From Acidobacteria bacterium RIFCSPLOWO2_12_FULL_66_21 (GTDB taxonomy: Bacteria; Acidobacteriota; Vicinamibacteria; Vicinamibacterales; 2-12-FULL-66-21): a stretch of DNA of 64,000 nt. Below, one piece after another: positions 1 to 64,000 of this stretch. The notes under the pieces are model-generated. The model saw nothing but the letters and a program-made list of their open reading frames with translations, was not told where the DNA came from and searched no databases. The translations under genes were made by a program, and so were the position numbers. The stretch covers positions 16,010 through 80,009 of the forward strand of contig MELC01000022.1 of assembly GCA_001767455.1 (NCBI GenBank), in the 5' to 3' direction. The number at the start of each line of letters is the position of its first letter. Positions within the stretch are counted from its first letter, which is position 1.

Positions 1-1
1 G

Positions 2-187
2 ACGACCGCGGCGCCCAAGACCGAGGAAATGGGGCACCAGGAGGCCATGCGCCACATCCAGGCCATCGAGGGGCTCCTTGGGACCGGGACGGCCGCACCG
101 CTGACGTTGACGGCGGCCCAGGTCGAGCAGCTTCGCACGCATCTGGCCGAGCTTCGAAAACTGGTCAGCCAGGCTGAAAAGCGGTGA
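2..187 (+). CDS. C-terminal end of an unrecognised protein (5' truncated by window edge)
   Basis: An open frame enters from the left edge and ends at a TGA, giving 61 residues that finish in '...ELRKLVSQAEKR'. The tail is predicted to be helical, with alternating Leu/Ala and charged residues (AAQVEQLRTHLAEL), as in a short coiled coil. No domain is recognisable from the fragment. A strong terminator-like hairpin follows about 30 bases downstream, which supports this being a real 3' gene end. The function cannot be stated. Confidence 0.55.
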   Translation, partial: TTAAPKTEEMGHQEAMRHIQAIEGLLGTGTAAPLTLTAAQVEQLRTHLAELRKLVSQAEKR

Positions 188-216
188 TCTGAGAAGGCTC
201 TTCCCTGTGGAATAAG

Positions 217-260
217 ATGGACGCTCCCGGGGTTATCCTCGGGCACGCGTCCATTTTTTT
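217..260 (+). terminator. Rho-independent terminator after the truncated first gene
   Basis: Outer arms ATGGACGC / GCGTCCAT enclose an inner C/G-rich stem (CCCGGGG / CCTCGGG), followed directly by a run of seven T. This is a textbook intrinsic terminator reading rightwards and separates the first gene from the next. Confidence 0.85.
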
Positions 261-404
261 GCGGCCGGAATGGAGCCGGCGGCGAAGCGCCGGCGCAATG
301 GAGGCCGCCAGTCGGGGTGCCCGCCTTCGCGACCGCGGGCAGAACGGTCGCTTCGGCGAGGCAAGCAGGGGACCCCGACGATCAAACGAAGAGAGGGAGG
401 AAGC

Positions 405-746
405 ATGAAGAAGGTTCTCGCGTGTTTCGGGATGGCGCTGCTCATCAGCTCGACGGCCTTTGCGGACGAGTGGACGGGCAAGATCAGCGACTCGATGTGC
501 GGCGTGAAGCACGGCAGCGGCGAGCACGACGGCAAGAAGATGACCGACCGGGACTGCACCGAGGCGTGCATCAAGGGCGGCGCCAAGTACGTGTTCGTGT
601 CGGGCGACAAGGTCTACAAGATTTCGAACCAGGACTTCGCGGGACTGAAGACCCACGCGGGGCACGAAGTCGTGCTGTCCGGGGACATGAAGGACGACGC
701 GATCACCGTCAGCAAGATCGAGATGCCGAAAGAGACCAAGAAGTAG
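405..746 (+). CDS. Small secreted protein of unknown function (WTGKISDSMCG family)
   Basis: The product is 113 residues. ATG at 405 is preceded by a purine-rich Shine-Dalgarno (GAGAGGGAGG), so the longer ORF-track start is not used. A Sec signal peptide (MKKVLACFGMALLISSTAFA, cut before DEW) is clear. The mature protein starts with the WTGKISDSMCG block and contains four cysteines (SMCG, RDCTEAC and one in the signal peptide region) and a small beta-rich tail. I recall similar short exported proteins from Acidobacteria annotated as hypothetical. It sits alone between a terminator and the next promoter, so it is probably monocistronic. Confidence 0.8.
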   Translation: MKKVLACFGMALLISSTAFADEWTGKISDSMCGVKHGSGEHDGKKMTDRDCTEACIKGGAKYVFVSGDKVYKISNQDFAGLKTHAGHEVVLSGDMKDDAITVSKIEMPKETKK

Positions 747-770
747 CTGTTCACGGGGCCTGTCCGCGGC

Positions 771-776
771 TAGAAT
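771..776 (+). promoter_or_regulatory. Candidate -10 element (TAGAAT) for the M28 peptidase gene
   Basis: TAGAAT lies 22 bases before the ATG at 798, in otherwise very GC-rich DNA. No convincing -35 is visible. The same TAGAAT/TATAAT-type box recurs before other plus-strand genes in this window. Confidence 0.4.
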
Positions 777-797
777 GCCGGACGGGCAGGCCCTCAT

Positions 798-3494
798 ATG
801 AAAAAATCGACCGCGCTGACCGCCGCGTTCCTCGCGGCGCTGTGGATCCCCGCGTCCGGCCATTCCCTTGAATCTCCGCTGCAACGCGCCGCGCTCGCCT
901 GGGATCGCGGCGACTACCCCGCCGCGCTGACCGCGTATCTGCAGGTGCTCGACTCCCCCGCCGCCGACAGCGCGCTCGAGACGATCGCGCTGCAGACGGG
1001 CGAGCTCTATCCCACGACCGAGCTCACCGCGAACGGGGCTGCGCCGCAATTCTCTCCCGACGGCAGCCGCCTTGTGTACGAGACAGGGCCGGTCCTGAAG
1101 CGGCTGACGCGGCTGCTGCCGTCGGATCTCGCGTCGCCCGCGACCGAATGGACCGGAAGCGCCGCCGCGTTCTCGCCCGACGGCCGGAAGCTCGTTTACC
1201 TGAAGCTGGCGGCCACGCCGGAACTCACCGACGCCCAGGCCGCGCTGGAGCGGGCAGGACCCGAGGAGCGCGCGCTCCGCCAGGCCGCCTTCACCCAGTT
1301 GACTGCGCTCCGATCGACGCTCGTCGTTCGCGATCTTGCGAGCGGCGCCGAGAACACGATTGACACGGCGGACCTGCGGAAGACGGCGCCCGCGTTCGGC
1401 CGGGACGGGACGATCCTGTTCGCCGGGGGACCGGCCGGCGCGGAACCGGTCCAGATCTACACGGTCGCCGAGGGTCGCGCCGCGGCGCCGCTGACGACCG
1501 GCGCGGGCGACAAGGCCATCATCGACATCAACAGCACGGGGACGACCCTGCTCTACTCCGCCCGCGCTGGCGGGGCCGGTCCCGGGCGGGGTGGGCGGGG
1601 AGGCCGGAGCGGACCTGGAGGCGGCGCCGCGGCGACCTTCGGCGTGCTGTCGCTTGCGGACGGCCGCGCGGCGACCATCACCGGCTCCGCCCCGTCCTTC
1701 TCGCGCGACGGCGGAATGCTCACGTATGTCGTGCGCGACGGCGCGGAGAGCCGGTTGATGCTCGCCGATGTCGCCAATCCGTCGAAGGGCGTCATCCTGC
1801 ACAAGGGACCCGCGCGCCTCGACGCGCCGGCGATCTCGCCGGACGGCGCGCGCGTGGCGTTCCAGATGATGCCGAACCTCGACTGGGAAATCTACGTCGT
1901 CGATCGCGAGGGGGACGCGGTGACTCGCGTCACGCGCGAGATCCAGCACGACATCGTGCCGCGCTTCCTCACGCCAAACCAGCTGCTTGGCGCGATCGGC
2001 GAGCCGCGGCACCGCCGGTCGTACCTCTACAACCTGCCGTCGATGAAACGCACGCGCCTGTTTCACAACAACACGGTGCGCACGATCGCTCCGGAGTACG
2101 ACTGGGTGCCCAGCCCCGACGGCACCAAAGTCCTGATCGTCTCCGAACGCGACGGCGACACCGTCTCGCCCGAGCGTGGCGTGTATCTCGTGGATCTGGC
2201 GCGGCGGGTCACGCGCGACGAAGTGCGCGCGCGCGTGAAGGCAAGCCTCGAGGCCGAACAGGCGCTCGTCACAAGGGGAAAGCACATGTACGCGCCGATT
2301 GCCGCCGAGGTCAGGTCCGTGGTGGCGGGCGCGTCGGTCGAACGTGTTTACGGCTACGAGAAGACGCTTTTCGACTTTGACTCGAAGCACGTCTCGCAGC
2401 CCGGCAACAAGCTGGCCGCGGCGTACCTGTTCGATCGCTACACGTCATTCGGCTACGAGCCCGAGTATCAGCCGTTCGAATACCGCGGCAGGGGCGGCGC
2501 CGCCGGCGGACAGACCGCCAACGTCGTGGCGACGCTCAAAGGCACCGTCAACCCCGAGTTGATCTACGTCGTCAGCAGCCACTACGACTCCGTCGCCGGC
2601 GGCCCTGGCGCCGACGATGATTCGTCAGGCACCGCCGCGCTGCTCGAAACGGCGCGGATCCTGGCGGGGCACCCGCAGCCCGCGACGATTGTCTTCGCGT
2701 CGTTCACCGGCGAGGAAGCGGGCCTGCTGGGCAGCCGCGAGTTCGTCCGGCGCGCGGTCGCCGGCAAGCTCGACATCGTGGGCGCGCTGAACAACGACAT
2801 GATCGGATGGTCGAACGACTACCGCCTCGACAACACGATCCGCTACTCGAACCGCGGCATCCGCGACGTGCAGCACGCCGCGGCGATGCAGTTCACGAAC
2901 CTGATCACGTACGACACGCTCTACTACAAGAGCACGGACGCCGCCGCGTACTACGAGGCGTACGGCGACATCGTCGGGGGCATCGGCTCGTATCCGGTGC
3001 TCGGCAATCCCCACTACCACCAGTCGCACGACTTCCTCGAAGGCATCAATCACCAGCTCGTCACCGAGGTGGCCAAGACGACGGCCGCCTCGCTGATGCT
3101 GCTCGCGTCGAGCCCCGCGCGTGTGAAGAACGTGACCGTGGACGGCTTCAGCCACGGCACGGTGAAGCTGTCGTGGGCGCCGAGCCCGGAAAAAGGGGTG
3201 ACCGGGTACATCGTGGCTTTTGGCCCCCCGACGAAACCCGAAACCGGGCGCGTTCGTGTGCTGAAGCCGGCGGCGACGCTCACCGGCATCGCGCCGGGCA
3301 CCATCATCGCGGTGAAGGCGGTTGACGCCAGAGGGCTGGAGGGCTGGGATTGGGCCTCACTGACGGTGACAACGCCCAACTCCCAACGCCCAACTCCCAA
3401 CGCCCAACTCCCAACTCCAAACCTCAAACTCCAAATTCCAAACCCCACGCCCAGACCCCACGCCTCCGCGCCCCAAACTCAGAACTGGAAATAG
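798..3494 (+). CDS. Secreted M28-family metallopeptidase with N-terminal beta-propeller
   Basis: The product is 898 residues with a signal peptide (MKKSTALTAAFLAALWIPASG). Residues about 75-450 carry TolB/PD40-type propeller repeats ('FSPDGSRLVY', 'FSPDGRKLVY', 'ISPDGARVAF'). The M28 di-zinc exopeptidase domain follows at about 510-770, with ligands in SSHYDS (His595), GADDDSSG and the catalytic pair in FTGEEAGLLGS. A fibronectin-III-like domain occupies about 776-853. It likely trims peptides in the periplasm or outside the cell. A Gly/Arg-rich insert (AGPGRGGRGGRSGPGGG) interrupts the propeller. The last ~40 residues are encoded by a 7-bp tandem repeat and look like a non-native extension. 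Confidence 0.9.
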   Translation: MKKSTALTAAFLAALWIPASGHSLESPLQRAALAWDRGDYPAALTAYLQVLDSPAADSALETIALQTGELYPTTELTANGAAPQFSPDGSRLVYETGPVLKRLTRLLPSDLASPATEWTGSAAAFSPDGRKLVYLKLAATPELTDAQAALERAGPEERALRQAAFTQLTALRSTLVVRDLASGAENTIDTADLRKTAPAFGRDGTILFAGGPAGAEPVQIYTVAEGRAAAPLTTGAGDKAIIDINSTGTTLLYSARAGGAGPGRGGRGGRSGPGGGAAATFGVLSLADGRAATITGSAPSFSRDGGMLTYVVRDGAESRLMLADVANPSKGVILHKGPARLDAPAISPDGARVAFQMMPNLDWEIYVVDREGDAVTRVTREIQHDIVPRFLTPNQLLGAIGEPRHRRSYLYNLPSMKRTRLFHNNTVRTIAPEYDWVPSPDGTKVLIVSERDGDTVSPERGVYLVDLARRVTRDEVRARVKASLEAEQALVTRGKHMYAPIAAEVRSVVAGASVERVYGYEKTLFDFDSKHVSQPGNKLAAAYLFDRYTSFGYEPEYQPFEYRGRGGAAGGQTANVVATLKGTVNPELIYVVSSHYDSVAGGPGADDDSSGTAALLETARILAGHPQPATIVFASFTGEEAGLLGSREFVRRAVAGKLDIVGALNNDMIGWSNDYRLDNTIRYSNRGIRDVQHAAAMQFTNLITYDTLYYKSTDAAAYYEAYGDIVGGIGSYPVLGNPHYHQSHDFLEGINHQLVTEVAKTTAASLMLLASSPARVKNVTVDGFSHGTVKLSWAPSPEKGVTGYIVAFGPPTKPETGRVRVLKPAATLTGIAPGTIIAVKAVDARGLEGWDWASLTVTTPNSQRPTPNAQLPTPNLKLQIPNPTPRPHASAPQTQNWK
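3371..3447 (+). repeat. 7-bp degenerate tandem repeat (CCCAACT/CCCAACG) inside the M28 gene end
   Basis: About eleven units of period 7 (CAACGCC, CAACTCC, then decayed CAAACCTC-like units) run through the 3' end of the peptidase gene. They give a heptapeptide repeat TPNSQRP-TPNAQLP-TPNLKLQ. The array lies between two convergent genes and has moved the stop codon downstream. Confidence 0.85.
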
Positions 3495-4921
3495 ATGAAA
3501 TCCAATGACGTGCGGCTGCGGAGAACGAGGATCGCCGCGAAGGCCAGGCCGCACGCGGCGCCTTGCAGCACGACGCGTGGCCACCCGATCGTCAGACGAT
3601 CGTGACGGCCCGTCAGCTCGACCCAGATGCTCTGCGCCCAGAGCGGGACCGAGTACAGGAACGTCAGCAGGAACAGATACGCGGCCGCCTGACGGTCCAG
3701 GGAACTTGCCGCGCCGGGCGAGAGGCGCAGGTCCCGCACGATGGCGTGGAGATCCGTCTCGCGAAACAGCAGCCAGCCGATATTGATCAGGACGAACATC
3801 CCCGCAATCTGCAGCACCTTCACGAGAGGCGAGAGATAGCTGGCGCCAGGCAGCCAGGCGGCAGGCCGCCGCGAGGCGGGACGCAGCATCGCGTGCGCTC
3901 TCGTCGCGATGAGCAGCAGGCCGTGATAGAGCCCCCACAACACGTAGTTCCAGCTCGCCCCGTGCCACAGGCCTGACAGGAGGAACGTCGCCAGGATGTT
4001 GCGCGCCCAGACGGCCTCGCCCGCGCGCGAGCCGCCGAGCGGCACGTACACGTAGTCACGAAACCAGGTCGAGAGCGAGATGTTCCACCGGCGCCAGAAG
4101 TCCGAGGGGCTCCGCGCCATGTAGGGATGGTCGAAGTTCTCGGTCAGCTCGAACCCCAGCCAGCGCGACGTGCCGCGCGCGATGTCGGTGTACGCGGAGA
4201 AGTCGGCGTAGATCTGAATCGCGAAGGCGAACACGCCCGCCCAGAGCAGCGGGAACGACGGATCCTCCAGCGCGAACACCTTGTTCGCGATGATCCCGAC
4301 GTTGTCGGCAATCACGAGCTTCTTCAGGAACCCCCAGCAGATCAGCAGGAAGCCGGTCCTCGCCTTCTCCGGCGAAAAGCGGCGGACCGACTCGACCTGC
4401 GGCAGCAGGTACGACGCCCGCTGGATCGGCCCGGCCACGAGGTGCGGAAAGAAGGAGATGAACACGGCCACGTCGACGAGATTGCGCCGCGCGCGCAGCT
4501 CGCCGCGATAGACGTCGATCGTGTAGCTCATCGCCTGGAACGTGTAGAACGAGATGCCGACCGGCAGCACGATGCGCAGCAGCGGCGGGCTGATCGCCAG
4601 TCCGGCCGCCGCCAGCACCTGCCCGACGTTCTCCGCGAAGAAGTTGAAGTACTTGAAGAAGCCGAGCATCCCGAAGTTCGAGACGATGCTCATCAGGAGG
4701 AAGCGCATCCGGTGGGCCGGCCACGCCTCCATTCCCCGCGCCGCGCAGTAGTCGATCACCGTGGAGGTCGCGATCAGGATCAGGAACCACGGGTGCACGT
4801 AGCCGTAGAAGAAATAGCTGGCGGCGAGGAGCAGGATGTTCTGCCCGCGCTGCGGCAGGCGCCAGTACAGCGCCGTGACGAGCAGGAAAAAGACGACGAA
4901 GTCGAGACTGTGGAAGATCAC
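3479..4921 (-). CDS. MBOAT-family membrane O-acyltransferase (AlgI-like)
   Basis: The product is 480 residues with about ten hydrophobic segments. The family hallmarks are present: 'DFWRRWNISLSTWFRDYVY' and the catalytic His in 'LWHGASWNYVLWG'. MBOAT proteins of this type pass acetyl groups across the inner membrane for exopolysaccharide O-acetylation. The start is the GTG whose last bases overlap the TGA of the upstream SGNH-like gene (GTGA overlap). The much longer ORF-track start reads through that gene in the wrong frame. Translational coupling and function both tie it to the SGNH gene. Confidence is high for family, moderate for substrate. Confidence 0.88.
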   Translation of the reverse strand: MIFHSLDFVVFFLLVTALYWRLPQRGQNILLLAASYFFYGYVHPWFLILIATSTVIDYCAARGMEAWPAHRMRFLLMSIVSNFGMLGFFKYFNFFAENVGQVLAAAGLAISPPLLRIVLPVGISFYTFQAMSYTIDVYRGELRARRNLVDVAVFISFFPHLVAGPIQRASYLLPQVESVRRFSPEKARTGFLLICWGFLKKLVIADNVGIIANKVFALEDPSFPLLWAGVFAFAIQIYADFSAYTDIARGTSRWLGFELTENFDHPYMARSPSDFWRRWNISLSTWFRDYVYVPLGGSRAGEAVWARNILATFLLSGLWHGASWNYVLWGLYHGLLLIATRAHAMLRPASRRPAAWLPGASYLSPLVKVLQIAGMFVLINIGWLLFRETDLHAIVRDLRLSPGAASSLDRQAAAYLFLLTFLYSVPLWAQSIWVELTGRHDRLTIGWPRVVLQGAACGLAFAAILVLRSRTSLDFIYFQF

Positions 4922-5970
4922 CGGAAGATCGACGGGAGGCGCTCGTACAGGATCTCGGTGTAAACCCTGTGCTCGGAGCCCTTGAGGTGGTCGCCATCTT
5001 CGTACATGTCGAGCGTCAGCGCCAGATCGCCCGTGTCGTCGCGAAAGATTCCGCCGTTTGCTTCGATGTAGCGCCTCAGGTCGCGAATGTACCGGCGGAG
5101 CGCGGGCGATTGGTACGGCGGACGCCCGCCGACCGGACGCCGCTGGACGCGCACGAAGCAGAGAGTGAGACCCGCCGCGCGCGCGTCGCGCAGCATCAGC
5201 GGCAAGGCCGAACGGTTCACGAACCGTCCGAAGTCCGCCTCGCGATCCTCGGCCGCCTGGAGGTCCGCCGCGTCCATCGCCCGCAGGTGATCGAGCCCGA
5301 AGCGCGCGTTCATGCTCGTCATGAACGCCCCGCGGCGCCGGCGGCTCGGCACGATCGTCCGCCCGACCTCCGCGGTGAGCGCCGGTTCGATCCACCGGCG
5401 CGCGGTGTCGGCGCCGTACATCGCGTCGATCGTGCGGTCCACGCGGTACCACGGCCCTTCCATGGCGGAGAGGATGACGGCGTTCAACTCGTCCTCACGC
5501 TCGGCCGCGGCCGTGTCGAGCATCCAGCCATCGTCGAGCCGGAACGTGACGTTCGTCAGGTTCGTGTCGCGAAAGAAGATCAGGACGGCGCGCGGGTGGA
5601 TCCGGGCGGGGATGACGAGGTTCTTGAGGACGAGGTACCACCAGGCGGACCCGGACGCGGCGTGCATCATCGGCGCGATCGGCCGTCCCGTCAACTGCGC
5701 CAGCACCAGCGGGTCGATCCTCGATCCCGCCATCGAGTCGCCGATGACGACGTAGCCGGGGTTCAACCGGGCGAGATCGCCGATCGGTGTCGGGTCGAAC
5801 GGCGCGCGCACGCGCGATCCCTGGACCGCCGGGAGGTAGGAAGACGCGGCGTCGGCCGGCTGCGCGCGCCAGGCGCCGGCCAGCCGCAGACCTGCGGGAG
5901 CGAGGAGCGTGAGGACGACGAGCGCGGCAAGCTGCAGCGAGGGCCGCAGGCGGCCGCGATCACCTGGCAC
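4918..5970 (-). CDS. SGNH/AlgX-J-like membrane-anchored protein
   Basis: The product is 350 residues, starting at a GTG that overlaps the upstream gene by 11 bases. An N-terminal signal anchor (LQLAALVVLTLLAPAGLRLAG) precedes an SGNH-like fold. The nucleophile block is 'VIGDSMAGSR' (about residue 76), and a late 'DGDHLKGSEH' supplies the Asp-His pair. Proteins of this type act in the periplasm as acetyltransferases or acetylesterases on polysaccharide, receiving acetyl groups from the MBOAT partner encoded next. The Arg-rich stretch 'PSRRRRG' is unusual. The exact acceptor glycan is unknown. Confidence 0.75.
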   Translation of the reverse strand: MPGDRGRLRPSLQLAALVVLTLLAPAGLRLAGAWRAQPADAASSYLPAVQGSRVRAPFDPTPIGDLARLNPGYVVIGDSMAGSRIDPLVLAQLTGRPIAPMMHAASGSAWWYLVLKNLVIPARIHPRAVLIFFRDTNLTNVTFRLDDGWMLDTAAAEREDELNAVILSAMEGPWYRVDRTIDAMYGADTARRWIEPALTAEVGRTIVPSRRRRGAFMTSMNARFGLDHLRAMDAADLQAAEDREADFGRFVNRSALPLMLRDARAAGLTLCFVRVQRRPVGGRPPYQSPALRRYIRDLRRYIEANGGIFRDDTGDLALTLDMYEDGDHLKGSEHRVYTEILYERLPSIFR

Positions 5971-6934
5971 AGGCTGCGACCGGATAGCTCACCTCGTACC
6001 GGATGTCCTTCGACGTGGGCCGCGTGACGTTGTAGAACTCGTGATCGTAGCCGGAGGATTGCGACACCCAGTAGACGTGGCCGTTGGCGTGGATGAGCCC
6101 GAGCGGAAGAAAGAACGACACGCCCTTGCGATCGCAATAGGTGATCTGCGCGACAACGCGCGTCCACTCCTTGGTCGGACCGATCACGACCCAGCCGCTG
6201 GCCGAGGTCACGAGGCCGCACCCGCGGTCCTCCGGTGCCGGGGCGTACTTCTTGACCGCCTCGACCCAATACGCGGTCCAGCCCTCCTCTTCCATCGGCG
6301 CGCGGTAAACCGCCTCCACCTCGACGAGCACCTTGCGCCTCGCGGCCCGCTTCACCGGATGGTCCCACTGCGTGAACTCGTTCACCGCCTTCTGTTCGGC
6401 GACGTCAACGGGATCCAGGAGCGACACCGCGAGCTTCGCGCGCTGCTCGCTAGCGGTCACGTCCTCGACAGCGCCGATCCGCGGAGTGCCCGAGACGACG
6501 AGGCCATCCTTCGGGTACGGCTGGACGAAGGGCGGGGGCGCCATCTCCGCCGGGCGATAGTTCGATTTGACGGCGAGCCGGCTGGTGCAGGCGACAGGGA
6601 GGACCGCCGGACGTTCGAGCCGCAGCGTGCCGGCGCGCACGCCGTTGCTCCAGATCGTCATCTCGCCGGGCGCGGCCGCCTTGCCCCACCACTTCGAAGG
6701 CACGACGTCGAGCGAGATCGGCAGCTCGATGCCCCGCAGCCCCCCCGGCCACGCGGCGTCCCAGTCCTTGCCGTCGAACGAGGTGAACGGAATGACGTCG
6801 CCGTCGCGGCGCAGCACGCCGACGACGAACGGTTCGGGCGACGGCGTCGCGCGGCTCTGCGCGCGCGCAGGGCTCTCTGCCGGGGACAGCCAGGCGGACG
6901 ACACGCACCAGAGGAGGAGGGAAACGAGGTGCAT
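5960..6934 (-). CDS. Secreted protein of unknown function in the acetylation operon
   Basis: The product is 324 residues with a signal peptide (MHLVSLLLWCVSSAWLS). The mature part looks beta-rich with many Trp/Tyr residues (DWDAAWPGG, PSKWWGK, WTAYWVEAVKKY, GHVYWVSQSSGYDHEFYNV) and ends '...SYPVAACAR'. I do not recognise a family. It overlaps the SGNH gene downstream and starts 13 bases after the response-regulator gene, so it is probably cotranscribed with the acetylation genes. A role in binding or presenting the same envelope polymer is an inference from position only. Confidence 0.7.
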   Translation of the reverse strand: MHLVSLLLWCVSSAWLSPAESPARAQSRATPSPEPFVVGVLRRDGDVIPFTSFDGKDWDAAWPGGLRGIELPISLDVVPSKWWGKAAAPGEMTIWSNGVRAGTLRLERPAVLPVACTSRLAVKSNYRPAEMAPPPFVQPYPKDGLVVSGTPRIGAVEDVTASEQRAKLAVSLLDPVDVAEQKAVNEFTQWDHPVKRAARRKVLVEVEAVYRAPMEEEGWTAYWVEAVKKYAPAPEDRGCGLVTSASGWVVIGPTKEWTRVVAQITYCDRKGVSFFLPLGLIHANGHVYWVSQSSGYDHEFYNVTRPTSKDIRYEVSYPVAACAR

Positions 6935-6947
6935 CCCGCCCCTGATT

Positions 6948-7370
6948 CTACCCCCGGTCGAGCACCTCGCGGATCTTGTTCAGCAGGTCGTCGCGCGAAA
7001 AGGGCTTCGCCAGGAAGTCAGAGGTCAGACCCGTGTCGATCGCGCCCGGGTACCCGGAGATGCAGATCAACTTCAGCGAGTGCCGCCGCGCGCGGAGGAC
7101 CTGCGCGAGCTCGGTCCCGCCCATGTAGGGCATCCGGATGTCGGTCAAGAGCAGGTCGATGCCGTCACCGTGTTCGTCGAAGATCTTGAGCGCTTCCTGG
7201 CCGTTGCGCGCCTCGTGCACGCGGTAGCCGGCGCGCAGCAGCGCCTGGGCGAACAACTGCCGGACCGCCGGCTCGTCCTCGACGAGCAGGATGGTCTCGC
7301 GCCGCTCGCGCGGCGTCCCGGCGTCGGCGGCGGTGGCGCGACGTGTCTGACTTGCGCTCAATTCGAACAT
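6948..7370 (-). CDS. Stand-alone response regulator (REC domain only)
   Basis: The product is 140 residues. The phosphoacceptor is in 'LLLTDIRMPYMGG', the acidic pocket in 'ILLVEDEPAVR', the switch Ser/Thr at 'CISGYPG' and the conserved Lys in 'FLAKPFSRDD'. No output domain follows, so it signals by protein contact or phosphotransfer. I chose ATG at 7370 because GAGGCGAGAG lies just upstream. The longer ORF start at 7526 would run through two operator-like palindromes. It leads directly into the acetylation operon, suggesting phosphorelay control of that pathway. Confidence 0.82.
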   Translation of the reverse strand: MFELSASQTRRATAADAGTPRERRETILLVEDEPAVRQLFAQALLRAGYRVHEARNGQEALKIFDEHGDGIDLLLTDIRMPYMGGTELAQVLRARRHSLKLICISGYPGAIDTGLTSDFLAKPFSRDDLLNKIREVLDRG

Positions 7371-7457
7371 CTCTCGCCTCGGTGTGTGCACGCGAGGGGT
7401 TGCAACTTCCCGGCCCATGACGACCTCGTGATTTTCGAACGTTTCCAGGGTTTGTGG

Positions 7458-7506
7458 TGTGCGCTCGCGCACATTCGCGTGCGTCTTATCCGCACACGAT
7501 GTGCGG
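7458..7506. promoter_or_regulatory. Pair of GTGCG palindromes upstream of the response regulator
   Basis: Two dyads sit 32 bases apart: TGTGCGC-TC-GCGCACA (7458-7473) and CCGCACA-CGA-TGTGCGG (7490-7506). Both share a TGTGCG half-site and lie in the 152-base gap before the response-regulator start, the position expected for repressor or activator binding. No cognate regulator is identified. Confidence 0.5.
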
Positions 7507-7522
7507 TCGCGCCCATTTCGGT

Positions 7523-8281
7523 TCACCCGTCTCCATCCGCCTGTGCCTGGCTCCGCTCACGCTTCAGGCCGGCGCGCGGTTCGATCGCGCGCTCGATGAC
7601 CCAGCATAGCAGCGCCCACGATAATCCGATCAGCCATCCCGCGATGACATCGGTTGGATAGTGTACGCCGAGATAGACCCGGCTGGCACCCACGAGAAAC
7701 GTCGCCGCCATCGCGAGCGCCATGATGTAGAACTTCACGAGCCGCCGCGTCGCCACCCGCATCAGCAGCGCCCCGAGCGTCAGGTACACCACGGCGGAGG
7801 TCATCGCGTGACCGCTCGGAAAACTCATGGTCATCACCTCACGCAGGTGAGGGACGACATCCGGGCGGGGACGCTGAAAGAGCTGTTTCAACGCGCTGTT
7901 GATGAACCAGCCGCCGAGGCTCGCGACGCTCACGAAGAGGCCGGTGCGCCACATACCCTGAAGCATCAGGAACCCGGCCACCGCGACGACGGTCAATCCA
8001 AGCACCGCGGCGCTTCCGAGCGCGGTGATGTCGAGCGCGCCGTTCACCAGCCAGTGCGGGCCGATCGGCCGCGAGGGATCGGCCGGGTCGCGCAGCGCGA
8101 CGAGAAACTGCTGGTCGAACTTCTGCGTGTCTCCCTCGAGCACTTCGCTTGCCAGCTTGGTGAACGCGACGAGGAGCAGGAGGACGGCGATGCCGCTGAC
8201 GAGCAGCGTCAGCTCGCCGCGCTCGCGGCGGCTCACCCGCGCCAGCAGCCGCCGCCAGATCGCTGTCCACTCCGGAGCCAT
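7523..8281 (-). CDS. PAP2-superfamily membrane phosphatase
   Basis: The product is 252 residues with about six membrane segments. All three PAP2 motifs are present: 'KQLFQRPRP', 'SFPSGHAMT' and 'SRVYLGVHYPTDV' with the catalytic His. Such enzymes dephosphorylate undecaprenyl diphosphate or phosphatidate on the outer face of the inner membrane. ATG at 8281 is seven bases after the stop of the upstream M28 gene on the same strand, so cotranscription is possible. The substrate cannot be decided from sequence. Confidence 0.9.
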   Translation of the reverse strand: MAPEWTAIWRRLLARVSRRERGELTLLVSGIAVLLLLVAFTKLASEVLEGDTQKFDQQFLVALRDPADPSRPIGPHWLVNGALDITALGSAAVLGLTVVAVAGFLMLQGMWRTGLFVSVASLGGWFINSALKQLFQRPRPDVVPHLREVMTMSFPSGHAMTSAVVYLTLGALLMRVATRRLVKFYIMALAMAATFLVGASRVYLGVHYPTDVIAGWLIGLSWALLCWVIERAIEPRAGLKRERSQAQADGDG

Positions 8282-8288
8282 GCAGCGA

Positions 8289-10454
8289 TTATTGCTTCTT
8301 TTTTGCCGGTGCCTCCGCGGGTTTCGGCACGAGCCTGATTTGTCCGGCCGCCTCGCGCGCGCGCAGCACGGCCATCACGGCGGAGAGCGGCACCGGCTCG
8401 AACTCGCCCGTCAGGAAGTCGCGGATCTCGAGCGCGGTCTTCTTCTTGCCGAGCAGGATCGTGAGCTCCGCGCCCATGTGCTGCGGCAGCGACGGCCCGG
8501 CCGCGCCGCGGCCGCCGCCCGGCCCGCGGCCGCCGCCAGCCGCGGCACCGCGCGCGCCGGCAGTGCCGCGCCCGCCGCCGGCGCATCCGGAGAAGGTCGC
8601 CCCGTTGACGCACTCGACAAGAAGGGCGGCCGCCTCCTTCTCCTCCGCCGTCATGGGCGGATCGAACGCCGGCTGGGTGTTCAGCCGCTGCGCATGAAGC
8701 ACGTAGGACGCGCGCGCCTCCTCGAGGACCGCCGCGCTCGTCTTGTCGATGGCCGCCGCGATCGCCGCGAGACGCTTCGACGCCTCGGCGGGATCCGGAT
8801 AGAGAACGGCCGAAGACAGGACGACAGCCTTCTCGACCTCCGCCTGATGACGGATGGTGGCCCGGGCGTCCTTCCACGCCGCGTGCAGCGCCTCGGGAGT
8901 CGCGGCATCCGCCAGATAGTTGATCCCCTTGCGCTCGGAGTCGCCGATGCGCTCGGTGCCGCGGCCCAGGTTCTCCGTCGTCACACGCCCCGCGAGCGTG
9001 TCGCCGCCGGTCGCGATCACGGCGAGCGCGCCCGTGCCGACAATCGCCGCCCGTCTGTACTGCGTCGGGTCCTGCTTGTCGGGCGTGTCCTGCGAGGAGT
9101 GGTACCACATGTCGGGCCAGGTGATGAACATGACGGCCGGTATGCCGTGCTGCATGTAGGTGACGTGATCGCTCGCCCCGTAGTGCTTGTCGATCTTGAT
9201 GTAGAAGGCGTCGCTGCTGCCGTTCGGCGAGGTGATCTCCACGCTCGGCGCGTACCCGTTGCCGCGGTAGCGCACCCGCTCGCGCGTCAGCTCGGAGACG
9301 TATTCCATCATGCTCTGCGCGACGTCGTTGATGTACGACGGGAACGTGTCGGGCGTGCGCTGCAGAATCCAGTAGCTCCGGCTCATGGTGAGGCGGATGG
9401 CCTCCATGTCGAAGTTCAGGTCGCCGATGATGGCCTTCGCCTTCTCCGGGTGCGCGTTGAACCACGCGTTGGTGCCGCTGATCTCCTGCACCCAGTTGAA
9501 GTTGATCGTCCGCTTCGGCTTCGGCAGCTTTCCTTCGTTGATCAACTTCAGGTACGCGCGGCCGATCTCGAGCGTCAGCGCGCAGCCGGAATTGTCGTCG
9601 TTGGCGCCCTGCTTGATGTAGCCCTCGAACAGGTGCCCGCCGATCGCCACTTCCTGCGTCGTGCTGAGGTCGCCGGGGATCTCGGCGTGGACGATTTCCT
9701 GCTTGTTCGGCACCTGCTCGCTCTTCGTCACGGAGCGAATCGTCACCTTCTGCCCGCGAGTGAGCTCGGTCTCGAGCAGCCGGGCGGTGCGGGGCGACAG
9801 CGCCCACGCCGCCGTCCCCGGCTGCGCCGTCACGTTCGTCGAGACGATCGCGGTCGGGTAATCCACCGCCCGGGCGCCCGGTCCGATCGCGGCGATGCCC
9901 AGCGCGCCGATCGCGCCGGCCGCCACCGCGCGGGCGTAGATGCCGCCGAGGCCGCTCGGGGCGAGCGACAGCACGAACTTCCCCTTGAGGTCCTTCCCCT
10001 CGAAGTCCTGCGCCGTGCCCTGGCCCACGCCGACAAGCTCCCCGGTGATGTCCGCGTTGGCATTGCCGGACGCGAGCGACTCGGGGATGTCATGGATGTC
10101 GTACAGCTTCCGGCTCGACGGCGCCGTCATCCACAGCTCGCCCACGACGGGCTGCCACGTCTGTCCCGTCGGGTAGTCCTCGATGGCGACGTTGCTGAAA
10201 CCGTACTCTTTCGCGAGCCTGGCCATCACCTCGCTCTCGCGGAAGTGTCCCTGATACTCGGATGGCGGGCGCACGAACTGGTACGGCACGAGCTGCAGCA
10301 CGTGGTGCATCGCGCGCTCGCCCGACGCCTCGTTGATGATCGCGCGCATGTCCTCGGACGACAGCAGCGTCCGATCCTCGCGCTCCTGGGCGGGTATGAC
10401 GGCGGTCGCGGCCGCGCAGGCGACGGCGGCCAGCATGACTCTTCGGAATCGCAT
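8289..10454 (-). CDS. Secreted M28-family metallopeptidase with PA-like insert
   Basis: The product is 721 residues with a signal peptide (FRRVMLAAVACAAATAVIPAQ). A protease-associated-like segment (about 115-240) precedes the M28 core: 'IGGHLFEGYIKQGANDDNSG' holds the first His and Asp, 'NFNWVQEISGTNAW' the catalytic acid region, and 'HYGASDHVTYMQHGIPAV' a late His. A Gly/Arg/Ala-rich linker (about 615-655) precedes a C-terminal helical domain ending in KKKQ. I prefer ATG at 10454 over the GTG one codon earlier because GGAG is then six bases away. It is probably an exported aminopeptidase or carboxypeptidase. Confidence 0.88.
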   Translation of the reverse strand: MRFRRVMLAAVACAAATAVIPAQEREDRTLLSSEDMRAIINEASGERAMHHVLQLVPYQFVRPPSEYQGHFRESEVMARLAKEYGFSNVAIEDYPTGQTWQPVVGELWMTAPSSRKLYDIHDIPESLASGNANADITGELVGVGQGTAQDFEGKDLKGKFVLSLAPSGLGGIYARAVAAGAIGALGIAAIGPGARAVDYPTAIVSTNVTAQPGTAAWALSPRTARLLETELTRGQKVTIRSVTKSEQVPNKQEIVHAEIPGDLSTTQEVAIGGHLFEGYIKQGANDDNSGCALTLEIGRAYLKLINEGKLPKPKRTINFNWVQEISGTNAWFNAHPEKAKAIIGDLNFDMEAIRLTMSRSYWILQRTPDTFPSYINDVAQSMMEYVSELTRERVRYRGNGYAPSVEITSPNGSSDAFYIKIDKHYGASDHVTYMQHGIPAVMFITWPDMWYHSSQDTPDKQDPTQYRRAAIVGTGALAVIATGGDTLAGRVTTENLGRGTERIGDSERKGINYLADAATPEALHAAWKDARATIRHQAEVEKAVVLSSAVLYPDPAEASKRLAAIAAAIDKTSAAVLEEARASYVLHAQRLNTQPAFDPPMTAEEKEAAALLVECVNGATFSGCAGGGRGTAGARGAAAGGGRGPGGGRGAAGPSLPQHMGAELTILLGKKKTALEIRDFLTGEFEPVPLSAVMAVLRAREAAGQIRLVPKPAEAPAKKKQ

Positions 10455-10464
10455 CACCTTCTCC

Positions 10465-10899
10465 TCATCGGGCGGTCAGCGTCGCCCGTACCATCAGCAC
10501 CGGGACCGTGACGTTGTGCCGGACGCGGTCGGCGGTGCTGCCGTGAATCAGATCGTTCAGGAACCGGTGGCCGTGCGTCGACATCGCGATCAGGTCGACC
10601 CCTTCCTCGGCGGCCACCTTCACGAGCTGGGTGGCGGGGTCGCCCATGGCGAGCCGCGCACGCGCCTGGAGCCCGCGATCGACGAGCTCCCTGCACACGC
10701 GCTCGAGATAATCCCGATCCTCGCGCATCTCGTCCGACTCCCGGAGCTGGAGCTCCTCGAAGTTGCGCGCCGCCCACCCGTCGGCGACGTGCACCAGCAG
10801 CAGCTCGGCGCCGGTCAGCCGCGCGAGCTGCTCGATGTGCGCGAGCACCGTGCGATCCGCTTCCGAGTTCTCGATGGCGACGAGGATGTGGGTATACAT
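10465..10899 (-). CDS. Universal stress protein (UspA family)
   Basis: The product is 144 residues, a single Usp domain. The ATP-binding signature is present as 'MSTHGHRFLNDLIHGSTADRV', matching the G-x2-G-x9-G(S/T) pattern with some variation (GH then GS). It starts 'MYTHILVAIENSEAD', typical of the first beta strand. It lies seven bases downstream of mntH on the same strand, so the two are likely cotranscribed; Usp-transporter pairing is common. It acts in the cytoplasm, probably as an ATP-dependent stress or metal-homeostasis modulator. Confidence 0.9.
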   Translation of the reverse strand: MYTHILVAIENSEADRTVLAHIEQLARLTGAELLLVHVADGWAARNFEELQLRESDEMREDRDYLERVCRELVDRGLQARARLAMGDPATQLVKVAAEEGVDLIAMSTHGHRFLNDLIHGSTADRVRHNVTVPVLMVRATLTAR

Positions 10900-10906
10900 A
10901 CGCTCT

Positions 10907-12262
10907 CTAGAGGAAGGTCTGCCAGAGCAGCCATCCGTTGAGTGACGCGATGAGGACCGCGACGGGCCAGGCCAGCGCCATCATCCAGCGCGGCGCGGCG
11001 AGCGGCCCCATCTTGCGCTTGTCGCCGGTGAAGAGCACGAGCGGAAACACCGCGAACGGCAACTGGAGGCTGAGCACGACCTGGCTCAGGATGAGCAGCG
11101 ATCCCATCCCGCGCTCGCCGTAGAGATACACGGTGATCAGCGCGGGGATGATCGCGATCAGGCGCGTGATGAGGCGGCGCAGCCACGGCCGCAGCCGGAT
11201 ATTCAGGAACCCCTCCATCACGATCTGGCCGGCGAGCGTGCCGGTCAGCGTGGCGTTCTGGCCGGCGAACAGCAGCGCGAGCGCGAACAGCGTGCTCGCG
11301 GCCTGCGTGCCGAGCAGCGGCGTGAGCAGCTTGTAGGCGTCCGAGATGTCCGCGACGTCCTGGTGTCCGCTGCCGTGGAAGGTCGCCGCCGCCATCACGA
11401 GGATCGCGCCGTTGAGGAACAGCGCGAACATCAGCGCGACGGTCGAGTCGATCGTCGCGAACCGCACCGCTTCGCGCCGGCTCTCCGCCGTGTCCTGATA
11501 CCTGCGCGTCTGGATGATGGACGAGTGCAGGTACAGGTTGTGCGGCATCACAGTCGCGCCGAGGATGCCGATCGCGATGTACAGCATCCCCGGATCCGCG
11601 ACGATCCCACCGGCCGGAACGAACCCCTTGAGCACGCCGACGAGGTCCGGCCTCGCCAGGCCGAGCTGGATCGCGAACGATCCGGCGATCCCGAGAATGA
11701 GCAGCACGACGAGCGCTTCGACGTAGCGGAACTGGTACTGCTGCATGTAGAGGACGAGCAGCACGTCGAGCGACGTCAGGCACACGCCCCACATCAGCGG
11801 CAGGCCGAACAGCAGGTTCAGCGCGATCGCGGACCCGATGACCTCCGCCAGGTCGCACGCCGCGATCGCCACCTCGCAGAGCAGCCACAGCACGATCGTC
11901 GTGGGACGCGAGTAGTGATCGCGGCAGGCCTGCGCGAGATCGCGGCCGCTGGCAATCCCGAGCCGCAGGGCCAGGGCCTGCAGCAGGATCGCCATCAGGT
12001 TCGACATCATGATCACGCTGAGCAGCGTGTAGCCGTAGCGCGATCCGCCGGCCAGGTCCGTCGCCCAGTTGCCGGGATCCATGTAGCCCACCGCCACGAG
12101 ATACCCCGGACCCGCAAACGCCAGCAGCTTCTTCCAGAAGCTGCCGGTGAGCGGGATCGGGACGGTCCCATGGACCTCGGGCAGACTCACCATCCTCCGT
12201 TTCTGCCGCCAGCCGTCCTGCTGCGTTCCGCCCGGACCTTTGCCGTCTTCCGCTGTCTCCAT
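10907..12262 (-). CDS. mntH: Nramp-family divalent metal (Mn2+/Fe2+):H+ symporter
   Basis: The product is 451 residues with eleven predicted membrane helices. The two metal-site motifs are exact: '[11 protein letters not shown]' in TM1 and '[12 protein letters not shown]' in TM6. It imports Mn2+ or Fe2+ with protons through the inner membrane. The N-terminus ([12 protein letters not shown]...) is about 30 residues longer than the core, which might mean a later start at [20 protein letters not shown] dyad 12 bases upstream is a candidate metal-responsive operator. A Usp gene follows within 7 bases. Confidence 0.93.
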
Positions 12263-12273
12263 CAGCCGCTTAC

Positions 12274-12290
12274 GTTACACGACGCGTAAC
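12274..12290. promoter_or_regulatory. Candidate operator dyad upstream of mntH
   Basis: GTTAC-(7)-GTAAC forms a 17-base dyad, embedded in the more A/T-rich stretch TTACGTTACACGACGCGTAA, 12 bases from the mntH start. Mn/Fe regulators of the MntR/DtxR or Fur type bind dyads here in other bacteria. The sequence does not exactly match a consensus I know. Confidence 0.4.
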
Positions 12291-12395
12291 CCTTTACAGA
12301 AACAGAAAGCACCGGTAGTGCGAAGTCCTGAATCTACTGACAGTTAGCAGGCGGCGGATCCGGCGCGGCGCTTGCCACATGCGCTGGCGCGGGTA

Positions 12396-12455
12396 GGCAG
12401 CCCTGAAGGGCTGCGCAACACGCACGCGCATGTTGCGCAGGGCTTCAGCCCTGCC
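12396..12455. repeat. 60-bp palindromic element (nested hairpins)
   Basis: Two 25-base arms (GGCAGCCCTGAAGGGC... and its near-complement ...CTTCAGCCCTGCC) surround a 10-base loop (CGCACGCGCA). Each arm contains its own palindrome (CAGCCCTGAAGGGCTG; CAGGGCTTCAGCCCTG), and both share TGCGCAACA/TGTTGCGCA. I recall translated traces of this element (SPEGLRNTHAHVAQGFSPA) in many acidobacterial ORFs, which suggests a dispersed REP/MITE-like family. It lies just before the CHRD gene ribosome site. Confidence 0.75.
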
Positions 12456-12476
12456 TCACTCGAGGAGGAAGGACCG

Positions 12477-13007
12477 ATGAAGCGAATCGCCGCCCTGACG
12501 TGTGCCGCGGCCCTGCTCGGTGGGTGCGGGAGCAGCCCGACCACGCCGACCAACACGCAGCCAAACACCATCGTCTTCACCGCGCAACTGAGCGCCGCGA
12601 ACGAGGTGCCGCCGATCACCAACGCCGACGCCAACGCGCGCGGGACGGCGACCATTACGTTCAACCTGACGCGCGACGCGGCCGGCACGATCACCGCGGC
12701 CACGGTCAACTTCGTCTACAACCTGAATGGCTTCCCCGCGGGGGCCCTCATCCGCCTCTCGCACATCCACGAGGGAGCCGCCGGCGTCGCTGGCGGCGTC
12801 AGGATCGACACGGGTCTGACCCCCGCCACCGCGATCACGCTCGCCGATGGCACCGCCACCAACGTCACCTTCTCGAACGTATCCGTAAAACCGGAGGATT
12901 TGCAGCTCGTGGTGGCGATTATCGCCAATCCGTCCAACTACTACTTCAACGTCCATTCCGCGCTCAACCCGAGCGGCGCGGTCCGCGGACAGCTCGTGAA
13001 GCAGTAA
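12477..13007 (+). CDS. CHRD-domain lipoprotein
   Basis: The product is 176 residues. ATG at 12477 has a strong GAGGAGGAAGG site. The lipobox 'ALLGGCGSS' marks a lipoprotein signal, followed by a Pro/Thr linker. The rest is a single CHRD fold: 'FTAQLSAANEVPPI' at the start, 'LSHIHEGAAGVAGGVRIDTG' in the middle and 'NVHSALNPSGAVRGQL' at the end. CHRD domains are beta-sandwich modules named from chordin; their bacterial role is not established. The protein is probably anchored in the outer or inner membrane facing the periplasm. A strong terminator follows. Confidence 0.88.
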   Translation: MKRIAALTCAAALLGGCGSSPTTPTNTQPNTIVFTAQLSAANEVPPITNADANARGTATITFNLTRDAAGTITAATVNFVYNLNGFPAGALIRLSHIHEGAAGVAGGVRIDTGLTPATAITLADGTATNVTFSNVSVKPEDLQLVVAIIANPSNYYFNVHSALNPSGAVRGQLVKQ

Positions 13008-13011
13008 CGCT

Positions 13012-13056
13012 GCAACACGGAAGGCCACGGACGGCACGGAAGGACACGGAGGACGA
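13012..13056. repeat. 9-bp degenerate tandem repeat (CACGGAAGG type)
   Basis: About five units of CACGGANGG run after the CHRD stop codon (ACGGAAGGC, ACGGACGGC, ACGGAAGGA, CACGGAGGA). The same nonamer type occurs near 26.6 kb in reverse orientation and, as CACGAAGGA, near 31.85 kb. Confidence 0.7.
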
Positions 13057-13100
13057 CTTTGTGTTGACCGTGGTGCGGCGTGCAAGACGGTACGATGAGA

Positions 13101-13140
13101 AGGGCCGGCGCAGACAACCTGCGCCGGCCCTTGTTTTTTC
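13101..13140 (+). terminator. Strong intrinsic terminator after the CHRD gene
   Basis: A 13-base perfect stem (AGGGCCGGCGCAG / CTGCGCCGGCCCT) with a 5-base loop is followed by TTGTTTTTT. Confidence 0.9.
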
Positions 13141-13183
13141 ACAGGAGGAGGAGAGAAGGGGAGCCTGCCTCCCCTTCTCCTGT
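13141..13183. repeat. Purine-rich palindromic element (ACAGGAG...CTCCTGT)
   Basis: ACAGGAG ... AGAAGGGGAG is mirrored by CTCCCCTTCTCCTGT, with the small loop CCTGC. The right arm touches the stop of the converging M28 gene. Copies of the same element occur at 37.9 kb and 48.3 kb. Confidence 0.75.
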
Positions 13184-14991
13184 CAGTGCGTGCCGATCTT
13201 GCCGGTCTTCCCCTTGCCGACGCGCGGCCCCTTGTTGTCGCGCGCCGGCGCGTGATCGAGGTTGGCCACCCGCACGCCTGTCGAGTACACGAGCTGCGTG
13301 ATCTGCGCCAGCTTCGGGAACTCGATCTTGCTCACCTCGTCGGTCAGCCCGTGATAGTCCGGGTGCAGGCCGGTCGTGTAGAAGATGATCGGGATGCCCT
13401 TCAAGGCGTAGCTGTAATGATCGCTGCGCGTGTAGATCGACTCCGGGTCCGCCGGATCGTTCATCTCGTAGTCGAGCGTCATCGGCTTCGCCATCTTCGC
13501 GTTGGCGTCCTCGCTGATGTTGTGCAGCTCGGTGCTGATCCGGTCCGAGCCGACGACGTACACGGTGTTCGCCTCGGTGGGCTTGTCGTCCCGGTTGCGG
13601 CCGATCATGTCGACGTTGAGCTGGGCGACGATCTTGTCGAGCGGAACGACGGGGAAATCCGCGTTGTAGCGCGACCCGTAGAGGCCCACCTCCTCGCCGG
13701 TGTGCCAGACGAACAGCAGCGACCGCTTCGGCTTCGGCCCGAGCGCGAACGCCTTGGCGAGCGCCATCTCCGCCACCGTTCCCGACCCGTCATCGTCGGC
13801 GCCATTGCTGATGACGTCACCCGGCCTCGGCGTCGGCCGCGTGGACTGCCCGCCGCGACCGCCGCCGCGGCCCGCCGGCGCCGCCGCTTCGCGGTAGCCG
13901 ATGTGGTCGTAGTGGGCGCCGAAGGCGACGTAGGTGTCCTTCAGTTTCGGATCGCTGCCGGGAACGATTCCGACGACGTTGTGCGACAATCGCGTGCGAA
14001 CGATGGTGTAGTCGGCGGCGACGTTGACCGTGACCTTCACGCCCTTGAGCGCGAAGGGCGGGAGCGCTTCCTGCCCGGTCGCCTTGTCCTTCAGCTCGGC
14101 GTATTTCACGTCGGAGCCGCTGAACAGGAACTCGAAGAAGTCGTCGGTGGCGGTCAGCGTCGGGGTGACTGGCTGGTCGTACCGCTGCACGGTCGTGAAG
14201 TCGCCGTTGTCGGGCTGCGCGGCGGCACCGCCGCGCCCCGCGGGCGGCTGCGCCGCGGGAGCGCCCTGGCCGCGCCCACGCGCCGCGTCCGGCGCGGGCG
14301 CCGCTGCCGGCGCGCCTGGCGCACCTGGGACAGCGGCACCGGGCGCACCGCGTCCACCTCGCCCGCCGCCAGGCGGGCTGACGACGGCGATGGCCCCCTT
14401 CTCAATCGCGTTGCGGCTCCGCGCGCCAAGCAGGCGACGCGATTCCGGACCGACGGTCTTGGGCCCCTGGGGTCCGAGCCAGATGACGATCTTCCCCTTC
14501 GGATTGACGTTCGCGTAGTCGTCGATCTGCTTGTCGGGAATCTGCAGCCCGTAGCCGACGAACTGGATCTGGTCGCCAGCGATCGTCTGCCCGCCCCCCA
14601 TGTTCCTCGGGAACGTGATCCCTTCCCCATCTTTGAAGGTGCGCTGCTGGCCGTTCACGTCCACGGTCACCGAAGCGTTGCTCGTCGTGCGGACGCCGAG
14701 CACCTTCACGGTCTGGAAGTAGGTGCCGTTGTCGCCGGCCGGCTTGACGCCCCATTCCTTCAGATGATCGGCGATGTACGCACCGGCGAGGCCGAGGCCC
14801 TCGGTGAAGATCTGGCGTCCCTGGAGTTCGTCGGACGCGATATAGCTCAACCAGTCCTTCAGCTCGGCTGGCGTGATCGAATTGACGCCGCCGGCGGCGG
14901 ACCGGGCCGGCGCGGCCGGCTTTTGCGCGCCCAGCCCGGCGACGAGGGCAGAGACGAGGAGCGTAGAGACAAGAAATCTGCGGGATCGCAT
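13183..14991 (-). CDS. Secreted M28-family metallopeptidase
   Basis: The product is 602 residues with a signal peptide (FLVSTLLVSALVAGLGAQ). A PA-type segment (about 95-200) is followed by a long Gly/Ala/Pro/Arg-rich stretch (about 208-262) and then the peptidase core. Zinc-site motifs are complete: 'GAHYDHIG', 'NGADDDGSGT', 'VWHTGEEVGLYGS', 'NVDMIGRN' and the late His in 'HPDYHGLTDEVSKIEF'. This ordering matches aminopeptidase-like M28 enzymes. A second low-complexity insert (AGRGGGRGGQS) sits between the first His and the bridging Asp. It is likely periplasmic or secreted and releases N-terminal residues from peptides. Confidence 0.9.
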   Translation of the reverse strand: MRSRRFLVSTLLVSALVAGLGAQKPAAPARSAAGGVNSITPAELKDWLSYIASDELQGRQIFTEGLGLAGAYIADHLKEWGVKPAGDNGTYFQTVKVLGVRTTSNASVTVDVNGQQRTFKDGEGITFPRNMGGGQTIAGDQIQFVGYGLQIPDKQIDDYANVNPKGKIVIWLGPQGPKTVGPESRRLLGARSRNAIEKGAIAVVSPPGGGRGGRGAPGAAVPGAPGAPAAAPAPDAARGRGQGAPAAQPPAGRGGAAAQPDNGDFTTVQRYDQPVTPTLTATDDFFEFLFSGSDVKYAELKDKATGQEALPPFALKGVKVTVNVAADYTIVRTRLSHNVVGIVPGSDPKLKDTYVAFGAHYDHIGYREAAAPAGRGGGRGGQSTRPTPRPGDVISNGADDDGSGTVAEMALAKAFALGPKPKRSLLFVWHTGEEVGLYGSRYNADFPVVPLDKIVAQLNVDMIGRNRDDKPTEANTVYVVGSDRISTELHNISEDANAKMAKPMTLDYEMNDPADPESIYTRSDHYSYALKGIPIIFYTTGLHPDYHGLTDEVSKIEFPKLAQITQLVYSTGVRVANLDHAPARDNKGPRVGKGKTGKIGTH

Positions 14992-15102
14992 AGAGGGCTG
15001 TCCTCCAGAAAACTGACAGTGCGTCGGATACGGACGGACCCGGACGGAAACCGCCCGAAACGAAGGCGATACACGGGGATACGCCGCGCCGCGCGCGGCC
15101 GC

Positions 15103-16128
15103 TTACTTGCGGAAGATTTCCCTGGGCATCTTCACATGGACCCCGACCTTCTGGTCCACCAGTTGGGTGACGATGACGTTGCCCGCGATGCTCGTGAGTT
15201 GATACGCCTCCTGCTTGTCGAGGCCGCGCGTCGCGACGAGAAAATCGATCATCTCCTGGATCGCGATCTTCGTGGCCTTGGTCAGGTCTTCGTCGGTGCC
15301 CATGGTGATGTAGTCGGTCGGCGTCTCGGCGCGCGGCCAGGCGAGCGTCATCCCCTTGCGCACGACGAGCTGCAGGCGCCCCCGCAGCGATGTCTCGATC
15401 GCGGTCTGATCGACCTCGCCGTCGCCTTGCGCCGCGTGTCCGTCGCCCACTTCGAAGAGCGCCCCCGCCACGTGCACCGGGATGAACAGCGTGGTGCCGG
15501 ACACGAGCTCGCGGTTGTCGAGGTTGCCGGCATGCGTGCCCGGCGGCGTGCTGCTGACGCGACCCGCCGAGGCGGGCGGCGCCACGCCCATGCTGCCGAA
15601 GAACGGCTTCAGCGGCACGACGATGCCTGGCGCGAACGCCGCGGTCATCTTTTTCTTGTCGAGCGGAATGATCTTCGTGCCGCCGGTCGGCTTGCAGTTC
15701 TCGCGAAGAAAGCCGCTGCAGCCGTTGTAGCCGTACGGGATGGCGAGATCGATCGCGAGGATGCGCACTTCGAGCGCATCGCCGGGCTCCGCTCCCTCGA
15801 CGTACACCGGGCCGGTCAGGATGTGACCGCCGGGGCCTTTGTCGGTCACGGCGTCCACAACGGCGCGCAGTGAGGCTTGAATATCGTCAGGCTTCACTCC
15901 GGCTGCCTCGAGCCGGCGCGGCGTGTTGGTCAGGAGCGTATCGACGTCGATGATGTCCCCCGACCTGATGCGAAGGACCGGTTTCGCCTCGGACCAGTAG
16001 TAGCCGTAGGCGACCGTTTGCGGCGTCGCCTCGAGCCGATGCGTCACGGGCTTTCCCGACTGCGCCCCGGCGCGGATCGGAACGAGCACCAGCGCCAGCG
16101 CCGCAAACAGAATCGTGATTCGCGTCAT
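15103..16128 (-). CDS. Exported acetamidase/formamidase-family protein
   Basis: The product is 341 residues. The N-terminus is a signal peptide (ITILFAALALVLVPIRAGAQ), so this version works outside the cytoplasm. Family hallmarks include 'GHILTGPVYVEGAEPGDALEV', 'HAGNLDNRELVSGTTLFIPV' and the metal-binding 'VGDGHAAQGDGEV'. Members hydrolyse short amides (formamide, acetamide) to acid plus ammonia using zinc. The extra signal peptide is common in soil Acidobacteria; the natural substrate is unknown. It starts at ATG 16128, with an 8-bp repeat array just upstream. Confidence 0.85.
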   Translation of the reverse strand: MTRITILFAALALVLVPIRAGAQSGKPVTHRLEATPQTVAYGYYWSEAKPVLRIRSGDIIDVDTLLTNTPRRLEAAGVKPDDIQASLRAVVDAVTDKGPGGHILTGPVYVEGAEPGDALEVRILAIDLAIPYGYNGCSGFLRENCKPTGGTKIIPLDKKKMTAAFAPGIVVPLKPFFGSMGVAPPASAGRVSSTPPGTHAGNLDNRELVSGTTLFIPVHVAGALFEVGDGHAAQGDGEVDQTAIETSLRGRLQLVVRKGMTLAWPRAETPTDYITMGTDEDLTKATKIAIQEMIDFLVATRGLDKQEAYQLTSIAGNVIVTQLVDQKVGVHVKMPREIFRK

Positions 16129-16140
16129 GGGTGCATTCTA

Positions 16141-16183
16141 CAATTCACCAACCCACCAATTCACCAATTCGCCAATTCGCCAA
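16141..16183. repeat. 8-bp tandem repeat (CCAATTCA/CCAATTCG)
   Basis: Five units of period 8 (CCAACCCA, CCAATTCA, CCAATTCG, CCAATTCG, CCAA) lie directly upstream of the acetamidase start, in the gap to the divergent small gene. The AT content is unlike the surroundings. Confidence 0.8.
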
Positions 16184-16349
16184 GTTCTGTCAGGCCCCCG
16201 CCGAATGTGTAACGCAGCGGAATGCAGCACGGGGCGCGCGGAGGCCCAAGACGCTGCGATTCAATCACTTCGCGGCCTCACCGCTTGCGGCATTTCATTT
16301 GCGGGTGGCCCGGTCACCGGCGCTGCATCACCGAAGGGGGAGGCGAACC

Positions 16350-16490
16350 ATGAGGCTCAGCGTAGGGTGGACTCTCGGCGCCGCGGTCGGCGTCATCGTC
16401 GTGATGCTGTTCTTCGCTATCGTCGCGGCGCGGATGGTCCAGACGCCTGCGGCGGCCCAATCACCGCAGGCGACCGAATCGCGCCGCTGA
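16350..16490 (+). CDS. Small single-pass membrane protein (46 aa)
   Basis: ATG at 16350 follows GGGGGAGGCG. The 46-residue product has one hydrophobic helix (WTLGAAVGVIVVMLFFAIVAA), then a short Ala/Gln/Pro tail ending in SRR. No family is recognised. The good ribosome site and membrane-helix composition support a real gene, but it is short enough to be chance. Confidence 0.45.
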   Translation: MRLSVGWTLGAAVGVIVVMLFFAIVAARMVQTPAAAQSPQATESRR

Positions 16491-16793
16491 GGCTGCCGGT
16501 TGCGAGCCGCGAGGCTCAAACGTCCCTCTTGACTCGGGGCGGCGGCGGATCCATGCTGTGGCCAACTCGCCCCGTCAGGAGGCTAACCGTGGACGCACCA
16601 CCGGACGGAGAGCGAGCCTGACGGGGTTCTGCCGCACCGCGCCGCACGGCTTCCGGATCGACATCCGGGCACGCGGTCCCAACCATTCCGGCGACAGGAC
16701 CCCGGCCAGGCTCCTCTGACCCTTCCTCCCGCCCGCGCCGCCGATCCTCCTCGATCCTTGCATCCGCATGGGCTCTCGGAGCACACTATACAC
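16491..16793. other. Intergenic stretch with no gene seen
   Basis: About 300 bases between the small membrane protein and vapB. I find no ORF with family-like features and no clear terminator. Just before vapB the sequence becomes AT-richer (GCACACTATACAC), which may contain the vapBC promoter/operator. Confidence 0.4.
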
Positions 16794-17033
16794 ATGAAAC
16801 GTACAAATCTTGTGCTCAATGAAGATCTGCTCGAGGAGGCCGTCCGCCTGGGCGGCGAGCGGACGTACTCGCGGACTGTCGAGCGCGCGCTCGAGGAATT
16901 CGTCCGGCGAAGGAAGGCCCGACGGATTCTCGAGCTGACGGGCAGCGGGTTGTGGGAGGGCGATTTGTCTGTCGTGCGCGAGGATGCCGCCACGTACCGG
17001 CCCCGCGGAAAGTCCCGCCGTGGTACTCGTTGA
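16794..17033 (+). CDS. vapB: VapB-type antitoxin (ribbon-helix-helix)
   Basis: The product is 79 residues. It opens 'MKRTNLVLNEDLLEEAVRLGG', the pattern of VapB/RHH antitoxins that bind DNA through the first strand and the toxin through the tail. The second half is basic and flexible (RRRKARRILELTGSG...RGKSRRGTR). The start is the ATG at 16794, since the 12 residues before it in the ORF track lack a ribosome site. The 3' end overlaps the toxin gene, typical of coupled TA modules. The complex would repress its own promoter, probably at the AT-rich box just upstream. Confidence 0.85.
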   Translation: MKRTNLVLNEDLLEEAVRLGGERTYSRTVERALEEFVRRRKARRILELTGSGLWEGDLSVVREDAATYRPRGKSRRGTR

Positions 17034-17427
17034 CACGTCCGTGTGGATCGACGTGTTCCGGAAGCCGGCGCGCCTCCGGCTGGCCGACCTGGTCGACGTG
17101 GACGAGGTGGTGACGGTACTGCCGATCGTGCAGGAGGTGTTGCAGGGGTTTCGCGAGGAGCGGGCGTTCGCCGTCGCGCGCGAGGCCATGCTCGCCTTCA
17201 CGATCCTGGAATCTCCGCTCGACGCGGACGTGTTTCTCGAAGCGGCCGGCCTGTATCGGGCGGCGCGGCGCGCGGGCCTCACCGTTCGCTCCGGCGTGGA
17301 CTGCCTCATCGCCGCGTGCGCGTTGCGGCACGACGCGACGGTCCTCCATCAGGATCGCGACTTCGACGCGCTCGCGCGCGTCTCCCCGCTCAAAGCCCAA
17401 TCGGTGACCCTCACCGCGCGGCACTAG
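17020..17427 (+). CDS. vapC: VapC-type PIN-domain ribonuclease toxin
   Basis: From the GTG at 17020 the product is 135 residues. PIN-domain acidic residues are visible: Asp in 'VLVDTSVWIDVF', Glu in 'VQEVLQGF', Asp in 'SGVDCLIAACA' and Asp in 'LHQDRDFDALA'. VapC toxins cut tRNA or rRNA when the antitoxin decays. An alternative ATG at 16984 would add 12 residues (MPPRTGPAESPA) that are not PIN-like. The 14-base overlap with vapB supports one mRNA. It sits at the edge of an accessory-looking gene run. Confidence 0.9.
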   Translation: MVLVDTSVWIDVFRKPARLRLADLVDVDEVVTVLPIVQEVLQGFREERAFAVAREAMLAFTILESPLDADVFLEAAGLYRAARRAGLTVRSGVDCLIAACALRHDATVLHQDRDFDALARVSPLKAQSVTLTARH

Positions 17428-17431
17428 CGCA

Positions 17432-17620
17432 TCATTCCGGCCGGTGCCCGCTGTGAAGCAGCCGCTCGATCTTCTCGAGTCGGATGGCCATGGCTTGCTG
17501 GCCGGTACGGATCTGGTGCAGCGTGACGAGCGCCCACACCGCCGCCCCTGCGGGCACCAGCCAGAACAGGCCGATGAGCAGAATCACCAGGAGTTCGGGC
17601 AGTCCAATGGAACCGAGCAT
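17432..17620 (-). CDS. Small membrane protein with TatA-like N-terminus
   Basis: The product is 62 residues with a strong GGGGGGAGG ribosome site. The start 'MLGSIGLPELLVILLIGLF' closely resembles TatA/TatB N-termini. The FGP hinge and amphipathic helix of true Tat proteins are missing, and a second hydrophobic segment follows (VPAGAAVWALVTLHQI). The tail 'AMAIRLEKIERLLHSG' is a short amphipathic or coiled helix. Function unknown; I would not call it TatA. Confidence 0.7.
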   Translation of the reverse strand: MLGSIGLPELLVILLIGLFWLVPAGAAVWALVTLHQIRTGQQAMAIRLEKIERLLHSGHRPE

Positions 17621-17829
17621 TCAGGCCTCCCCCCGCGCGACGCGCCGCGAGCCGCGGCTCAGGCAAGGCTCGCGCCGCGTTCGCGCAGCAGCGCCCGCGT
17701 GGAGGCCGTCGCACGGTCCCGAGGCGCAGCCCCTCGCCGCGTTCCCTGGGGCTTCCGAGCCGTACTACTCGAACCGCCATCTCGAAATCCCTGAAGAATC
17801 CCGTCGTCCCCGCGACGCGCTTGCCGCGC

Positions 17830-18084
17830 CTATTTCGTAATCCGCTTCACAGTGTAAGCGAACTGCACGGCCTTCCACTGTCCGTCGACGCGGACCACAA
17901 GCTCTCCTACCGGCGCGTCCCCTCTGCGCCCGTGCATGCGGAATCCGATGTCGGCTCCCGAGAGCACCGTGGGCTCGATCGGTTGTGTCGCGACAAGTCC
18001 TTGCGTGTAACCCCATGCCGCGGCGGCAAGAAGCGCGATGATGAACACGCCGCCGGTGAGCAGATGACGGAATGCGAGCTTCAT
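17830..18084 (-). CDS. Small exported or membrane-anchored protein of unknown function
   Basis: The product is 84 residues with the strong ribosome site GAGGAGGACAT before ATG. An N-terminal hydrophobic helix (TGGVFIIALLAAAAWGYTQG) acts as signal or anchor. The remainder is a small beta-like domain (GADIGFRMHGRRGDAPVGELVVRVDGQWKAV). No family recognised. Confidence 0.65.
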   Translation of the reverse strand: MKLAFRHLLTGGVFIIALLAAAAWGYTQGLVATQPIEPTVLSGADIGFRMHGRRGDAPVGELVVRVDGQWKAVQFAYTVKRITK

Positions 18085-18316
18085 ATGTCCTCCTCGACAG
18101 ACTCTCAGTGATCGGACGGCGCGGAGGACCAGGTGGTTGTCAAGGAAATTGCGCCGGCGTAGCGACGCGGACGAACACGGCGACGGTTTGCAGCGCGCTT
18201 CAGCGGATTGGCTCAGCCCCGAAGATCACGCCTGCGTTGTTGCTGATGTACGCCAACCCGCAGGGGTCCGTCCTGTCCTTGATCTTCATGAAACAACCCG
18301 GAAATTGAAGCCATCT

Positions 18317-19165
18317 CTAACGCTGCTCGAGATGGAGATCGAGTCGGCTCACGCCTTGAACGCCTCGACCCACCACCTGCGAACTCGGCGCGTAGTTCGG
18401 ATGCGTGACGTACAGAAATGTCGTGTTGAAGCCGATCGTCCCTTCCGAAGGGCAGCCGAGATCGATGCGATACCAACCGTCCTGTCCGCTGGTTGTGGTT
18501 ACGCCCGCGACAGAAACGGTCGCGCCGGCGACTGGTTGCAGCGTTCGGGCATCCACGAGCGTTCCATAGCGCGAAATGCAGGTGCCGGTGTCAACAAGGA
18601 GATCGCCGCGATACGTGGATCCCGTGACTCGCGCCATGCCGGCATGTCTGCCGTCCATCCAGACAGTAAACGAACCGATACTCGGCATCGACATGAGGTA
18701 AACGCCACTGGCGTCCGTCGTCGCGCGTGCCTCCTGTGCTCCGCCGGTGAACTGGACCACCACCCCTGGGACCGACGCGTTCGTGCCGAAGTCGAGTACC
18801 CGTCCGCGGATCCCATTCGCCGCGGTCAAGGCAATCGAGGCTGACAGGGACTTCCAGGTTCCAGTGATCGTGGCGCGGCCTTCATTGCGCACGCTCACGA
18901 CACCGTCGGGCGAAACATCACATACGGTTTCGTCGGAGGTGCTCCAGGTGGTACCGGCGGAGGCATCGACCACCCAGCCGTTGTCGTACGCCACGAGTGC
19001 ACGAAGCCGTGCGGATTCTCCGAGAAGCAGTTGCGTCCGGTCGGCAGAAATCGAGAGGGAGCCCGATCCGGGAGGAGCCGAACTCGGACTGGTCGTCGAG
19101 GGAGACGAGCCTCCGCATGCCAGCATGAATCCCAACGCTGCGACAAGAACACCTGCACGAGACAT
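18317..19165 (-). CDS. Lipoprotein with Ig-like and carboxypeptidase-regulatory-like domains
   Basis: The product is 282 residues. ATG at 19165 has GAGG six bases upstream. The lipobox is 'LGFMLACGGSS', followed by a Ser/Thr/Pro linker. Residues about 40-120 resemble a bacterial Ig-like (Big-2) domain ('TTWSTSDETVCDVSPDGVVSV', 'EGRATITGTW'). Two carboxypeptidase-regulatory-like beta-sandwiches follow ('GRVLDFGTNASVPGVVVQF', 'GTLVDARTLQPVAGATVSV'). It is probably a surface or periplasmic structural protein. It lies 32 bases downstream of the PEGA lipoprotein gene on the same strand. Confidence 0.82.
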   Translation of the reverse strand: MSRAGVLVAALGFMLACGGSSPSTTSPSSAPPGSGSLSISADRTQLLLGESARLRALVAYDNGWVVDASAGTTWSTSDETVCDVSPDGVVSVRNEGRATITGTWKSLSASIALTAANGIRGRVLDFGTNASVPGVVVQFTGGAQEARATTDASGVYLMSMPSIGSFTVWMDGRHAGMARVTGSTYRGDLLVDTGTCISRYGTLVDARTLQPVAGATVSVAGVTTTSGQDGWYRIDLGCPSEGTIGFNTTFLYVTHPNYAPSSQVVGRGVQGVSRLDLHLEQR

Positions 19166-19197
19166 GTCCATCCTCAAAAGCCCGATTCCGGGCCATA

Positions 19198-19767
19198 TCA
19201 ACGGCCGCGTCGCGGGCGCCGCGGACCAGTGTGCAGCGGTTCGAGCACGACTTCCACGCGTGCCGGAAGCTTGTACGCTGCGCCCGTTAGGAAATCGATT
19301 CCCACGCCCACCGCCGGGAACACGAACGTGTACGCCACCTGCTGAGAGTGAGACCACGGATTGTCCGCCAGACCCTTCGGCCCGCTCAGCGGGTTCCAGG
19401 CGAAGAGCGCAAACGGGAGGTTTCCAGCCACCGCGCCACTGATCGATCTCTTCAGCGGCACGTCAACGGGCACATACCCCTCTTTCACGACGCGCAGAAC
19501 GTGTCTGTCGCCGTTCCTCTTCAAGACCACCCGAACCGGCGTAATGCCCACGACCTGGCCCGCAAGAAGCACTTGCGCGCCGGTCGGCTCTGAGACGACT
19601 TCGACTGCCTGCGTTGCCGTACCCCGGCCAGGCGACGGAGCCTTGTGGACCACCGACGCACACCCGCCCAGCAGCAGTCCGGCTGCTCCCAAGCCAATCG
19701 CGAGCCCGCGCAGCGACGGCGATTGATCTGCTCCCGGTTGCGGCTGACCCGAATTCACAGTACGCAC
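19198..19767 (-). CDS. PEGA-domain lipoprotein
   Basis: The product is 189 residues, probably starting at GTG 19767. A lipobox 'LLLGGCASV' lies unusually far in (about residue 36). The PEGA-type beta domain follows: 'VEVVSEPTGAQVLLAGQVVGITP' with 'HVLRVVKEGYVP'. The C-terminal part is hydrophobic (SGAVAGNLPFALFAWNPLSG; YTFVFPAVGVGIDFLTGAAY), as in acidobacterial PEGA proteins. Likely envelope-located, function unknown. The next gene upstream ends only 18 bases away, so these form a transcription unit. Confidence 0.78.
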   Translation of the reverse strand: MRTVNSGQPQPGADQSPSLRGLAIGLGAAGLLLGGCASVVHKAPSPGRGTATQAVEVVSEPTGAQVLLAGQVVGITPVRVVLKRNGDRHVLRVVKEGYVPVDVPLKRSISGAVAGNLPFALFAWNPLSGPKGLADNPWSHSQQVAYTFVFPAVGVGIDFLTGAAYKLPARVEVVLEPLHTGPRRPRRGR

Positions 19768-19785
19768 GCTCGTGCCACCGGCCTC

Positions 19786-20169
19786 TCAAGTCCCCGAACC
19801 ACGCAGCGCGGGCAGGAGGAGCAGGATGATCTGCACGATGCTCAGCAGGGTGCCGAACGGAAGATACCAGAGACCGAGTGCCGCGCAGGCGAACATCCCC
19901 CACCAGGCCCACCGCCACCCCAACGCAAAGCACACCACGACCGCGAGCCATGCAACTCCGAGCACGAGATGAACGGATTTCATCAGAGTCGATCGCGGTT
20001 CGATCCCTGCCGCCGAAACGAGGCCGGCCCACGGCCCGAGCTGCCCGGCGTGCGGTCCCGTCCCCGGTGTCACGTAGTCCCCGAGCACGAGCGCACGACC
20101 ACCGTCGAAGGCCAGCCAGCCAGCCTCGATACAGGCCAGGACGACGACGACCCATGCGAGCCAATGCAT
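19786..20169 (-). CDS. Four-helix membrane protein of unknown function
   Basis: The product is 127 residues. ATG 20169 is preceded by AAGG, and upstream residues of the ORF track are an artefact. Four hydrophobic helices are visible (WLAWVVVVLACIEAGWLAF; LVLGVAWLAVVVCFALGW; WWGMFACAALGLWYLPF; LLSIVQIILLLLPAL). Trp-rich, small and without charged motifs, it resembles widespread uncharacterised inner-membrane proteins. Confidence 0.7.
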   Translation of the reverse strand: MHWLAWVVVVLACIEAGWLAFDGGRALVLGDYVTPGTGPHAGQLGPWAGLVSAAGIEPRSTLMKSVHLVLGVAWLAVVVCFALGWRWAWWGMFACAALGLWYLPFGTLLSIVQIILLLLPALRGSGT

Positions 20170-20221
20170 CCTTGGACCTGATACAGGCTCTTCGGTTTCT
20201 TCGATGATTCTTTCGTTCAAG

Positions 20222-20242
20222 AGGCCGTCTGACGTGCGGCCT
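20222..20242 (-). terminator. Hairpin after the 214-aa coiled-coil gene
   Basis: AGGCCG-(9)-CGGCCT immediately follows the minus-strand stop at 20246. There is no T-run, so it may be a pause or mRNA-stability hairpin rather than a full terminator. Confidence 0.4.
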
Positions 20243-20245
20243 GGG

Positions 20246-20890
20246 CTACAAGCCGAAAAACCCGAGCGCGGCCCACGTCTGCAGCTTCGAGGCGAGCGGC
20301 AGCGCGAGGCGCTGGTTCTGCTCGGGGACGCGTTCCCTGGCCTCGAACCGGCGCACCACCACGGTCGCGTCGGGCACGCCGGCGAGCACCTCTGATACGT
20401 CCACCTGGGACAAGCGCAGCCCCGCTGCATAATAGAGTTGTTTGCGAACCCACTCGAACTCCTCCTTCGAGAAGTTCGCTCGATTCATCGCATCGATCTG
20501 CGCCACCTTGGCATTCAGATAGACACCCTTGATGTCTCCGAACGCGAGCAGTGCGGTCTGGACCGACAGAGCGTGTGTTTCGCGCGCCCGCTCCAGATCC
20601 GCCTGGCTCCGCGCCAGGACTGCGATTCCGGCCGCCAGTTGCTTCTGGACTTCTTCCTCCACGACAGCGAACTTCGCGGTCTGCTCCGCGGTGAGTTCCC
20701 CGGAGGCCGGCGCCAGAAACTCAGCGCGGTTCTGCAGCCGCCGCTCTTCGAGCGTTTTCCCGCCAGCCATGGCCATGAGCGGCGAACCGAGGGGCCGGTA
20801 CACTTTCACGTAGAAGGCGGTTCCCGCCGCGCCGACGACCAGCAGGAGCACGCCAGCCCCAATCAGGAGAGCGACTCCGGTTCTCTTCAT
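20246..20890 (-). CDS. Membrane-anchored helical protein of unknown function
   Basis: The product is 214 residues from ATG 20890 (GAGG seven bases upstream). One N-terminal membrane helix (GVALLIGAGVLLLVVGAAG) precedes a long helical, Glu/Ala/Lys-rich region (LTAEQTAKFAVVEEEVQKQLAAGIAVLARSQ). The C-terminal part includes 'VWVRKQLYYAAGL'-like motifs. No family is recognised. Single TM plus a helical ectodomain suggests a periplasmic scaffold. Confidence 0.72.
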   Translation of the reverse strand: MKRTGVALLIGAGVLLLVVGAAGTAFYVKVYRPLGSPLMAMAGGKTLEERRLQNRAEFLAPASGELTAEQTAKFAVVEEEVQKQLAAGIAVLARSQADLERARETHALSVQTALLAFGDIKGVYLNAKVAQIDAMNRANFSKEEFEWVRKQLYYAAGLRLSQVDVSEVLAGVPDATVVVRRFEARERVPEQNQRLALPLASKLQTWAALGFFGL

Positions 20891-21080
20891 GTCGCGCCTC
20901 GGCTTCAAACAGTCGCGGTCCAAAACCCGCCAATCGGCACCCTACGCCAGTCAGACTCTTTACTTTCATTGGCTTTGGCATGTTGCTCCTCCAACCATGC
21001 GCCGATGGGTACCGTTCGTCGAACTCGCTCCATCGTTCGCCGGCGCCGTCAGATGCATCTGGCTCTGATGTGGCGCCGCC

Positions 21081-21479
21081 TCAAGCGGGCTCTACGCCCA
21101 TGAGACGTCGAATGGGCAGGTTGTCTGCGTACACTCGCCACATCGCCACTTGGCCATCACGTATCTCTGCCAGCCAGGCGGCAGGGACCTCCCACGTGCC
21201 GGCCTGCCTACCGGAACTTCCGCCGGCGAATGTTCCTCCGGCTGCGCCGAACAACGCGACGACTCCGTCGGCCTGAAGCGTCCTCTCGACCTTGATCCAG
21301 TAGTCCGGGACCAGGTCGAAGTAGTGCTTCCAGCCGGCCCGCATGGCGGCACGGCCGGCAACGTGATTGTCGAGGGCATCGATGAACACGTGGTCGTCGG
21401 TCATCAGCTCGCTCAAGCCGACGAGGTCGTGTTCGTTGATCCGGGCCACGAATGCGACCGCTACCTCCGCGGGTCGCAT
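21081..21479 (-). CDS. SnoaL/NTF2-like protein
   Basis: The product is 132 residues. ATG 21479 is preceded by GGAGGAGGG. It begins 'AVAFVARINEHDLVGLSELMTDDHVFIDAL', the classic SnoaL-like helix and strand, followed by 'AMRAGWKHYFDLVPDYWIKVE' and 'GTWEVPAAWLAEIRDGQVAMWRVYADN'. Members are small cone-shaped isomerases, hydrolases or binding proteins; the ligand is unknown. It directly follows a broken VOC gene with attC-like ends, so it may have arrived on a gene cassette. Confidence 0.85.
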   Translation of the reverse strand: MRPAEVAVAFVARINEHDLVGLSELMTDDHVFIDALDNHVAGRAAMRAGWKHYFDLVPDYWIKVERTLQADGVVALFGAAGGTFAGGSSGRQAGTWEVPAAWLAEIRDGQVAMWRVYADNLPIRRLMGVEPA

Positions 21480-21513
21480 CCCTCCTCCTGAACTCCACAT
21501 GACGTCGGGCGTC

Positions 21514-21716
21514 TCAGCCGCAGCGGCTCATGATCGCACCGGCCGCCGTCGACTGCAAACCGATGTTCGCCGGCGTCGCGCTGTCTACCACCTCGACGCT
21601 CACATCCGGCAGCACCGTTGACTGACCATCATCCCGCAAGACGCTGATCTGGGCTGTCGGATTGATCGGCGATACGAACGTGACGACAAAACCCGGTGCA
21701 GCCGCTTGTTCGGCAG
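21514..21716 (-). pseudogene. Truncated VOC/glyoxalase fragment flanked by attC-like sequences
   Basis: About 36 residues match the C-terminal half of a VOC/glyoxalase protein ('GFVVTFVSPINPTAQISVL', 'LPDVSVEVVD'); the N-terminal half is absent. Upstream, GCCGAACAAGCGGCTGCACC (from 21716) resembles the R''-L'' half of an integron attC site. Downstream, TTTGCAGTCGACGG...GCGGCTGAG has the paired L boxes, and its read-through peptide is 'GLQSTAAGAIMSRCG'. I recall near-identical read-through tails in other acidobacterial ORFs. A clean RYYYAAC/GTTRRRY pair is missing, so the sites are degenerate. Confidence 0.55.
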
Positions 21717-21754
21717 CGCCGGTGTGATTGTGTCGAAGCCCGTGTCTCCACCCC

Positions 21755-22192
21755 TCATCGACTGGCGGCCTGATACCAGCGCCGCAGGCCCAGGGCGACC
21801 AGCGCGCCCGCGCAGAGACCCGGCAGTGTCGCCGCCACGTCGCGCCAGTCGAACGTATATATCCTCCGCACGAATGGCAGAATCTGCGCGAATTCCAACC
21901 CAAGCGCGACGGTCCCGGCCAGCCGCGTCGCCCGAGCGATCGTGAGGCGCGCGAATCGGCGCTCGCTGGACAGGATCACAAGCAGCAGTCCCGCCGGACC
22001 GATGAGGCTCGGTGCAATCCCGAAGACCACCGGATCGATGCCCAAGTCAAGACGGCGCGCTTCTTTGACCGGCAGGATCAGCACCCAGCAGATTGCACCG
22101 ATGTACCCGTACATGCGCTTCAGCCGCTGAGACGCGCTAACAGTAGGTGCCGGCTGCATTCTGAGTGTCGGTCGGAAGAGGTGATCCAGCAT
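21755..22192 (-). CDS. VanZ-like membrane protein
   Basis: The product is 145 residues from ATG 22192, though a weak ribosome site leaves the start uncertain (MYGYIGA... is an alternative). Three to four hydrophobic helices are present. The C-terminal motif 'LGLEFAQILPFVRRIYTFDWRDVAATLPGLCAGAL' matches the VanZ pattern of an E-x-x-Q-x-x-x-P helix, then F-D-x-x-D-v-x-A-N/T. VanZ-like proteins are small inner-membrane proteins of uncertain role, some linked to glycopeptide tolerance. Confidence 0.7.
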   Translation of the reverse strand: MLDHLFRPTLRMQPAPTVSASQRLKRMYGYIGAICWVLILPVKEARRLDLGIDPVVFGIAPSLIGPAGLLLVILSSERRFARLTIARATRLAGTVALGLEFAQILPFVRRIYTFDWRDVAATLPGLCAGALVALGLRRWYQAASR

Positions 22193-22232
22193 TACTGAGC
22201 CGAGAATCGCAGACGGTACCGTCGCCGGTCGA

Positions 22233-22763
22233 TCAGGTCCCTCCGCCAGCCAGCACCCTGGCGATCGCGGTGATGGTATTCCAGTTGCGCGTGGTGACCG
22301 GGACCCCAAAAAGCCGGTCGAACGTGCCAAGGTAGCTGATGACCTTCATGTGGCGCCGGTACACGCCGAAGACGAACCGGTTGTCCCTCGCGAGGATCTT
22401 CAGCAGCCACCTGCCGCTGGAAGGAAAGCTCATGGGCGTCAACGGCGCCGAGCGGGGGCGTTTGGACAGGACGCTCACGAAGCGGACGATGTCGTGTCGA
22501 ACGGGCTGGTCCGCGAAATGATTCTGAGACATCAGTCTGACAATCTCGCGGCCCTCGCAGATCATGATCTCGGTCTCAAAGGGAAGCCTGCGTGCCAATT
22601 CGGCGCGGAGTTGCGCCCGGGTGACAGGCCGCCGGATCACGAAGGTGCCCGCCGCGCCGATGTTGACGGCATCGAGGTGCTTCAGTTGTTCGGCGAGCGG
22701 GCCAGGTCGGAAGATCCTGTGACCGCCGACGTTGACCCCTCTCAGAAGAACCACGAGTGCCAC
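22233..22763 (-). CDS. DUF1697-family protein
   Basis: The product is 176 residues from a GTG start with GAGG upstream. It opens 'MALVVLLRGVNVGGHRIFRP', the DUF1697 signature (LLRGINVGGxN), followed by 'LKHLDAVNIGAAGTFVIRR' (usually 'yiqSGNvvf'). Here SGN is replaced by AAGT, as in a subset of the family. The fold is alpha-beta and the role is unknown; it is common in soil bacteria. It is in tandem with the methyltransferase upstream. Confidence 0.85.
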   Translation of the reverse strand: MALVVLLRGVNVGGHRIFRPGPLAEQLKHLDAVNIGAAGTFVIRRPVTRAQLRAELARRLPFETEIMICEGREIVRLMSQNHFADQPVRHDIVRFVSVLSKRPRSAPLTPMSFPSSGRWLLKILARDNRFVFGVYRRHMKVISYLGTFDRLFGVPVTTRNWNTITAIARVLAGGGT

Positions 22764-22814
22764 GCGTTTCCTCTCGATGTTGTTGACCAGGCTGACCAGC
22801 GTTTCACCGCACGA

Positions 22815-23492
22815 TCAGGGCGCCGCGGGCTTGTCCCACAGAATCGTATAGCGCCACAACGCGTGGTCCAGGACGCGTGCGCCGGGCAGGATCCGATCGG
22901 CGAGCGCCCTGGCTTCATCGAACGAGAGGTATGTCTCGCCGGCGCCATGGCGGGCCCATGCCTCTCGCACGCGACGGCTCGACCGCAGACGGCCGGTGCG
23001 GACCAGGCAAATCAGGAGGGTGTGCGCGAGCGCGCTGCAGGACCGCAGCGTTTCGCGGAGACTGCTGTCGCGCCGAAGGTCCTGGACGATCAAACGGCCT
23101 CCAGGCCGGAGCAGCGCAGCCATTCGCGCGATCGCCATGTCGTAGGGCATGTGGTGAAGCACCGCGGCGGAGACGACGCAGTCGAAGCTGGCTTCGGCGA
23201 GCTCGGCCTCGAGAAAATTGCCGCAGATGAAAGACACGCCCGGGGCATTCTCCGCTCGGCGCGCCCGTTCGATCATCACAGGGGACAGATCGATGCCGAC
23301 CACTTCCCTGCCGTCGGAGGCAATCGCAAACGCAAGACCCCCAAGACCGCAGCCGACGTCGAGCACGCGGACCGTCCCGGCGGGCACGAGAGAGGCCAGG
23401 AACCGATCGCAGCGATCCGAGCCGCTCCCCCGCGGACCGGCGAGCCGCGCGATTTCGTCGAAATCCGCCCGGACGCGTTCGGCGTCGTGCAT
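22815..23492 (-). CDS. Class I SAM-dependent methyltransferase
   Basis: The product is 225 residues from ATG 23492 (a TTG six codons earlier is possible). SAM-binding motif I is 'VRVLDVGCGLGGLAFAIA', motif II 'VVGIDLSPVMIERAR', and later 'FDCVVSAAVLHHMPYD' and 'LLRPGGRLIVQDLRR'. This is the methyltransf_11/25 type acting on small molecules or lipids. The substrate is not predictable. It heads the minus-strand run towards DUF1697. Confidence 0.88.
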   Translation of the reverse strand: MHDAERVRADFDEIARLAGPRGSGSDRCDRFLASLVPAGTVRVLDVGCGLGGLAFAIASDGREVVGIDLSPVMIERARRAENAPGVSFICGNFLEAELAEASFDCVVSAAVLHHMPYDMAIARMAALLRPGGRLIVQDLRRDSSLRETLRSCSALAHTLLICLVRTGRLRSSRRVREAWARHGAGETYLSFDEARALADRILPGARVLDHALWRYTILWDKPAAP

Positions 23493-23540
23493 CGCGTCAG
23501 CGCACGTCAACAGTCAAGGTGAACGGAGGGACCCCGAGCT

Positions 23541-23565
23541 GCGAGCAACGAGCAACGAGGCACGA
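23541..23565. repeat. 7-bp repeat (GAGCAAC)
   Basis: GCGAGCAACGAGCAACGAGG: units of GAGCAAC at period 7, just after the stop of the last gene of the 23.6-31.6 kb operon. The same word recurs at 48.29 kb. Confidence 0.7.
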
Positions 23566-23566
23566 A

Positions 23567-23860
23567 TTATTCAGTGCTGAAGGCCTTGCGCGCATGTTGC
23601 GAGTGCAGCTCGTGCAGCAGGCGCATGACGTTGTAGGCGCTCATCTCGACGAGCACCGACGTCACATAGGTGTGCACATCGTCGCTCAGGAGCGGCTCGA
23701 GCTGCTTCATCGCCGCGGTGACGCGCTCCTCCTGCCGCTTCAGCTCCTCGCGCGAGACGACGCCGTCCTCCATCGCGTTTGTGAAGGATTCGAGCTTGGT
23801 GATCTGCTCCTGGATCACGGGATGCTCCGCCCTCTCGTCGAACCAGCTCGTTCGCGCCAC
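23567..23860 (-). CDS. Small helical protein, last gene of the AAA/PspA/ABC operon
   Basis: The product is 97 residues. GTG 23860 has AAGGAGG seven bases upstream, better than the ATG in the ORF track. The sequence is highly helical (IQEQITKLESFTNAMEDGVVSREELKRQEERVTAAMKQL...), with a heptad-like N-terminal half and a second helix (TYVTSVLVEMSAYNVMRLLHEL). It starts 18 bases after the AAA ATPase stop, so it is translationally linked. I do not recognise a family; an adaptor or cofactor for the ATPase is plausible from position. Confidence 0.75.
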   Translation of the reverse strand: MARTSWFDERAEHPVIQEQITKLESFTNAMEDGVVSREELKRQEERVTAAMKQLEPLLSDDVHTYVTSVLVEMSAYNVMRLLHELHSQHARKAFSTE

Positions 23861-23878
23861 GTGCCGCCTCCTTGTCAT

Positions 23879-25651
23879 TCAGAGTGCGTTGACCAGTTGT
23901 TTGATCGCCGTCAGCCGCTCCTGCAGCTTCGCGCGGCCGCCGTCCGCGTCGATGCGCGCTGCAATCTGCGGCGGCAGGAACTGGCGATCCGTGCACTCGA
24001 GGATCGCCGCCGTCTCCTGCAGATCCCGCTCGAGCCCCTGCGTGGACGGCATGAACTCCGCCACGACCTGCGCCAGCGCCTCGCGCGTGATGTGATCGCT
24101 TCCCGCGATCAGCGACCGCCGCCACGCGCGGCCGACCATGCCCTCGATGTCCGCTCCCGACAGGTGCCCGCGCTGCGGGATCGGCGGCACGTCTTCCGGC
24201 GCGAGCCGCGATCCCATCTTGCCCGCCAGGATCAGGAACATCTTCCTGATCTCCTCGTCGTCGGTCGGGTAGAAGAGCGGAATGTGCACCTCCGCGCGTC
24301 CCTGGCGCTTGAGGTCGATCGGCAGCAGATCGGGGCGCGCCGTCAGCAGCATCCAGATGATCTGGCCGCGATACCGGGTGTCGCCCATCTGCGCCGCGAT
24401 CATCCCGAACACGCGGCTCGACGTGCCGGAGTCCCCTTCCGCCTCGCGGCTCCCCAGCGCCGCGTCCGCTTCGTCGACGACGACGACGACGGGCCCCATC
24501 GCGCGCAGCACCGCGAGCACGCGCTCGAGGTTCCCTTCGGTCTCGCCGACGTACTTCGACCTGAAGTTCTTGAGGACGACGCAGGGAACGCCGATCTCGC
24601 CGCTGAGGCACTGCGCGATGAACGACTTCCCCGTCCCGACCGGCCCGCAAATCAGATATCCCATCGGCAGGCTGTCGAGCGCGCCGCGCTTGAGCAGCGC
24701 CGCGTCCTCTCGCAGCCGCGCCTTGGCCGCCTCGTGGCCGACGACCGTGTCGAGCGTCCACTTCGGCTCGATGAACTCCAGCAGCCCGTGGCACTGGCGC
24801 TCGAGCAGCCGCTTCTTCAGCGCGCGGAACACGACCGCGTCGAGTCGTCGCCCGGCCTCCCTCGCGGACCGGACGAGGACGTTGAGGTCCGTGAGCGAGA
24901 TGCCCGCGGTCAGCTTCGCCAGCTCGGTCGCGTTGAAGTCCGAGAATCGCTGGAGCTCCTCAGCGGGCACCGTCGTCTCGAGAAACGCGTGGCGCTCCCG
25001 CTCGGCGGGCAACGGCACCTCGATGGAGGCGACGTGCGGGTTGCCGGTCAGACGATCGTTCAGGTCCACGAGCTTCTCGTCGATCAGCACGAACGCCATG
25101 TTCAAGCGCTTGACGTGCGGGCTCATCGCCCAGTTCAGCATCGTCACGAGCTGCGACGAGGACTGGAGGCTGAGCCGGCCGGGCTCGCCCGACGGGAACA
25201 CGTAGGACGCCTGGTCCATGATGAGGGCGAGGCTCAGGCGATCGTCCTGCGGCGCCATGATGTTGTTGCGGACGAACCGGTCGATCGCGGCAAACGTCGC
25301 GGCAGGATCCTTGGACAGCGCGCTGAGATCGCCGACCTTGCGGTTGGCGAGCGGCACGATCTCCTTCAGCCGCTTCTCGTCGCGCCCCGCGAAGGCGCGA
25401 AGGCCCTGGCCGAGGTCGTAGTGCAGCACGATCGACCAGCGCCCGAACACCTGCTCGGTGAGGAACTCGGCGAGACTGCCGGTCCGCGCCGGCTCGGATT
25501 CGCTGATCTTGAAGAGGTCGTAGGTGTTGCCATGGAGGATGAACGCCGACGTGGTGCCGGAGAAATACAGGTCCGCGAGCTGCGACGCCCACGCGGGAAA
25601 CCACTCAGGGAGCGTCTCCGGACGCCGGGGCGTGGCCGACTCAGGCGTCAT
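23879..25651 (-). CDS. Classic-clade AAA ATPase with degenerate N-terminal AAA module
   Basis: The product is 590 residues. The C-terminal module is complete: Walker A 'GPVGTGKS' (336-343), substrate-pore loop 'KYVGETEGN' (from 367), Walker B 'VVVVDEADAA' (389-398) and an arginine-finger region 'DLKRQGRAEV'. This layout matches Vps4/katanin/Cdc48-type remodellers rather than MoxR or ClpX types. Residues about 30-215 resemble a first AAA domain lacking Walker A ('ILHGNTYDLF', 'LALIMDQASYVF', 'AFVLIDEKLVDLNDRL'). Its 5' end overlaps the membrane coiled-coil gene by 11 bases. It is likely a hexameric cytoplasmic remodeller acting on a partner in this operon; the PspA-like protein is the obvious candidate. 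Confidence 0.85.
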   Translation of the reverse strand: MTPESATPRRPETLPEWFPAWASQLADLYFSGTTSAFILHGNTYDLFKISESEPARTGSLAEFLTEQVFGRWSIVLHYDLGQGLRAFAGRDEKRLKEIVPLANRKVGDLSALSKDPAATFAAIDRFVRNNIMAPQDDRLSLALIMDQASYVFPSGEPGRLSLQSSSQLVTMLNWAMSPHVKRLNMAFVLIDEKLVDLNDRLTGNPHVASIEVPLPAERERHAFLETTVPAEELQRFSDFNATELAKLTAGISLTDLNVLVRSAREAGRRLDAVVFRALKKRLLERQCHGLLEFIEPKWTLDTVVGHEAAKARLREDAALLKRGALDSLPMGYLICGPVGTGKSFIAQCLSGEIGVPCVVLKNFRSKYVGETEGNLERVLAVLRAMGPVVVVVDEADAALGSREAEGDSGTSSRVFGMIAAQMGDTRYRGQIIWMLLTARPDLLPIDLKRQGRAEVHIPLFYPTDDEEIRKMFLILAGKMGSRLAPEDVPPIPQRGHLSGADIEGMVGRAWRRSLIAGSDHITREALAQVVAEFMPSTQGLERDLQETAAILECTDRQFLPPQIAARIDADGGRAKLQERLTAIKQLVNAL

Positions 25652-26567
25652 TGCGGAGGACCTCGCGGAGATCGGTCTCGAGGATCGCCGGCGGCTCTTC
25701 GAGCTGGTCCGCGAGTCCCGTCAGGTGCTGCAGCTCGCTGACCGCCTTTTCCGTCTGCCGCATGCTCTCGGCGGCCGAATCGACCTGGCTGCTGAGGAAA
25801 TCCGGATCCTGGCGATTGACGGCCATTTCGGCGAGCGCCTGGATCTTCCCCTCGATGCGATCCAGCTCGATCGACACGAACTCGCCGTTCTTCTTCGCGC
25901 GCGCGAAGTTGTCGAGCCGCAGCTCCGCCATCGCGATGCTGTCCTGGAGCGACCGCACGATCCGCTCGTCGCCCCCCGTCTGCGCGGCGGCGAAGTTCTT
26001 CCTGAGCTCCTCCAGCCGCGACGTGATGTCCTGCCCGTCCATGCTCTGTAGGAACCGATCGAGCGCGGTCTTCGACACGAGCAGGCGAAGGAACAGCCAG
26101 AGCAGCCGATCGAGTCCCGGCGTGCGGATCTCCTCCGCCGAGTTCGCCTGGACGCCGGTCGCGCCGCGCACGCCCGCCGCGATGCCGCGCATGTCCACGC
26201 ACCGGGCGTGCAGCCGCTCGAACCGGCGGCGCGCGTCCAGCGGCAGTCCGCCCAGCATCGTGACGAGCGAGACCGGCGGCGCGGCCGGCGCCTGGTCGTC
26301 GCCGCCTCCCGTCCGAGCCGCATGCGCCTTCGCATCGATGGCCGCGCGGAACCGCGGCACCGAGATCAACCCGGTCAGGTACGTGACTTCTCCAGCCGCC
26401 ACGAGCGGGAGCAGCACCGGCGCGAGCGGCGTCAGCGCGGCCGCGGCCGTGCCGCCGACAAAGAACAGCAGGTTCCAGCGGAAGAGGAACGCCTCCCGCA
26501 GGTACTCCTTGAGGCCGGCGCCTTCCGGCGTGGTCCCTGCCGTTGTTCCGAGAGGATCTCTGTTCAT
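25641..26567 (-). CDS. Membrane-anchored coiled-coil protein of unknown function
   Basis: The product is 308 residues. Residues about 29-70 form a hairpin of two membrane helices (RWNLLFFVGGTAAAALTPLAP; VLLPLVAAGEVTYLTGLISV). A Gly/Pro linker and a long helical cytoplasmic region follow (TALDRFLQSMDGQDITSRLEELRK ... ELRLDNFARAKKNGEFVSIEL ... QVDSAAESMRQTEKAVSELQ). It is sandwiched between the ABC ATPase gene and the AAA ATPase gene, which it overlaps. It may be the membrane receptor or docking factor of the AAA enzyme. No known family is recognised. Confidence 0.8.
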   Translation of the reverse strand: MNRDPLGTTAGTTPEGAGLKEYLREAFLFRWNLLFFVGGTAAAALTPLAPVLLPLVAAGEVTYLTGLISVPRFRAAIDAKAHAARTGGGDDQAPAAPPVSLVTMLGGLPLDARRRFERLHARCVDMRGIAAGVRGATGVQANSAEEIRTPGLDRLLWLFLRLLVSKTALDRFLQSMDGQDITSRLEELRKNFAAAQTGGDERIVRSLQDSIAMAELRLDNFARAKKNGEFVSIELDRIEGKIQALAEMAVNRQDPDFLSSQVDSAAESMRQTEKAVSELQHLTGLADQLEEPPAILETDLREVLRNDA

Positions 26568-26582
26568 CAGTAGTCGCTAAAG

Positions 26583-26632
26583 AACAGTGTCCATCCGTGT
26601 CCTTCCCTGGTGATAGCTCTGTGTGCGTCCGT
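26583..26632. repeat. 9-bp type repeat remnant inside the operon
   Basis: GTGTCCATCCGTGTCCTTCC and a second GTGTGCGTCCGTGTTTC fill the 68-base gap between the ABC ATPase stop and the next start. These are reverse-complement units of the CACGGANGGA nonamer found at 13.0 kb. Confidence 0.5.
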
Positions 26633-26635
26633 GTT

Positions 26636-27433
26636 TCAATCTCCGGCCTTGGTGGACGTTTCGAGCTTCTCGATCAAATCCCGGATCTCGAACACCAGAT
26701 CGACGAACGATCGCTCGCGCTGCATCTCCTTCGGCGGCCGATCGGGGGGCGGCACCTGCATTTCCCGCAGGATGGTCCCCGGCGCCGACGAGAACACGTA
26801 CACGCGGTCACCAAGGTACACCGCTTCCTCGATCGAGTGTGTCACGAAGAACACGGTCGCCTGCGCTTCCCGCCACAGGTTGACGAGCAGCTCCTGCATG
26901 TTCAGGCGCGTCGTCGGATCGAGCGCGCCGAACGGCTCGTCCATCAAGATGATGCGCGGCGAGAGGATCAGCGTGCGCGCGATGGCCACCCGCTGGCGCA
27001 TGCCGCCGGACAGCTCGTGGGGATACTTCGGCGCGTCGCGCGTGATGTCGAGGCCGACCTTCGCGATCCACTCGCGGGCGCGCTCCCGCCGCTCCTTCGC
27101 CGCCACGCCGCGGCACTCGAGGCCGAACGCGACGTTGTCCTGCACCGTGCGGTTGTCGAACGACGTGTAGTCCTGGAAGACCATGCTGCGATCGGAGCCC
27201 GGGGGCCCGACCGGCTTGTCGGCGACGAGAACGGCTCCCTCGCTGGCCGGGTGGTGCGGCGGCAGCCCCGCGATGAGCCGCAGCACGGTGGACTTGCCGC
27301 AACCCGACGGCCCGAGGATCGCGATGAACTCCCCCTTGCCGGGGCGGTCGTCGACGGTGAAGTTGACGTCGCGGATCACCGTCGTCGCGCCGAAGCGCTT
27401 CGTCACGTTCTGGAACTGGACGACGTTCGGCAT
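26636..27433 (-). CDS. ABC transporter ATP-binding protein (NitT/TauT type)
   Basis: The product is 265 residues. Walker A 'GPSGCGKST', Q-loop 'MVFQDYTSFDNRTV', signature 'LSGGMRQRVAIARTL', Walker B 'IILMDEPFGALD' and H-loop 'VFFVTHSIEEA' are all present and match SsuB/TauB/NrtD-type importers. The start ATG shares one base with the permease stop (TGATG). The ORF-track N-terminal extension is a frame artefact. The C-terminal extension (PPPDRPPKEMQRERSFVDLVFEI) is family-typical. It powers the permease encoded just upstream. Confidence 0.93.
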   Translation of the reverse strand: MPNVVQFQNVTKRFGATTVIRDVNFTVDDRPGKGEFIAILGPSGCGKSTVLRLIAGLPPHHPASEGAVLVADKPVGPPGSDRSMVFQDYTSFDNRTVQDNVAFGLECRGVAAKERRERAREWIAKVGLDITRDAPKYPHELSGGMRQRVAIARTLILSPRIILMDEPFGALDPTTRLNMQELLVNLWREAQATVFFVTHSIEEAVYLGDRVYVFSSAPGTILREMQVPPPDRPPKEMQRERSFVDLVFEIRDLIEKLETSTKAGD

Positions 27434-28254
27434 CACTCCTCGACGACGCGGTAGGGGAACAGGCCGCGCTGGAACCAGAAGAGGAGGCGGTCGATGCCAA
27501 AGGCCAGCAGCCCGATGATGAGCAGGATCAGGATGATGTGCTCGGACAGTCCGCGGCGCTGGCTCGTCATCAGCAGGTAGCCGAGGCCGTGCTTCGCGTT
27601 GATCAGCTCGGCGAGCATGATGTAGCCGAACGCGAGGCCGAACAGGTGGCGCAGGCTGTTGTAGATGTCGGGCAGCGCCATCGGGACGAGCACCTTCCGC
27701 ACGATCTGCGAGGAGCTGGCGCCGAGGGTCTGCGCGGTTTCGACGTAGCGGTCCGGCACCGCCGTGATCGCGGCCACGACGTCCGAGTACACGAACGGCA
27801 CGCACGCGATGAAGATGAACATCACCTTCTGCGTCTCGTCGATGCCGAACCAGAGAATGGTGAGCGGGATCAGCGCGGCGACCGGGAGGTTCCGGCCGAA
27901 GAGCGCGAGCGGCGCGCCGGCCGCCTGCACGACGCGCCACGAACCGGCGACGATGCCGATGGGGATCCCGACGGCGGCGGCAAGCCCGAAGCCCACGAGG
28001 ACGCGTTGGAGCGTCGCCGCGATGCTCTCGACGAGGCCGCGGTCCTTCCACAGCGACGGAAAGCTGCGGAACACCTCGAGCGGGCTCGGCAGGATCACCG
28101 GAGACACGAAGCGGTTTTCAGGGCTGGCGCCGTAGGTCGCGAGCCACCAGAGCAGGAGTACGAAGGCCACTCCGCCCACGCCGACGAGCCGCCGCGCGGT
28201 CGGCCTCGGCGCGACCCTGAGCGCAAACAGCGCCCGTTTCGGTGCGGCGGCCAT
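27433..28254 (-). CDS. ABC transporter permease (NitT/TauT type)
   Basis: The product is 273 residues with six membrane helices. The EAA-loop region reads 'YVETAQTLGASSSQIVRKVLVPMALPDIYNSLR', and 'LPVAALIPLTILWFGIDETQKVMFIF' is typical of SsuC/TauC permeases. It forms a homodimeric channel for an anion or small organic substrate. It is directly abutted by the substrate-binding-protein gene (stop at 28255, start at 28254) and coupled to the ATPase gene. Confidence 0.93.
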   Translation of the reverse strand: MAAAPKRALFALRVAPRPTARRLVGVGGVAFVLLLWWLATYGASPENRFVSPVILPSPLEVFRSFPSLWKDRGLVESIAATLQRVLVGFGLAAAVGIPIGIVAGSWRVVQAAGAPLALFGRNLPVAALIPLTILWFGIDETQKVMFIFIACVPFVYSDVVAAITAVPDRYVETAQTLGASSSQIVRKVLVPMALPDIYNSLRHLFGLAFGYIMLAELINAKHGLGYLLMTSQRRGLSEHIILILLIIGLLAFGIDRLLFWFQRGLFPYRVVEE

Positions 28255-29982
28255 CTACTTGGGGGCCGTCGCCTCCGCCGGATACACCTTGATCTCGACG
28301 CGGCGGTTCTTCGCGTGGTTCTCCGGATCGGACGGATCGGCGGGACGATCCCACCCCATGCCCGCCGTCGAGAACTGGTTGGGCTGCAGCGACGAGAACT
28401 TGCGCACGATTGCTTCCTTCACGGCGTTCGCGCGGTTCAGCGACAGCTCCTGCACGAGGCTCTTCGGCACCTGGGCCTTCATCGACCCGTCGGTGTGCCC
28501 TTCGATCACGATGCGCGCCGCGCCGTACTGGCCGGCGAGCTTGCCGACCTCCTCGACGACGAACCCGACGTTCGGATCGTAGAGCTCCTCGACTTCCCTC
28601 CCCTCCGCGTTGCGCGTGATCTTCTTGGTGAGGTCCCAGGAGTTCGGGAAGAAGTGGATGACGACCGTCTTCGTCAGGATCTCGGTGCTCTCCCCCTGGA
28701 TCGACCCCGCGGCCGACGGCGCGAACTGGATGTCGTACTCGTTCTTCTGCGAGGCGTACTTCTGCTCGCTCGCGAGCTTCTGGATGATCGAGAAGTCCAT
28801 CACCTGGTCGAACGGCGTCTGCTGCGTGACGGCGTTGATCTTCTTGTAGAGGAAGTACGCGGTGTTCCAGGTCCGCTCGAAGTTGGTCGGGTTGTTCTGG
28901 TTCAGGAAGAACTCGCGGTTCTCCGCGTAATTGGTCGAGTGCGCGTCGCCGAGCATCCCGAGCGTGTCGCTCTCGGGGATCGAGTAGCCGGCGGCCATCA
29001 GCTTCGCGACCTTCTGCCGGTTCTCCTGCGTCTTCAGGTCGATCATCGCGTCGAAAATGCCGCGGACGATCCCTTCCATGATGTCCGGGTTGTCCTTCGC
29101 GAAGTCCGCCCGCGCGAACCAGATGTCGGCGATCAGCTTGTTCGCGGTGGCCGTCGTGACGATCAGCTTGTTGCCGCGGACCTTCTCGAGGTTGTAGATG
29201 TCGGGCGCCCAGGTGACGCATCCGGCGAGCCGCTTGTCGGCGTTGAACGCGGCGGCGGCCTGGAAGGCGTCCTGCGTGAACTTGAAGTCCACTTCGGCCG
29301 GCTGCACGCCGGCGTTGATCAGCGCGTTGAGCACGAAAAAGTGCGACGGCGAGTTCTGCGCGAGCACCACCGTCTTCCCGCGCAGCTCCGCCATCGTCTT
29401 GATCGCATCGCGGACGACGATGCCGTCGCCGCCGTTCGACCAGTCGACCTGCTGGTAGACGCGCGGCATGACGCGCGAGTCCTTGCGCAGCCCCTCGAGG
29501 AACAGCGGCACCATGTCGAGCGTGGCCCAGCCGACGTGCAGGTTGCCCGCCGCATACGCATCGCGCATCGCGATCGGGTCGTCGATCAGGACCAGCTCGA
29601 CCTTGAAGTCCTTGCCCGAGGGGCTCTTCCACAACTTGCCCGGCTTGAACCCGTTGTTCGCGTAGATAATCGGGCCCCAGCCCGCCCACACGTTGATGGC
29701 GAAGCGGACGGTGCGATCCGCCATCGCCGTGTAGTTCGAGATGCCCTTGACCTCGGGCAGCTTCGCCGCGGCGACGTAGTTGTATTCCTTGACCGTCGTG
29801 ATGCCCGAGGTGTCCGGCGCCTCGGCGCCCCCCTTCATCTGCTTCAGCTCTTCCTGAGAGAAGGTGCCGGAATCCCGCTTCGGCCCGATCGCGCCGTACC
29901 GCCAGAGCGCGAGGCCGACGAGCGCGAGGACGACGACGAGCACTGCGACGTAGAACGCTGGTTTCGGCTGTCCGTTCGCCAT
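28255..29982 (-). CDS. ABC substrate-binding protein fused to an OmpA peptidoglycan-binding domain
   Basis: The product is 575 residues. Residues about 8-28 are an uncleaved-looking membrane anchor (FYVAVLVVVLALVGLALWRYG). Residues about 85-400 form an NMT1/TauA-type binding domain ('RFAINVWAGWGPIIYANNGF', 'NLHVGWATLDMVPLFLEGL', 'GKTVVLAQNSPSHFF'). The C-terminus (about 455-570) is an OmpA-like domain with 'IVIEGHTDGS' (from 491), 'LSLNRANAVKEAIV' and 'NRRVEIKV', including the Asp/Arg pair that grips diaminopimelate. Ordinary binding proteins roam free or are lipid-anchored; this one could bridge inner membrane and cell wall. The ligand is unknown. Confidence 0.9.
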   Translation of the reverse strand: MANGQPKPAFYVAVLVVVLALVGLALWRYGAIGPKRDSGTFSQEELKQMKGGAEAPDTSGITTVKEYNYVAAAKLPEVKGISNYTAMADRTVRFAINVWAGWGPIIYANNGFKPGKLWKSPSGKDFKVELVLIDDPIAMRDAYAAGNLHVGWATLDMVPLFLEGLRKDSRVMPRVYQQVDWSNGGDGIVVRDAIKTMAELRGKTVVLAQNSPSHFFVLNALINAGVQPAEVDFKFTQDAFQAAAAFNADKRLAGCVTWAPDIYNLEKVRGNKLIVTTATANKLIADIWFARADFAKDNPDIMEGIVRGIFDAMIDLKTQENRQKVAKLMAAGYSIPESDTLGMLGDAHSTNYAENREFFLNQNNPTNFERTWNTAYFLYKKINAVTQQTPFDQVMDFSIIQKLASEQKYASQKNEYDIQFAPSAAGSIQGESTEILTKTVVIHFFPNSWDLTKKITRNAEGREVEELYDPNVGFVVEEVGKLAGQYGAARIVIEGHTDGSMKAQVPKSLVQELSLNRANAVKEAIVRKFSSLQPNQFSTAGMGWDRPADPSDPENHAKNRRVEIKVYPAEATAPK

Positions 29983-30003
29983 AAGTGCAGACTCCTGTCC
30001 GCG

Positions 30004-30768
30004 TTAAGAATTCGTCTGTTTCTCGGCCACCGGCTCGGTGGTCGCGGGACCGAGGTCCTTCGCCGTCTGCGCGACCGGCGTGGTTTCGGGAGACTTGAGG
30101 CCGAGCTCCACCTCGAAGTCCGTGAGCGCCTGCTCGGCGAGCTGCGCCTGCATGCGCTCCTCGGCATCGATCGCGGCGATGCCTTTGGCCGAGAGGTCCG
30201 CCGCGACGCGCACCTTGCCGCGGTTCTGATCGATCTTCTGCTGGATGACGGCCTCGATCTCGCCGAAGTCGGTCGTGAGGTTCATGTCGAAGGTTTCCGA
30301 CAGCTTGGCGATCTCCGCCTCGGCGCTGCTCATCTTCAGCTCGGCGTCGTACTTCTGGATCTTGTCGCGCAGCTCGATCAGCTTCTCGTTGGCGTGCTGG
30401 ATCTTCTTCAGGCTGTTGCCGTAGGCGGTCTCGTGCATCTGGAGCTGCTGCTCGTTCGCGGCGTGCTCCGTCTTGGCTTTCTGCAGCTCCAGGGCGAACT
30501 TGGCCGCCGTCACGCGATCTCCGGCCTTGAGGTACGCCTTCGTCTCCGCCTCGAGCTTCTGCACGTGCGAGCGGTTGGCCTGGACCTGGCGCGTGACGCG
30601 CTCGACGAGCCCGCGATATTGCTCGAGGCCGACGCGGCCTTCCTTCAGCTGGGCGACCGCCTGGTCGTACTCGTAGCGCATCTGCGCGACGGGATCCGCT
30701 TCCCAGAAGAGGTTGGCGACCTTGTTGATCTGCGCCATCATCGCGGACCAGAACTTGTGGAGGATCAC
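30004..30768 (-). CDS. PspA/IM30-like coiled-coil protein (ESCRT-III superfamily candidate)
   Basis: The product is 254 residues, almost entirely helical. An amphipathic N-terminus (FWSAMMAQINKVANLFW) precedes a long hairpin with PspA spacing: 'ADPVAQMRYEYDQAVAQL', 'LEAETKAYLKAGDRVTAAKFALEL', 'LKKIQHANEKLIELRDKIQKYDAEL'. The 'A..A..L..GDR..A..AL.LQ' turn region corresponds to the PspA helix alpha2-alpha3 junction. A variable Thr/Pro/Glu tail ends the protein. PspA family proteins polymerise on and remodel stressed inner membrane. Its operon includes a Vps4-like AAA ATPase. Assignment is by pattern only, so moderate. Confidence 0.7.
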   Translation of the reverse strand: MILHKFWSAMMAQINKVANLFWEADPVAQMRYEYDQAVAQLKEGRVGLEQYRGLVERVTRQVQANRSHVQKLEAETKAYLKAGDRVTAAKFALELQKAKTEHAANEQQLQMHETAYGNSLKKIQHANEKLIELRDKIQKYDAELKMSSAEAEIAKLSETFDMNLTTDFGEIEAVIQQKIDQNRGKVRVAADLSAKGIAAIDAEERMQAQLAEQALTDFEVELGLKSPETTPVAQTAKDLGPATTEPVAEKQTNS

Positions 30769-30800
30769 GGGCGTCTCCTTGTGCCAGTTGTCCGACGTAA

Positions 30801-31580
30801 TTACTTCTTGACGGGTTCCCGCTCGCCGGCGTCGATCGCCTCGGCCAGGATCTTGCCCTGGTAGACCCCTTCGAGCGCCGCCTGCAGCTCGCCGCCGGTG
30901 CCGGCGCCCAGGACGTCGCCGCCGACCTGCTTCAGGAACGCAAACTTCACGGGGCTCGTGTCGAACGCGACGAAGTAGATCTGCACCGCTCCTTCGCTCT
31001 TCCTGTAGATGTCCCGCGCCACGTCGTCCGGATCCCGGCCCGTCGTGTTGTCGCCGTCGGTCACGACCAGAATGTACTTCCGGAAGACGCCGGCTCGATA
31101 GAGCGCGGGCCGGGCCTCGCGCAGCGCGTCGCCGATGGCCGTGCCGCCGCCCGGTCGCGGCAGATTGGCCAGCGCGGCACGGACCGTCTCGCGATTGTAG
31201 CGTTGAATGGGCAGCAGCTCGCGCGGGCTGCTCGCGAAGCTGTAGATGCCGATTTTGATCGGAAAGTCAGGGCGCTTCGCCACGAACGCGTCGGTCGCGT
31301 TCAGCATCGTCTCCAGCGCCTCGCGCGCGATGACGTGCTTCGGCCGGCTCTCGCCGGGCGGGTCTTCCTTCATCGAGCCGGAGGTGTCGACGAGGATGGC
31401 GACCGCGGCACCCAGACCCTCTTCGACCTCCGCCTGATACGGCGCGGACTCGCTGGCGCGCGCCGGTGTCCCGGCCTGCTCGGGACGGTCGGCTCGCCGG
31501 CTGCTCTGATAGAGGCTGAAGGCGAGCACCGCCGCCAGCACCAGGTAGCCGACCGGGCTCCCTCCCCTACGCGTGCTCAT
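30801..31580 (-). CDS. Membrane-anchored von Willebrand factor A domain protein
   Basis: The product is 259 residues. One N-terminal membrane helix (VGYLVLAAVLAFSLYQ) is followed by a VWA domain. The MIDAS metal site is intact: 'ILVDTSGSM' (Asp65-Ser67-Ser69), the Thr in 'GGGTAIGDAL' and the Asp in 'LVVTDGDNTTG'. It therefore should bind Mg2+ and a protein partner with an acidic residue, in the periplasm if the helix is N-in. It is the promoter-proximal gene of the eight-gene operon. VWA plus AAA pairs are common, but usually the AAA is MoxR-type, unlike here. Confidence 0.88.
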   Translation of the reverse strand: MSTRRGGSPVGYLVLAAVLAFSLYQSSRRADRPEQAGTPARASESAPYQAEVEEGLGAAVAILVDTSGSMKEDPPGESRPKHVIAREALETMLNATDAFVAKRPDFPIKIGIYSFASSPRELLPIQRYNRETVRAALANLPRPGGGTAIGDALREARPALYRAGVFRKYILVVTDGDNTTGRDPDDVARDIYRKSEGAVQIYFVAFDTSPVKFAFLKQVGGDVLGAGTGGELQAALEGVYQGKILAEAIDAGEREPVKK

Positions 31581-32048
31581 GGCTCTGTTGCCTCGCTCTT
31601 GCGCAGCCTCAAACGCCCCCCGCCGCCGTGTTGCGCAGCCCGCCAGGGCCGCCCGACAGGAGCTGCTGAAACGGGCGGAAATGCGTCTTGCAGTCTAGCG
31701 TCGGGTGCCGGCCGAATCAAGCCGGCCCCGGCGAGTTGCGGCTGGACGGCGGTGAGCGTAGCCGCACGAAGACAGCCCTGTGCCGGGTGTCCCGCCGTCC
31801 CGCCGTCCCGGCCGTCCCGCCGTCCCGCTGAGACGCACCCACGGTTTTCACCGCACGAAGACCACAAAGCACACGAAGGACACGAAGACAGCAAAGCTCT
31901 TTTGGATCCCTTTCTCAGTCTTCGTGAACTTTGTGAACTTCGTGCTCTTCGTGCTGAAAAGCCGTCGGCTCGTGCATCGTCGGGGTGTGTATCGGCGGGA
32001 TGTGTTCGATGGACTGAGCGGCGATCTTCGAGTGTTAGAATCGGCCGC
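31581..32048. repeat. Repeat-filled divergent intergenic region (8-bp and inverted 9-bp arrays)
   Basis: No gene is seen in this 468-base gap. At 31788-31830 there are five octamers of GTCCCGCC type. At 31851-31898 nonamers of CACGAAGNN run forward, and at 31919-31957 the complementary TTCGTGAAC/TTCGTGCTC nonamers run back, so the two arrays can fold into a long imperfect hairpin. The promoter of the minus-strand operon must lie between here and 31580. Confidence 0.75.
32036..32041 (+). promoter_or_regulatory. Candidate -10 box (TAGAAT) very close to the start codon
   Basis: TAGAAT ends seven bases before the ATG at 32049 and no Shine-Dalgarno lies between. If used, transcription would begin at or next to the ATG, giving a leaderless mRNA. 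Confidence 0.4.
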
Positions 32049-33647
32049 ATGCCTAAGCTCACCGCCCTCCTCCTCGGCGGCGTCGTGTGCGCGGCGCTTG
32101 GTATTCATACGGCCGCGCAGACTTCCCCCTACGATCTGCTCCTGAAGAACGGCCGCATCGTGGACGGCACCGGCGCCGCCTGGTATCGCGGCGACGTAGC
32201 CATCACAGGAGACACGATCGCGCGCATCGCGCCGGCGATTGGCGCGCGGGCGGCGCGCGTCGTGGACGTGCACGGCGCGGTGGTGGCGCCCGGGTTCATC
32301 GACATCCACACGCACGCGCGGCGCGGCATCTTCGACGTCCCCACGGCGCCGAACTACGTCCGGCAGGGGGTCACGACCGTCATCGAAGGACCTGACGGAT
32401 CCTCGCCCGTCCCGCTCGCGCCCTTCCTGGCGAACCTCGAGAAGCTCCAGAAGTCGCCGAACATCGGCAGCTTCATCGGCCAGGGCTCGGTGCGCTCGGA
32501 GATCATCGGCAACGTCGATCGCACGGCGACCGCCGAGGAAATCGAGAGCATGAAGGCGCTGGTCGAGCAGGGCATGAAAGACGGCGCGTTCGGTCTGAGC
32601 ACGGGTTTGTTCTACGTGCCCGGCACGTTCACGCCGACGAGCGAAGTCATCGAGCTGGCCCGCGTGGCCGGGCGTTACGGCGGCGTGCACGTGTCGCATC
32701 AGAGAGACGACGCGTCGCGGGTGATCGACAGCGTCAAGGAGACGATCGCCATCGGCGAGGAGGGGGGCCTGCCGACACAGGTGACGCATCACAAGGTGGT
32801 CGGGCAGGCGAACTGGGGCAAGAGCGTGGAGACGCTCCGGCTGATTGACGACGCGCGCGCCAGGGGCGTCGACGCCACGATCGATCAGTATCCGTACACG
32901 GCATCGAGCACGAGCGTAGCGGCGGCGCTGCTGCCCGCGTGGGCACTGGAAGGGGGCCGCGAGGCGCAGGCGGCGCGGCTGAAGGACCCCGCGCAGCGCG
33001 CGAAGATCAAGGCCGAGAGTATCGCGATGATTCGCGACGAGCGCGGCGGCGGCGATCCGAAGAACGTCCAGTTCGCGAGCTGCGGCTTCGACGAGTCGCT
33101 CTCGGGCAAGACGCTCGCCGACCTCACGGTCGCGCGCGGCATGCCGCCCACGATCGAGAACGCGGCGGAGACGACGTTATGGCTCGTCGAGCGCGGCGGA
33201 TGCCAGGGCATCTTCCACGCGATGGACGAGAAGGACCTCGAACGGATCCTGCGCCATCCGGCGGCGATGATCGCGTCGGACGGCGAGGTGCCGATCTTCG
33301 GCCGCCGGAACCCGCATCCGCGCAGCTATGGCACCTTCGCGCGCGTCCTTGGCGTCTACGTGCGCGGGAAGAGGGTGATAACGCTCGAGGACGCGGTCAG
33401 GAAGATGACCTCCTTCCCCGCCACGCGCCTGCGCCTCGGCGACCGCGGGATCCTGCGGGCGGGCATGAAGGCGGACATCGCGGTGTTCGACCCGGCCACG
33501 GTGCGCGACACGGCCACCTACCAGCAGCCGCACCAGTACGCCGAGGGGTTCTCAATGGTCATCGTCAACGGCCAGGTGGTTTACGAGAACGGCGCGATGA
33601 CCTCCGCCCGTCCGGGCCGGGTGCTCTACGGGCCTGGGAAACAGTAG
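32049..33647 (+). CDS. Exported N-acyl-D-amino-acid deacylase family amidohydrolase
   Basis: The product is 532 residues with a signal peptide (LTALLLGGVVCAALGIHTAAQ). The amidohydrolase composite beta domain starts 'YDLLLKNGRIVDGTGAAWYRGDVAI'. Metal and active-site motifs are 'GFIDIHTHARR', 'GAFGLSTGLFYVPGTF', 'HVSHQRDD', 'QVTHHKVVG' and 'AMIASDGEVP'. The pattern is that of D-aminoacylase/dihydroorotase-like deacylases. An exported version would process N-acylated or D-amino-acid peptides. The long ORF-track start reads across the repeat region and is rejected. Confidence 0.9.
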   Translation: MPKLTALLLGGVVCAALGIHTAAQTSPYDLLLKNGRIVDGTGAAWYRGDVAITGDTIARIAPAIGARAARVVDVHGAVVAPGFIDIHTHARRGIFDVPTAPNYVRQGVTTVIEGPDGSSPVPLAPFLANLEKLQKSPNIGSFIGQGSVRSEIIGNVDRTATAEEIESMKALVEQGMKDGAFGLSTGLFYVPGTFTPTSEVIELARVAGRYGGVHVSHQRDDASRVIDSVKETIAIGEEGGLPTQVTHHKVVGQANWGKSVETLRLIDDARARGVDATIDQYPYTASSTSVAAALLPAWALEGGREAQAARLKDPAQRAKIKAESIAMIRDERGGGDPKNVQFASCGFDESLSGKTLADLTVARGMPPTIENAAETTLWLVERGGCQGIFHAMDEKDLERILRHPAAMIASDGEVPIFGRRNPHPRSYGTFARVLGVYVRGKRVITLEDAVRKMTSFPATRLRLGDRGILRAGMKADIAVFDPATVRDTATYQQPHQYAEGFSMVIVNGQVVYENGAMTSARPGRVLYGPGKQ

Positions 33648-33674
33648 CCGCGATCCTCGCAGAAGGATGTCCAG

Positions 33675-34895
33675 ATGGGATCCGCCGACGTCCCCGGCTC
33701 CACGCGCTGTCGGACGGTCGACGTGTTGCGCGGCCTGACGATCATCTGGATTACCGCGTTTCATTTCTACGCGGATACGCGCGGCGGGCCAGGGCCCATC
33801 ACCGCGTCCATGTTCAGGCGGGCGTTGGCAGAGATGGACGTGTGGTCCCTGACGGACCTGGCCGCGCGGACCTTCGTCGCGCTCCCGTCCTACCGCCTCG
33901 ACGTCTTCCTGGCGGTCACCGGCCTGGTGCTCACGCTGTCGCGGCCCGTCCCTGCGATGACGTTCTGGCGGGTTCGCGCCCGAGCCATCCTTCCCAATTA
34001 CTGGTGCGGAAGCATTGCGGCTGCCGTGCTGCTCGTTGGCCTCGCCCTGCTGCGCTCCAGCCTCAAGGGCACTGCCGGAGCAGTGGAAATATCGGATGGA
34101 ACGCTGCTGGCCCGCGGACTCTATCACTTCGAATGGGGAGACCTCGTGAGATCCCTGTCAGTCGTGGGCCGGCTGCACGACACGCGCGCGATGCAAGTCG
34201 TCGCGCCGTCCCTTTGGTATGTGCTGCTGGCGATGCAGTTGTACCTCGTCTTTCCGCTGCTCCGATGGCTGATGGAGAGACTGGGCAGGTGGACGTTCCT
34301 CGGACTCTGCCTGGCGATCATGTGCATCGCGCGGCACTGGGTGCTGAATGGTTGGGCACTGCGCGGCTTCGGCATATCCGGCACGCTGATCTACTTTCTG
34401 CCGTTTCGCCTGGTGGGACCTGCGCTGGGAATGGTCGGGGCCACGTGGCTGCGGCAGCGCCGCACGCTTCAGCCGACGCGAATGGCGTCGGTGGTGCTCG
34501 CCGGCCCCGCTATTGCGGTCGTGCTCGGTACTCTGTGGTACGGTGCCGATTCGGCGCGTCACGGAATCCTCGGCGCGACGATCCCTCTCGTCATCGGATT
34601 GCCGGCACTCTGGACCATTTCGTCGGGATTGCTTCACGTGCCGAGGGGAGCCACGCTCGTCACCGGGATCGGCAGACATTCCCTGTCAGTTCTGGTCGTT
34701 CAGGACTTCCTGCGTCTGATCACCGGAACCGCCATCGCGCTGTGGGGCCGCCTCGACGCGCTGACGTGGTACCTGCTGCCTCTCTATCTGGTGACCGCAG
34801 TGGCCCTGACGCCACTCTGGGGGCCGATCCCGGAGAGGGCCGCCGCTCTGGTGGGGTGGAATCGGCAGCGGCGAGCCCCAGTTGGAGTTTCTTGA
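33675..34895 (+). CDS. Acyltransferase-3-like multi-pass membrane protein
   Basis: The product is 406 residues with about ten membrane helices. The N-terminal block 'RCRTVDVLRGLTIIWITAFHFYAD' resembles the 'DxLRGxAIlxVvxxH' start of acyltransferase-3/OpgC proteins, with the catalytic-type His in 'AFHFY'. The later pattern 'LPSYRLDVFLAVTGLVLTLSRP' fits the same fold. Likely O-acylates a cell-surface carbohydrate. AGAAGGA precedes the ATG. It lies 27 bases after the deacylase gene and may be cotranscribed. Confidence 0.8.
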   Translation: MGSADVPGSTRCRTVDVLRGLTIIWITAFHFYADTRGGPGPITASMFRRALAEMDVWSLTDLAARTFVALPSYRLDVFLAVTGLVLTLSRPVPAMTFWRVRARAILPNYWCGSIAAAVLLVGLALLRSSLKGTAGAVEISDGTLLARGLYHFEWGDLVRSLSVVGRLHDTRAMQVVAPSLWYVLLAMQLYLVFPLLRWLMERLGRWTFLGLCLAIMCIARHWVLNGWALRGFGISGTLIYFLPFRLVGPALGMVGATWLRQRRTLQPTRMASVVLAGPAIAVVLGTLWYGADSARHGILGATIPLVIGLPALWTISSGLLHVPRGATLVTGIGRHSLSVLVVQDFLRLITGTAIALWGRLDALTWYLLPLYLVTAVALTPLWGPIPERAAALVGWNRQRRAPVGVS

Positions 34896-34980
34896 TGCGC
34901 CCGACGTGCATCACGGGGGCCGCCACGCGCAGCGCATGGCGGACGCGGGCTGAAAGTATGGCTCCAGGCCCGCACGGCAC

Positions 34981-34986
34981 TATATT
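34981..34986 (+). promoter_or_regulatory. Candidate -10 box (TATATT) of the M16 peptidase gene
   Basis: CACTATATTAGGAGG lies 28-34 bases before the ATG at 35015. TATATT stands out in GC-rich DNA, and a ribosome site CGGAGG follows at the proper place before the ATG. Confidence 0.45.
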
Positions 34987-35014
34987 AGGAGGTCGGACAT
35001 ACATCGGAGGGTTC

Positions 35015-37921
35015 ATGCGTGCATTACGCGCGACAGGCGTCATCATCCCGCTCCTTCTCACCGCTTCCCTTTCCGCCCAACCGGCACGGCCGGCGGCGCC
35101 ATCCGGCAGCGTCCTCCCCTTCAAGGCGTCCGAGACGACGCTCCCGAACGGCCTGAAGGTGATCGTCGTGCCCACCGGATTCCCGAATCTGGTGACGATG
35201 CAGATCCCCGTGCAGACCGGTTCGAGAAACGAAGTCGAGCCCGGCAAGTCCGGGTTCGCGCACTTCTTCGAGCACCTGATGTTCCGCGGCACGCCGAACA
35301 CGCCGCCCGAGAAGTACCGGCGGATCATGACGAACGCCGGCGCGCGCGAGAACGCCAGCACCGGCGACGACTTCACGCGCTACTACGCGACGTTCGCGAA
35401 GGAGGATCTGCCGACGATGGTGGAGACCTACGCGGACATGTTCCAGAACCTGTCGTACGCGGAGGGGGATTTCAAGACCGAGGCGCGCGCGATCCTGGGC
35501 GAATACAACAAGAACAGCGCCGAGCCGCTCCAGAAGCTGTTCGAGGTCCAGCGCGAGCGCTTCTATCAGGCGCACACGTACAAGCACACGACGATGGGCT
35601 TCATCAAGGACATCGAGAACATGCCGAACGAGTACGAGTACTCGAAGCTGTTCTTCCAGCGCTGGTACCGCCCGCAGTTCACCACGCTCATCGTCGCCGG
35701 CGACGTCACCCCGGAACAGGTGCTGCCGCTCGTTGAGAAGTACTGGGGCGGATGGACGGCCGGCGCGCCCTCCGCGACGGAGATCCCGAAGGAGCCGGCG
35801 CCGAAGGCCGCGCAGTACGTGCACGTCCCATGGCCGAGCGACACGCTCCCCTGGGTGACCGTCGGCTACCTCGGCCCCGCGTTCGACGAACACAGCAAGG
35901 AGACGCCCGCGATGGACATCCTCGCGGCGCTGTACTTCGGCCCCACGTCCGATCTGTACAAGCGGCTCGTCGTGACGGAACAGAAGGTGGACGACCTCGG
36001 GGTGGACACACCGACGGGCGTCGACCCGTCGCTGTTCACCGTGCTCGCTCGCGTCAAGAACCCGAGGGACGCGGTGTACGTGCGCGATCAGATCATGGCG
36101 ACGCTCGCCGAGTCGCGCGCCGCGCTCGTGCCGGCCGCGCGGCTGGCCGACGCAAAGTCCTTCAACAAGTACGGCTTCGCGCGGTCGCTCGACAGCACCG
36201 AGCGGATCGCCGCCGTGCTGTCGTCGTTCGCGCCGTACCGGCGCTCGTTCGACACGGTCAACAATTACTACCGCACGCTCGACACGCTCACGCCGCAGGA
36301 CCTGCAGGCGGCCGCGCGCACGTATTTCGTGGACAACAGCCTCGTCGTCGCGACGCTCTCGAAGGACCCGCTGCCGGCGGGCATCGAGCCTCTGCCGTCG
36401 CTCGACGCGATCAAGCCGGCGGCCCAGGCCGCGACACCCGAGTCGAAGCCGGCGGTCACCCCGGTTCCGATCGCGGCGGAGGCCGGCGCGGGCGCCGGGA
36501 TTCCGCTCGTCGAACAGAAATCGGCGATGCCGCAGCTCGACGTCAAGCTGCTCTTCAACGTGGGCTCCGCGCACGATCCGGCGGGCAAGGAAGGACTGGC
36601 GGCCCTGACCGCCGCGATGATTGCGGAAGCCGGCTCGAAGGCGCTCACCATCGACCAGATCCAGGCCGCGCTGTACCCGATGGCCGGATCGCTCAGCGGC
36701 CGCGCCGACAAGGAGATGACGACCTTCACGGCCGTCATCCATCGCGACAACTGGCGCCCGTTCCTCGCGGTCGTGCTTCCGCAGCTTCTGGAGCCGGGAT
36801 TCCGCGACCAGGATTTCAAGCGGCTGAAGGAAGACCAGCTCAACGCGCTGACGCAGGACCTGCGCTCGAACAACGAAGAGGAACTGGGCAAGGAACGGCT
36901 GCAGACGAACATCTTCCGCGGTACGCCGTACGGACACGTCGCGCTCGGCACGGTGTCCGGCATCAATGCGATCGCGCTCGCCGACGTGCAGGACTTCGCG
37001 CACCGGATGTATACGCGCGCGAACCTGACGCTCGGCGTGAACGGCGACGTCCCGGCGGAGATGCTGCGGACCGTCCAGGCGAATCTGGCGAAACTGCCGG
37101 AAGGGCCGGCTGCGGCAAAAGCGACGGTGCGCGTGGAACGGGCGTCGGGCATCAACGTCGAGATTCTCGAGAAGGACACGCGCGCGACGGCCATCTCGTT
37201 CGGTTTCCCCACCGGCGTGACGCGGGCGCACCCGGACTTCGTCGCGCTGTCGGTGGCGCGCGTCTGGCTCGGCGAGCACCGGGCGTCGTCAGGGCGGCTC
37301 TACGACCGCATCCGGCAGGTGCGCGGGATGAACTACGGCGATTACGCCTACATCGAGGCATTCCCCCGCGGGATGTTCCAGTTCTTCCCGGACCCGAACG
37401 TCGCGCGCCAGCAGCAGATCTTCGAGATCTGGATCAGGCCGGTCGTGCCGGTCAACGCGCACATGTCGCTCCGGATTGCCATCTACGAGCTGCAGAAGCT
37501 CGTCGACAAGGGGCTGACGCCGGCCGACTTCGAATCGGCCCGCATGTACCTGATGAAGAACGTCTACGTCATGACCGCGCGGCAGGACCAGCAGCTTGGC
37601 TACGCGCTCGACTCCAGGTGGTATGGCATCGGCGAATTCACCAAGTACATGAGAGATGCCCTCCAGAAACTGACCGTCGAGCAGGTGAACGCCGCCGTCA
37701 GGAAGCACCTGGCCGCGAAAGACCTCTCAATCGTCTACATCACGAAGGATGCCGCCGCGCTGAAGCAGGCGCTCGTCAGCGACGCGCTCTCGCCCATCAA
37801 GTACGACGCCGACAAGCCACAGGAGTTGCTGGACGAGGACAAGACCATCGGCGCGATGAAGCTCAATATCGGGGCTGAGAACGTGAAGATCACGCCGATC
37901 GCCGACGTTTTCGTGCGCTGA
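35015..37921 (+). CDS. Exported M16-family zinc peptidase, two-domain (pitrilysin-like)
   Basis: The product is 968 residues with a signal peptide (TGVIIPLLLTASLSAQ). The first half carries the inverted zinc motif 'HFFEH' (His83, Glu86, His87), and the downstream Glu lies in 'EARAILGEYNKNS'. The second half ('LDVKLLFNVGSAHDPAGKEGLAALTAAMI') lacks HxxEH and is the inactive partner domain. A Pro/Ala linker (about 468-500) joins them. Such fused M16 proteins act as clam-shell peptidases in the periplasm. CGGAGGGTTC precedes the chosen ATG; the upstream ORF extension is an artefact. Confidence 0.92.
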   Translation: MRALRATGVIIPLLLTASLSAQPARPAAPSGSVLPFKASETTLPNGLKVIVVPTGFPNLVTMQIPVQTGSRNEVEPGKSGFAHFFEHLMFRGTPNTPPEKYRRIMTNAGARENASTGDDFTRYYATFAKEDLPTMVETYADMFQNLSYAEGDFKTEARAILGEYNKNSAEPLQKLFEVQRERFYQAHTYKHTTMGFIKDIENMPNEYEYSKLFFQRWYRPQFTTLIVAGDVTPEQVLPLVEKYWGGWTAGAPSATEIPKEPAPKAAQYVHVPWPSDTLPWVTVGYLGPAFDEHSKETPAMDILAALYFGPTSDLYKRLVVTEQKVDDLGVDTPTGVDPSLFTVLARVKNPRDAVYVRDQIMATLAESRAALVPAARLADAKSFNKYGFARSLDSTERIAAVLSSFAPYRRSFDTVNNYYRTLDTLTPQDLQAAARTYFVDNSLVVATLSKDPLPAGIEPLPSLDAIKPAAQAATPESKPAVTPVPIAAEAGAGAGIPLVEQKSAMPQLDVKLLFNVGSAHDPAGKEGLAALTAAMIAEAGSKALTIDQIQAALYPMAGSLSGRADKEMTTFTAVIHRDNWRPFLAVVLPQLLEPGFRDQDFKRLKEDQLNALTQDLRSNNEEELGKERLQTNIFRGTPYGHVALGTVSGINAIALADVQDFAHRMYTRANLTLGVNGDVPAEMLRTVQANLAKLPEGPAAAKATVRVERASGINVEILEKDTRATAISFGFPTGVTRAHPDFVALSVARVWLGEHRASSGRLYDRIRQVRGMNYGDYAYIEAFPRGMFQFFPDPNVARQQQIFEIWIRPVVPVNAHMSLRIAIYELQKLVDKGLTPADFESARMYLMKNVYVMTARQDQQLGYALDSRWYGIGEFTKYMRDALQKLTVEQVNAAVRKHLAAKDLSIVYITKDAAALKQALVSDALSPIKYDADKPQELLDEDKTIGAMKLNIGAENVKITPIADVFVR

Positions 37922-38010
37922 ACAGGAGAAGGGGAGGAGGGGAGGACGTCTCCCTTCCTCCCCTACATCTGTTTGTTCTTGGAAGGCTTCCCTGCTCTCC
38001 TTCTCCTGTT
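37921..38010. repeat. Purine-rich palindromic element, second copy
   Basis: Perfect 12-base arms AACAGGAGAAGG / CCTTCTCCTGTT bound the element, with an internal hairpin (GGGGAGGA.. / ..TTCCTCCCC, loop GACGT). It begins at the M16 stop and reaches into the C-terminal codons of the converging gene, which encode its basic tail. Confidence 0.8.
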
Positions 38011-38355
38011 TCGCTTCTCCTCCGCAAGATGCAGTTTGTGGAGCATCCGGTGCAGGACGGGCGCGATCAGGAGCGCGGCGGCGCCCAGAAAGACGATGCC
38101 GGCGTAGAGGGCGTACAGCCCCGCGAACAGCTTGCCCGCCGTGCTGTCGAAGGACCCGACCGGGCCCATCCCGCCGAGCAGCATCGTCGAATTGACAAAG
38201 GCGTCGACCCAGGACTCTTGCGAAAGCCAGTGGAAGCCGGCCATGCCGATGGCCAGCGACAGCAGCAGGACGCCCAGCGCCCATAACGAATGGCGGCCGA
38301 GGCGTCGGAAGAACTGGGCGCGTGGAAGGAGCGGTTCGTGCCGTGGCTCGTACAT
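37963..38355 (-). CDS. Two-helix membrane protein with ion-channel-like pore region
   Basis: The product is 130 residues. Two membrane helices (LWALGVLLLSLAIGMAGFHWL; LFAGLYALYAGIVFLGAAALL) flank a re-entrant-looking segment 'WVDAFVNSTMLLGGMGPVG'. This layout recalls the K+-channel pore module, but the TVGYG filter is absent (GGMGPVG instead). The tail (KRNRRRRAGKPSKNKQM) is very basic and is partly encoded by the palindromic element. It may be a degenerate channel-like protein; function unknown. Confidence 0.65.
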   Translation of the reverse strand: MYEPRHEPLLPRAQFFRRLGRHSLWALGVLLLSLAIGMAGFHWLSQESWVDAFVNSTMLLGGMGPVGSFDSTAGKLFAGLYALYAGIVFLGAAALLIAPVLHRMLHKLHLAEEKRNRRRRAGKPSKNKQM

Positions 38356-38482
38356 GGCGGCCGCACTTTAGCACGAGCTCAGGACGCAACCGGGACAGTT
38401 CCCTGCTACCCTCTGCTCTTCCCGCCGTCAGAAGCGGAAGCCGCGCCGAACGGCCAGGTGCCGGCGATCCGCCGGACTCTCG

Positions 38483-38488
38483 TATAAT
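38483..38488 (+). promoter_or_regulatory. Consensus -10 box (TATAAT) for the zinc metalloprotease gene
   Basis: TATAAT lies 25 bases before the ATG at 38513 in GC-rich surroundings. No recognisable -35. Confidence 0.5.
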
Positions 38489-38512
38489 CGCGCGCACCTG
38501 GAGACTGCCCTG

Positions 38513-41029
38513 ATGAAAACACTGATTCCCGCCGTTGCCGTCACGATCGCCCTCTGCGGAGCCGCTGCCGCGCAGCCGCCCTCGGCCCCGGCCGGCGCCC
38601 CGCAGCCGGCCTCATCCATCGCGGCCCGGACGTCCGGCCTGGAGCGGCACGACGGATACGTGCCGTTCTATGTCGATGCCGCGCGCGGCCGCGTGCTGCT
38701 GGAGGTGCCGAAGCTGGACGAGGACCTGCTCTATTTCGTGCAGGTCGCCAAGGGGATCGGCAACGTCGATCTTGGCGTGGACCGCGGCGCGGGCGGCGCC
38801 TCGAAGGTGATCGCGTTCACCCGCCAGGGCAACCGCGTCGTCATCGTCGAGCGCAACCTGCGGTTCCGGGCGACCGGGGGCAATGCCGCGCTTCAAGAGG
38901 ACATGGAACAGTCGTTCGCCTCCTCGATCCTGGCGTCGCTGCCGATCGAGGCGGACGAAGACGGGCGGCTGCTCGTCGACGCGACATCGTTCGTCTTGCG
39001 GGATGCGATGGACCTGGAGGGTCAGTTGCGGCGGCGCAATCAGGGCGCCTACCGGTTGGACGCGGCGCGCAGCAGCGTCTACATGCCGCGCACGACGGGG
39101 AACCCTGACAACACGGAAATCGAGACGACCGTCACCTACGCCGGGGACACCCCGGGACCGCTGGTGAGCCGCGTCACGCCCGATGCGCGCGCGTTGACGA
39201 TCCGGCTGCACCAGTCGTTCATGCGCGCGCCGGCCGGGTATCGTCCACGCGTGGCGGACCCGCGCATCGGCGCGATGGGTCTGACGTTCCGCGACTACTC
39301 GACGCCGTACAACAAGCCGCTCGACGTGCAGTGGGTTCGGCGGTTCCGGCTCGAGAAGAAAGACCCGGCGGCGAGGGTGAGCGAGCCGAAGAAGCCGATC
39401 GTCATCTATCTGGACGCGGGCATCCCGGACCCGATCAGGCCGGCGATGCGCGAGGGGATTCTGTGGTGGAACCAGGCGTTCGAGGCGGCAGGTTTCCGCG
39501 ACGCGATCCAGGTGAAGGATCCCACGCCGGACATCGACCCGCTCGATCCGCGCAACTCGTTCGTGTTCTGGGTGAACCGCGACGATCGCGGGTTCTCGGT
39601 CGGCGGCAGCCTCGCGGACCCGCGCACGGGAGAGATCCTCGCGGCGCGCGCGCGCCTGGACTCGCACCGCATCCGGACGATCGCGGACTACTGGCGCAGT
39701 TACCGGATGGGGCCCGCTTCGGACGCCGGTCTGGCCGACGGCTTTCCGGCCGCGGAGTGTGCCGAGTTCCTCGCGCCGTTCGACGCCGTGCTCCTTCAGG
39801 CCGCCGCGCAAACACCCGGCCCGATGGCGCGCACCCAGGAGGCGCTCGTCGCCACGCGCCAGGCGCTCGTCACCGCGCACGAACTGGGCCACACGCTCGG
39901 CTTCGGCCACAACTGGGCGGCCAGCATCAACAACAACGCCTCGGTGATGGAATACCCGTCGCCGCGCATCACGCTGACGGCGAGCGGCGACATCGATCTC
40001 AGCGACGCCTTCCAGCGGGCGATCGGCGAATACGACAAACTCGCGGTGCGCTACTCGTACACCGAGTTCCCGGCGGGCCAGGAGGCAGCCGGCCTCGAGG
40101 CGATCATCGCCGAGATGCGCCAGCGGAACATCCTGTTCACACCCTCCGCCGATCCGCGGTGGAACCGCTACGACGATCTGGCGAGCCCCGCCGACTACCT
40201 GCGCGAGACGCTGCGACAGCGCAAGGTGCTGCTCGAACGCTACGGTCCCGCCGTCCTCGACACGGGGGACCCCTATGGCGATCTGCGCGGCATGGGGCTG
40301 TGGATGACCTACCTGCACAACCGATGGGCGATCGACACCGGCGTGCGCTACATCGGCGGGCTGTACGACAACCTGGCCGTCAAGGGAGAGTCCATCGCGC
40401 CGACAGCAATCGTGCCCGCGGCGCTGCAGCGCGACGTGCTCAAGCAGTTGATGGAGGCCATTCAGCCGGCGAACCTCGCGATACCCGAGCGGCTGCTCGT
40501 CGATCTTGCGCAGCCGGTGGGCCGCGAGATCGAGGAATTCAACATGCCGACCGGCGCGGCGTTCGACCATCTGGCCGCGGCCCGCACGCTGTCGGCCATG
40601 GTGCTCGAGCAGCTCCTCGAGCCCCAACGGTCCGCGCGGCTCGTCAGCTTCGCCGATCGTCAGCCGAACGCGCTCACGCTTCCCGAGGTGCTCCGCCAGG
40701 TGATGGCGGCGACGTGGACGGCTCCCAGGGACGCGGACGCGAAAGCGCGATCGCTCCGCCGCGTGACGCAGCGCGCCGCCCTCGACGCCATCATGATTCT
40801 CGGCGCCAGTCCGCAGGCAACGCCGGAGGTGCGGGCCGTCGCGCTCAACGAGGTGTCACGGCTGAAGACGACGCTGACGGGCATGCACGACGCCGACGCG
40901 GTGACGGAAGCACACTTCAGGCAGGCACAGCGCGACATTACGAAGTATCTCGAGAACCCGACGGCGTACGCGCCGAAGTCGTTCGCGCTCCCCCAACCTC
41001 CGGGAGCACCGATCGGGAGTCGAGACTAG
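38513..41029 (+). CDS. Exported zinc-dependent metalloprotease (DUF5117/DUF4953 type)
   Basis: The product is 838 residues with a signal peptide (LIPAVAVTIALCGAAAAQ). An N-terminal DUF5117-like region ('GYVPFYVDAARGRVLLEVP') precedes the metzincin-like catalytic domain, with the full motif 'HELGHTLGFGHNW' (His456, Glu457, His460, His466). The Met turn is probably 'NNASVMEYPSPR'. The C-terminal half is helical. These proteins are abundant in Acidobacteria and Bacteroidetes and presumed to degrade proteins outside the cytoplasm. Tandem hairpins follow the stop codon. Confidence 0.9.
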   Translation: MKTLIPAVAVTIALCGAAAAQPPSAPAGAPQPASSIAARTSGLERHDGYVPFYVDAARGRVLLEVPKLDEDLLYFVQVAKGIGNVDLGVDRGAGGASKVIAFTRQGNRVVIVERNLRFRATGGNAALQEDMEQSFASSILASLPIEADEDGRLLVDATSFVLRDAMDLEGQLRRRNQGAYRLDAARSSVYMPRTTGNPDNTEIETTVTYAGDTPGPLVSRVTPDARALTIRLHQSFMRAPAGYRPRVADPRIGAMGLTFRDYSTPYNKPLDVQWVRRFRLEKKDPAARVSEPKKPIVIYLDAGIPDPIRPAMREGILWWNQAFEAAGFRDAIQVKDPTPDIDPLDPRNSFVFWVNRDDRGFSVGGSLADPRTGEILAARARLDSHRIRTIADYWRSYRMGPASDAGLADGFPAAECAEFLAPFDAVLLQAAAQTPGPMARTQEALVATRQALVTAHELGHTLGFGHNWAASINNNASVMEYPSPRITLTASGDIDLSDAFQRAIGEYDKLAVRYSYTEFPAGQEAAGLEAIIAEMRQRNILFTPSADPRWNRYDDLASPADYLRETLRQRKVLLERYGPAVLDTGDPYGDLRGMGLWMTYLHNRWAIDTGVRYIGGLYDNLAVKGESIAPTAIVPAALQRDVLKQLMEAIQPANLAIPERLLVDLAQPVGREIEEFNMPTGAAFDHLAAARTLSAMVLEQLLEPQRSARLVSFADRQPNALTLPEVLRQVMAATWTAPRDADAKARSLRRVTQRAALDAIMILGASPQATPEVRAVALNEVSRLKTTLTGMHDADAVTEAHFRQAQRDITKYLENPTAYAPKSFALPQPPGAPIGSRD

Positions 41030-41066
41030 TCAGCCCCTAATGGGCTGACCCACAGGGGTCCTGTGC
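41029..41066 (+). terminator. Tandem hairpins after the zinc metalloprotease
   Basis: GTCAGCCC-CTAAT-GGGCTGAC starts within the stop codon and is followed by CACAGG-GGT-CCTGTG. There is no T-run, so termination efficiency is uncertain. Confidence 0.55.
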
Positions 41067-41115
41067 GGATTGGAGGCTAAGGAGACTGGATGCGGCAGCA
41101 CCGTGGCGAGCGGCT

Positions 41116-41806
41116 GTGCTCGCTGGTCGTCCTCGGGGCAGCGCAGCCGGGCTCCTCGTGACGGTCCTCTCGGCCATGCTTGCACGATCGACTGTCCTCC
41201 ACGGATGGGTTCTTCCACCCTTCCTTATGCTTGCTCGGCTACTGGGGCAGCGGCTGGCTGTTCGCCGGGCCGATGCTGCGCGCGGAGCGGGCGCTCGCCG
41301 CGTTCGACCGTGCGGCGCGGGTGCGTGAGATCGCCGGACGTACGCGCCCGCGCTCGTCGAGTTGCTGGAAGTCGCGTACGGCGTCGTGTATCCGTCCATC
41401 CCGACCGCGTTGGCGATCTACATCGCCGTCAGCGCCGTTCCGAATCTCGATCGCTTCTGGGCCGTCATGGTGATCACCGACTACATCTGCTTCGGGTGCC
41501 TGCCGTGGATTCGGACGCGCCCGCCTCGCCCTCGAGCCGCACGCTCCCTGGCACTCGAGGGTGCGCCGCTTCAACGAGTGCCTGCTCGGCGTCGCGAGCA
41601 TCCACGTGAACACGTTCCCGAGCGGCCACGCCGCCGAAGCGCTGGCGGCCGCGCTCATCGCCGGCGCCTCTCCCGCTGCTTTTGGAATGATGCTGGTGTG
41701 TGCCCTTGCAATCAGCGCGGGGCCATCTTCGGCCGCTACCACTACGCACTCGACGCGCTGACCGGCCTGGCCCGTCGCGCTCGTGGTGTGGCTCTCGCTG
41801 CGGTGA
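41116..41806 (+). pseudogene. PAP2-phosphatase pseudogene with at least four frameshifts
   Basis: Family-like protein can be read only by switching frames: 'GSAAGLLVTVLSAMLARS', 'LLGYWGSGWLFAGPMLRAE', 'LLEVAYGVVYPSIPTALAI', then 'FPSGHAAEALAAAL' and 'GAIFGRYHYALDALTGLA', ending 'VALVVWLSLR'. Frame changes fall near 41340, 41520, 41715 and 41770, plus one near the 5' end. PSGHA and the HYALD motif identify a PAP2-like phosphatase. Neighbouring genes are intact, so decay is more likely than poor sequence. The 5' limit is approximate. Confidence 0.75.
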
Positions 41807-41839
41807 GACTCGTGGACCTTGTGGAACCGTGATCGTTGC

Positions 41840-44311
41840 TCACTCCTCGCGCAGGGCGGCGAACGAATCACGCCGGCCAACCCGATACGCGATGGCGGCG
41901 AGGGTGACTCCGGTCGCGGCCAGGAACAGCACCACAGGCGCGATATAGGGTGAAGGATCCACGGCAAATGGGGCGAGCATCAACAATCGCTGCGACTGGA
42001 GCACCCGGAGGCCAGACCATGACGCGAGAACGCCGCACGATAGCCCGATCGGCACCAGGCGAAGGCCCGAGAGGACGATTCGTCGCCTGACGGCTGACGG
42101 TGTGGCTCCGAGCGCAAGCCGGATCGCGAACTCCCTCCTCCGGCGGTTCGCCTCCGAGGTGATGACTGCGACGAGTCCGATCAGTGCCAGCATCATTGAA
42201 GCCGCGCCCGATGCCAGCGACAACGACTTCAGCCGGCGAATTCCTGCATACCTCTCGGCAAGCCGCGACTCGAACGTGGCGACCGGGGCTGCGGAGCCCG
42301 TGAGATCGCGCAGGCGCGCGCGCACAACATCCGCCGTCGCAGCGCCACGATCGCTCGCTTTGATCAACAGGAATCCGAATTCAGAGGACGGGTCCATCGG
42401 TTCGTACACCATTGATCCGTCGGCGATCGCCTTCGTTGTTTCCTGTCCCGTGCTCCGGTCCTGCGCGACCCCGACTATCGTCATGGATACGGGTCCGGAA
42501 CGGTCCTCTGCGGCGATCCGTTCGCCGAGAACATTGTCCTTTCCAAAGAAGCGCCGTGCGAACTGCCGGGAGACGACCACGGGCTCCTGTGCACCGGTCC
42601 GCCCCGCATCCTGGCGGTTCAAGGCCCTGCCCATGAGGATCGGTATTCCGAGAACACGAAAATAGTCAGGCGAGACGGAAACCGCCGGTGACGAGATCCA
42701 TTCCGGCCGGGTGCCAGAATGCACCTGCACCGCACTTTCGCCGAGGAGCGGAAGCGCTTTCGCGTACGCGACGCCCTCCACGCCGGAGGAAACGGAGAGA
42801 CCGTCCGCGATCGCTCCGAGCGGCGCGCGCCGGCTGCCATCGTCGGGCAATTCCGCGACCAGGAGGTCCGTCGTGCTGAACCCCGGTTCCGCCGTCCGGG
42901 TGGCCGTCCGGACGAACGCCGCTGCCGTCACGAGCAGCAATGTGCTGGTCGCGATCTGGATACCGACGAAGAGTCGCGCCGCGCGGCTTCCCCGCGGCGT
43001 TTCGAGACCGCGCCCGAGGCGCAGGGATTGCGCCAGACGGGGGTTCAGCGACTCGAGTGCCGGTGCAAGACCAGAGAGGATCGCGGCTGCGACGCTGGTT
43101 ACGGCCAGAAACGTGAACGCTCGCCAGTCGGGTCCGAGCGATCCCGCGCCGACCCACGATTCGGCATTCAGCGCGCGCACGAGCAATCGAGGCAGGCTGT
43201 AGACGAGAAACAGGCTCAGCAGCGCCGCCAGCCCGCACACGATCGTACTCTCGATGAGCAGCATGCGGATCAGCGCGGCCCTGCTCGCCCCGAGCGCCAG
43301 CCGCACGGCCATTTCAGGAACACGTTTCGCGGCTCGCGGGATCAACAGAGCCGCCACGTTGACGCACGCGGTGATCAGGATGAGCACCGGCAGGGCAAGC
43401 ACGATCATGGAGAGGCGCAGAATCTTGAGCGGCATGGCCGACCATCGCGAACCGTCGGTCACCACAACGAGCGAGGCGGGCCAGGGGCTTGGACGTGCAT
43501 GTCGAGCCAGAATCACGCGGAACTCGTTCGCCGCCGTGCCGCGCGATGTCCGCGGCTCGAGAAGCCCGGCCAGCTCGAGCCACGGCACGGTACTGTCCTC
43601 GCTGAGCAGATCGCGTCCCCTGAACAACGACTCGACATTCTTGAGGGCGTGCTGTGTCGTATAGGGCAGACACAGATCGGCGACGGAATCCGCATCGCTG
43701 AAATGCCCGCGTACCTGAATCGCGGGCGTCGCTGCGATTCCCACGACGACGACCGGCACCCCGCCGTAAGGGAACGATCTCCCGACAACCGACGGGTCGG
43801 CTCCGAACCGGCTGCGCCAGCAGCGTTCGCTCATGACCGCAACGGGCAATCGGCTCGTACAGTCCTCGGGCGTAAGGAGCCGACCTGCCACCGGCGCATC
43901 GACACCGAAGGCCGAGAAGAAATCGCAGGTCACGAGCAAACCCGACGCCGGGCCACGATCGCCGCCGATCCGTGCGGTCAGGAGGGCGGAAGACCAGGCG
44001 GTGAGCCGTCGGGCGGACCGGTTCTCGTCGGCGAGCGCCCGGTACTCAGCGAGCGTGACTACGCCGCTCGAACGGCTCGGCTCTCGAACGACCCTGAAGA
44101 ACGAGTTGGGATCGTGGCTCGGAGGTGTCCGAAGCGCCATCGTGCTGAGAAGGCTGAACACGACCGTCGGACTTCCAATGCCGATGGCGAGAGTGAGAAC
44201 GACGGCCGCCGTCAGCCCCCACTGGTTGCGGACCTCCCGCCATGCGTACCGTAAGTCCTGCGCGGTCATCGCGATCCATTGCCGTCCCGTCGCGCCAAGA
44301 TGAATGTCCAT
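41840..44311 (-). CDS. ADOP-type (acidobacterial duplicated) MacB/FtsX permease
   Basis: The product is 823 residues. The N-terminus holds the typical 'MTAQDLRYAWREVRNQWGLTAAVVLTLAIGIG' block and first membrane helix, then a MacB-type periplasmic domain and the FtsX helices ('VLALPVLILITACVNVAALL', 'MAVRLALGASRAALIRMLLIES'). The whole unit is repeated in the second half ('LFVGIQIATSTLLLVTAAAF', 'EFAIRLALGATPSAVRRRIV'). Such orphan duplicated permeases without a linked ATPase are a hallmark of Acidobacteria. The start at 44311 has GGGAG upstream; an ATG 14 codons later is possible. Confidence 0.9.
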   Translation of the reverse strand: MDIHLGATGRQWIAMTAQDLRYAWREVRNQWGLTAAVVLTLAIGIGSPTVVFSLLSTMALRTPPSHDPNSFFRVVREPSRSSGVVTLAEYRALADENRSARRLTAWSSALLTARIGGDRGPASGLLVTCDFFSAFGVDAPVAGRLLTPEDCTSRLPVAVMSERCWRSRFGADPSVVGRSFPYGGVPVVVVGIAATPAIQVRGHFSDADSVADLCLPYTTQHALKNVESLFRGRDLLSEDSTVPWLELAGLLEPRTSRGTAANEFRVILARHARPSPWPASLVVVTDGSRWSAMPLKILRLSMIVLALPVLILITACVNVAALLIPRAAKRVPEMAVRLALGASRAALIRMLLIESTIVCGLAALLSLFLVYSLPRLLVRALNAESWVGAGSLGPDWRAFTFLAVTSVAAAILSGLAPALESLNPRLAQSLRLGRGLETPRGSRAARLFVGIQIATSTLLLVTAAAFVRTATRTAEPGFSTTDLLVAELPDDGSRRAPLGAIADGLSVSSGVEGVAYAKALPLLGESAVQVHSGTRPEWISSPAVSVSPDYFRVLGIPILMGRALNRQDAGRTGAQEPVVVSRQFARRFFGKDNVLGERIAAEDRSGPVSMTIVGVAQDRSTGQETTKAIADGSMVYEPMDPSSEFGFLLIKASDRGAATADVVRARLRDLTGSAAPVATFESRLAERYAGIRRLKSLSLASGAASMMLALIGLVAVITSEANRRRREFAIRLALGATPSAVRRRIVLSGLRLVPIGLSCGVLASWSGLRVLQSQRLLMLAPFAVDPSPYIAPVVLFLAATGVTLAAIAYRVGRRDSFAALREE

Positions 44312-44324
44312 GGTCTCCCGCGCC

Positions 44325-44620
44325 GCGCTGCCCCTGCAGCAGCGCCTCGATAGACGTTCTGAACAGAATTGCCGGCTGGGCCCCTCGGATGGATTTCAGC
44401 GCGACCATGCGTCCGGGGGCCTGGATCCGTCCTGGCACGAACGCCGGAGTCGACACGAGTCCCAGCCTGCGCGCGACCTCGATATCCCTATTATCGCACG
44501 ATCGACGGTCGCCGTGTCGAGCAGGCAGCTCAAGAAGTCGTCAGGCCTGAGACCGACCTGGGCTGCAAGGAAAGGAATCTCCTCGTCGCTCTTTGTCAGT
44601 GAATCACGCCATGCGTTCAC
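44325..44620 (-). pseudogene. DsbA-like thioredoxin C-terminal fragment, frameshifted
   Basis: A GTG with GGAGGAG upstream opens 'VGLRPDDFLSCLLDTATVDRAI'. A one-base shift near 44492 continues as 'DIEVARRLGLVSTPAFVPG' and 'SIRGAQPAILFRTSIEALL'. This is the C-terminal half of DsbA/thioredoxin_4 proteins, with the cis-Pro in STPAF. The N-terminal CxxC half is absent, so the product could not act as an oxidoreductase. It lies between an ADOP permease gene and the PCYCGC gene. Confidence 0.65.
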
Positions 44621-44642
44621 AGGGCTCCTCCACGACGGGAAA

Positions 44643-45032
44643 TCACTTGGACAATTCCGGCACCATGTCGAATCCGTTCACGTTGGTGATGTATCGGCTG
44701 ATCTCCTTGATCGACTTTCCCTGGTCCACCGTTCGCTCGGCACTGAGTGCGGTGATCACGCAGATCGGACAAGTCTCGGCGTGCTCGGTCTTGAAACAGT
44801 CCAGGTTCGAAGCATGCGGGTTCTTTGTCCTGTCCATGCAGCCGCAGAGGCACGGGATCTGCGAGAGCACCTGTGGCATCTTCCTGGCCACCGCGTAGGC
44901 ATTCTGGACTCGTGGGTCCGTGCTCGTCGTCGCATACGGTCGTGTCCTGTTGGCCCACCAATAGCCCGCTGCGCCTGTCGTCGCGAGAATGAAGAGAGCC
45001 AGGGACAACATCAGGAATCGTTTTGAGAGCAT
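44643..45032 (-). CDS. PCYCGC-motif exported protein
   Basis: The product is 129 residues with an N-terminal signal or anchor helix (LMLSLALFILATTGAAGYWW). A cysteine-rich core reads 'IPCLCGCMDRTKNPHASNLDCF' and 'HAETCPICVI', matching the PCYCGC family (here PCLCGC). Seven cysteines suggest metal or disulfide chemistry in the periplasm. The family has no proven function. It sits upstream of a DsbA-like relic and downstream of a frameshifted metal-binding-like lipoprotein gene, suggesting a former redox or metal module. Confidence 0.8.
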   Translation of the reverse strand: MLSKRFLMLSLALFILATTGAAGYWWANRTRPYATTSTDPRVQNAYAVARKMPQVLSQIPCLCGCMDRTKNPHASNLDCFKTEHAETCPICVITALSAERTVDQGKSIKEISRYITNVNGFDMVPELSK

Positions 45033-45058
45033 GTTCGTACCAGCGAGCAGGGCGCCTT

Positions 45059-45581
45059 CTATTTGTGCCCCGCGAGAAAGACGTCATCGGGAATGGCCTC
45101 CATACGAAACAGCTCGTACCCGTACCACACATGCGGAAGCACCATTTTCAGTTCCTTGATCCGCTTCGGGCCGAGTTTCATGGCCGTTTCGTACGCGGTG
45201 GCCTCAGGGCTGCCTGGGAACACGCGCGCGTAGTAGATCCTGACGAAGTCTCCTTCGTGGATCCCCTCGACGACTCCTGGGGACACGTAGATTCCAGTGA
45301 CCATCGCCTGCTTGAAATAGGGGATCGCGCGGTGTTTCAGGTTGACCCTGACTAGTCCGCCAGGGCCAGGCAGAAGGATCTCGGTGATGACCCCCTCCCC
45401 GACGAATGGGTCTTCGCGGGTGCCCGCAGGCCGCCGTCCGATTGAATCCTGCGGGACAAAGTCCTTCAGGGTGGACCGGGTCCGCGGGCGTGATCTGTTC
45501 TTGCTGGCGACGGTGACAGGCGCCGGCGCAGAGCATTGCTGCGATCAACGCCGCCGTGACCGAAGGCTTACGCATCGGCAT
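45059..45581 (-). pseudogene. Frameshifted lipoprotein with CusF-like domain
   Basis: The 5' part encodes a lipoprotein signal (SVTAALIAAMLCAGACHRRQ). The domain itself continues in another frame: 'LKDFVPQDSIGRRPAG', 'GEGVITEILLPGPGGLVRV', 'HRAIPYFKQAMVTGIYVSP' and 'GIHEGDFVRIYYARV'. The frame change falls around 45470-45520. The pattern (beta barrel with 'HRAIPYFKQAM...G.hEGD.V') resembles CusF-like copper-binding domains; this is a weak match. The ORF-track protein from 45304 is the intact 3' part. Confidence 0.6.
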
Positions 45582-45767
45582 GTCGGCCTGTGGCGGAAGA
45601 GTGAGTCAGCCGGGATCGGATTCGCCCACCGGGGAAGCGAGGCTGCGACAGGCGGCCCCGGCGCAGCCTCGCCCGGCGTCGGCTACTGAATCTGCTCGCA
45701 GAGATGCGGGTCGGAGATGCACTCCGTCCCGGACATGTCTTACCGTTCGCTACAGGATACGGTCCGT
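45582..45767. other. Intergenic stretch with no gene seen
   Basis: Between the lipoprotein pseudogene and the kinase remnant I find no coding pattern and no clear regulatory signal. Confidence 0.4.
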
Positions 45768-45950
45768 TCAGCGAGACTGCGACAGCACGCTGAGGAAGGC
45801 ACCGTCGTCAGGAGCGCGCAGCCGGTGTCGCGGGTCCCGATCGAGACAGCGCGCCAGCAGACGCCGGACAGAAGGCGGGGTATCGGCCGGCAGCACCCGC
45901 CAGTCGGGGTCGCGCGTCAGGATGCCGGCGAGGACCTCCGACACCGTTTC
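45768..45950 (-). pseudogene. C-terminal remnant of a Ser/Thr protein kinase
   Basis: A 60-residue open segment not in the ORF track reads 'ETVSEVLAGILTRDPDW', 'LPADTPPSVRRLLARCLDRD' and 'PRHRLRAPDDGAF' before a TGA. This is the C-lobe end (subdomains X-XI) of acidobacterial Hanks-type kinases, where the usual form is 'LP..TP..IR.LL.RCL.RDP..RLRDI'. All catalytic parts are missing, so it is a relic. Confidence 0.7.
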
Positions 45951-45956
45951 GGCGTT

Positions 45957-45975
45957 TCAGGGCTTTATGCCCTGA
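45957..45975 (-). terminator. Hairpin after the DUF1330 gene
   Basis: TCAGGGC-(5)-GCCCTGA directly follows the DUF1330 stop codon. No T-run. Confidence 0.4.
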
Positions 45976-45976
45976 C

Positions 45977-46264
45977 TCACATTCCATCGATGATGACGAG
46001 CTCGCTCTTCGAGGTGGCCTGCCGGATGGTCTTCGCCGCCGCGTATTCCGGAGATTCCCACCACTTCCGGGCCTGATCGGCCGACGGGAATTCGAGCAGT
46101 ACCAGGCGCTTCGGGCGCCACTCTCCCTCGAGGACGTCGGGCTTCGGCCCGCGCGCCAGATAGCGCCCACCGTAATGCTTCACCGTCTCGAAGGCCAACT
46201 TCTTGTAGTCCTCGTACCGCTCCGGGTCCGTCACGTCAACGTGTGCGATCACATAAGCGCTCAT
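45977..46264 (-). CDS. DUF1330-family protein
   Basis: The product is 95 residues from ATG 46264. 'AYVIAHVDVTDPERYEDYKKL' and 'GGRYLARGPKPDVLEGEWRPKRLVLLEF' with 'ARKWWESPEYAAAK' are the DUF1330 dimeric alpha/beta-barrel hallmarks. Members are small ferredoxin-fold proteins of uncertain role, some monooxygenase-like. The gene follows recQ on the same strand, separated by a 7-bp repeat array. Confidence 0.9.
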   Translation of the reverse strand: MSAYVIAHVDVTDPERYEDYKKLAFETVKHYGGRYLARGPKPDVLEGEWRPKRLVLLEFPSADQARKWWESPEYAAAKTIRQATSKSELVIIDGM

Positions 46265-46270
46265 AGGTCG

Positions 46271-46315
46271 GCTTCCAGCTTCCAGCTTCCAGTTTCCAGC
46301 TTCCAGTTTCCAGCT
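46271..46315. repeat. 7-bp tandem repeat (CTTCCAG/TTTCCAG)
   Basis: Six units of CTTCCAG/TTTCCAG at period 7 lie in the recQ-DUF1330 gap, followed by a looser GCGAGGT/GCGAGCC run. Confidence 0.85.
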
Positions 46316-46367
46316 TTGTCGAGCTGCGAGGTGCGAGCCACGAGCCAGCCGCCTTCGCGCTTCCGCG

Positions 46368-48221
46368 CTACGGCGCGCCAGGCGAGCTGCGGCAAATCTC
46401 TTCGACGAACCGCTCTCCCAGCGTCTCCGCCTTCTTCGCGCCGACGCCGCGCACCTGGTGCAGCTCGCCGACGCTCCGCGGCTTGAGCCGCGCCATCTCG
46501 CGCAGCGTCGTGTCGTGGAAGATGACGTACGGCGGCACGCCGCGCGACCGGGCGATCGCGAGCCGCAAGGCCCGCAGCCGCTCGAACAGGTCGCGATCGA
46601 CATCCTGCCACGACTCGGCCTCGATGCGCGAGCGCTTCGGGAGGCGGTCCTTGACGGGCCGGCGCTGCCGCGCGAGCACGAGGTCCAGCGCCCCCGACGC
46701 ATCCTTCAGCAGCTCGACGCCCGGCGCCGTGAGCGTCACCACTGGAAACTGGTCGTCGGTCTGGCGCAGAAACCCGTGCGCGATGAGCTGCTCGATGTAC
46801 CCCCGCACCTCCGCGACCGGCATGTCCTGCAGCAGCCCGAACGTGGTCAGCTCCTGGTGGCCCCTGCCGGTCACCTGCTCGTTGTCGCTGCCGCACAGGA
46901 TGTTGGACACGTGCGCGACGCCGAAGCGCTGCCCGACACGCGCGACGCACGACAGGATCTTGCGCGCGAGGACGGTGGGCTCGCCGACCGTCTCGAGTTC
47001 GTCGAGACAATAATCGCACGCGCTGCAGTCGGCGCGGCGGTACGCCTCGCCGAAGTAGCCGACGAGATGCTTGTGCCGGCAGCCGACGCTCGCCGCGTAG
47101 CGCTCCATGTCGCGCAGCAGCTTGCGGCTCGCGTCGCTCAGCTCCCCGTTGCGCTCGAGCATGACGCGCCACTTCATGAAATCGGCGGTCGAATAGAGCA
47201 GCAGGCACTCCGCTTCCAACCCGTCGCGGCCCGCGCGCCCCGATTCCTGCTGGTAGTGCTCGACCGAGCGCGGCGCGCCTGCGTGGACGACGAACCGGAC
47301 GTCCGAGCGGTCGATGCCCATGCCGAAGGCAACGGTCGCGACAACGACATCGGCGTCTTCCTCGAGAAACGCGTCCTGGTTGCGGCTCCGTTGGTCGTCG
47401 GCCAGTCCGGCGTGATACGGCAGCGCGCGGACGCCGGATTCGCGCAGCCATGCGGCGAGCGCGTCAACCTCCCGTCGCGACGTGCAGTAGATGATGCCGG
47501 CCTGCCGCTCGTGGCGGGACAGGACGTCGAGGAGCTGGCGCTTCAGGTTCGCGCGCGCCAGCACGCGGTAGACGAGATTCGGCCGGTCGAACGAGCCGAC
47601 GAGCTCGATCGGATCGGTCAGCCCGAGCTGCGACACAATGTCGCGGCGGACCCGCGCCGTCGCGGTTGCCGTGTAGGCGTGAAGGCTGATCGAGGGCAGC
47701 AGTGCGCGCAGCCGCCCGAGCTGCCGGTACTCGGGACGGAAGTCGTGTCCCCACTGGCTGATGCAGTGCGCCTCGTCCACCGCCACGAAGCTGACGTCGC
47801 ACTGCGACAGCATGGCGACGAAGCCGTCGCCGCCTTCGCCGACGAGACGCTCCGGCGAGACGTAGATCAGTCGATAGCGCCCCTCGCGCAGGCCCGCGGC
47901 GACCGAGGCCTTCTCGTCAGCGGCGAGCGAGCTGTTGTAGCACGCCGCGGGGACGCCGTTGCCGGTCAGCGTGTCGACCTGGTCCTTCATCAACGAGATC
48001 AGCGGCGAGACGACGACGGCCAGCCCGGAACGCACGAGCGCGGGCGCCTGGAAACAGAGCGACTTGCCGCCACCTGTCGGCAGGACGACGACCGAGTCGC
48101 GGCCGTGAAGGATGGCATCCATCGCCTCGCGCTGCAGCGGACGGAACGAGGTGTAGCCCCAGTACCGCTCGAGCGCTTCGCTGAGGTCAGAACCGGTGGA
48201 AAGGGTCACGGTGGTGTCCAT
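46368..48221 (-). CDS. recQ: ATP-dependent DNA helicase RecQ
   Basis: The product is 617 residues from ATG 48221. Superfamily-2 motifs are complete: 'FRPLQREAMDAIL' (motif 0), 'LPTGGGKSLCFQ' (I), 'VDEAHCISQWGHDFR' (II), 'YTATATARVRRDI' (III), 'GIIYCTSRREVD' (IV) and 'YQQESGRAGRDG' (VI). The zinc-binding RQC region has 'CRHKHLVGYFGE' and 'CSACDYCLD'. An HRDC domain ends the protein. It unwinds 3'-tailed duplexes in recombination and fork repair. No ribosome site is obvious. Confidence 0.95.
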   Translation of the reverse strand: MDTTVTLSTGSDLSEALERYWGYTSFRPLQREAMDAILHGRDSVVVLPTGGGKSLCFQAPALVRSGLAVVVSPLISLMKDQVDTLTGNGVPAACYNSSLAADEKASVAAGLREGRYRLIYVSPERLVGEGGDGFVAMLSQCDVSFVAVDEAHCISQWGHDFRPEYRQLGRLRALLPSISLHAYTATATARVRRDIVSQLGLTDPIELVGSFDRPNLVYRVLARANLKRQLLDVLSRHERQAGIIYCTSRREVDALAAWLRESGVRALPYHAGLADDQRSRNQDAFLEEDADVVVATVAFGMGIDRSDVRFVVHAGAPRSVEHYQQESGRAGRDGLEAECLLLYSTADFMKWRVMLERNGELSDASRKLLRDMERYAASVGCRHKHLVGYFGEAYRRADCSACDYCLDELETVGEPTVLARKILSCVARVGQRFGVAHVSNILCGSDNEQVTGRGHQELTTFGLLQDMPVAEVRGYIEQLIAHGFLRQTDDQFPVVTLTAPGVELLKDASGALDLVLARQRRPVKDRLPKRSRIEAESWQDVDRDLFERLRALRLAIARSRGVPPYVIFHDTTLREMARLKPRSVGELHQVRGVGAKKAETLGERFVEEICRSSPGAP

Positions 48222-48285
48222 GGTACACCGTGACACGCGTGCCGTGGCTCGTTACTCGTGGAGCTCCACCCCAATCCCCAATCTC

Positions 48286-48312
48286 CGAGCAACGAGCAAC
48301 GAGCAACGAGCA
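48286..48312. repeat. 7-bp tandem repeat (GAGCAAC)
   Basis: Three to four exact GAGCAAC units at period 7, in the divergent gap between recQ and the MttB-family gene; the same word as at 23.54 kb. Confidence 0.85.
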
Positions 48313-48431
48313 CAGGAGAAGGGGAGGAAGGGAGACGGTCTGTTTTTTGACTGAAGAACGGGAGGCAGGGTGGGACGTGCGGGTCGCGCCGTCGTCTCCG
48401 GAGACCCTCCCCTGCTCTCTTCCTCCTGTGA
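48311..48431. repeat. Purine-rich palindromic element, third copy
   Basis: CACAGGAG-AAGGGGAGGAAGG at the left is mirrored by CCTCCCC...CTTCCTCCTGTG at the right, over about 120 bases. The interior differs from the other two copies. Confidence 0.7.
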
Positions 48432-48438
48432 AGCTAGT

Positions 48439-48444
48439 ATGATG
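48439..48444 (+). promoter_or_regulatory. Candidate -10 box (TATGAT) for the MttB-family gene
   Basis: TATGAT lies 19 bases before the ATG at 48464. Confidence 0.35.
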
Positions 48445-48463
48445 TCGTCAACCAAAGGCACTC

Positions 48464-49912
48464 ATGCGTCCAACCCTGCGACTGCTCGACGATGGGCTGA
48501 TCGAGCGGATCCTGTCGGAGGCCCGCGATCTGCTGGGTTCGCTCGGCGTCGAGATTCATAACCCTTCCGTCCTCGAGCTCCTCGGCGCGCACGGGGCGCG
48601 CGTCGAGAAACAGACGGCGCGCGCGTTTTTCGACGCGGCCATCGTCGACCGCGCGCTCGCGAGCGCTCCGCGCGAATTCCGGCTCTACGACGTCCTCGGC
48701 GCCGAAACACATCACTTTCACGACAACGCGGTCCACTTCACGCCCGGATCCGCCGCCATCAACATTCTCGACGGCGACACGGGACAGATGCGGAAGCCGG
48801 CCACGGCCGATTACATCCGGTACGTGAAGGTCGTGAGCGGGCTGCCGCACATCGAGTCGCAGAGCACGGCGTTCATCCCGGCTGACGTCCCCAGCCGCAT
48901 CGCGGACTCGTACCGGCTGTATCTCAGCCTGCTCCACGGCGAGAAGCCCGTGGTCACCGGCGCGTTCACGATCGACGGCTTCACGATCATGCAGGACCTG
49001 CAGGTCGCCGTGCGTGGATCGGCTGAGGCGCTCGCCGGCAAGCCGCTGACGATCTTCTCCTGCTGCCCGACGGCGCCCATCAAATGGAGCGACGTCACCA
49101 GCCAGAACGTCGTCGACTGCGCGCGCCACGCGGTTCCGGTCGAGTTCGTCTCGATGCCGCTGTCAGGGTTCATGGCGCCGGTCACGCTGGTTGGATCGCT
49201 CGTGCAACATGCCGCCGAGACGCTCAGCGGCCTCGTCATCAGCCAGACGGCGCGGCCGGGGACGCCCGTCCTGTGGGGCGGCTCACCCGCCATCTTCGAC
49301 ATCCGCCACGAGACGACGCCGATGGGCGCGGTCGAGACGATGATGATGGACTGCGCGTACAGCGAGATCGGGCACTCCCTCGGGCTGCCGACGCAGGCCT
49401 ACATTTCGCTGAGCGACGCGAAGCAGCTCGACGCGCAGGCCGGGCTCGAGACCGGCATCGGCGCGACGCTCGCGGCGCTGTCCGGCATCAACAGCGTGTC
49501 GGGGCCCGGCATGCTCGACTTCGAGAGCTGCCAGAGCCTGGAGAAGCTGGTCGTCGACAACGAGATCTGCGGCATGACCAGGCGGCTGGTGCGTGGCATC
49601 GAGCCCAGGGACGATTTCCCGGCCCGTCCGATCTTCGAGGAGCTGCTGCGCGAGAAGCATCTCCTCATCGCGCCGCACACGCGGCGGCACCTGCGAGAGG
49701 AGATTCACTTCCCCGGTCCGGTGATCGATCGCGCCAACCATGCCTGCTGGATCGAGGACGGATCGTTGACGCTCGGCGATCGCGCGAGGCACGAGGTCGC
49801 GCGGCTCGTGGACGCGTATCAGCCGTCACGGCTGCCGGACGAGATCAAACGCGAGCTGACACGCCTGATGGAGTCCGAGGCCCGTCGCTCCGGGATGGAC
49901 CGGCTGCCGTAG
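48464..49912 (+). CDS. Trimethylamine methyltransferase (MttB) superfamily protein, non-pyrrolysine
   Basis: The product is 482 residues. Family features include 'LLDDGLIERILSEARDLLGSLGVEI', 'FTPGSAAINILDGDTGQMRKPAT', 'SCCPTAPIKWSDVTSQNVVDCA' and 'LETGIGATLAALSGINSVSGPGMLDF'. The gene reads through without an amber codon, so it lacks pyrrolysine and belongs with MtgB-like members, which demethylate quaternary amines such as glycine betaine to a corrinoid protein. No corrinoid protein gene is adjacent here, so the substrate and partner are open. Confidence 0.88.
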   Translation: MRPTLRLLDDGLIERILSEARDLLGSLGVEIHNPSVLELLGAHGARVEKQTARAFFDAAIVDRALASAPREFRLYDVLGAETHHFHDNAVHFTPGSAAINILDGDTGQMRKPATADYIRYVKVVSGLPHIESQSTAFIPADVPSRIADSYRLYLSLLHGEKPVVTGAFTIDGFTIMQDLQVAVRGSAEALAGKPLTIFSCCPTAPIKWSDVTSQNVVDCARHAVPVEFVSMPLSGFMAPVTLVGSLVQHAAETLSGLVISQTARPGTPVLWGGSPAIFDIRHETTPMGAVETMMMDCAYSEIGHSLGLPTQAYISLSDAKQLDAQAGLETGIGATLAALSGINSVSGPGMLDFESCQSLEKLVVDNEICGMTRRLVRGIEPRDDFPARPIFEELLREKHLLIAPHTRRHLREEIHFPGPVIDRANHACWIEDGSLTLGDRARHEVARLVDAYQPSRLPDEIKRELTRLMESEARRSGMDRLP

Positions 49913-49914
49913 GA

Positions 49915-49977
49915 GCTTTCAGCTATCAGCTCTCAGCTGTCAGCGTCTGTGAGCTGATGGCTGATGGCTGATAGCTT
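49915..49977. repeat. Inverted 7-bp repeat array forming a hairpin
   Basis: Heptamers TATCAGC, TCTCAGC, TGTCAGC run forward, then AGCTGAT, GGCTGAT, GGCTGAT run back. AGCTATCAGC pairs with GCTGATAGCT across a short loop. Located between two convergent genes, it could act as a bidirectional terminator. Confidence 0.85.
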
Positions 49978-49988
49978 CTCCGACTACT

Positions 49989-52900
49989 TCACTGAATCGA
50001 TCCGCTGGGCTTCGCGGCCGTGTCGCCGATCGGCGGCACCTTGCCGGACATCGTCTTGTTGAACGCCGGCAGATCCGTGGCAACCAGCTTGTCGAACCCG
50101 GCCTTCGCGGCGGCCAGGTCCTTCTCAATCACCTCGAGCACCTGCATCTGGGTGTCCGTCGGGCGATAGTCGATGCTGCCCGCCTCGTCGCTGGCTCCCT
50201 GACCGACGCCCCCGCTCAGCCAGATCAGGTTCATGTAGACCTTGTAGGCCTCGGGGAAGTACTTGTCGTCGCTCAGCACTTCGGACTTCGAGACGAGCTT
50301 TTCTTCCACGTTCCAGATGGCCGTGTTGAGGTCGGTCAGCGACTTCACGATCTTCGGCTTGGCCGCGTTCGCCTTGATCTGATCCTCGATCTGCTTGCGC
50401 CAGATCTCCATCCGGTTGACCATCTCCGAGGTTTGCGTGATGTCGTCGCGGATGCGCATCTGCGTCGCGGTTGACAGTTTCAGATCCTCGTCGGACGCCA
50501 ACACCGCGGGGTCCTTCAACACCTCGAACGGCTGTGTGTACTCCTTGCCATCGACCGTAAAGCGCACGTGGTACTTGCCGGGCGCCGCCATCGGGATACC
50601 GGTCTGCGGCGTGATCCCCCAGTGCGTGATCCGCCGGACGTCCGTCCCCTGGAAGCGCGCTTCCTCCCAGATGTGCGGGTTCTGCGGCGGAGTCGTCCGC
50701 AGCTCGACGAGCTTCGGCGGATCGAGCCGCAGGTTCCAGGTAATGCCGTTCATCCCCGCATGCGCGGTCACCTGCTGCGTGCGAATCACCTTGCTGTTGC
50801 TGTCGAGGATGTCCATCCTGATCGGCGCGGACGGCGCGTTGGCCAGCGCCAGCTGGAAGTGCGGCCGGTTCGCCTGCTGGAAGACGTCGCGCGCCTGCCG
50901 GAAGATCGGCGCGGGCTGATAGAGCCGGGACGTGCCCGGAGGCGGCAACTCGGTCCGGCCGGTCTGCTCGAGCAGCGTGAGGTTCGGCAGGATGTAGAGA
51001 CCGCGGCCGTACGTCGATACCGCCACGTCGTGGAACCGCGGCTCCACCGTGATCCAGCTCACGGGCGCAGGCGGCAGGCCGGCGTTGAACTTCGTCCATG
51101 TCGCGCCGTCATCGAGCGTGTAATGGAACGCGTGCCCGCTGCCGGCAAAGAGCATGCCCTTGCGGTTCGGGTTGCCCGCCAGCGACAGGATGTAGTCGAG
51201 CGGATGGCCGCTCGGGATGTTGCCGTTGATCTTCGTCCACGACCCACCGAAGTCCGTCGTCTTGAAGACGTAAGGCTTCCGATCGTCCATCAGGTGGTAC
51301 GACACGGCGACATATGCGGTCCCCGCGTCGAAGGTGGACGGCCAGATCTGCGTGAACGTGCCCCACGGCGCGAGGTCCTTGAAGTTCGCCGTGACGTCGT
51401 TCCACTTCGCGCCACCGTCGCGCGTGTTCCACAGCTTGCCGTCGTTGGTCCCCGCCCAGATCAGGCCGCGCTGGATTTTCGAATACTCGATGTCCCACAG
51501 GACCTCGCCGTTGTACTGCCCGAGGTTGTCGCCGACGAGCCCGCCGTTCGACACGATCCGCGAGGGATCCTTCGTGGACAGATCCGGGCTCAGCTCGGTC
51601 CAGGACTGACCGCCGTTGGTCGTCTTCAAAATGAGCTGGCAGCCGTAGAGCACCGTGGTGTGATCGAACGGATCGATCGCCATCGGCGCCGTCCAGTGGC
51701 AGCGGTACTTCACCTCATTCGGCGGCGAATCGAGCGAGATCATCCACGGCTCGATCGATCGCGCCGTGCGCGTCCGCGCGTCCCACCGCGTGACCTTGTT
51801 CCCGTAACAACTGGCGTAGACGACGTTCGCGTCAGTCGGATCGGGGATGGTGAAGCCGGACTCGCAGCCGCCGATGTTCGGCTCCCACGCCAGTGCGGCA
51901 CCGCCACGTCCGCCCCTGCCCCCGACTTGCGCCGCCGCCGCCGGCGCGGCTCCCCGTGCGCCCGGCTGGGCCGGGGCCTGCCCCGCCGCCGGCTGGTTGC
52001 CGCGTCCGCCGCCGCGTCCGCCGCCGAAGCCGACTGGTCCGGACGGCATGACGCTGCCGTCAGGCAGAATCCCCCTGCCGGTCTGCTCGGATACCGTCGA
52101 GGGTCCGCGCATCGTGCCGTCGTCCTGCCGATTGCTGTAGATCCAGTACGGCACCCGGTTGTCCACGTGCACGTGATACATCTGGCCGTTCGGCAGGGAG
52201 ACACGTTGCGGGCCGTTGGGCGTGTTGATATTCGCGCCGCCGTCATCGACCGTGATGTAACGCTTCGGGTCCTTCGGATCGATCCAGATGTCGTGGCAGT
52301 CGCCGCAGCCGGCCTGCCCCTGCGTGAAGGCGAACTGGCCGCCGTTGCCGCTGAAGTTCTTCCCGCCATCCTGCGAGCGGTGCATGCTGCTGCTCATGAT
52401 GAACACGTCGTCGGGAGTCTGCGGATTGACAACGAGGCGGATGTAGTAGCCGGCGCGGCCGATGAGCGATCGGTCCCAGCTGATCGTCTTCCAGGTCGTG
52501 CCCGCGTCGTCGGAACGCCACAGCGATCCCTGGTCGGCCGTCTGGATCAGCGCGTAGATGCGCTTGCTGTCGGACGGGGCAATGGCGACATCCACCTTGC
52601 CGACGGGCGATTTCGGCATCCCCGCGGTGATCCGCGTCCACTTCGCGCCGCCGTCGTGCGTGATGTAGACGCCGCTGCCGGGGCCGCCGCTGCGCTCGAC
52701 CCACGTGTACTGCTCGGCCTGCCACGTGCCCGCGACGAGCGTGTTGGGATCCTTCAGGTCGATCGACAGGCCGGAGCAGCCGGTGTTCTTGTCAACGAAC
52801 AGGACCTGCTGCCAGTTCGCGCCGCCGTCGGTCGTCTTGAACACGCCGCGTTCCTGCTGCGGCCCCGTCAACCGTCCCTGGGCGCAGACGTACACGATGT

Positions 52901-53396
52901 TTGGATCGGTTGGATGGATGAGGACGCGCGCGATGCGGCCCGTCTCGGTGAGCCCCATGTGCTTCCAGGTCTTGCCGGCGTCTTTCGAGACGTAGACGCC
53001 GTCGCCCATCACGTCGCTGTACCGAATCACCCACGGCTCGCCGGTGCCGACCCACACGATGTTGGGATCGGTCGGCGCGACGGCGATCGAGCCGATCGCG
53101 GCGACCGGCTGGTCGTCGAAGATCGGCACGAAGGACGCTCCGCCGTCGGTCGATTTCCACACGCCGCCGGAAGCGGATCCCAGGTAATAGACATTGGGGT
53201 CGCCGGGCACTCCGGCGACCGAAGCAATCCGGCCGGCCGGGGCGGGCCCCATATATCGGAATGTCAAGGCCTCTGGCGTGGTGGCCTGCTGTGGGCCGGC
53301 GGGACCGCCGCCCCGCTGTGCAGAAGCGATGCCCGCGAACGCCAGCACGAAACACGCGGCGACCGAGATGTTCTTGCAGCAGGAATTGATGCTCAT
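49989..53396 (-). CDS. Exported sortilin/VPS10-like BNR-repeat protein
   Basis: The product is 1135 residues with a signal peptide (ISVAACFVLAFAGIASAQ). A large propeller carries many BNR/Asp-box repeats ('SASGGVWKSTDGGASF', 'SKDAGKTWKHMG', 'TTDGGANWQQV', 'RSDDAGTTWKTI', 'TTNGGQSWTEL'). The C-terminal ~350 residues include an Ig-like segment ('APIRMDILDSNSKVIRT') and a helical end. A Gly/Arg/Ala/Pro-rich insert (about 455-505) interrupts the propeller. Acidobacteria carry many paralogues, often called glycosyl hydrolase or sortilin-like; enzymatic activity is unproven. Confidence 0.88.
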   Translation of the reverse strand: MSINSCCKNISVAACFVLAFAGIASAQRGGGPAGPQQATTPEALTFRYMGPAPAGRIASVAGVPGDPNVYYLGSASGGVWKSTDGGASFVPIFDDQPVAAIGSIAVAPTDPNIVWVGTGEPWVIRYSDVMGDGVYVSKDAGKTWKHMGLTETGRIARVLIHPTDPNIVYVCAQGRLTGPQQERGVFKTTDGGANWQQVLFVDKNTGCSGLSIDLKDPNTLVAGTWQAEQYTWVERSGGPGSGVYITHDGGAKWTRITAGMPKSPVGKVDVAIAPSDSKRIYALIQTADQGSLWRSDDAGTTWKTISWDRSLIGRAGYYIRLVVNPQTPDDVFIMSSSMHRSQDGGKNFSGNGGQFAFTQGQAGCGDCHDIWIDPKDPKRYITVDDGGANINTPNGPQRVSLPNGQMYHVHVDNRVPYWIYSNRQDDGTMRGPSTVSEQTGRGILPDGSVMPSGPVGFGGGRGGGRGNQPAAGQAPAQPGARGAAPAAAAQVGGRGGRGGAALAWEPNIGGCESGFTIPDPTDANVVYASCYGNKVTRWDARTRTARSIEPWMISLDSPPNEVKYRCHWTAPMAIDPFDHTTVLYGCQLILKTTNGGQSWTELSPDLSTKDPSRIVSNGGLVGDNLGQYNGEVLWDIEYSKIQRGLIWAGTNDGKLWNTRDGGAKWNDVTANFKDLAPWGTFTQIWPSTFDAGTAYVAVSYHLMDDRKPYVFKTTDFGGSWTKINGNIPSGHPLDYILSLAGNPNRKGMLFAGSGHAFHYTLDDGATWTKFNAGLPPAPVSWITVEPRFHDVAVSTYGRGLYILPNLTLLEQTGRTELPPPGTSRLYQPAPIFRQARDVFQQANRPHFQLALANAPSAPIRMDILDSNSKVIRTQQVTAHAGMNGITWNLRLDPPKLVELRTTPPQNPHIWEEARFQGTDVRRITHWGITPQTGIPMAAPGKYHVRFTVDGKEYTQPFEVLKDPAVLASDEDLKLSTATQMRIRDDITQTSEMVNRMEIWRKQIEDQIKANAAKPKIVKSLTDLNTAIWNVEEKLVSKSEVLSDDKYFPEAYKVYMNLIWLSGGVGQGASDEAGSIDYRPTDTQMQVLEVIEKDLAAAKAGFDKLVATDLPAFNKTMSGKVPPIGDTAAKPSGSIQ

Positions 53397-53510
53397 GGCG
53401 GGTAACTATAGCGCACAAGCGAGGAGGTGGAAGCGCGTACATGCCCTGTCGGGCGTAAGATGGCGAAGGCCAAAAACCGCCGCGCAGTGTCAAATGAGCC
53501 GGAGGGTCCC

Positions 53511-55397
53511 GTGCGCGTTACCGCCATCGTCCTGTCCTTCTCAGCCGTGGTCGCCCCGCAGGTGCTCCCCCCGCCCCCGCCTCCGCCACCGGCGATGCAG
53601 ATGCCGCCGCGCGACGTCACGCGTGCGCCTGAGCCGATCGGCGCGGGCGTCATCCGCGGGCGGGTGGTCGCGGCCGACACGGGAAACCCTATCCGTCGAG
53701 CGATGGTGAACCTGTCACCGGTGATGACCGCCTCTCCAGCCGGCGGGCGATCGGGAGGGAGTGGCACATCCGGCGGGACGGTTGGGGGTGTGGTCGGCGG
53801 CGTGCCCGCCGAAGCGACTATCCAGGTGTTGTCGTCCGGACGGGGCACCGCCCAGGGCCCAATGATGCAAATGGCCCGGCCGCGCCAGGCGACGACCGAC
53901 ACCCAAGGGGTATTCGAGTTCACCGCGCTGCCGGCCGGCTCGTATCGCCTCGTGGCGCAGGCCAGCCAGTCTTCACCGCAGTACCTCGGCATCGCCTACG
54001 GCGCGAAAGCCCCGCTCGGGCCTTACCAATCCGACACCGGACAGCCGATCCAGTTGAGCGATGGACAGACGTTCGGCAAGGCCATCATCTCGTTGCCGCG
54101 AGGCGCCGTGATTGCGGGACGCGTCACCGACGAGAACGGCGATCCGCTCGCGCGCGTGCAGGTCTACACCTTGATGTACCTGCCCGGCAGTTCGCGCGGC
54201 CAGCGATTCGGCAGCGGTGCGCAGACCGACGATCTGGGGCAGTACCGCATCTTCGGGCTCCAGCCGGGCGAGTACGTCGTGGCCGCCGAAGCCCGCAACG
54301 ATACGTACGTGCAGCCGAACGCCGTACCGCTGCGCGAGGAGGACGCCATCGGGTACATGACTACGTACTACCCGGGGACCGCGGACGAAGGGGCGGCCGT
54401 ACGCGTCCGCGCCAGGGCGAGCACCGAGTCGTCCGGGATTGAAATCCGCCTGGTGGAGGGCCGGCTGTTCCGGCTCTCCGGGTTCGTCACCGATTCGCAG
54501 GGACGGCCGCTCGTGCGCACGAGCGGACAGCTGATGCGCACCGTCGGCGCAGGGTCCACGTTCGGGGCCGGCTTCTCGACCGACGAACAGGGCCAGTTCC
54601 GGATGAAGAACGTCCCCCCGGGCAACTATCGGATCGTCGTGCGACAGATGCGGCCGTTCGTCGGACCCGTCGGTCCCAACATGCAGCCGGAGATGGGCGA
54701 GATGGCGAATATGCCGCTCGTCGTCAGCGCCGATCTCGATAACCTGGCGATTGTCACCAGTCCCGGCGTCACGATCACCGGCAACGTCGTGTTCGAGCAG
54801 GGCACCCCCTCGCCCATGCCGAGAGAGATACGCGTCATGGCGACCGTTGGCAGCCAGGAGGACATGATGGGTGTTCCATCGCCGCAGCCCGCGGTGGTGA
54901 CGCCGGATCTGACGTTCACGATGAAGGGCCTGATGGGCTCGTACCTGCTGCGCGCGTCCGCGGCGAATCAGTATGTGAAGTCGATTACCGCCAACGGCGA
55001 GGACGTCACGGACACGCCGCACGAGTTCAAGACGAACGAGCGGGTCACCGTCACCCTCACCTCCCGTGTCTCGATGCTGGAGGGGACCGTCACCGACGCA
55101 GGCGGAGAGCCGGCGGCCAACACCGGCATCATCCTCTTTTCAGAGGACAAGGCCTCGTGGCGCGGGAACTCGACGCGGATGAGAAGGACGACAGTGGATG
55201 CCACCGGCCACTACCGGTTCCCGGGCCTGATCGCCGGCCGGTACTATGTCGCCGCAGTCCCGCGCGACCGTCTCAACATCTCCATGATGAACATCGAGAC
55301 CGCCTACTTCGAGCAGCTCGCGAAGGAGGCCACGCTGGTCGTCGTCGGAGAGGACGAACAGCGCAGGGTGGATCTGAAGGTGATTGGTGAAGAGTAG
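53511..55397 (+). CDS. Exported carboxypeptidase-regulatory-like multidomain protein
   Basis: The product is 628 residues. I chose the GTG at 53511 because GGAGGGTCCC precedes it and it opens directly into a signal peptide (VTAIVLSFSAVVAPQ). A poly-Pro run (PPPPPPPP) follows. At least four carboxypeptidase-regulatory-like beta-sandwiches are visible: 'GVIRGRVVAADTGNPIRRAMVNL', 'VIAGRVTDENGDPLARVQVY', 'LSGFVTDSQGRPLV' and 'LEGTVTDAGGEPAANTGII'. Likely a periplasmic or surface structural or binding protein of a type expanded in Acidobacteria. Confidence 0.82.
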   Translation: MRVTAIVLSFSAVVAPQVLPPPPPPPPAMQMPPRDVTRAPEPIGAGVIRGRVVAADTGNPIRRAMVNLSPVMTASPAGGRSGGSGTSGGTVGGVVGGVPAEATIQVLSSGRGTAQGPMMQMARPRQATTDTQGVFEFTALPAGSYRLVAQASQSSPQYLGIAYGAKAPLGPYQSDTGQPIQLSDGQTFGKAIISLPRGAVIAGRVTDENGDPLARVQVYTLMYLPGSSRGQRFGSGAQTDDLGQYRIFGLQPGEYVVAAEARNDTYVQPNAVPLREEDAIGYMTTYYPGTADEGAAVRVRARASTESSGIEIRLVEGRLFRLSGFVTDSQGRPLVRTSGQLMRTVGAGSTFGAGFSTDEQGQFRMKNVPPGNYRIVVRQMRPFVGPVGPNMQPEMGEMANMPLVVSADLDNLAIVTSPGVTITGNVVFEQGTPSPMPREIRVMATVGSQEDMMGVPSPQPAVVTPDLTFTMKGLMGSYLLRASAANQYVKSITANGEDVTDTPHEFKTNERVTVTLTSRVSMLEGTVTDAGGEPAANTGIILFSEDKASWRGNSTRMRRTTVDATGHYRFPGLIAGRYYVAAVPRDRLNISMMNIETAYFEQLAKEATLVVVGEDEQRRVDLKVIGEE

Positions 55398-55438
55398 ACA
55401 GTCGAACTGAGTACTGCGTTTCTGCGGCGGTCACCCCC

Positions 55439-58177
<2,739 letters not shown>

Positions 58178-58178
58178 T

Positions 58179-58529
58179 TCAGTGCTTGCGCCGCTCCTGG
58201 CCGGTCCGCCGCTGCGCGACCGCACGGCGTTCGAGCGCGAGTGGCAACGCCATCCCGATGCAACGTCGATCGGCTCCCGACCGTCGCTCCCTCCTGCGCC
58301 GCTCCTGGCTGGCCACCGACGAGGCCCTCGCCAGTTCGCGCTGCTGGCGCAGCACGCGCCGCGTCGGGTCGATGACGTCGAGCAGGCCGTCGTGCAGCGC
58401 CCGCACGCGCAGGTTGTCCGGTTCACGCGTGAGAATCTCGCGCATGTACGACGCCGCCGCCATCACGTTCGAGCGCTGCCAGACCTGGTGACCGAGCCGG
58501 AAGATGCCCGTGTCCGCCACGATGACCAT
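58179..58529 (-). CDS. Small Arg-rich protein of unknown function
   Basis: The product is 116 residues and converges tightly with the molybdenum hydroxylase gene (one base between stops). The first 65 residues are helical and leucine-containing ('REILTREPDNLRVRALHDGLLDVID', reminiscent of a TPR-like helix pair). The C-terminal half is rich in 'RRSGADRR', 'ERRAVAQRR' and 'QERRK' motifs, which I recall at the ends of various acidobacterial proteins. The start has only a weak ribosome site. Function unknown. Confidence 0.55.
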   Translation of the reverse strand: MVIVADTGIFRLGHQVWQRSNVMAAASYMREILTREPDNLRVRALHDGLLDVIDPTRRVLRQQRELARASSVASQERRRRERRSGADRRCIGMALPLALERRAVAQRRTGQERRKH

Positions 58530-58676
58530 CCTTTGTGAACTGATCAGCCGGGTACGGCGGGATGATACTCCTTTCTCCCCCTCGGCTAATCGTGTAAGAT
58601 CTCATGCACCCCCGTAGCCCCGATTATCCTGCGCGCGATCGGCGCGAATGGCCAAGTGTGTGCCCAAAGGAACGGT

Positions 58677-61139
58677 ATGTTCCGGTTTCTGCTGAACTCG
58701 GCCGCCTCGCCCGACGCCGCCATCGCCGAAGAACTCTTCGACAGCCTCCCGCTCGGCGTCGCGCTCCAGGACGCGGACGGACGCATCCTGGCCGTGAACC
58801 CCGCGGCGGTGCACATCCTGGGTGTCCCCCGCGAAGACCTGGTCGGCCGCTTGACGTACGACCCGAGCTGGCACGCGCAGCGCGCCGACGGCTCTCCGTG
58901 TCCCGACGAGGAGCACTCCGCGCTCGTCGCGCTGCGAACGGGCAAGCCGGTCACCGGATTCATCCTGGGGGTCCACAGCAAGGCGGACGAGCAGCGATGG
59001 CTTCGCGTCACGTCGGTTCCGGTCTTCAGCGGCCGCAACGACCCCGCGGGCGTGTACTCGTTCTTCGAGGACGTCACGGAGGGACGCCTGGCGGAGCGCG
59101 CGCTCGCGTCGCGCATCCGCCAGCAGCAGGTTGTCGTCGAACTGCAGCGCCTCGCCCTGACGGGCGCCTCCCAGGCTGCCCTCTCCACACGCGCCTGTGA
59201 GCTGTGCGCGGAGGTGCTTCATGCGGAGACGGCCGGCGTACTCGTACTCGAGCCCGACGGCCTGCTTCACTTCGAGGCGGGGTGCGGATGGTCGTCTGAA
59301 GAGCGCTCGACCACTGTCCCCTCCGGCAAAGAGGACTCGCAGTCCGGCTACACGCTGTATACGAACGATGTTGTCGTGGCCGACTTCGCGACCGAGACGC
59401 GATTCCGCGTGCACCCCCTGCTGAAGGATCGCGTGCGCAGTGGCATCACCGCTCCGATACCAGGGCTCTCCGGGCCTTACGGCATCCTCGGCATCCACAG
59501 TGCCGCCTCCCTGCACTTCAACGACGATGACGTGGATTTCATGCGCGCGGTCGCCGGCGTGCTCGGCGCCTCGGTGCGCCAGGCGGCGGCTGACGCGGAG
59601 CGGCGAGGGACCGCGGCGCAGCTCGAGGCGGCGCACGCCCTGACGACGGCCATCATCGAGAGCAGCGGCGACGCGGTGTTCGTGAACGATGTCGACGGCC
59701 GGTACCGGTTCCTGAACAGTGCCGCCGCCGCGCAGATCGGCGCGCCGATCGAGGAGGCGGTCGGCCGCACCGCGGCGGAGCTGATGCCGCCCGCTGTCGC
59801 CGACGAGCTGAACACCGTGCACCGCGAGGTTGTGAACACCGGCGAACGTGTCGTCCGCCAGGAGGAGGGCTGGGGCGCAGCGGGCGGCCGTCAGTTCGTG
59901 GTCACGCGCGCCCCCCACCACGACGCCAAAGGCCGCCTTGCGGGTGTCATAAGTTTCGCGCGCGACGTGACCGAGCAGCGGCGCCTCGCCGAGCACCTGC
60001 GGCAGACGCAGAAGCTCGAATCGATCGGCCGCCTGGCCGGAGGCATCGCCCACGACTTCAACAACCTGATGACGATCGTCCTGGGCTATGCCGACGCGCT
60101 GGAGAGCGGCGGCGGGCCGGAAGGATCGGCGCCGGGTTACATCACCGAAATCAAGCGCGCGGCGGAGCGCGCGGCGCTGCTGACGCGCCAGCTCCTGGCA
60201 TTCAGCCGCCAGCAGACGCTCCGGCCCAAGGTCCTCGATCCGAACTGGGTCATCGCCAACATGGACCGGATGCTCCGCCGCGTCATCGGCGAGGACATCG
60301 AGTTGCTGACGCGGCTGTCGCCCGAGGCCGGCCACGTCCGCGTCGACCCGAGCCAGCTGGAACAGGTCCTGCTCAACGTCGTGATCAACGCGCGCCACGC
60401 GATGCCCGACGGCGGATCGTTGAGCATCGAGACGGCGAACGTCGAGCTGACGGCGGATCTGCTGAAGCATCAGCCGGATGCGCGCGCCGGCCGGTACGTG
60501 CTGGTCTCGATCTCCGATACCGGCTGTGGGATGGACCGGGAGACGCTCGCGCGCGCGTTCGAACCGTTCTTCACCACAAAGGGCAGCGCCGGCACGGGCC
60601 TGGGCCTTGCGACCGTTTACGGCATCGTGAAGCAGAGCGGCGGCGAGGTGTGGGCCTACAGCGAGCCGGGCTGCGGGACGTCGATCAACGTGTATCTGCC
60701 GCGCGTGGACCTCCCGGCCGACACGCCCGCGGCCGATTCACCCGTGCGGCCGAGCGGAGCCGAGCGTATTCTCCTGGTCGAGGACGAAGCGCCGGTGCGC
60801 CAGCTCCTCGCGCGCACGCTGAAGCGATTCGGCTACGACGTCACGGAAGCGGAGGACGGGCGCGAGGCGCTGGCGATCCTGGAGGATCGCAAGGGGGCCT
60901 TCGCGCTGCTGATCACCGATGCGGTGATGCCGTACATCGGCGGGCGCGAGCTGTCGGAGCGCGTGACCCGCACGTGGCCGGACATCCGCATCCTCGTCAT
61001 CTCCGGATACGCGGGGGGACAGGAGAGCGACGCGGACGGCGCCATCAGCTTCCTGTTTCTCCAGAAACCCTTCACCGCGGCCGCGCTGGCCGCCAAGGTG
61101 CGCGAGGCGCTCGACTCGCCGCGTGCGAGCGGGTCGTAA
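58677..61139 (+). CDS. Hybrid sensor histidine kinase (PAS-GAF-PAS-HisKA-HATPase-REC)
   Basis: The product is 820 residues from ATG 58677 (AAAGGA upstream). PAS ('[26 protein letters not shown]'), a GAF-like region ('[20 protein letters not shown]') and a second PAS ('[23 protein letters not shown]') are followed by the kinase core. H-box: '[14 protein letters not shown]'. N-box: 'VVINARHAM'. G-boxes: 'DTGCGMD' and '[13 protein letters not shown]'. A receiver domain ends it ('[11 protein letters not shown]', '[13 protein letters not shown]', '[10 protein letters not shown]'). There is no membrane segment, so it is a cytosolic sensor. It precedes the amidohydrolase gene with near-contact, suggesting control of or coexpression with that operon. 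Confidence 0.93.
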
Positions 61140-61143
61140 CGCG

Positions 61144-62139
61144 GTGGCCGCCGGCTTCGTCAACGCGCACACGCATATCTACAGTGCCCTCGCGCCGCTC
61201 GGAATGCCGCCTCCGCGCCGGACGCCGGCGAATTTTCTCGAGATCCTGCGTGAGGTCTGGTGGCGCCTCGATCGCGCCATCGACGAACGCACGCTGGCCG
61301 CGGCCGCGCGCCTGTACGCCGCCGAGGCGCTGCTGCACGGCACCGCCGTCCTCGTCGATCACCATGAGTCGCCATCCTTCATCGACGGATCCCTCGACGT
61401 CATCGCGGATGCCTGCCAGGCGCTCGGCATCCGCGCCGTGCTGTGCTACGGCGCGACCGAACGCAACGGCGGCCGCGCGGAGGCCGCGCGCGGGCTTGCC
61501 GAGTGCCGGCGCTTCATCACGTCCAACCATCGCCCGCTCGTCCGCGGCGCCGTCGGCCTGCATGCCTCGTTCACGGTGTCGGACGAGACCATCCGCGAAG
61601 CCGGGGAGTTGTGCCGCGAGCTGAGCGCGGTGCTGCACGTCCACGTGGCGGAAGACGCCGCCGACGTGGAAGACGCACGCCGGCGCGGCTACCAGGGTCC
61701 GCTGGAGCGGCTGGAGGCGCTGAAGGCGCTGCCGCACGGGTCGATACTCGCGCACGGCGTGCGTTTGAGCGCCCGGGAGGTGCGGCACGCGGCGGGCCTC
61801 GGCTGCTGGATTGTGCAGAACCCGCGGTCCAACCGGCATAACCATGTCGGGTATCCCCCCGCGCTCGCGGAGAGCACCCGCGTCGCGCTGGGCACCGACG
61901 GATTCGTCTCGGACATGGCGGAGGAGACGGCCGTGCTGCGCGCCGAAGCCGCCGCACGCGGCGAAGATCCGGGTGTCGTCTCGCGCCGCGCCGAGGCTGG
62001 CAATGCGCTCGCGGCGGAGTGCTTTGGAGACGGCGCACTCTATCCCCCTCCGGCGGATCTCGAGGCGGTCGGTGGCGCGATGGCGGACATCCGCGCGAAA
62101 GCGCGCGAGGCGGCCGCTGTGTTGTGGGGGAGAATGTAG
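61144..62139 (+). CDS. Amidohydrolase-family deaminase/aminohydrolase lacking the N-terminal beta domain
   Basis: From GTG 61144 the product is 331 residues. It begins directly at the first metal motif '[19 protein letters not shown]', so the ~55-residue N-terminal half of the beta sandwich usual in SsnA/ATZ/guanine-deaminase-like enzymes is missing. Other ligands are present: '[12 protein letters not shown]', '[10 protein letters not shown]' and '[12 protein letters not shown]'. A GTG at 61123 inside the kinase gene would add only seven residues. The family hydrolyses purine-, triazine- or imidazole-type rings. Context with the molybdenum hydroxylase supports a heterocycle substrate. Confidence 0.8.
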
Positions 62140-62140
62140 A

Positions 62141-62186
62141 CAGCTCGCGGTTCGCAGTTCGCAGTTCGCAGCTCGCTCGTTGCTCG
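62141..62186. repeat. 7-bp tandem repeat (GCAGTTC)
   Basis: GCGGTTC, GCAGTTC, GCAGTTC, GCAGCTC at period 7, then GCTCGTTGCTCGAG, filling the gap between the amidohydrolase and PLP-enzyme genes. Confidence 0.85.
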
Positions 62187-62195
62187 AGGGAGTAG

Positions 62196-63694
<1,499 letters not shown>

Positions 63695-63698
<4 letters not shown>

Positions 63699-64000
63699 CG
63701 ACGCTCGCCTCGCGGATGGTGTGCGCCGGGTGCGGCGCGGAGGCGGCCGACCCCTATCCGTTCCGGTGCCCGCGCGCGGACGCCGGTGATGACATCGACC
63801 ACGTCCTCACGCGTACGTTAGTCGGCACTTCCGCGGCGGATCCTGTTGCGCCGCCCTTCACGGCTGCCATCAGCGCCCTGGCACAGCCTCTGGGCACCAC
63901 CGGCGCGGCCCCTGTTGCGCCGCCCTTCACGGCTGCCATCAGCGCCCTGGCACAGCCTCTGGGCACCACCGGCGCGGCCCCTGTTGCGCCGCCCTTCACG
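63695..64000 (+). CDS. N-terminal part of a second PLP-enzyme-like protein with zinc-ribbon start and tandem-repeat insert (3' truncated)
   Basis: ATG at 63695 overlaps the previous stop by four bases. The first ~45 residues, '[19 protein letters not shown]' and 'DDIDHVLTR', resemble the short zinc-ribbon N-termini of threonine-synthase-like PLP enzymes. After 'LVGTSAAD' the frame enters perfect 23-residue repeats ([23 protein letters not shown]), which are not part of that fold. The gene continues past the window, so whether it is intact cannot be judged. Confidence 0.6.
63842..64000 (+). repeat. 69-bp perfect tandem repeat at the window edge
   Basis: Two full identical 69-base units (starting 63842 and 63911) and the first 21 bases of a third (63980) run to the end of the window. 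69 bases equal 23 codons, so the frame is kept. No spacers separate the units. Confidence 0.95.

Follow-up and report, generated by a model that had tools for sequence, protein, structure and literature searches.

The window, by which we mean the whole 64,000-nucleotide stretch of DNA analyzed here, contains a cluster of eight genes that all lie on the minus strand. The first of these encodes a VWA-domain protein (30801..31580), a facultative member of the cluster. It is followed by genes for a PspA/IM30-like protein (30004..30768), a substrate-binding protein fused to an OmpA-type domain (28255..29982), a NitT/TauT-type ABC permease (27433..28254), an ABC ATPase of 265 amino acids (26636..27433), a membrane-anchored helical coiled-coil protein of 308 amino acids (25641..26567), an AAA ATPase with a Cdc48/Vps4-type C-terminal domain (23879..25651), and a small protein of 103 amino acids that is conserved in the cluster (23567..23878). 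The ATG of the permease gene comes immediately after the stop codon of the fusion, the ABC ATPase gene shares one base with the permease stop codon, and the AAA gene overlaps the coiled-coil gene. None of the window's own eight cluster members is a catabolic gene.

The operon, the fusion of a binding protein to an OmpA domain, and the idea of membrane remodeling were given in a few sentences by Ravi et al. 2024 (PMC11237479; example OGG56892.1). The genes listed in that passage encode PspA, a Snf7-type protein that has a membrane segment, an AAA ATPase whose N-terminal copy is inactive, an ABC ATPase, a permease, and the fusion, and it is by this described gene content that we liken that operon to the window cluster. 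The passage names neither the VWA-domain protein nor the small protein, both of which are present in the window cluster. The architecture is already published; what we add is residue conservation, a mapping of the ligand pocket, the distribution of the fusion, and the co-occurrence of its partners without linkage. Within the open-access literature, we found no experimental study of the fusion and no report beyond Ravi et al.

The fusion gene is a complete open reading frame of 575 codons with an ATG start. The first-pass annotation had described its product as an N-terminal membrane anchor, an NMT1/TauA-like domain, and a C-terminal OmpA domain, and all three parts are borne out. Hydropathy analysis identifies a single hydrophobic helix at residues 9-27 (29902..29958), which spans residues 8-28 in the structural model. 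Because this is the only such helix and there is no Cys near the N-terminus, the helix is predicted to be an uncleaved anchor and the protein not to be a lipoprotein. The OmpA-type peptidoglycan-binding domain (residues 439-568; 28279..28668) includes a match to the OmpA family PF00691 at residues 488-559 (41.7 bits against a Pfam cut-off of 27.2). OmpA-like domains are common, with eight further matches in the window's genome, and the fusion is single-copy within that genome.

The NitT/TauT-type substrate-binding domain (about residues 85-400; 28783..29730) scores under the Pfam cut-offs for NMT1 (18.8), NMT1_2 (19.9), and Phosphonate-bd (21.7). It matches TIGR03427 in NCBIfam (9.6e-22) and the solved TauA structure in the PDB (1.1e-10). 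Both TIGR03427 and SsuA_fam match all of the 25 aligned members, with the window protein scoring under both curated cut-offs. An AlphaFold2 model built from the 25-sequence alignment (mean pLDDT 78) is confident for the binding domain (most ten-residue blocks 83-96) and fair for the OmpA domain, with linkers of low confidence at residues 33-72 and 419-437. A Foldseek search with this model returned Escherichia coli TauA as the top match (E = 6.4e-19; TM 0.81, normalized to target length) and SsuA as the second. The architecture also supports the proposal, made in the first-pass annotation, that a ligand-binding domain would be held between the inner membrane and the cell wall.

We find that the presumptive wall-binding residues are strictly conserved. 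D498, R517, and the N559 R560 R561 stretch of the OmpA domain are invariant in 103/103 aligned homologs. The closest solved OmpA domain in a profile search is that of Omp38 (3td3), to which the Asp of the fusion's "GHTD" motif (D498) and the Arg of its "LSxxRA" motif (R517) align. We take their Omp38 counterparts to be its diaminopimelate-binding Asp and Arg pair. Whether the residues that bind diaminopimelate would align had been raised as a check on the OmpA assignment, and they do. The OmpA domain would dock the protein to peptidoglycan. MotB/PomB and ZorB follow the same plan, with a single membrane helix at the N-terminus and a wall-binding domain of OmpA type at the C-terminus. The fusion differs from these in having a binding domain between the helix and the OmpA domain, and no ion-channel partner was found in the cluster. 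The PADLOC matches of the fusion to ZorB span the OmpA domain only.

The binding pocket can be compared with that of TauA, in which Gln30, Gly61, Gly79, and Thr132 form the sulfonate site and Glu106, Thr132, and Asp205 the amine site (PMC6906117). In a mapping that rests on about 18% identity, TauA E106, D205, and W176 correspond to D186, D286, and W258 of the fusion, all three of which are invariant (103/103). Thr132 corresponds to P212, which is invariant in the 25-sequence alignment. A collapsed pocket had been named as a finding that would count against the original annotation; instead, the pocket is conserved. We suggest that the pocket is kept, given the invariance of D186, D286, and W258, and that its amine side is TauA-like while its sulfonate side is changed, given the Pro at the Thr132 position. 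The ligand is likely to be cationic or amine-bearing. The fusion does not have the taurine specificity set E106/T132/D205 of TauA, since the acids are kept and T132 is replaced by P212, and identification of the fusion as a taurine-binding protein was therefore set aside. An equivalent of TauA Gly79 was dropped from the comparison, being D156 by single-sequence alignment and T154 by profile alignment. More broadly, the cluster resembles the TauABC/SsuABC (NitT/TauT) importers in the fold and family of its binding domain, permease, and ATPase, and the fusion keeps acidic residues at both amine-binding positions of TauA as well as its pocket Trp. However, TauA is a soluble periplasmic protein, whereas the fusion is membrane-anchored, carries an OmpA domain, and has a conserved Pro in place of Thr132.

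Among the partner proteins, the ABC ATPase has kept its Walker A, Walker B, and LSGG signature motifs, and the permease retains the core residues of the EAA loop. The PspA-like protein falls just short of the PF04012 cut-off (32.5 bits against 33.9, residues 1-193), and its gene is the sole PF04012 match in the window's genome. A single AAA domain of the AAA protein is intact, with both Walker motifs (A and B) present in 23/23 sequences; Walker A is absent from the N-terminal half of the protein in these 23 sequences. Its best profile match is Cdc48-type, and the region upstream of the AAA domain aligns with the first part of double-AAA Cdc48-type proteins. This fits the "inactive N-terminal copy" mentioned in the passage in PMC11237479. 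A Pfam search of the AAA protein gave no match to an MIT domain.

The coiled-coil protein has a hydrophobic N-terminal part and long helices. It has no Pfam match and no consistent family match, yet it is conserved in the cluster across phyla. It may be one of the "Snf7 homologs with a TM segment" named in the PMC11237479 passage. An origin of the coiled-coil protein from PspA was considered but is not supported by profile comparison, which also gives no detectable relationship to ESCRT-III: hhalign against the cluster's PspA gave a probability of 0.2%, and the CdvB2 and BAR matches in a fold search were nonsignificant (E = 0.17-0.3). These neighbors (PspA, the AAA ATPase, and the coiled-coil protein), which the first-pass annotation did not take into account, are the more telling context and point to membrane maintenance or remodeling.

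Homologs of the fusion, mostly full length, occur in 37/396 genomes of the phylum, and a genome scan detected relatives at no fewer than 247 loci in other genomes (≥247). The best 80 of these come from Acidobacteriota, Myxococcota, Gemmatimonadota, Planctomycetota, Verrucomicrobiota, Pseudomonadota (Lysobacterales), Hydrogenedentota, and Hinthialibacterota, with phylum labels taken from record titles of bins that can hold stray contigs. The first-pass annotation had suggested looking for the same fusion next to NitT/TauT-type permeases in other phyla; it is found there, in about eight phyla. The fusion tree groups strongly by phylum (9 label changes against a minimum of 7). Because the tree follows the phyla, an old origin with mainly vertical inheritance is more probable than recent spread. 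Two other settings were rejected. Spread on plasmids was discounted, as none of the 78 plasmid records that match covers more than 80% of the query and the matches listed reach the binding domain only. An anti-phage defense island was likewise discarded, since the PADLOC matches are to generic OmpA, ABC, and AAA domains only and the tree mostly follows phyla. In two homologs (L013 and L014), the matched stretch contains one in-frame TAA, which might reflect only a shifted start or an effect at the end of the alignment.

We show that the neighbors of the fusion are widely retained. At loci with enough flanking sequence, the fusion is accompanied by the permease (67/73), the ABC ATPase (63/68), the coiled-coil protein (58/65), PspA (36/40), the AAA ATPase (31/40), the small protein (24/40), and, less often, the VWA-domain protein (7/40); these counts come from single-sequence queries and are lower bounds. 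The coiled-coil gene was detected in 34/396 genomes of the phylum: 32 of the 37 with the fusion and 2 of the 359 without it (Fisher's exact test, P = 1.7e-39, a test that ignores relatedness). The five phylum genomes with a fusion and no coiled-coil match have divergent fusions.

Co-occurrence also persists where linkage has been lost, and such lineages offer a cleaner test than the phylum-wide comparison. The operon is dispersed in three Lysobacterales genomes (L056, L061, and L072) and two Fuerstiella genomes (L109 and L110), in which neither the permease nor the ATPase gene adjoins the fusion. At the chosen thresholds, each of these five genomes has exactly one match for each of the permease, ATPase, coiled-coil, AAA, and PspA proteins, at several separate places. 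In G397, the permease and coiled-coil genes lie 80 kb apart on the same contig, so the dispersal is not merely a product of assembly fragmentation. As Lysobacterales and Fuerstiella are far apart in the tree, the operon has probably broken up at least twice. In Fuerstiella, the ATPase gene still adjoins the coiled-coil gene and PspA still adjoins AAA, a hint that the members of each pair are direct partners. That all six core genes (fusion, permease, ATPase, coiled-coil, AAA, and PspA) stay single-copy and present in these five genomes even when unlinked argues for one functional module.

We propose that the fusion serves a NitT/TauT-type ABC importer as its wall-docked binding subunit, and that this importer forms one module with PspA, the coiled-coil protein, and the AAA ATPase. 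On the sequence evidence, we give this proposal an even chance of being correct. Counting against it are how common OmpA-like domains are, the failure of profile comparison to relate the coiled-coil protein to PspA or ESCRT-III, the five genomes with a fusion and no coiled-coil match, the uncorrected relatedness in the phylum-wide test, and the low identity behind the TauA mapping. In this proposal, the anchor and the OmpA domain would hold the binding domain close to the inner membrane, with the permease within reach, and these two parts would also fix the transporter complex to peptidoglycan. The permease would receive a small ligand, probably one bearing an amine. Either ATP-driven transport or its binding state might then be coupled to the AAA ATPase's assembly or disassembly of PspA on the membrane, so that membrane maintenance would be positioned and timed at the wall.

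A stronger form of this idea, which we regard as rather unlikely, is a bacterial ESCRT-like machine. PspA, the coiled-coil protein, and the AAA ATPase would be docked to peptidoglycan, and the ligand state of the ABC importer would gate them, so that sensing of an amine derived from the wall or membrane would set the site and moment of remodeling. PspA belongs to the ESCRT-III superfamily (PMC10936438), and the cluster resembles archaeal and eukaryotic ESCRT-III with Vps4 in that PspA is likewise found with a Cdc48/Vps4-type AAA ATPase. The cluster differs from ESCRT-III/Vps4 in being bacterial, in including a transporter, and in having an AAA protein that lacks a detected MIT domain and is best matched by Cdc48-type proteins.

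The first-pass annotation had favored wall-related sensing or mechanical coupling over nutrient import. Such a role for the fusion is possible; the intact motifs of the ABC ATPase and permease leave room for ordinary import as well. The cluster might then be an ordinary NitT/TauT-type importer in which tethering only raises the local concentration of binding protein, with PspA and the AAA ATPase protecting the membrane uncoupled from transport. The invariant pocket residues favor this alternative along with those motifs. However, the six genes are kept as a single-copy set across phyla, also where they are not linked, an unusual pattern for a nutrient importer, and the window cluster itself contains no catabolic gene. 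We consider an ordinary importer just as improbable as the ESCRT-like machine.

Alternatively, the cluster might encode not a transporter but a sensor or a transmitter of force, with an FtsEX- or MacB-like ABC unit and a wall-bound, ligand-responsive protein that relays the state or distance of the wall to PspA and the AAA ATPase. In favor are the MotB-like plan, in which one helix and an OmpA domain are combined with flexible linkers (the low-confidence regions 33-72 and 419-437), and the stress-related neighbor genes. FtsEX and MacB permeases belong to a different family from the NitT/TauT-type permease. The permease here is of the importer family with its EAA-loop core residues kept, and the FtsEX/MacB permease family was not found in the cluster; we consider such a sensor or force transmitter a shade less probable still. 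Finally, nothing was found in favor of a functionless local gene fusion or assembly error, whose probability is negligible; conservation refutes it, as full-length homologs occur in about eight phyla and both domains have invariant residues.

The proposed wall-docked importer module bears on the question of how bacteria place and recycle PspA proteins, as ESCRT-III relatives, without Vps4. A wall-docked transporter linked with PspA and an AAA ATPase in a single-copy module across about eight phyla would provide a concrete and testable gene set.

The position of PspA relative to the other genes differs among clusters. In many planctomycetes, the PspA, AAA, and small protein genes are upstream of the fusion. 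In verrucomicrobial clusters, a divergent PspA-like gene lies after the coiled-coil gene, not before the fusion (L097:14790-15530 and L104:14649-15383).
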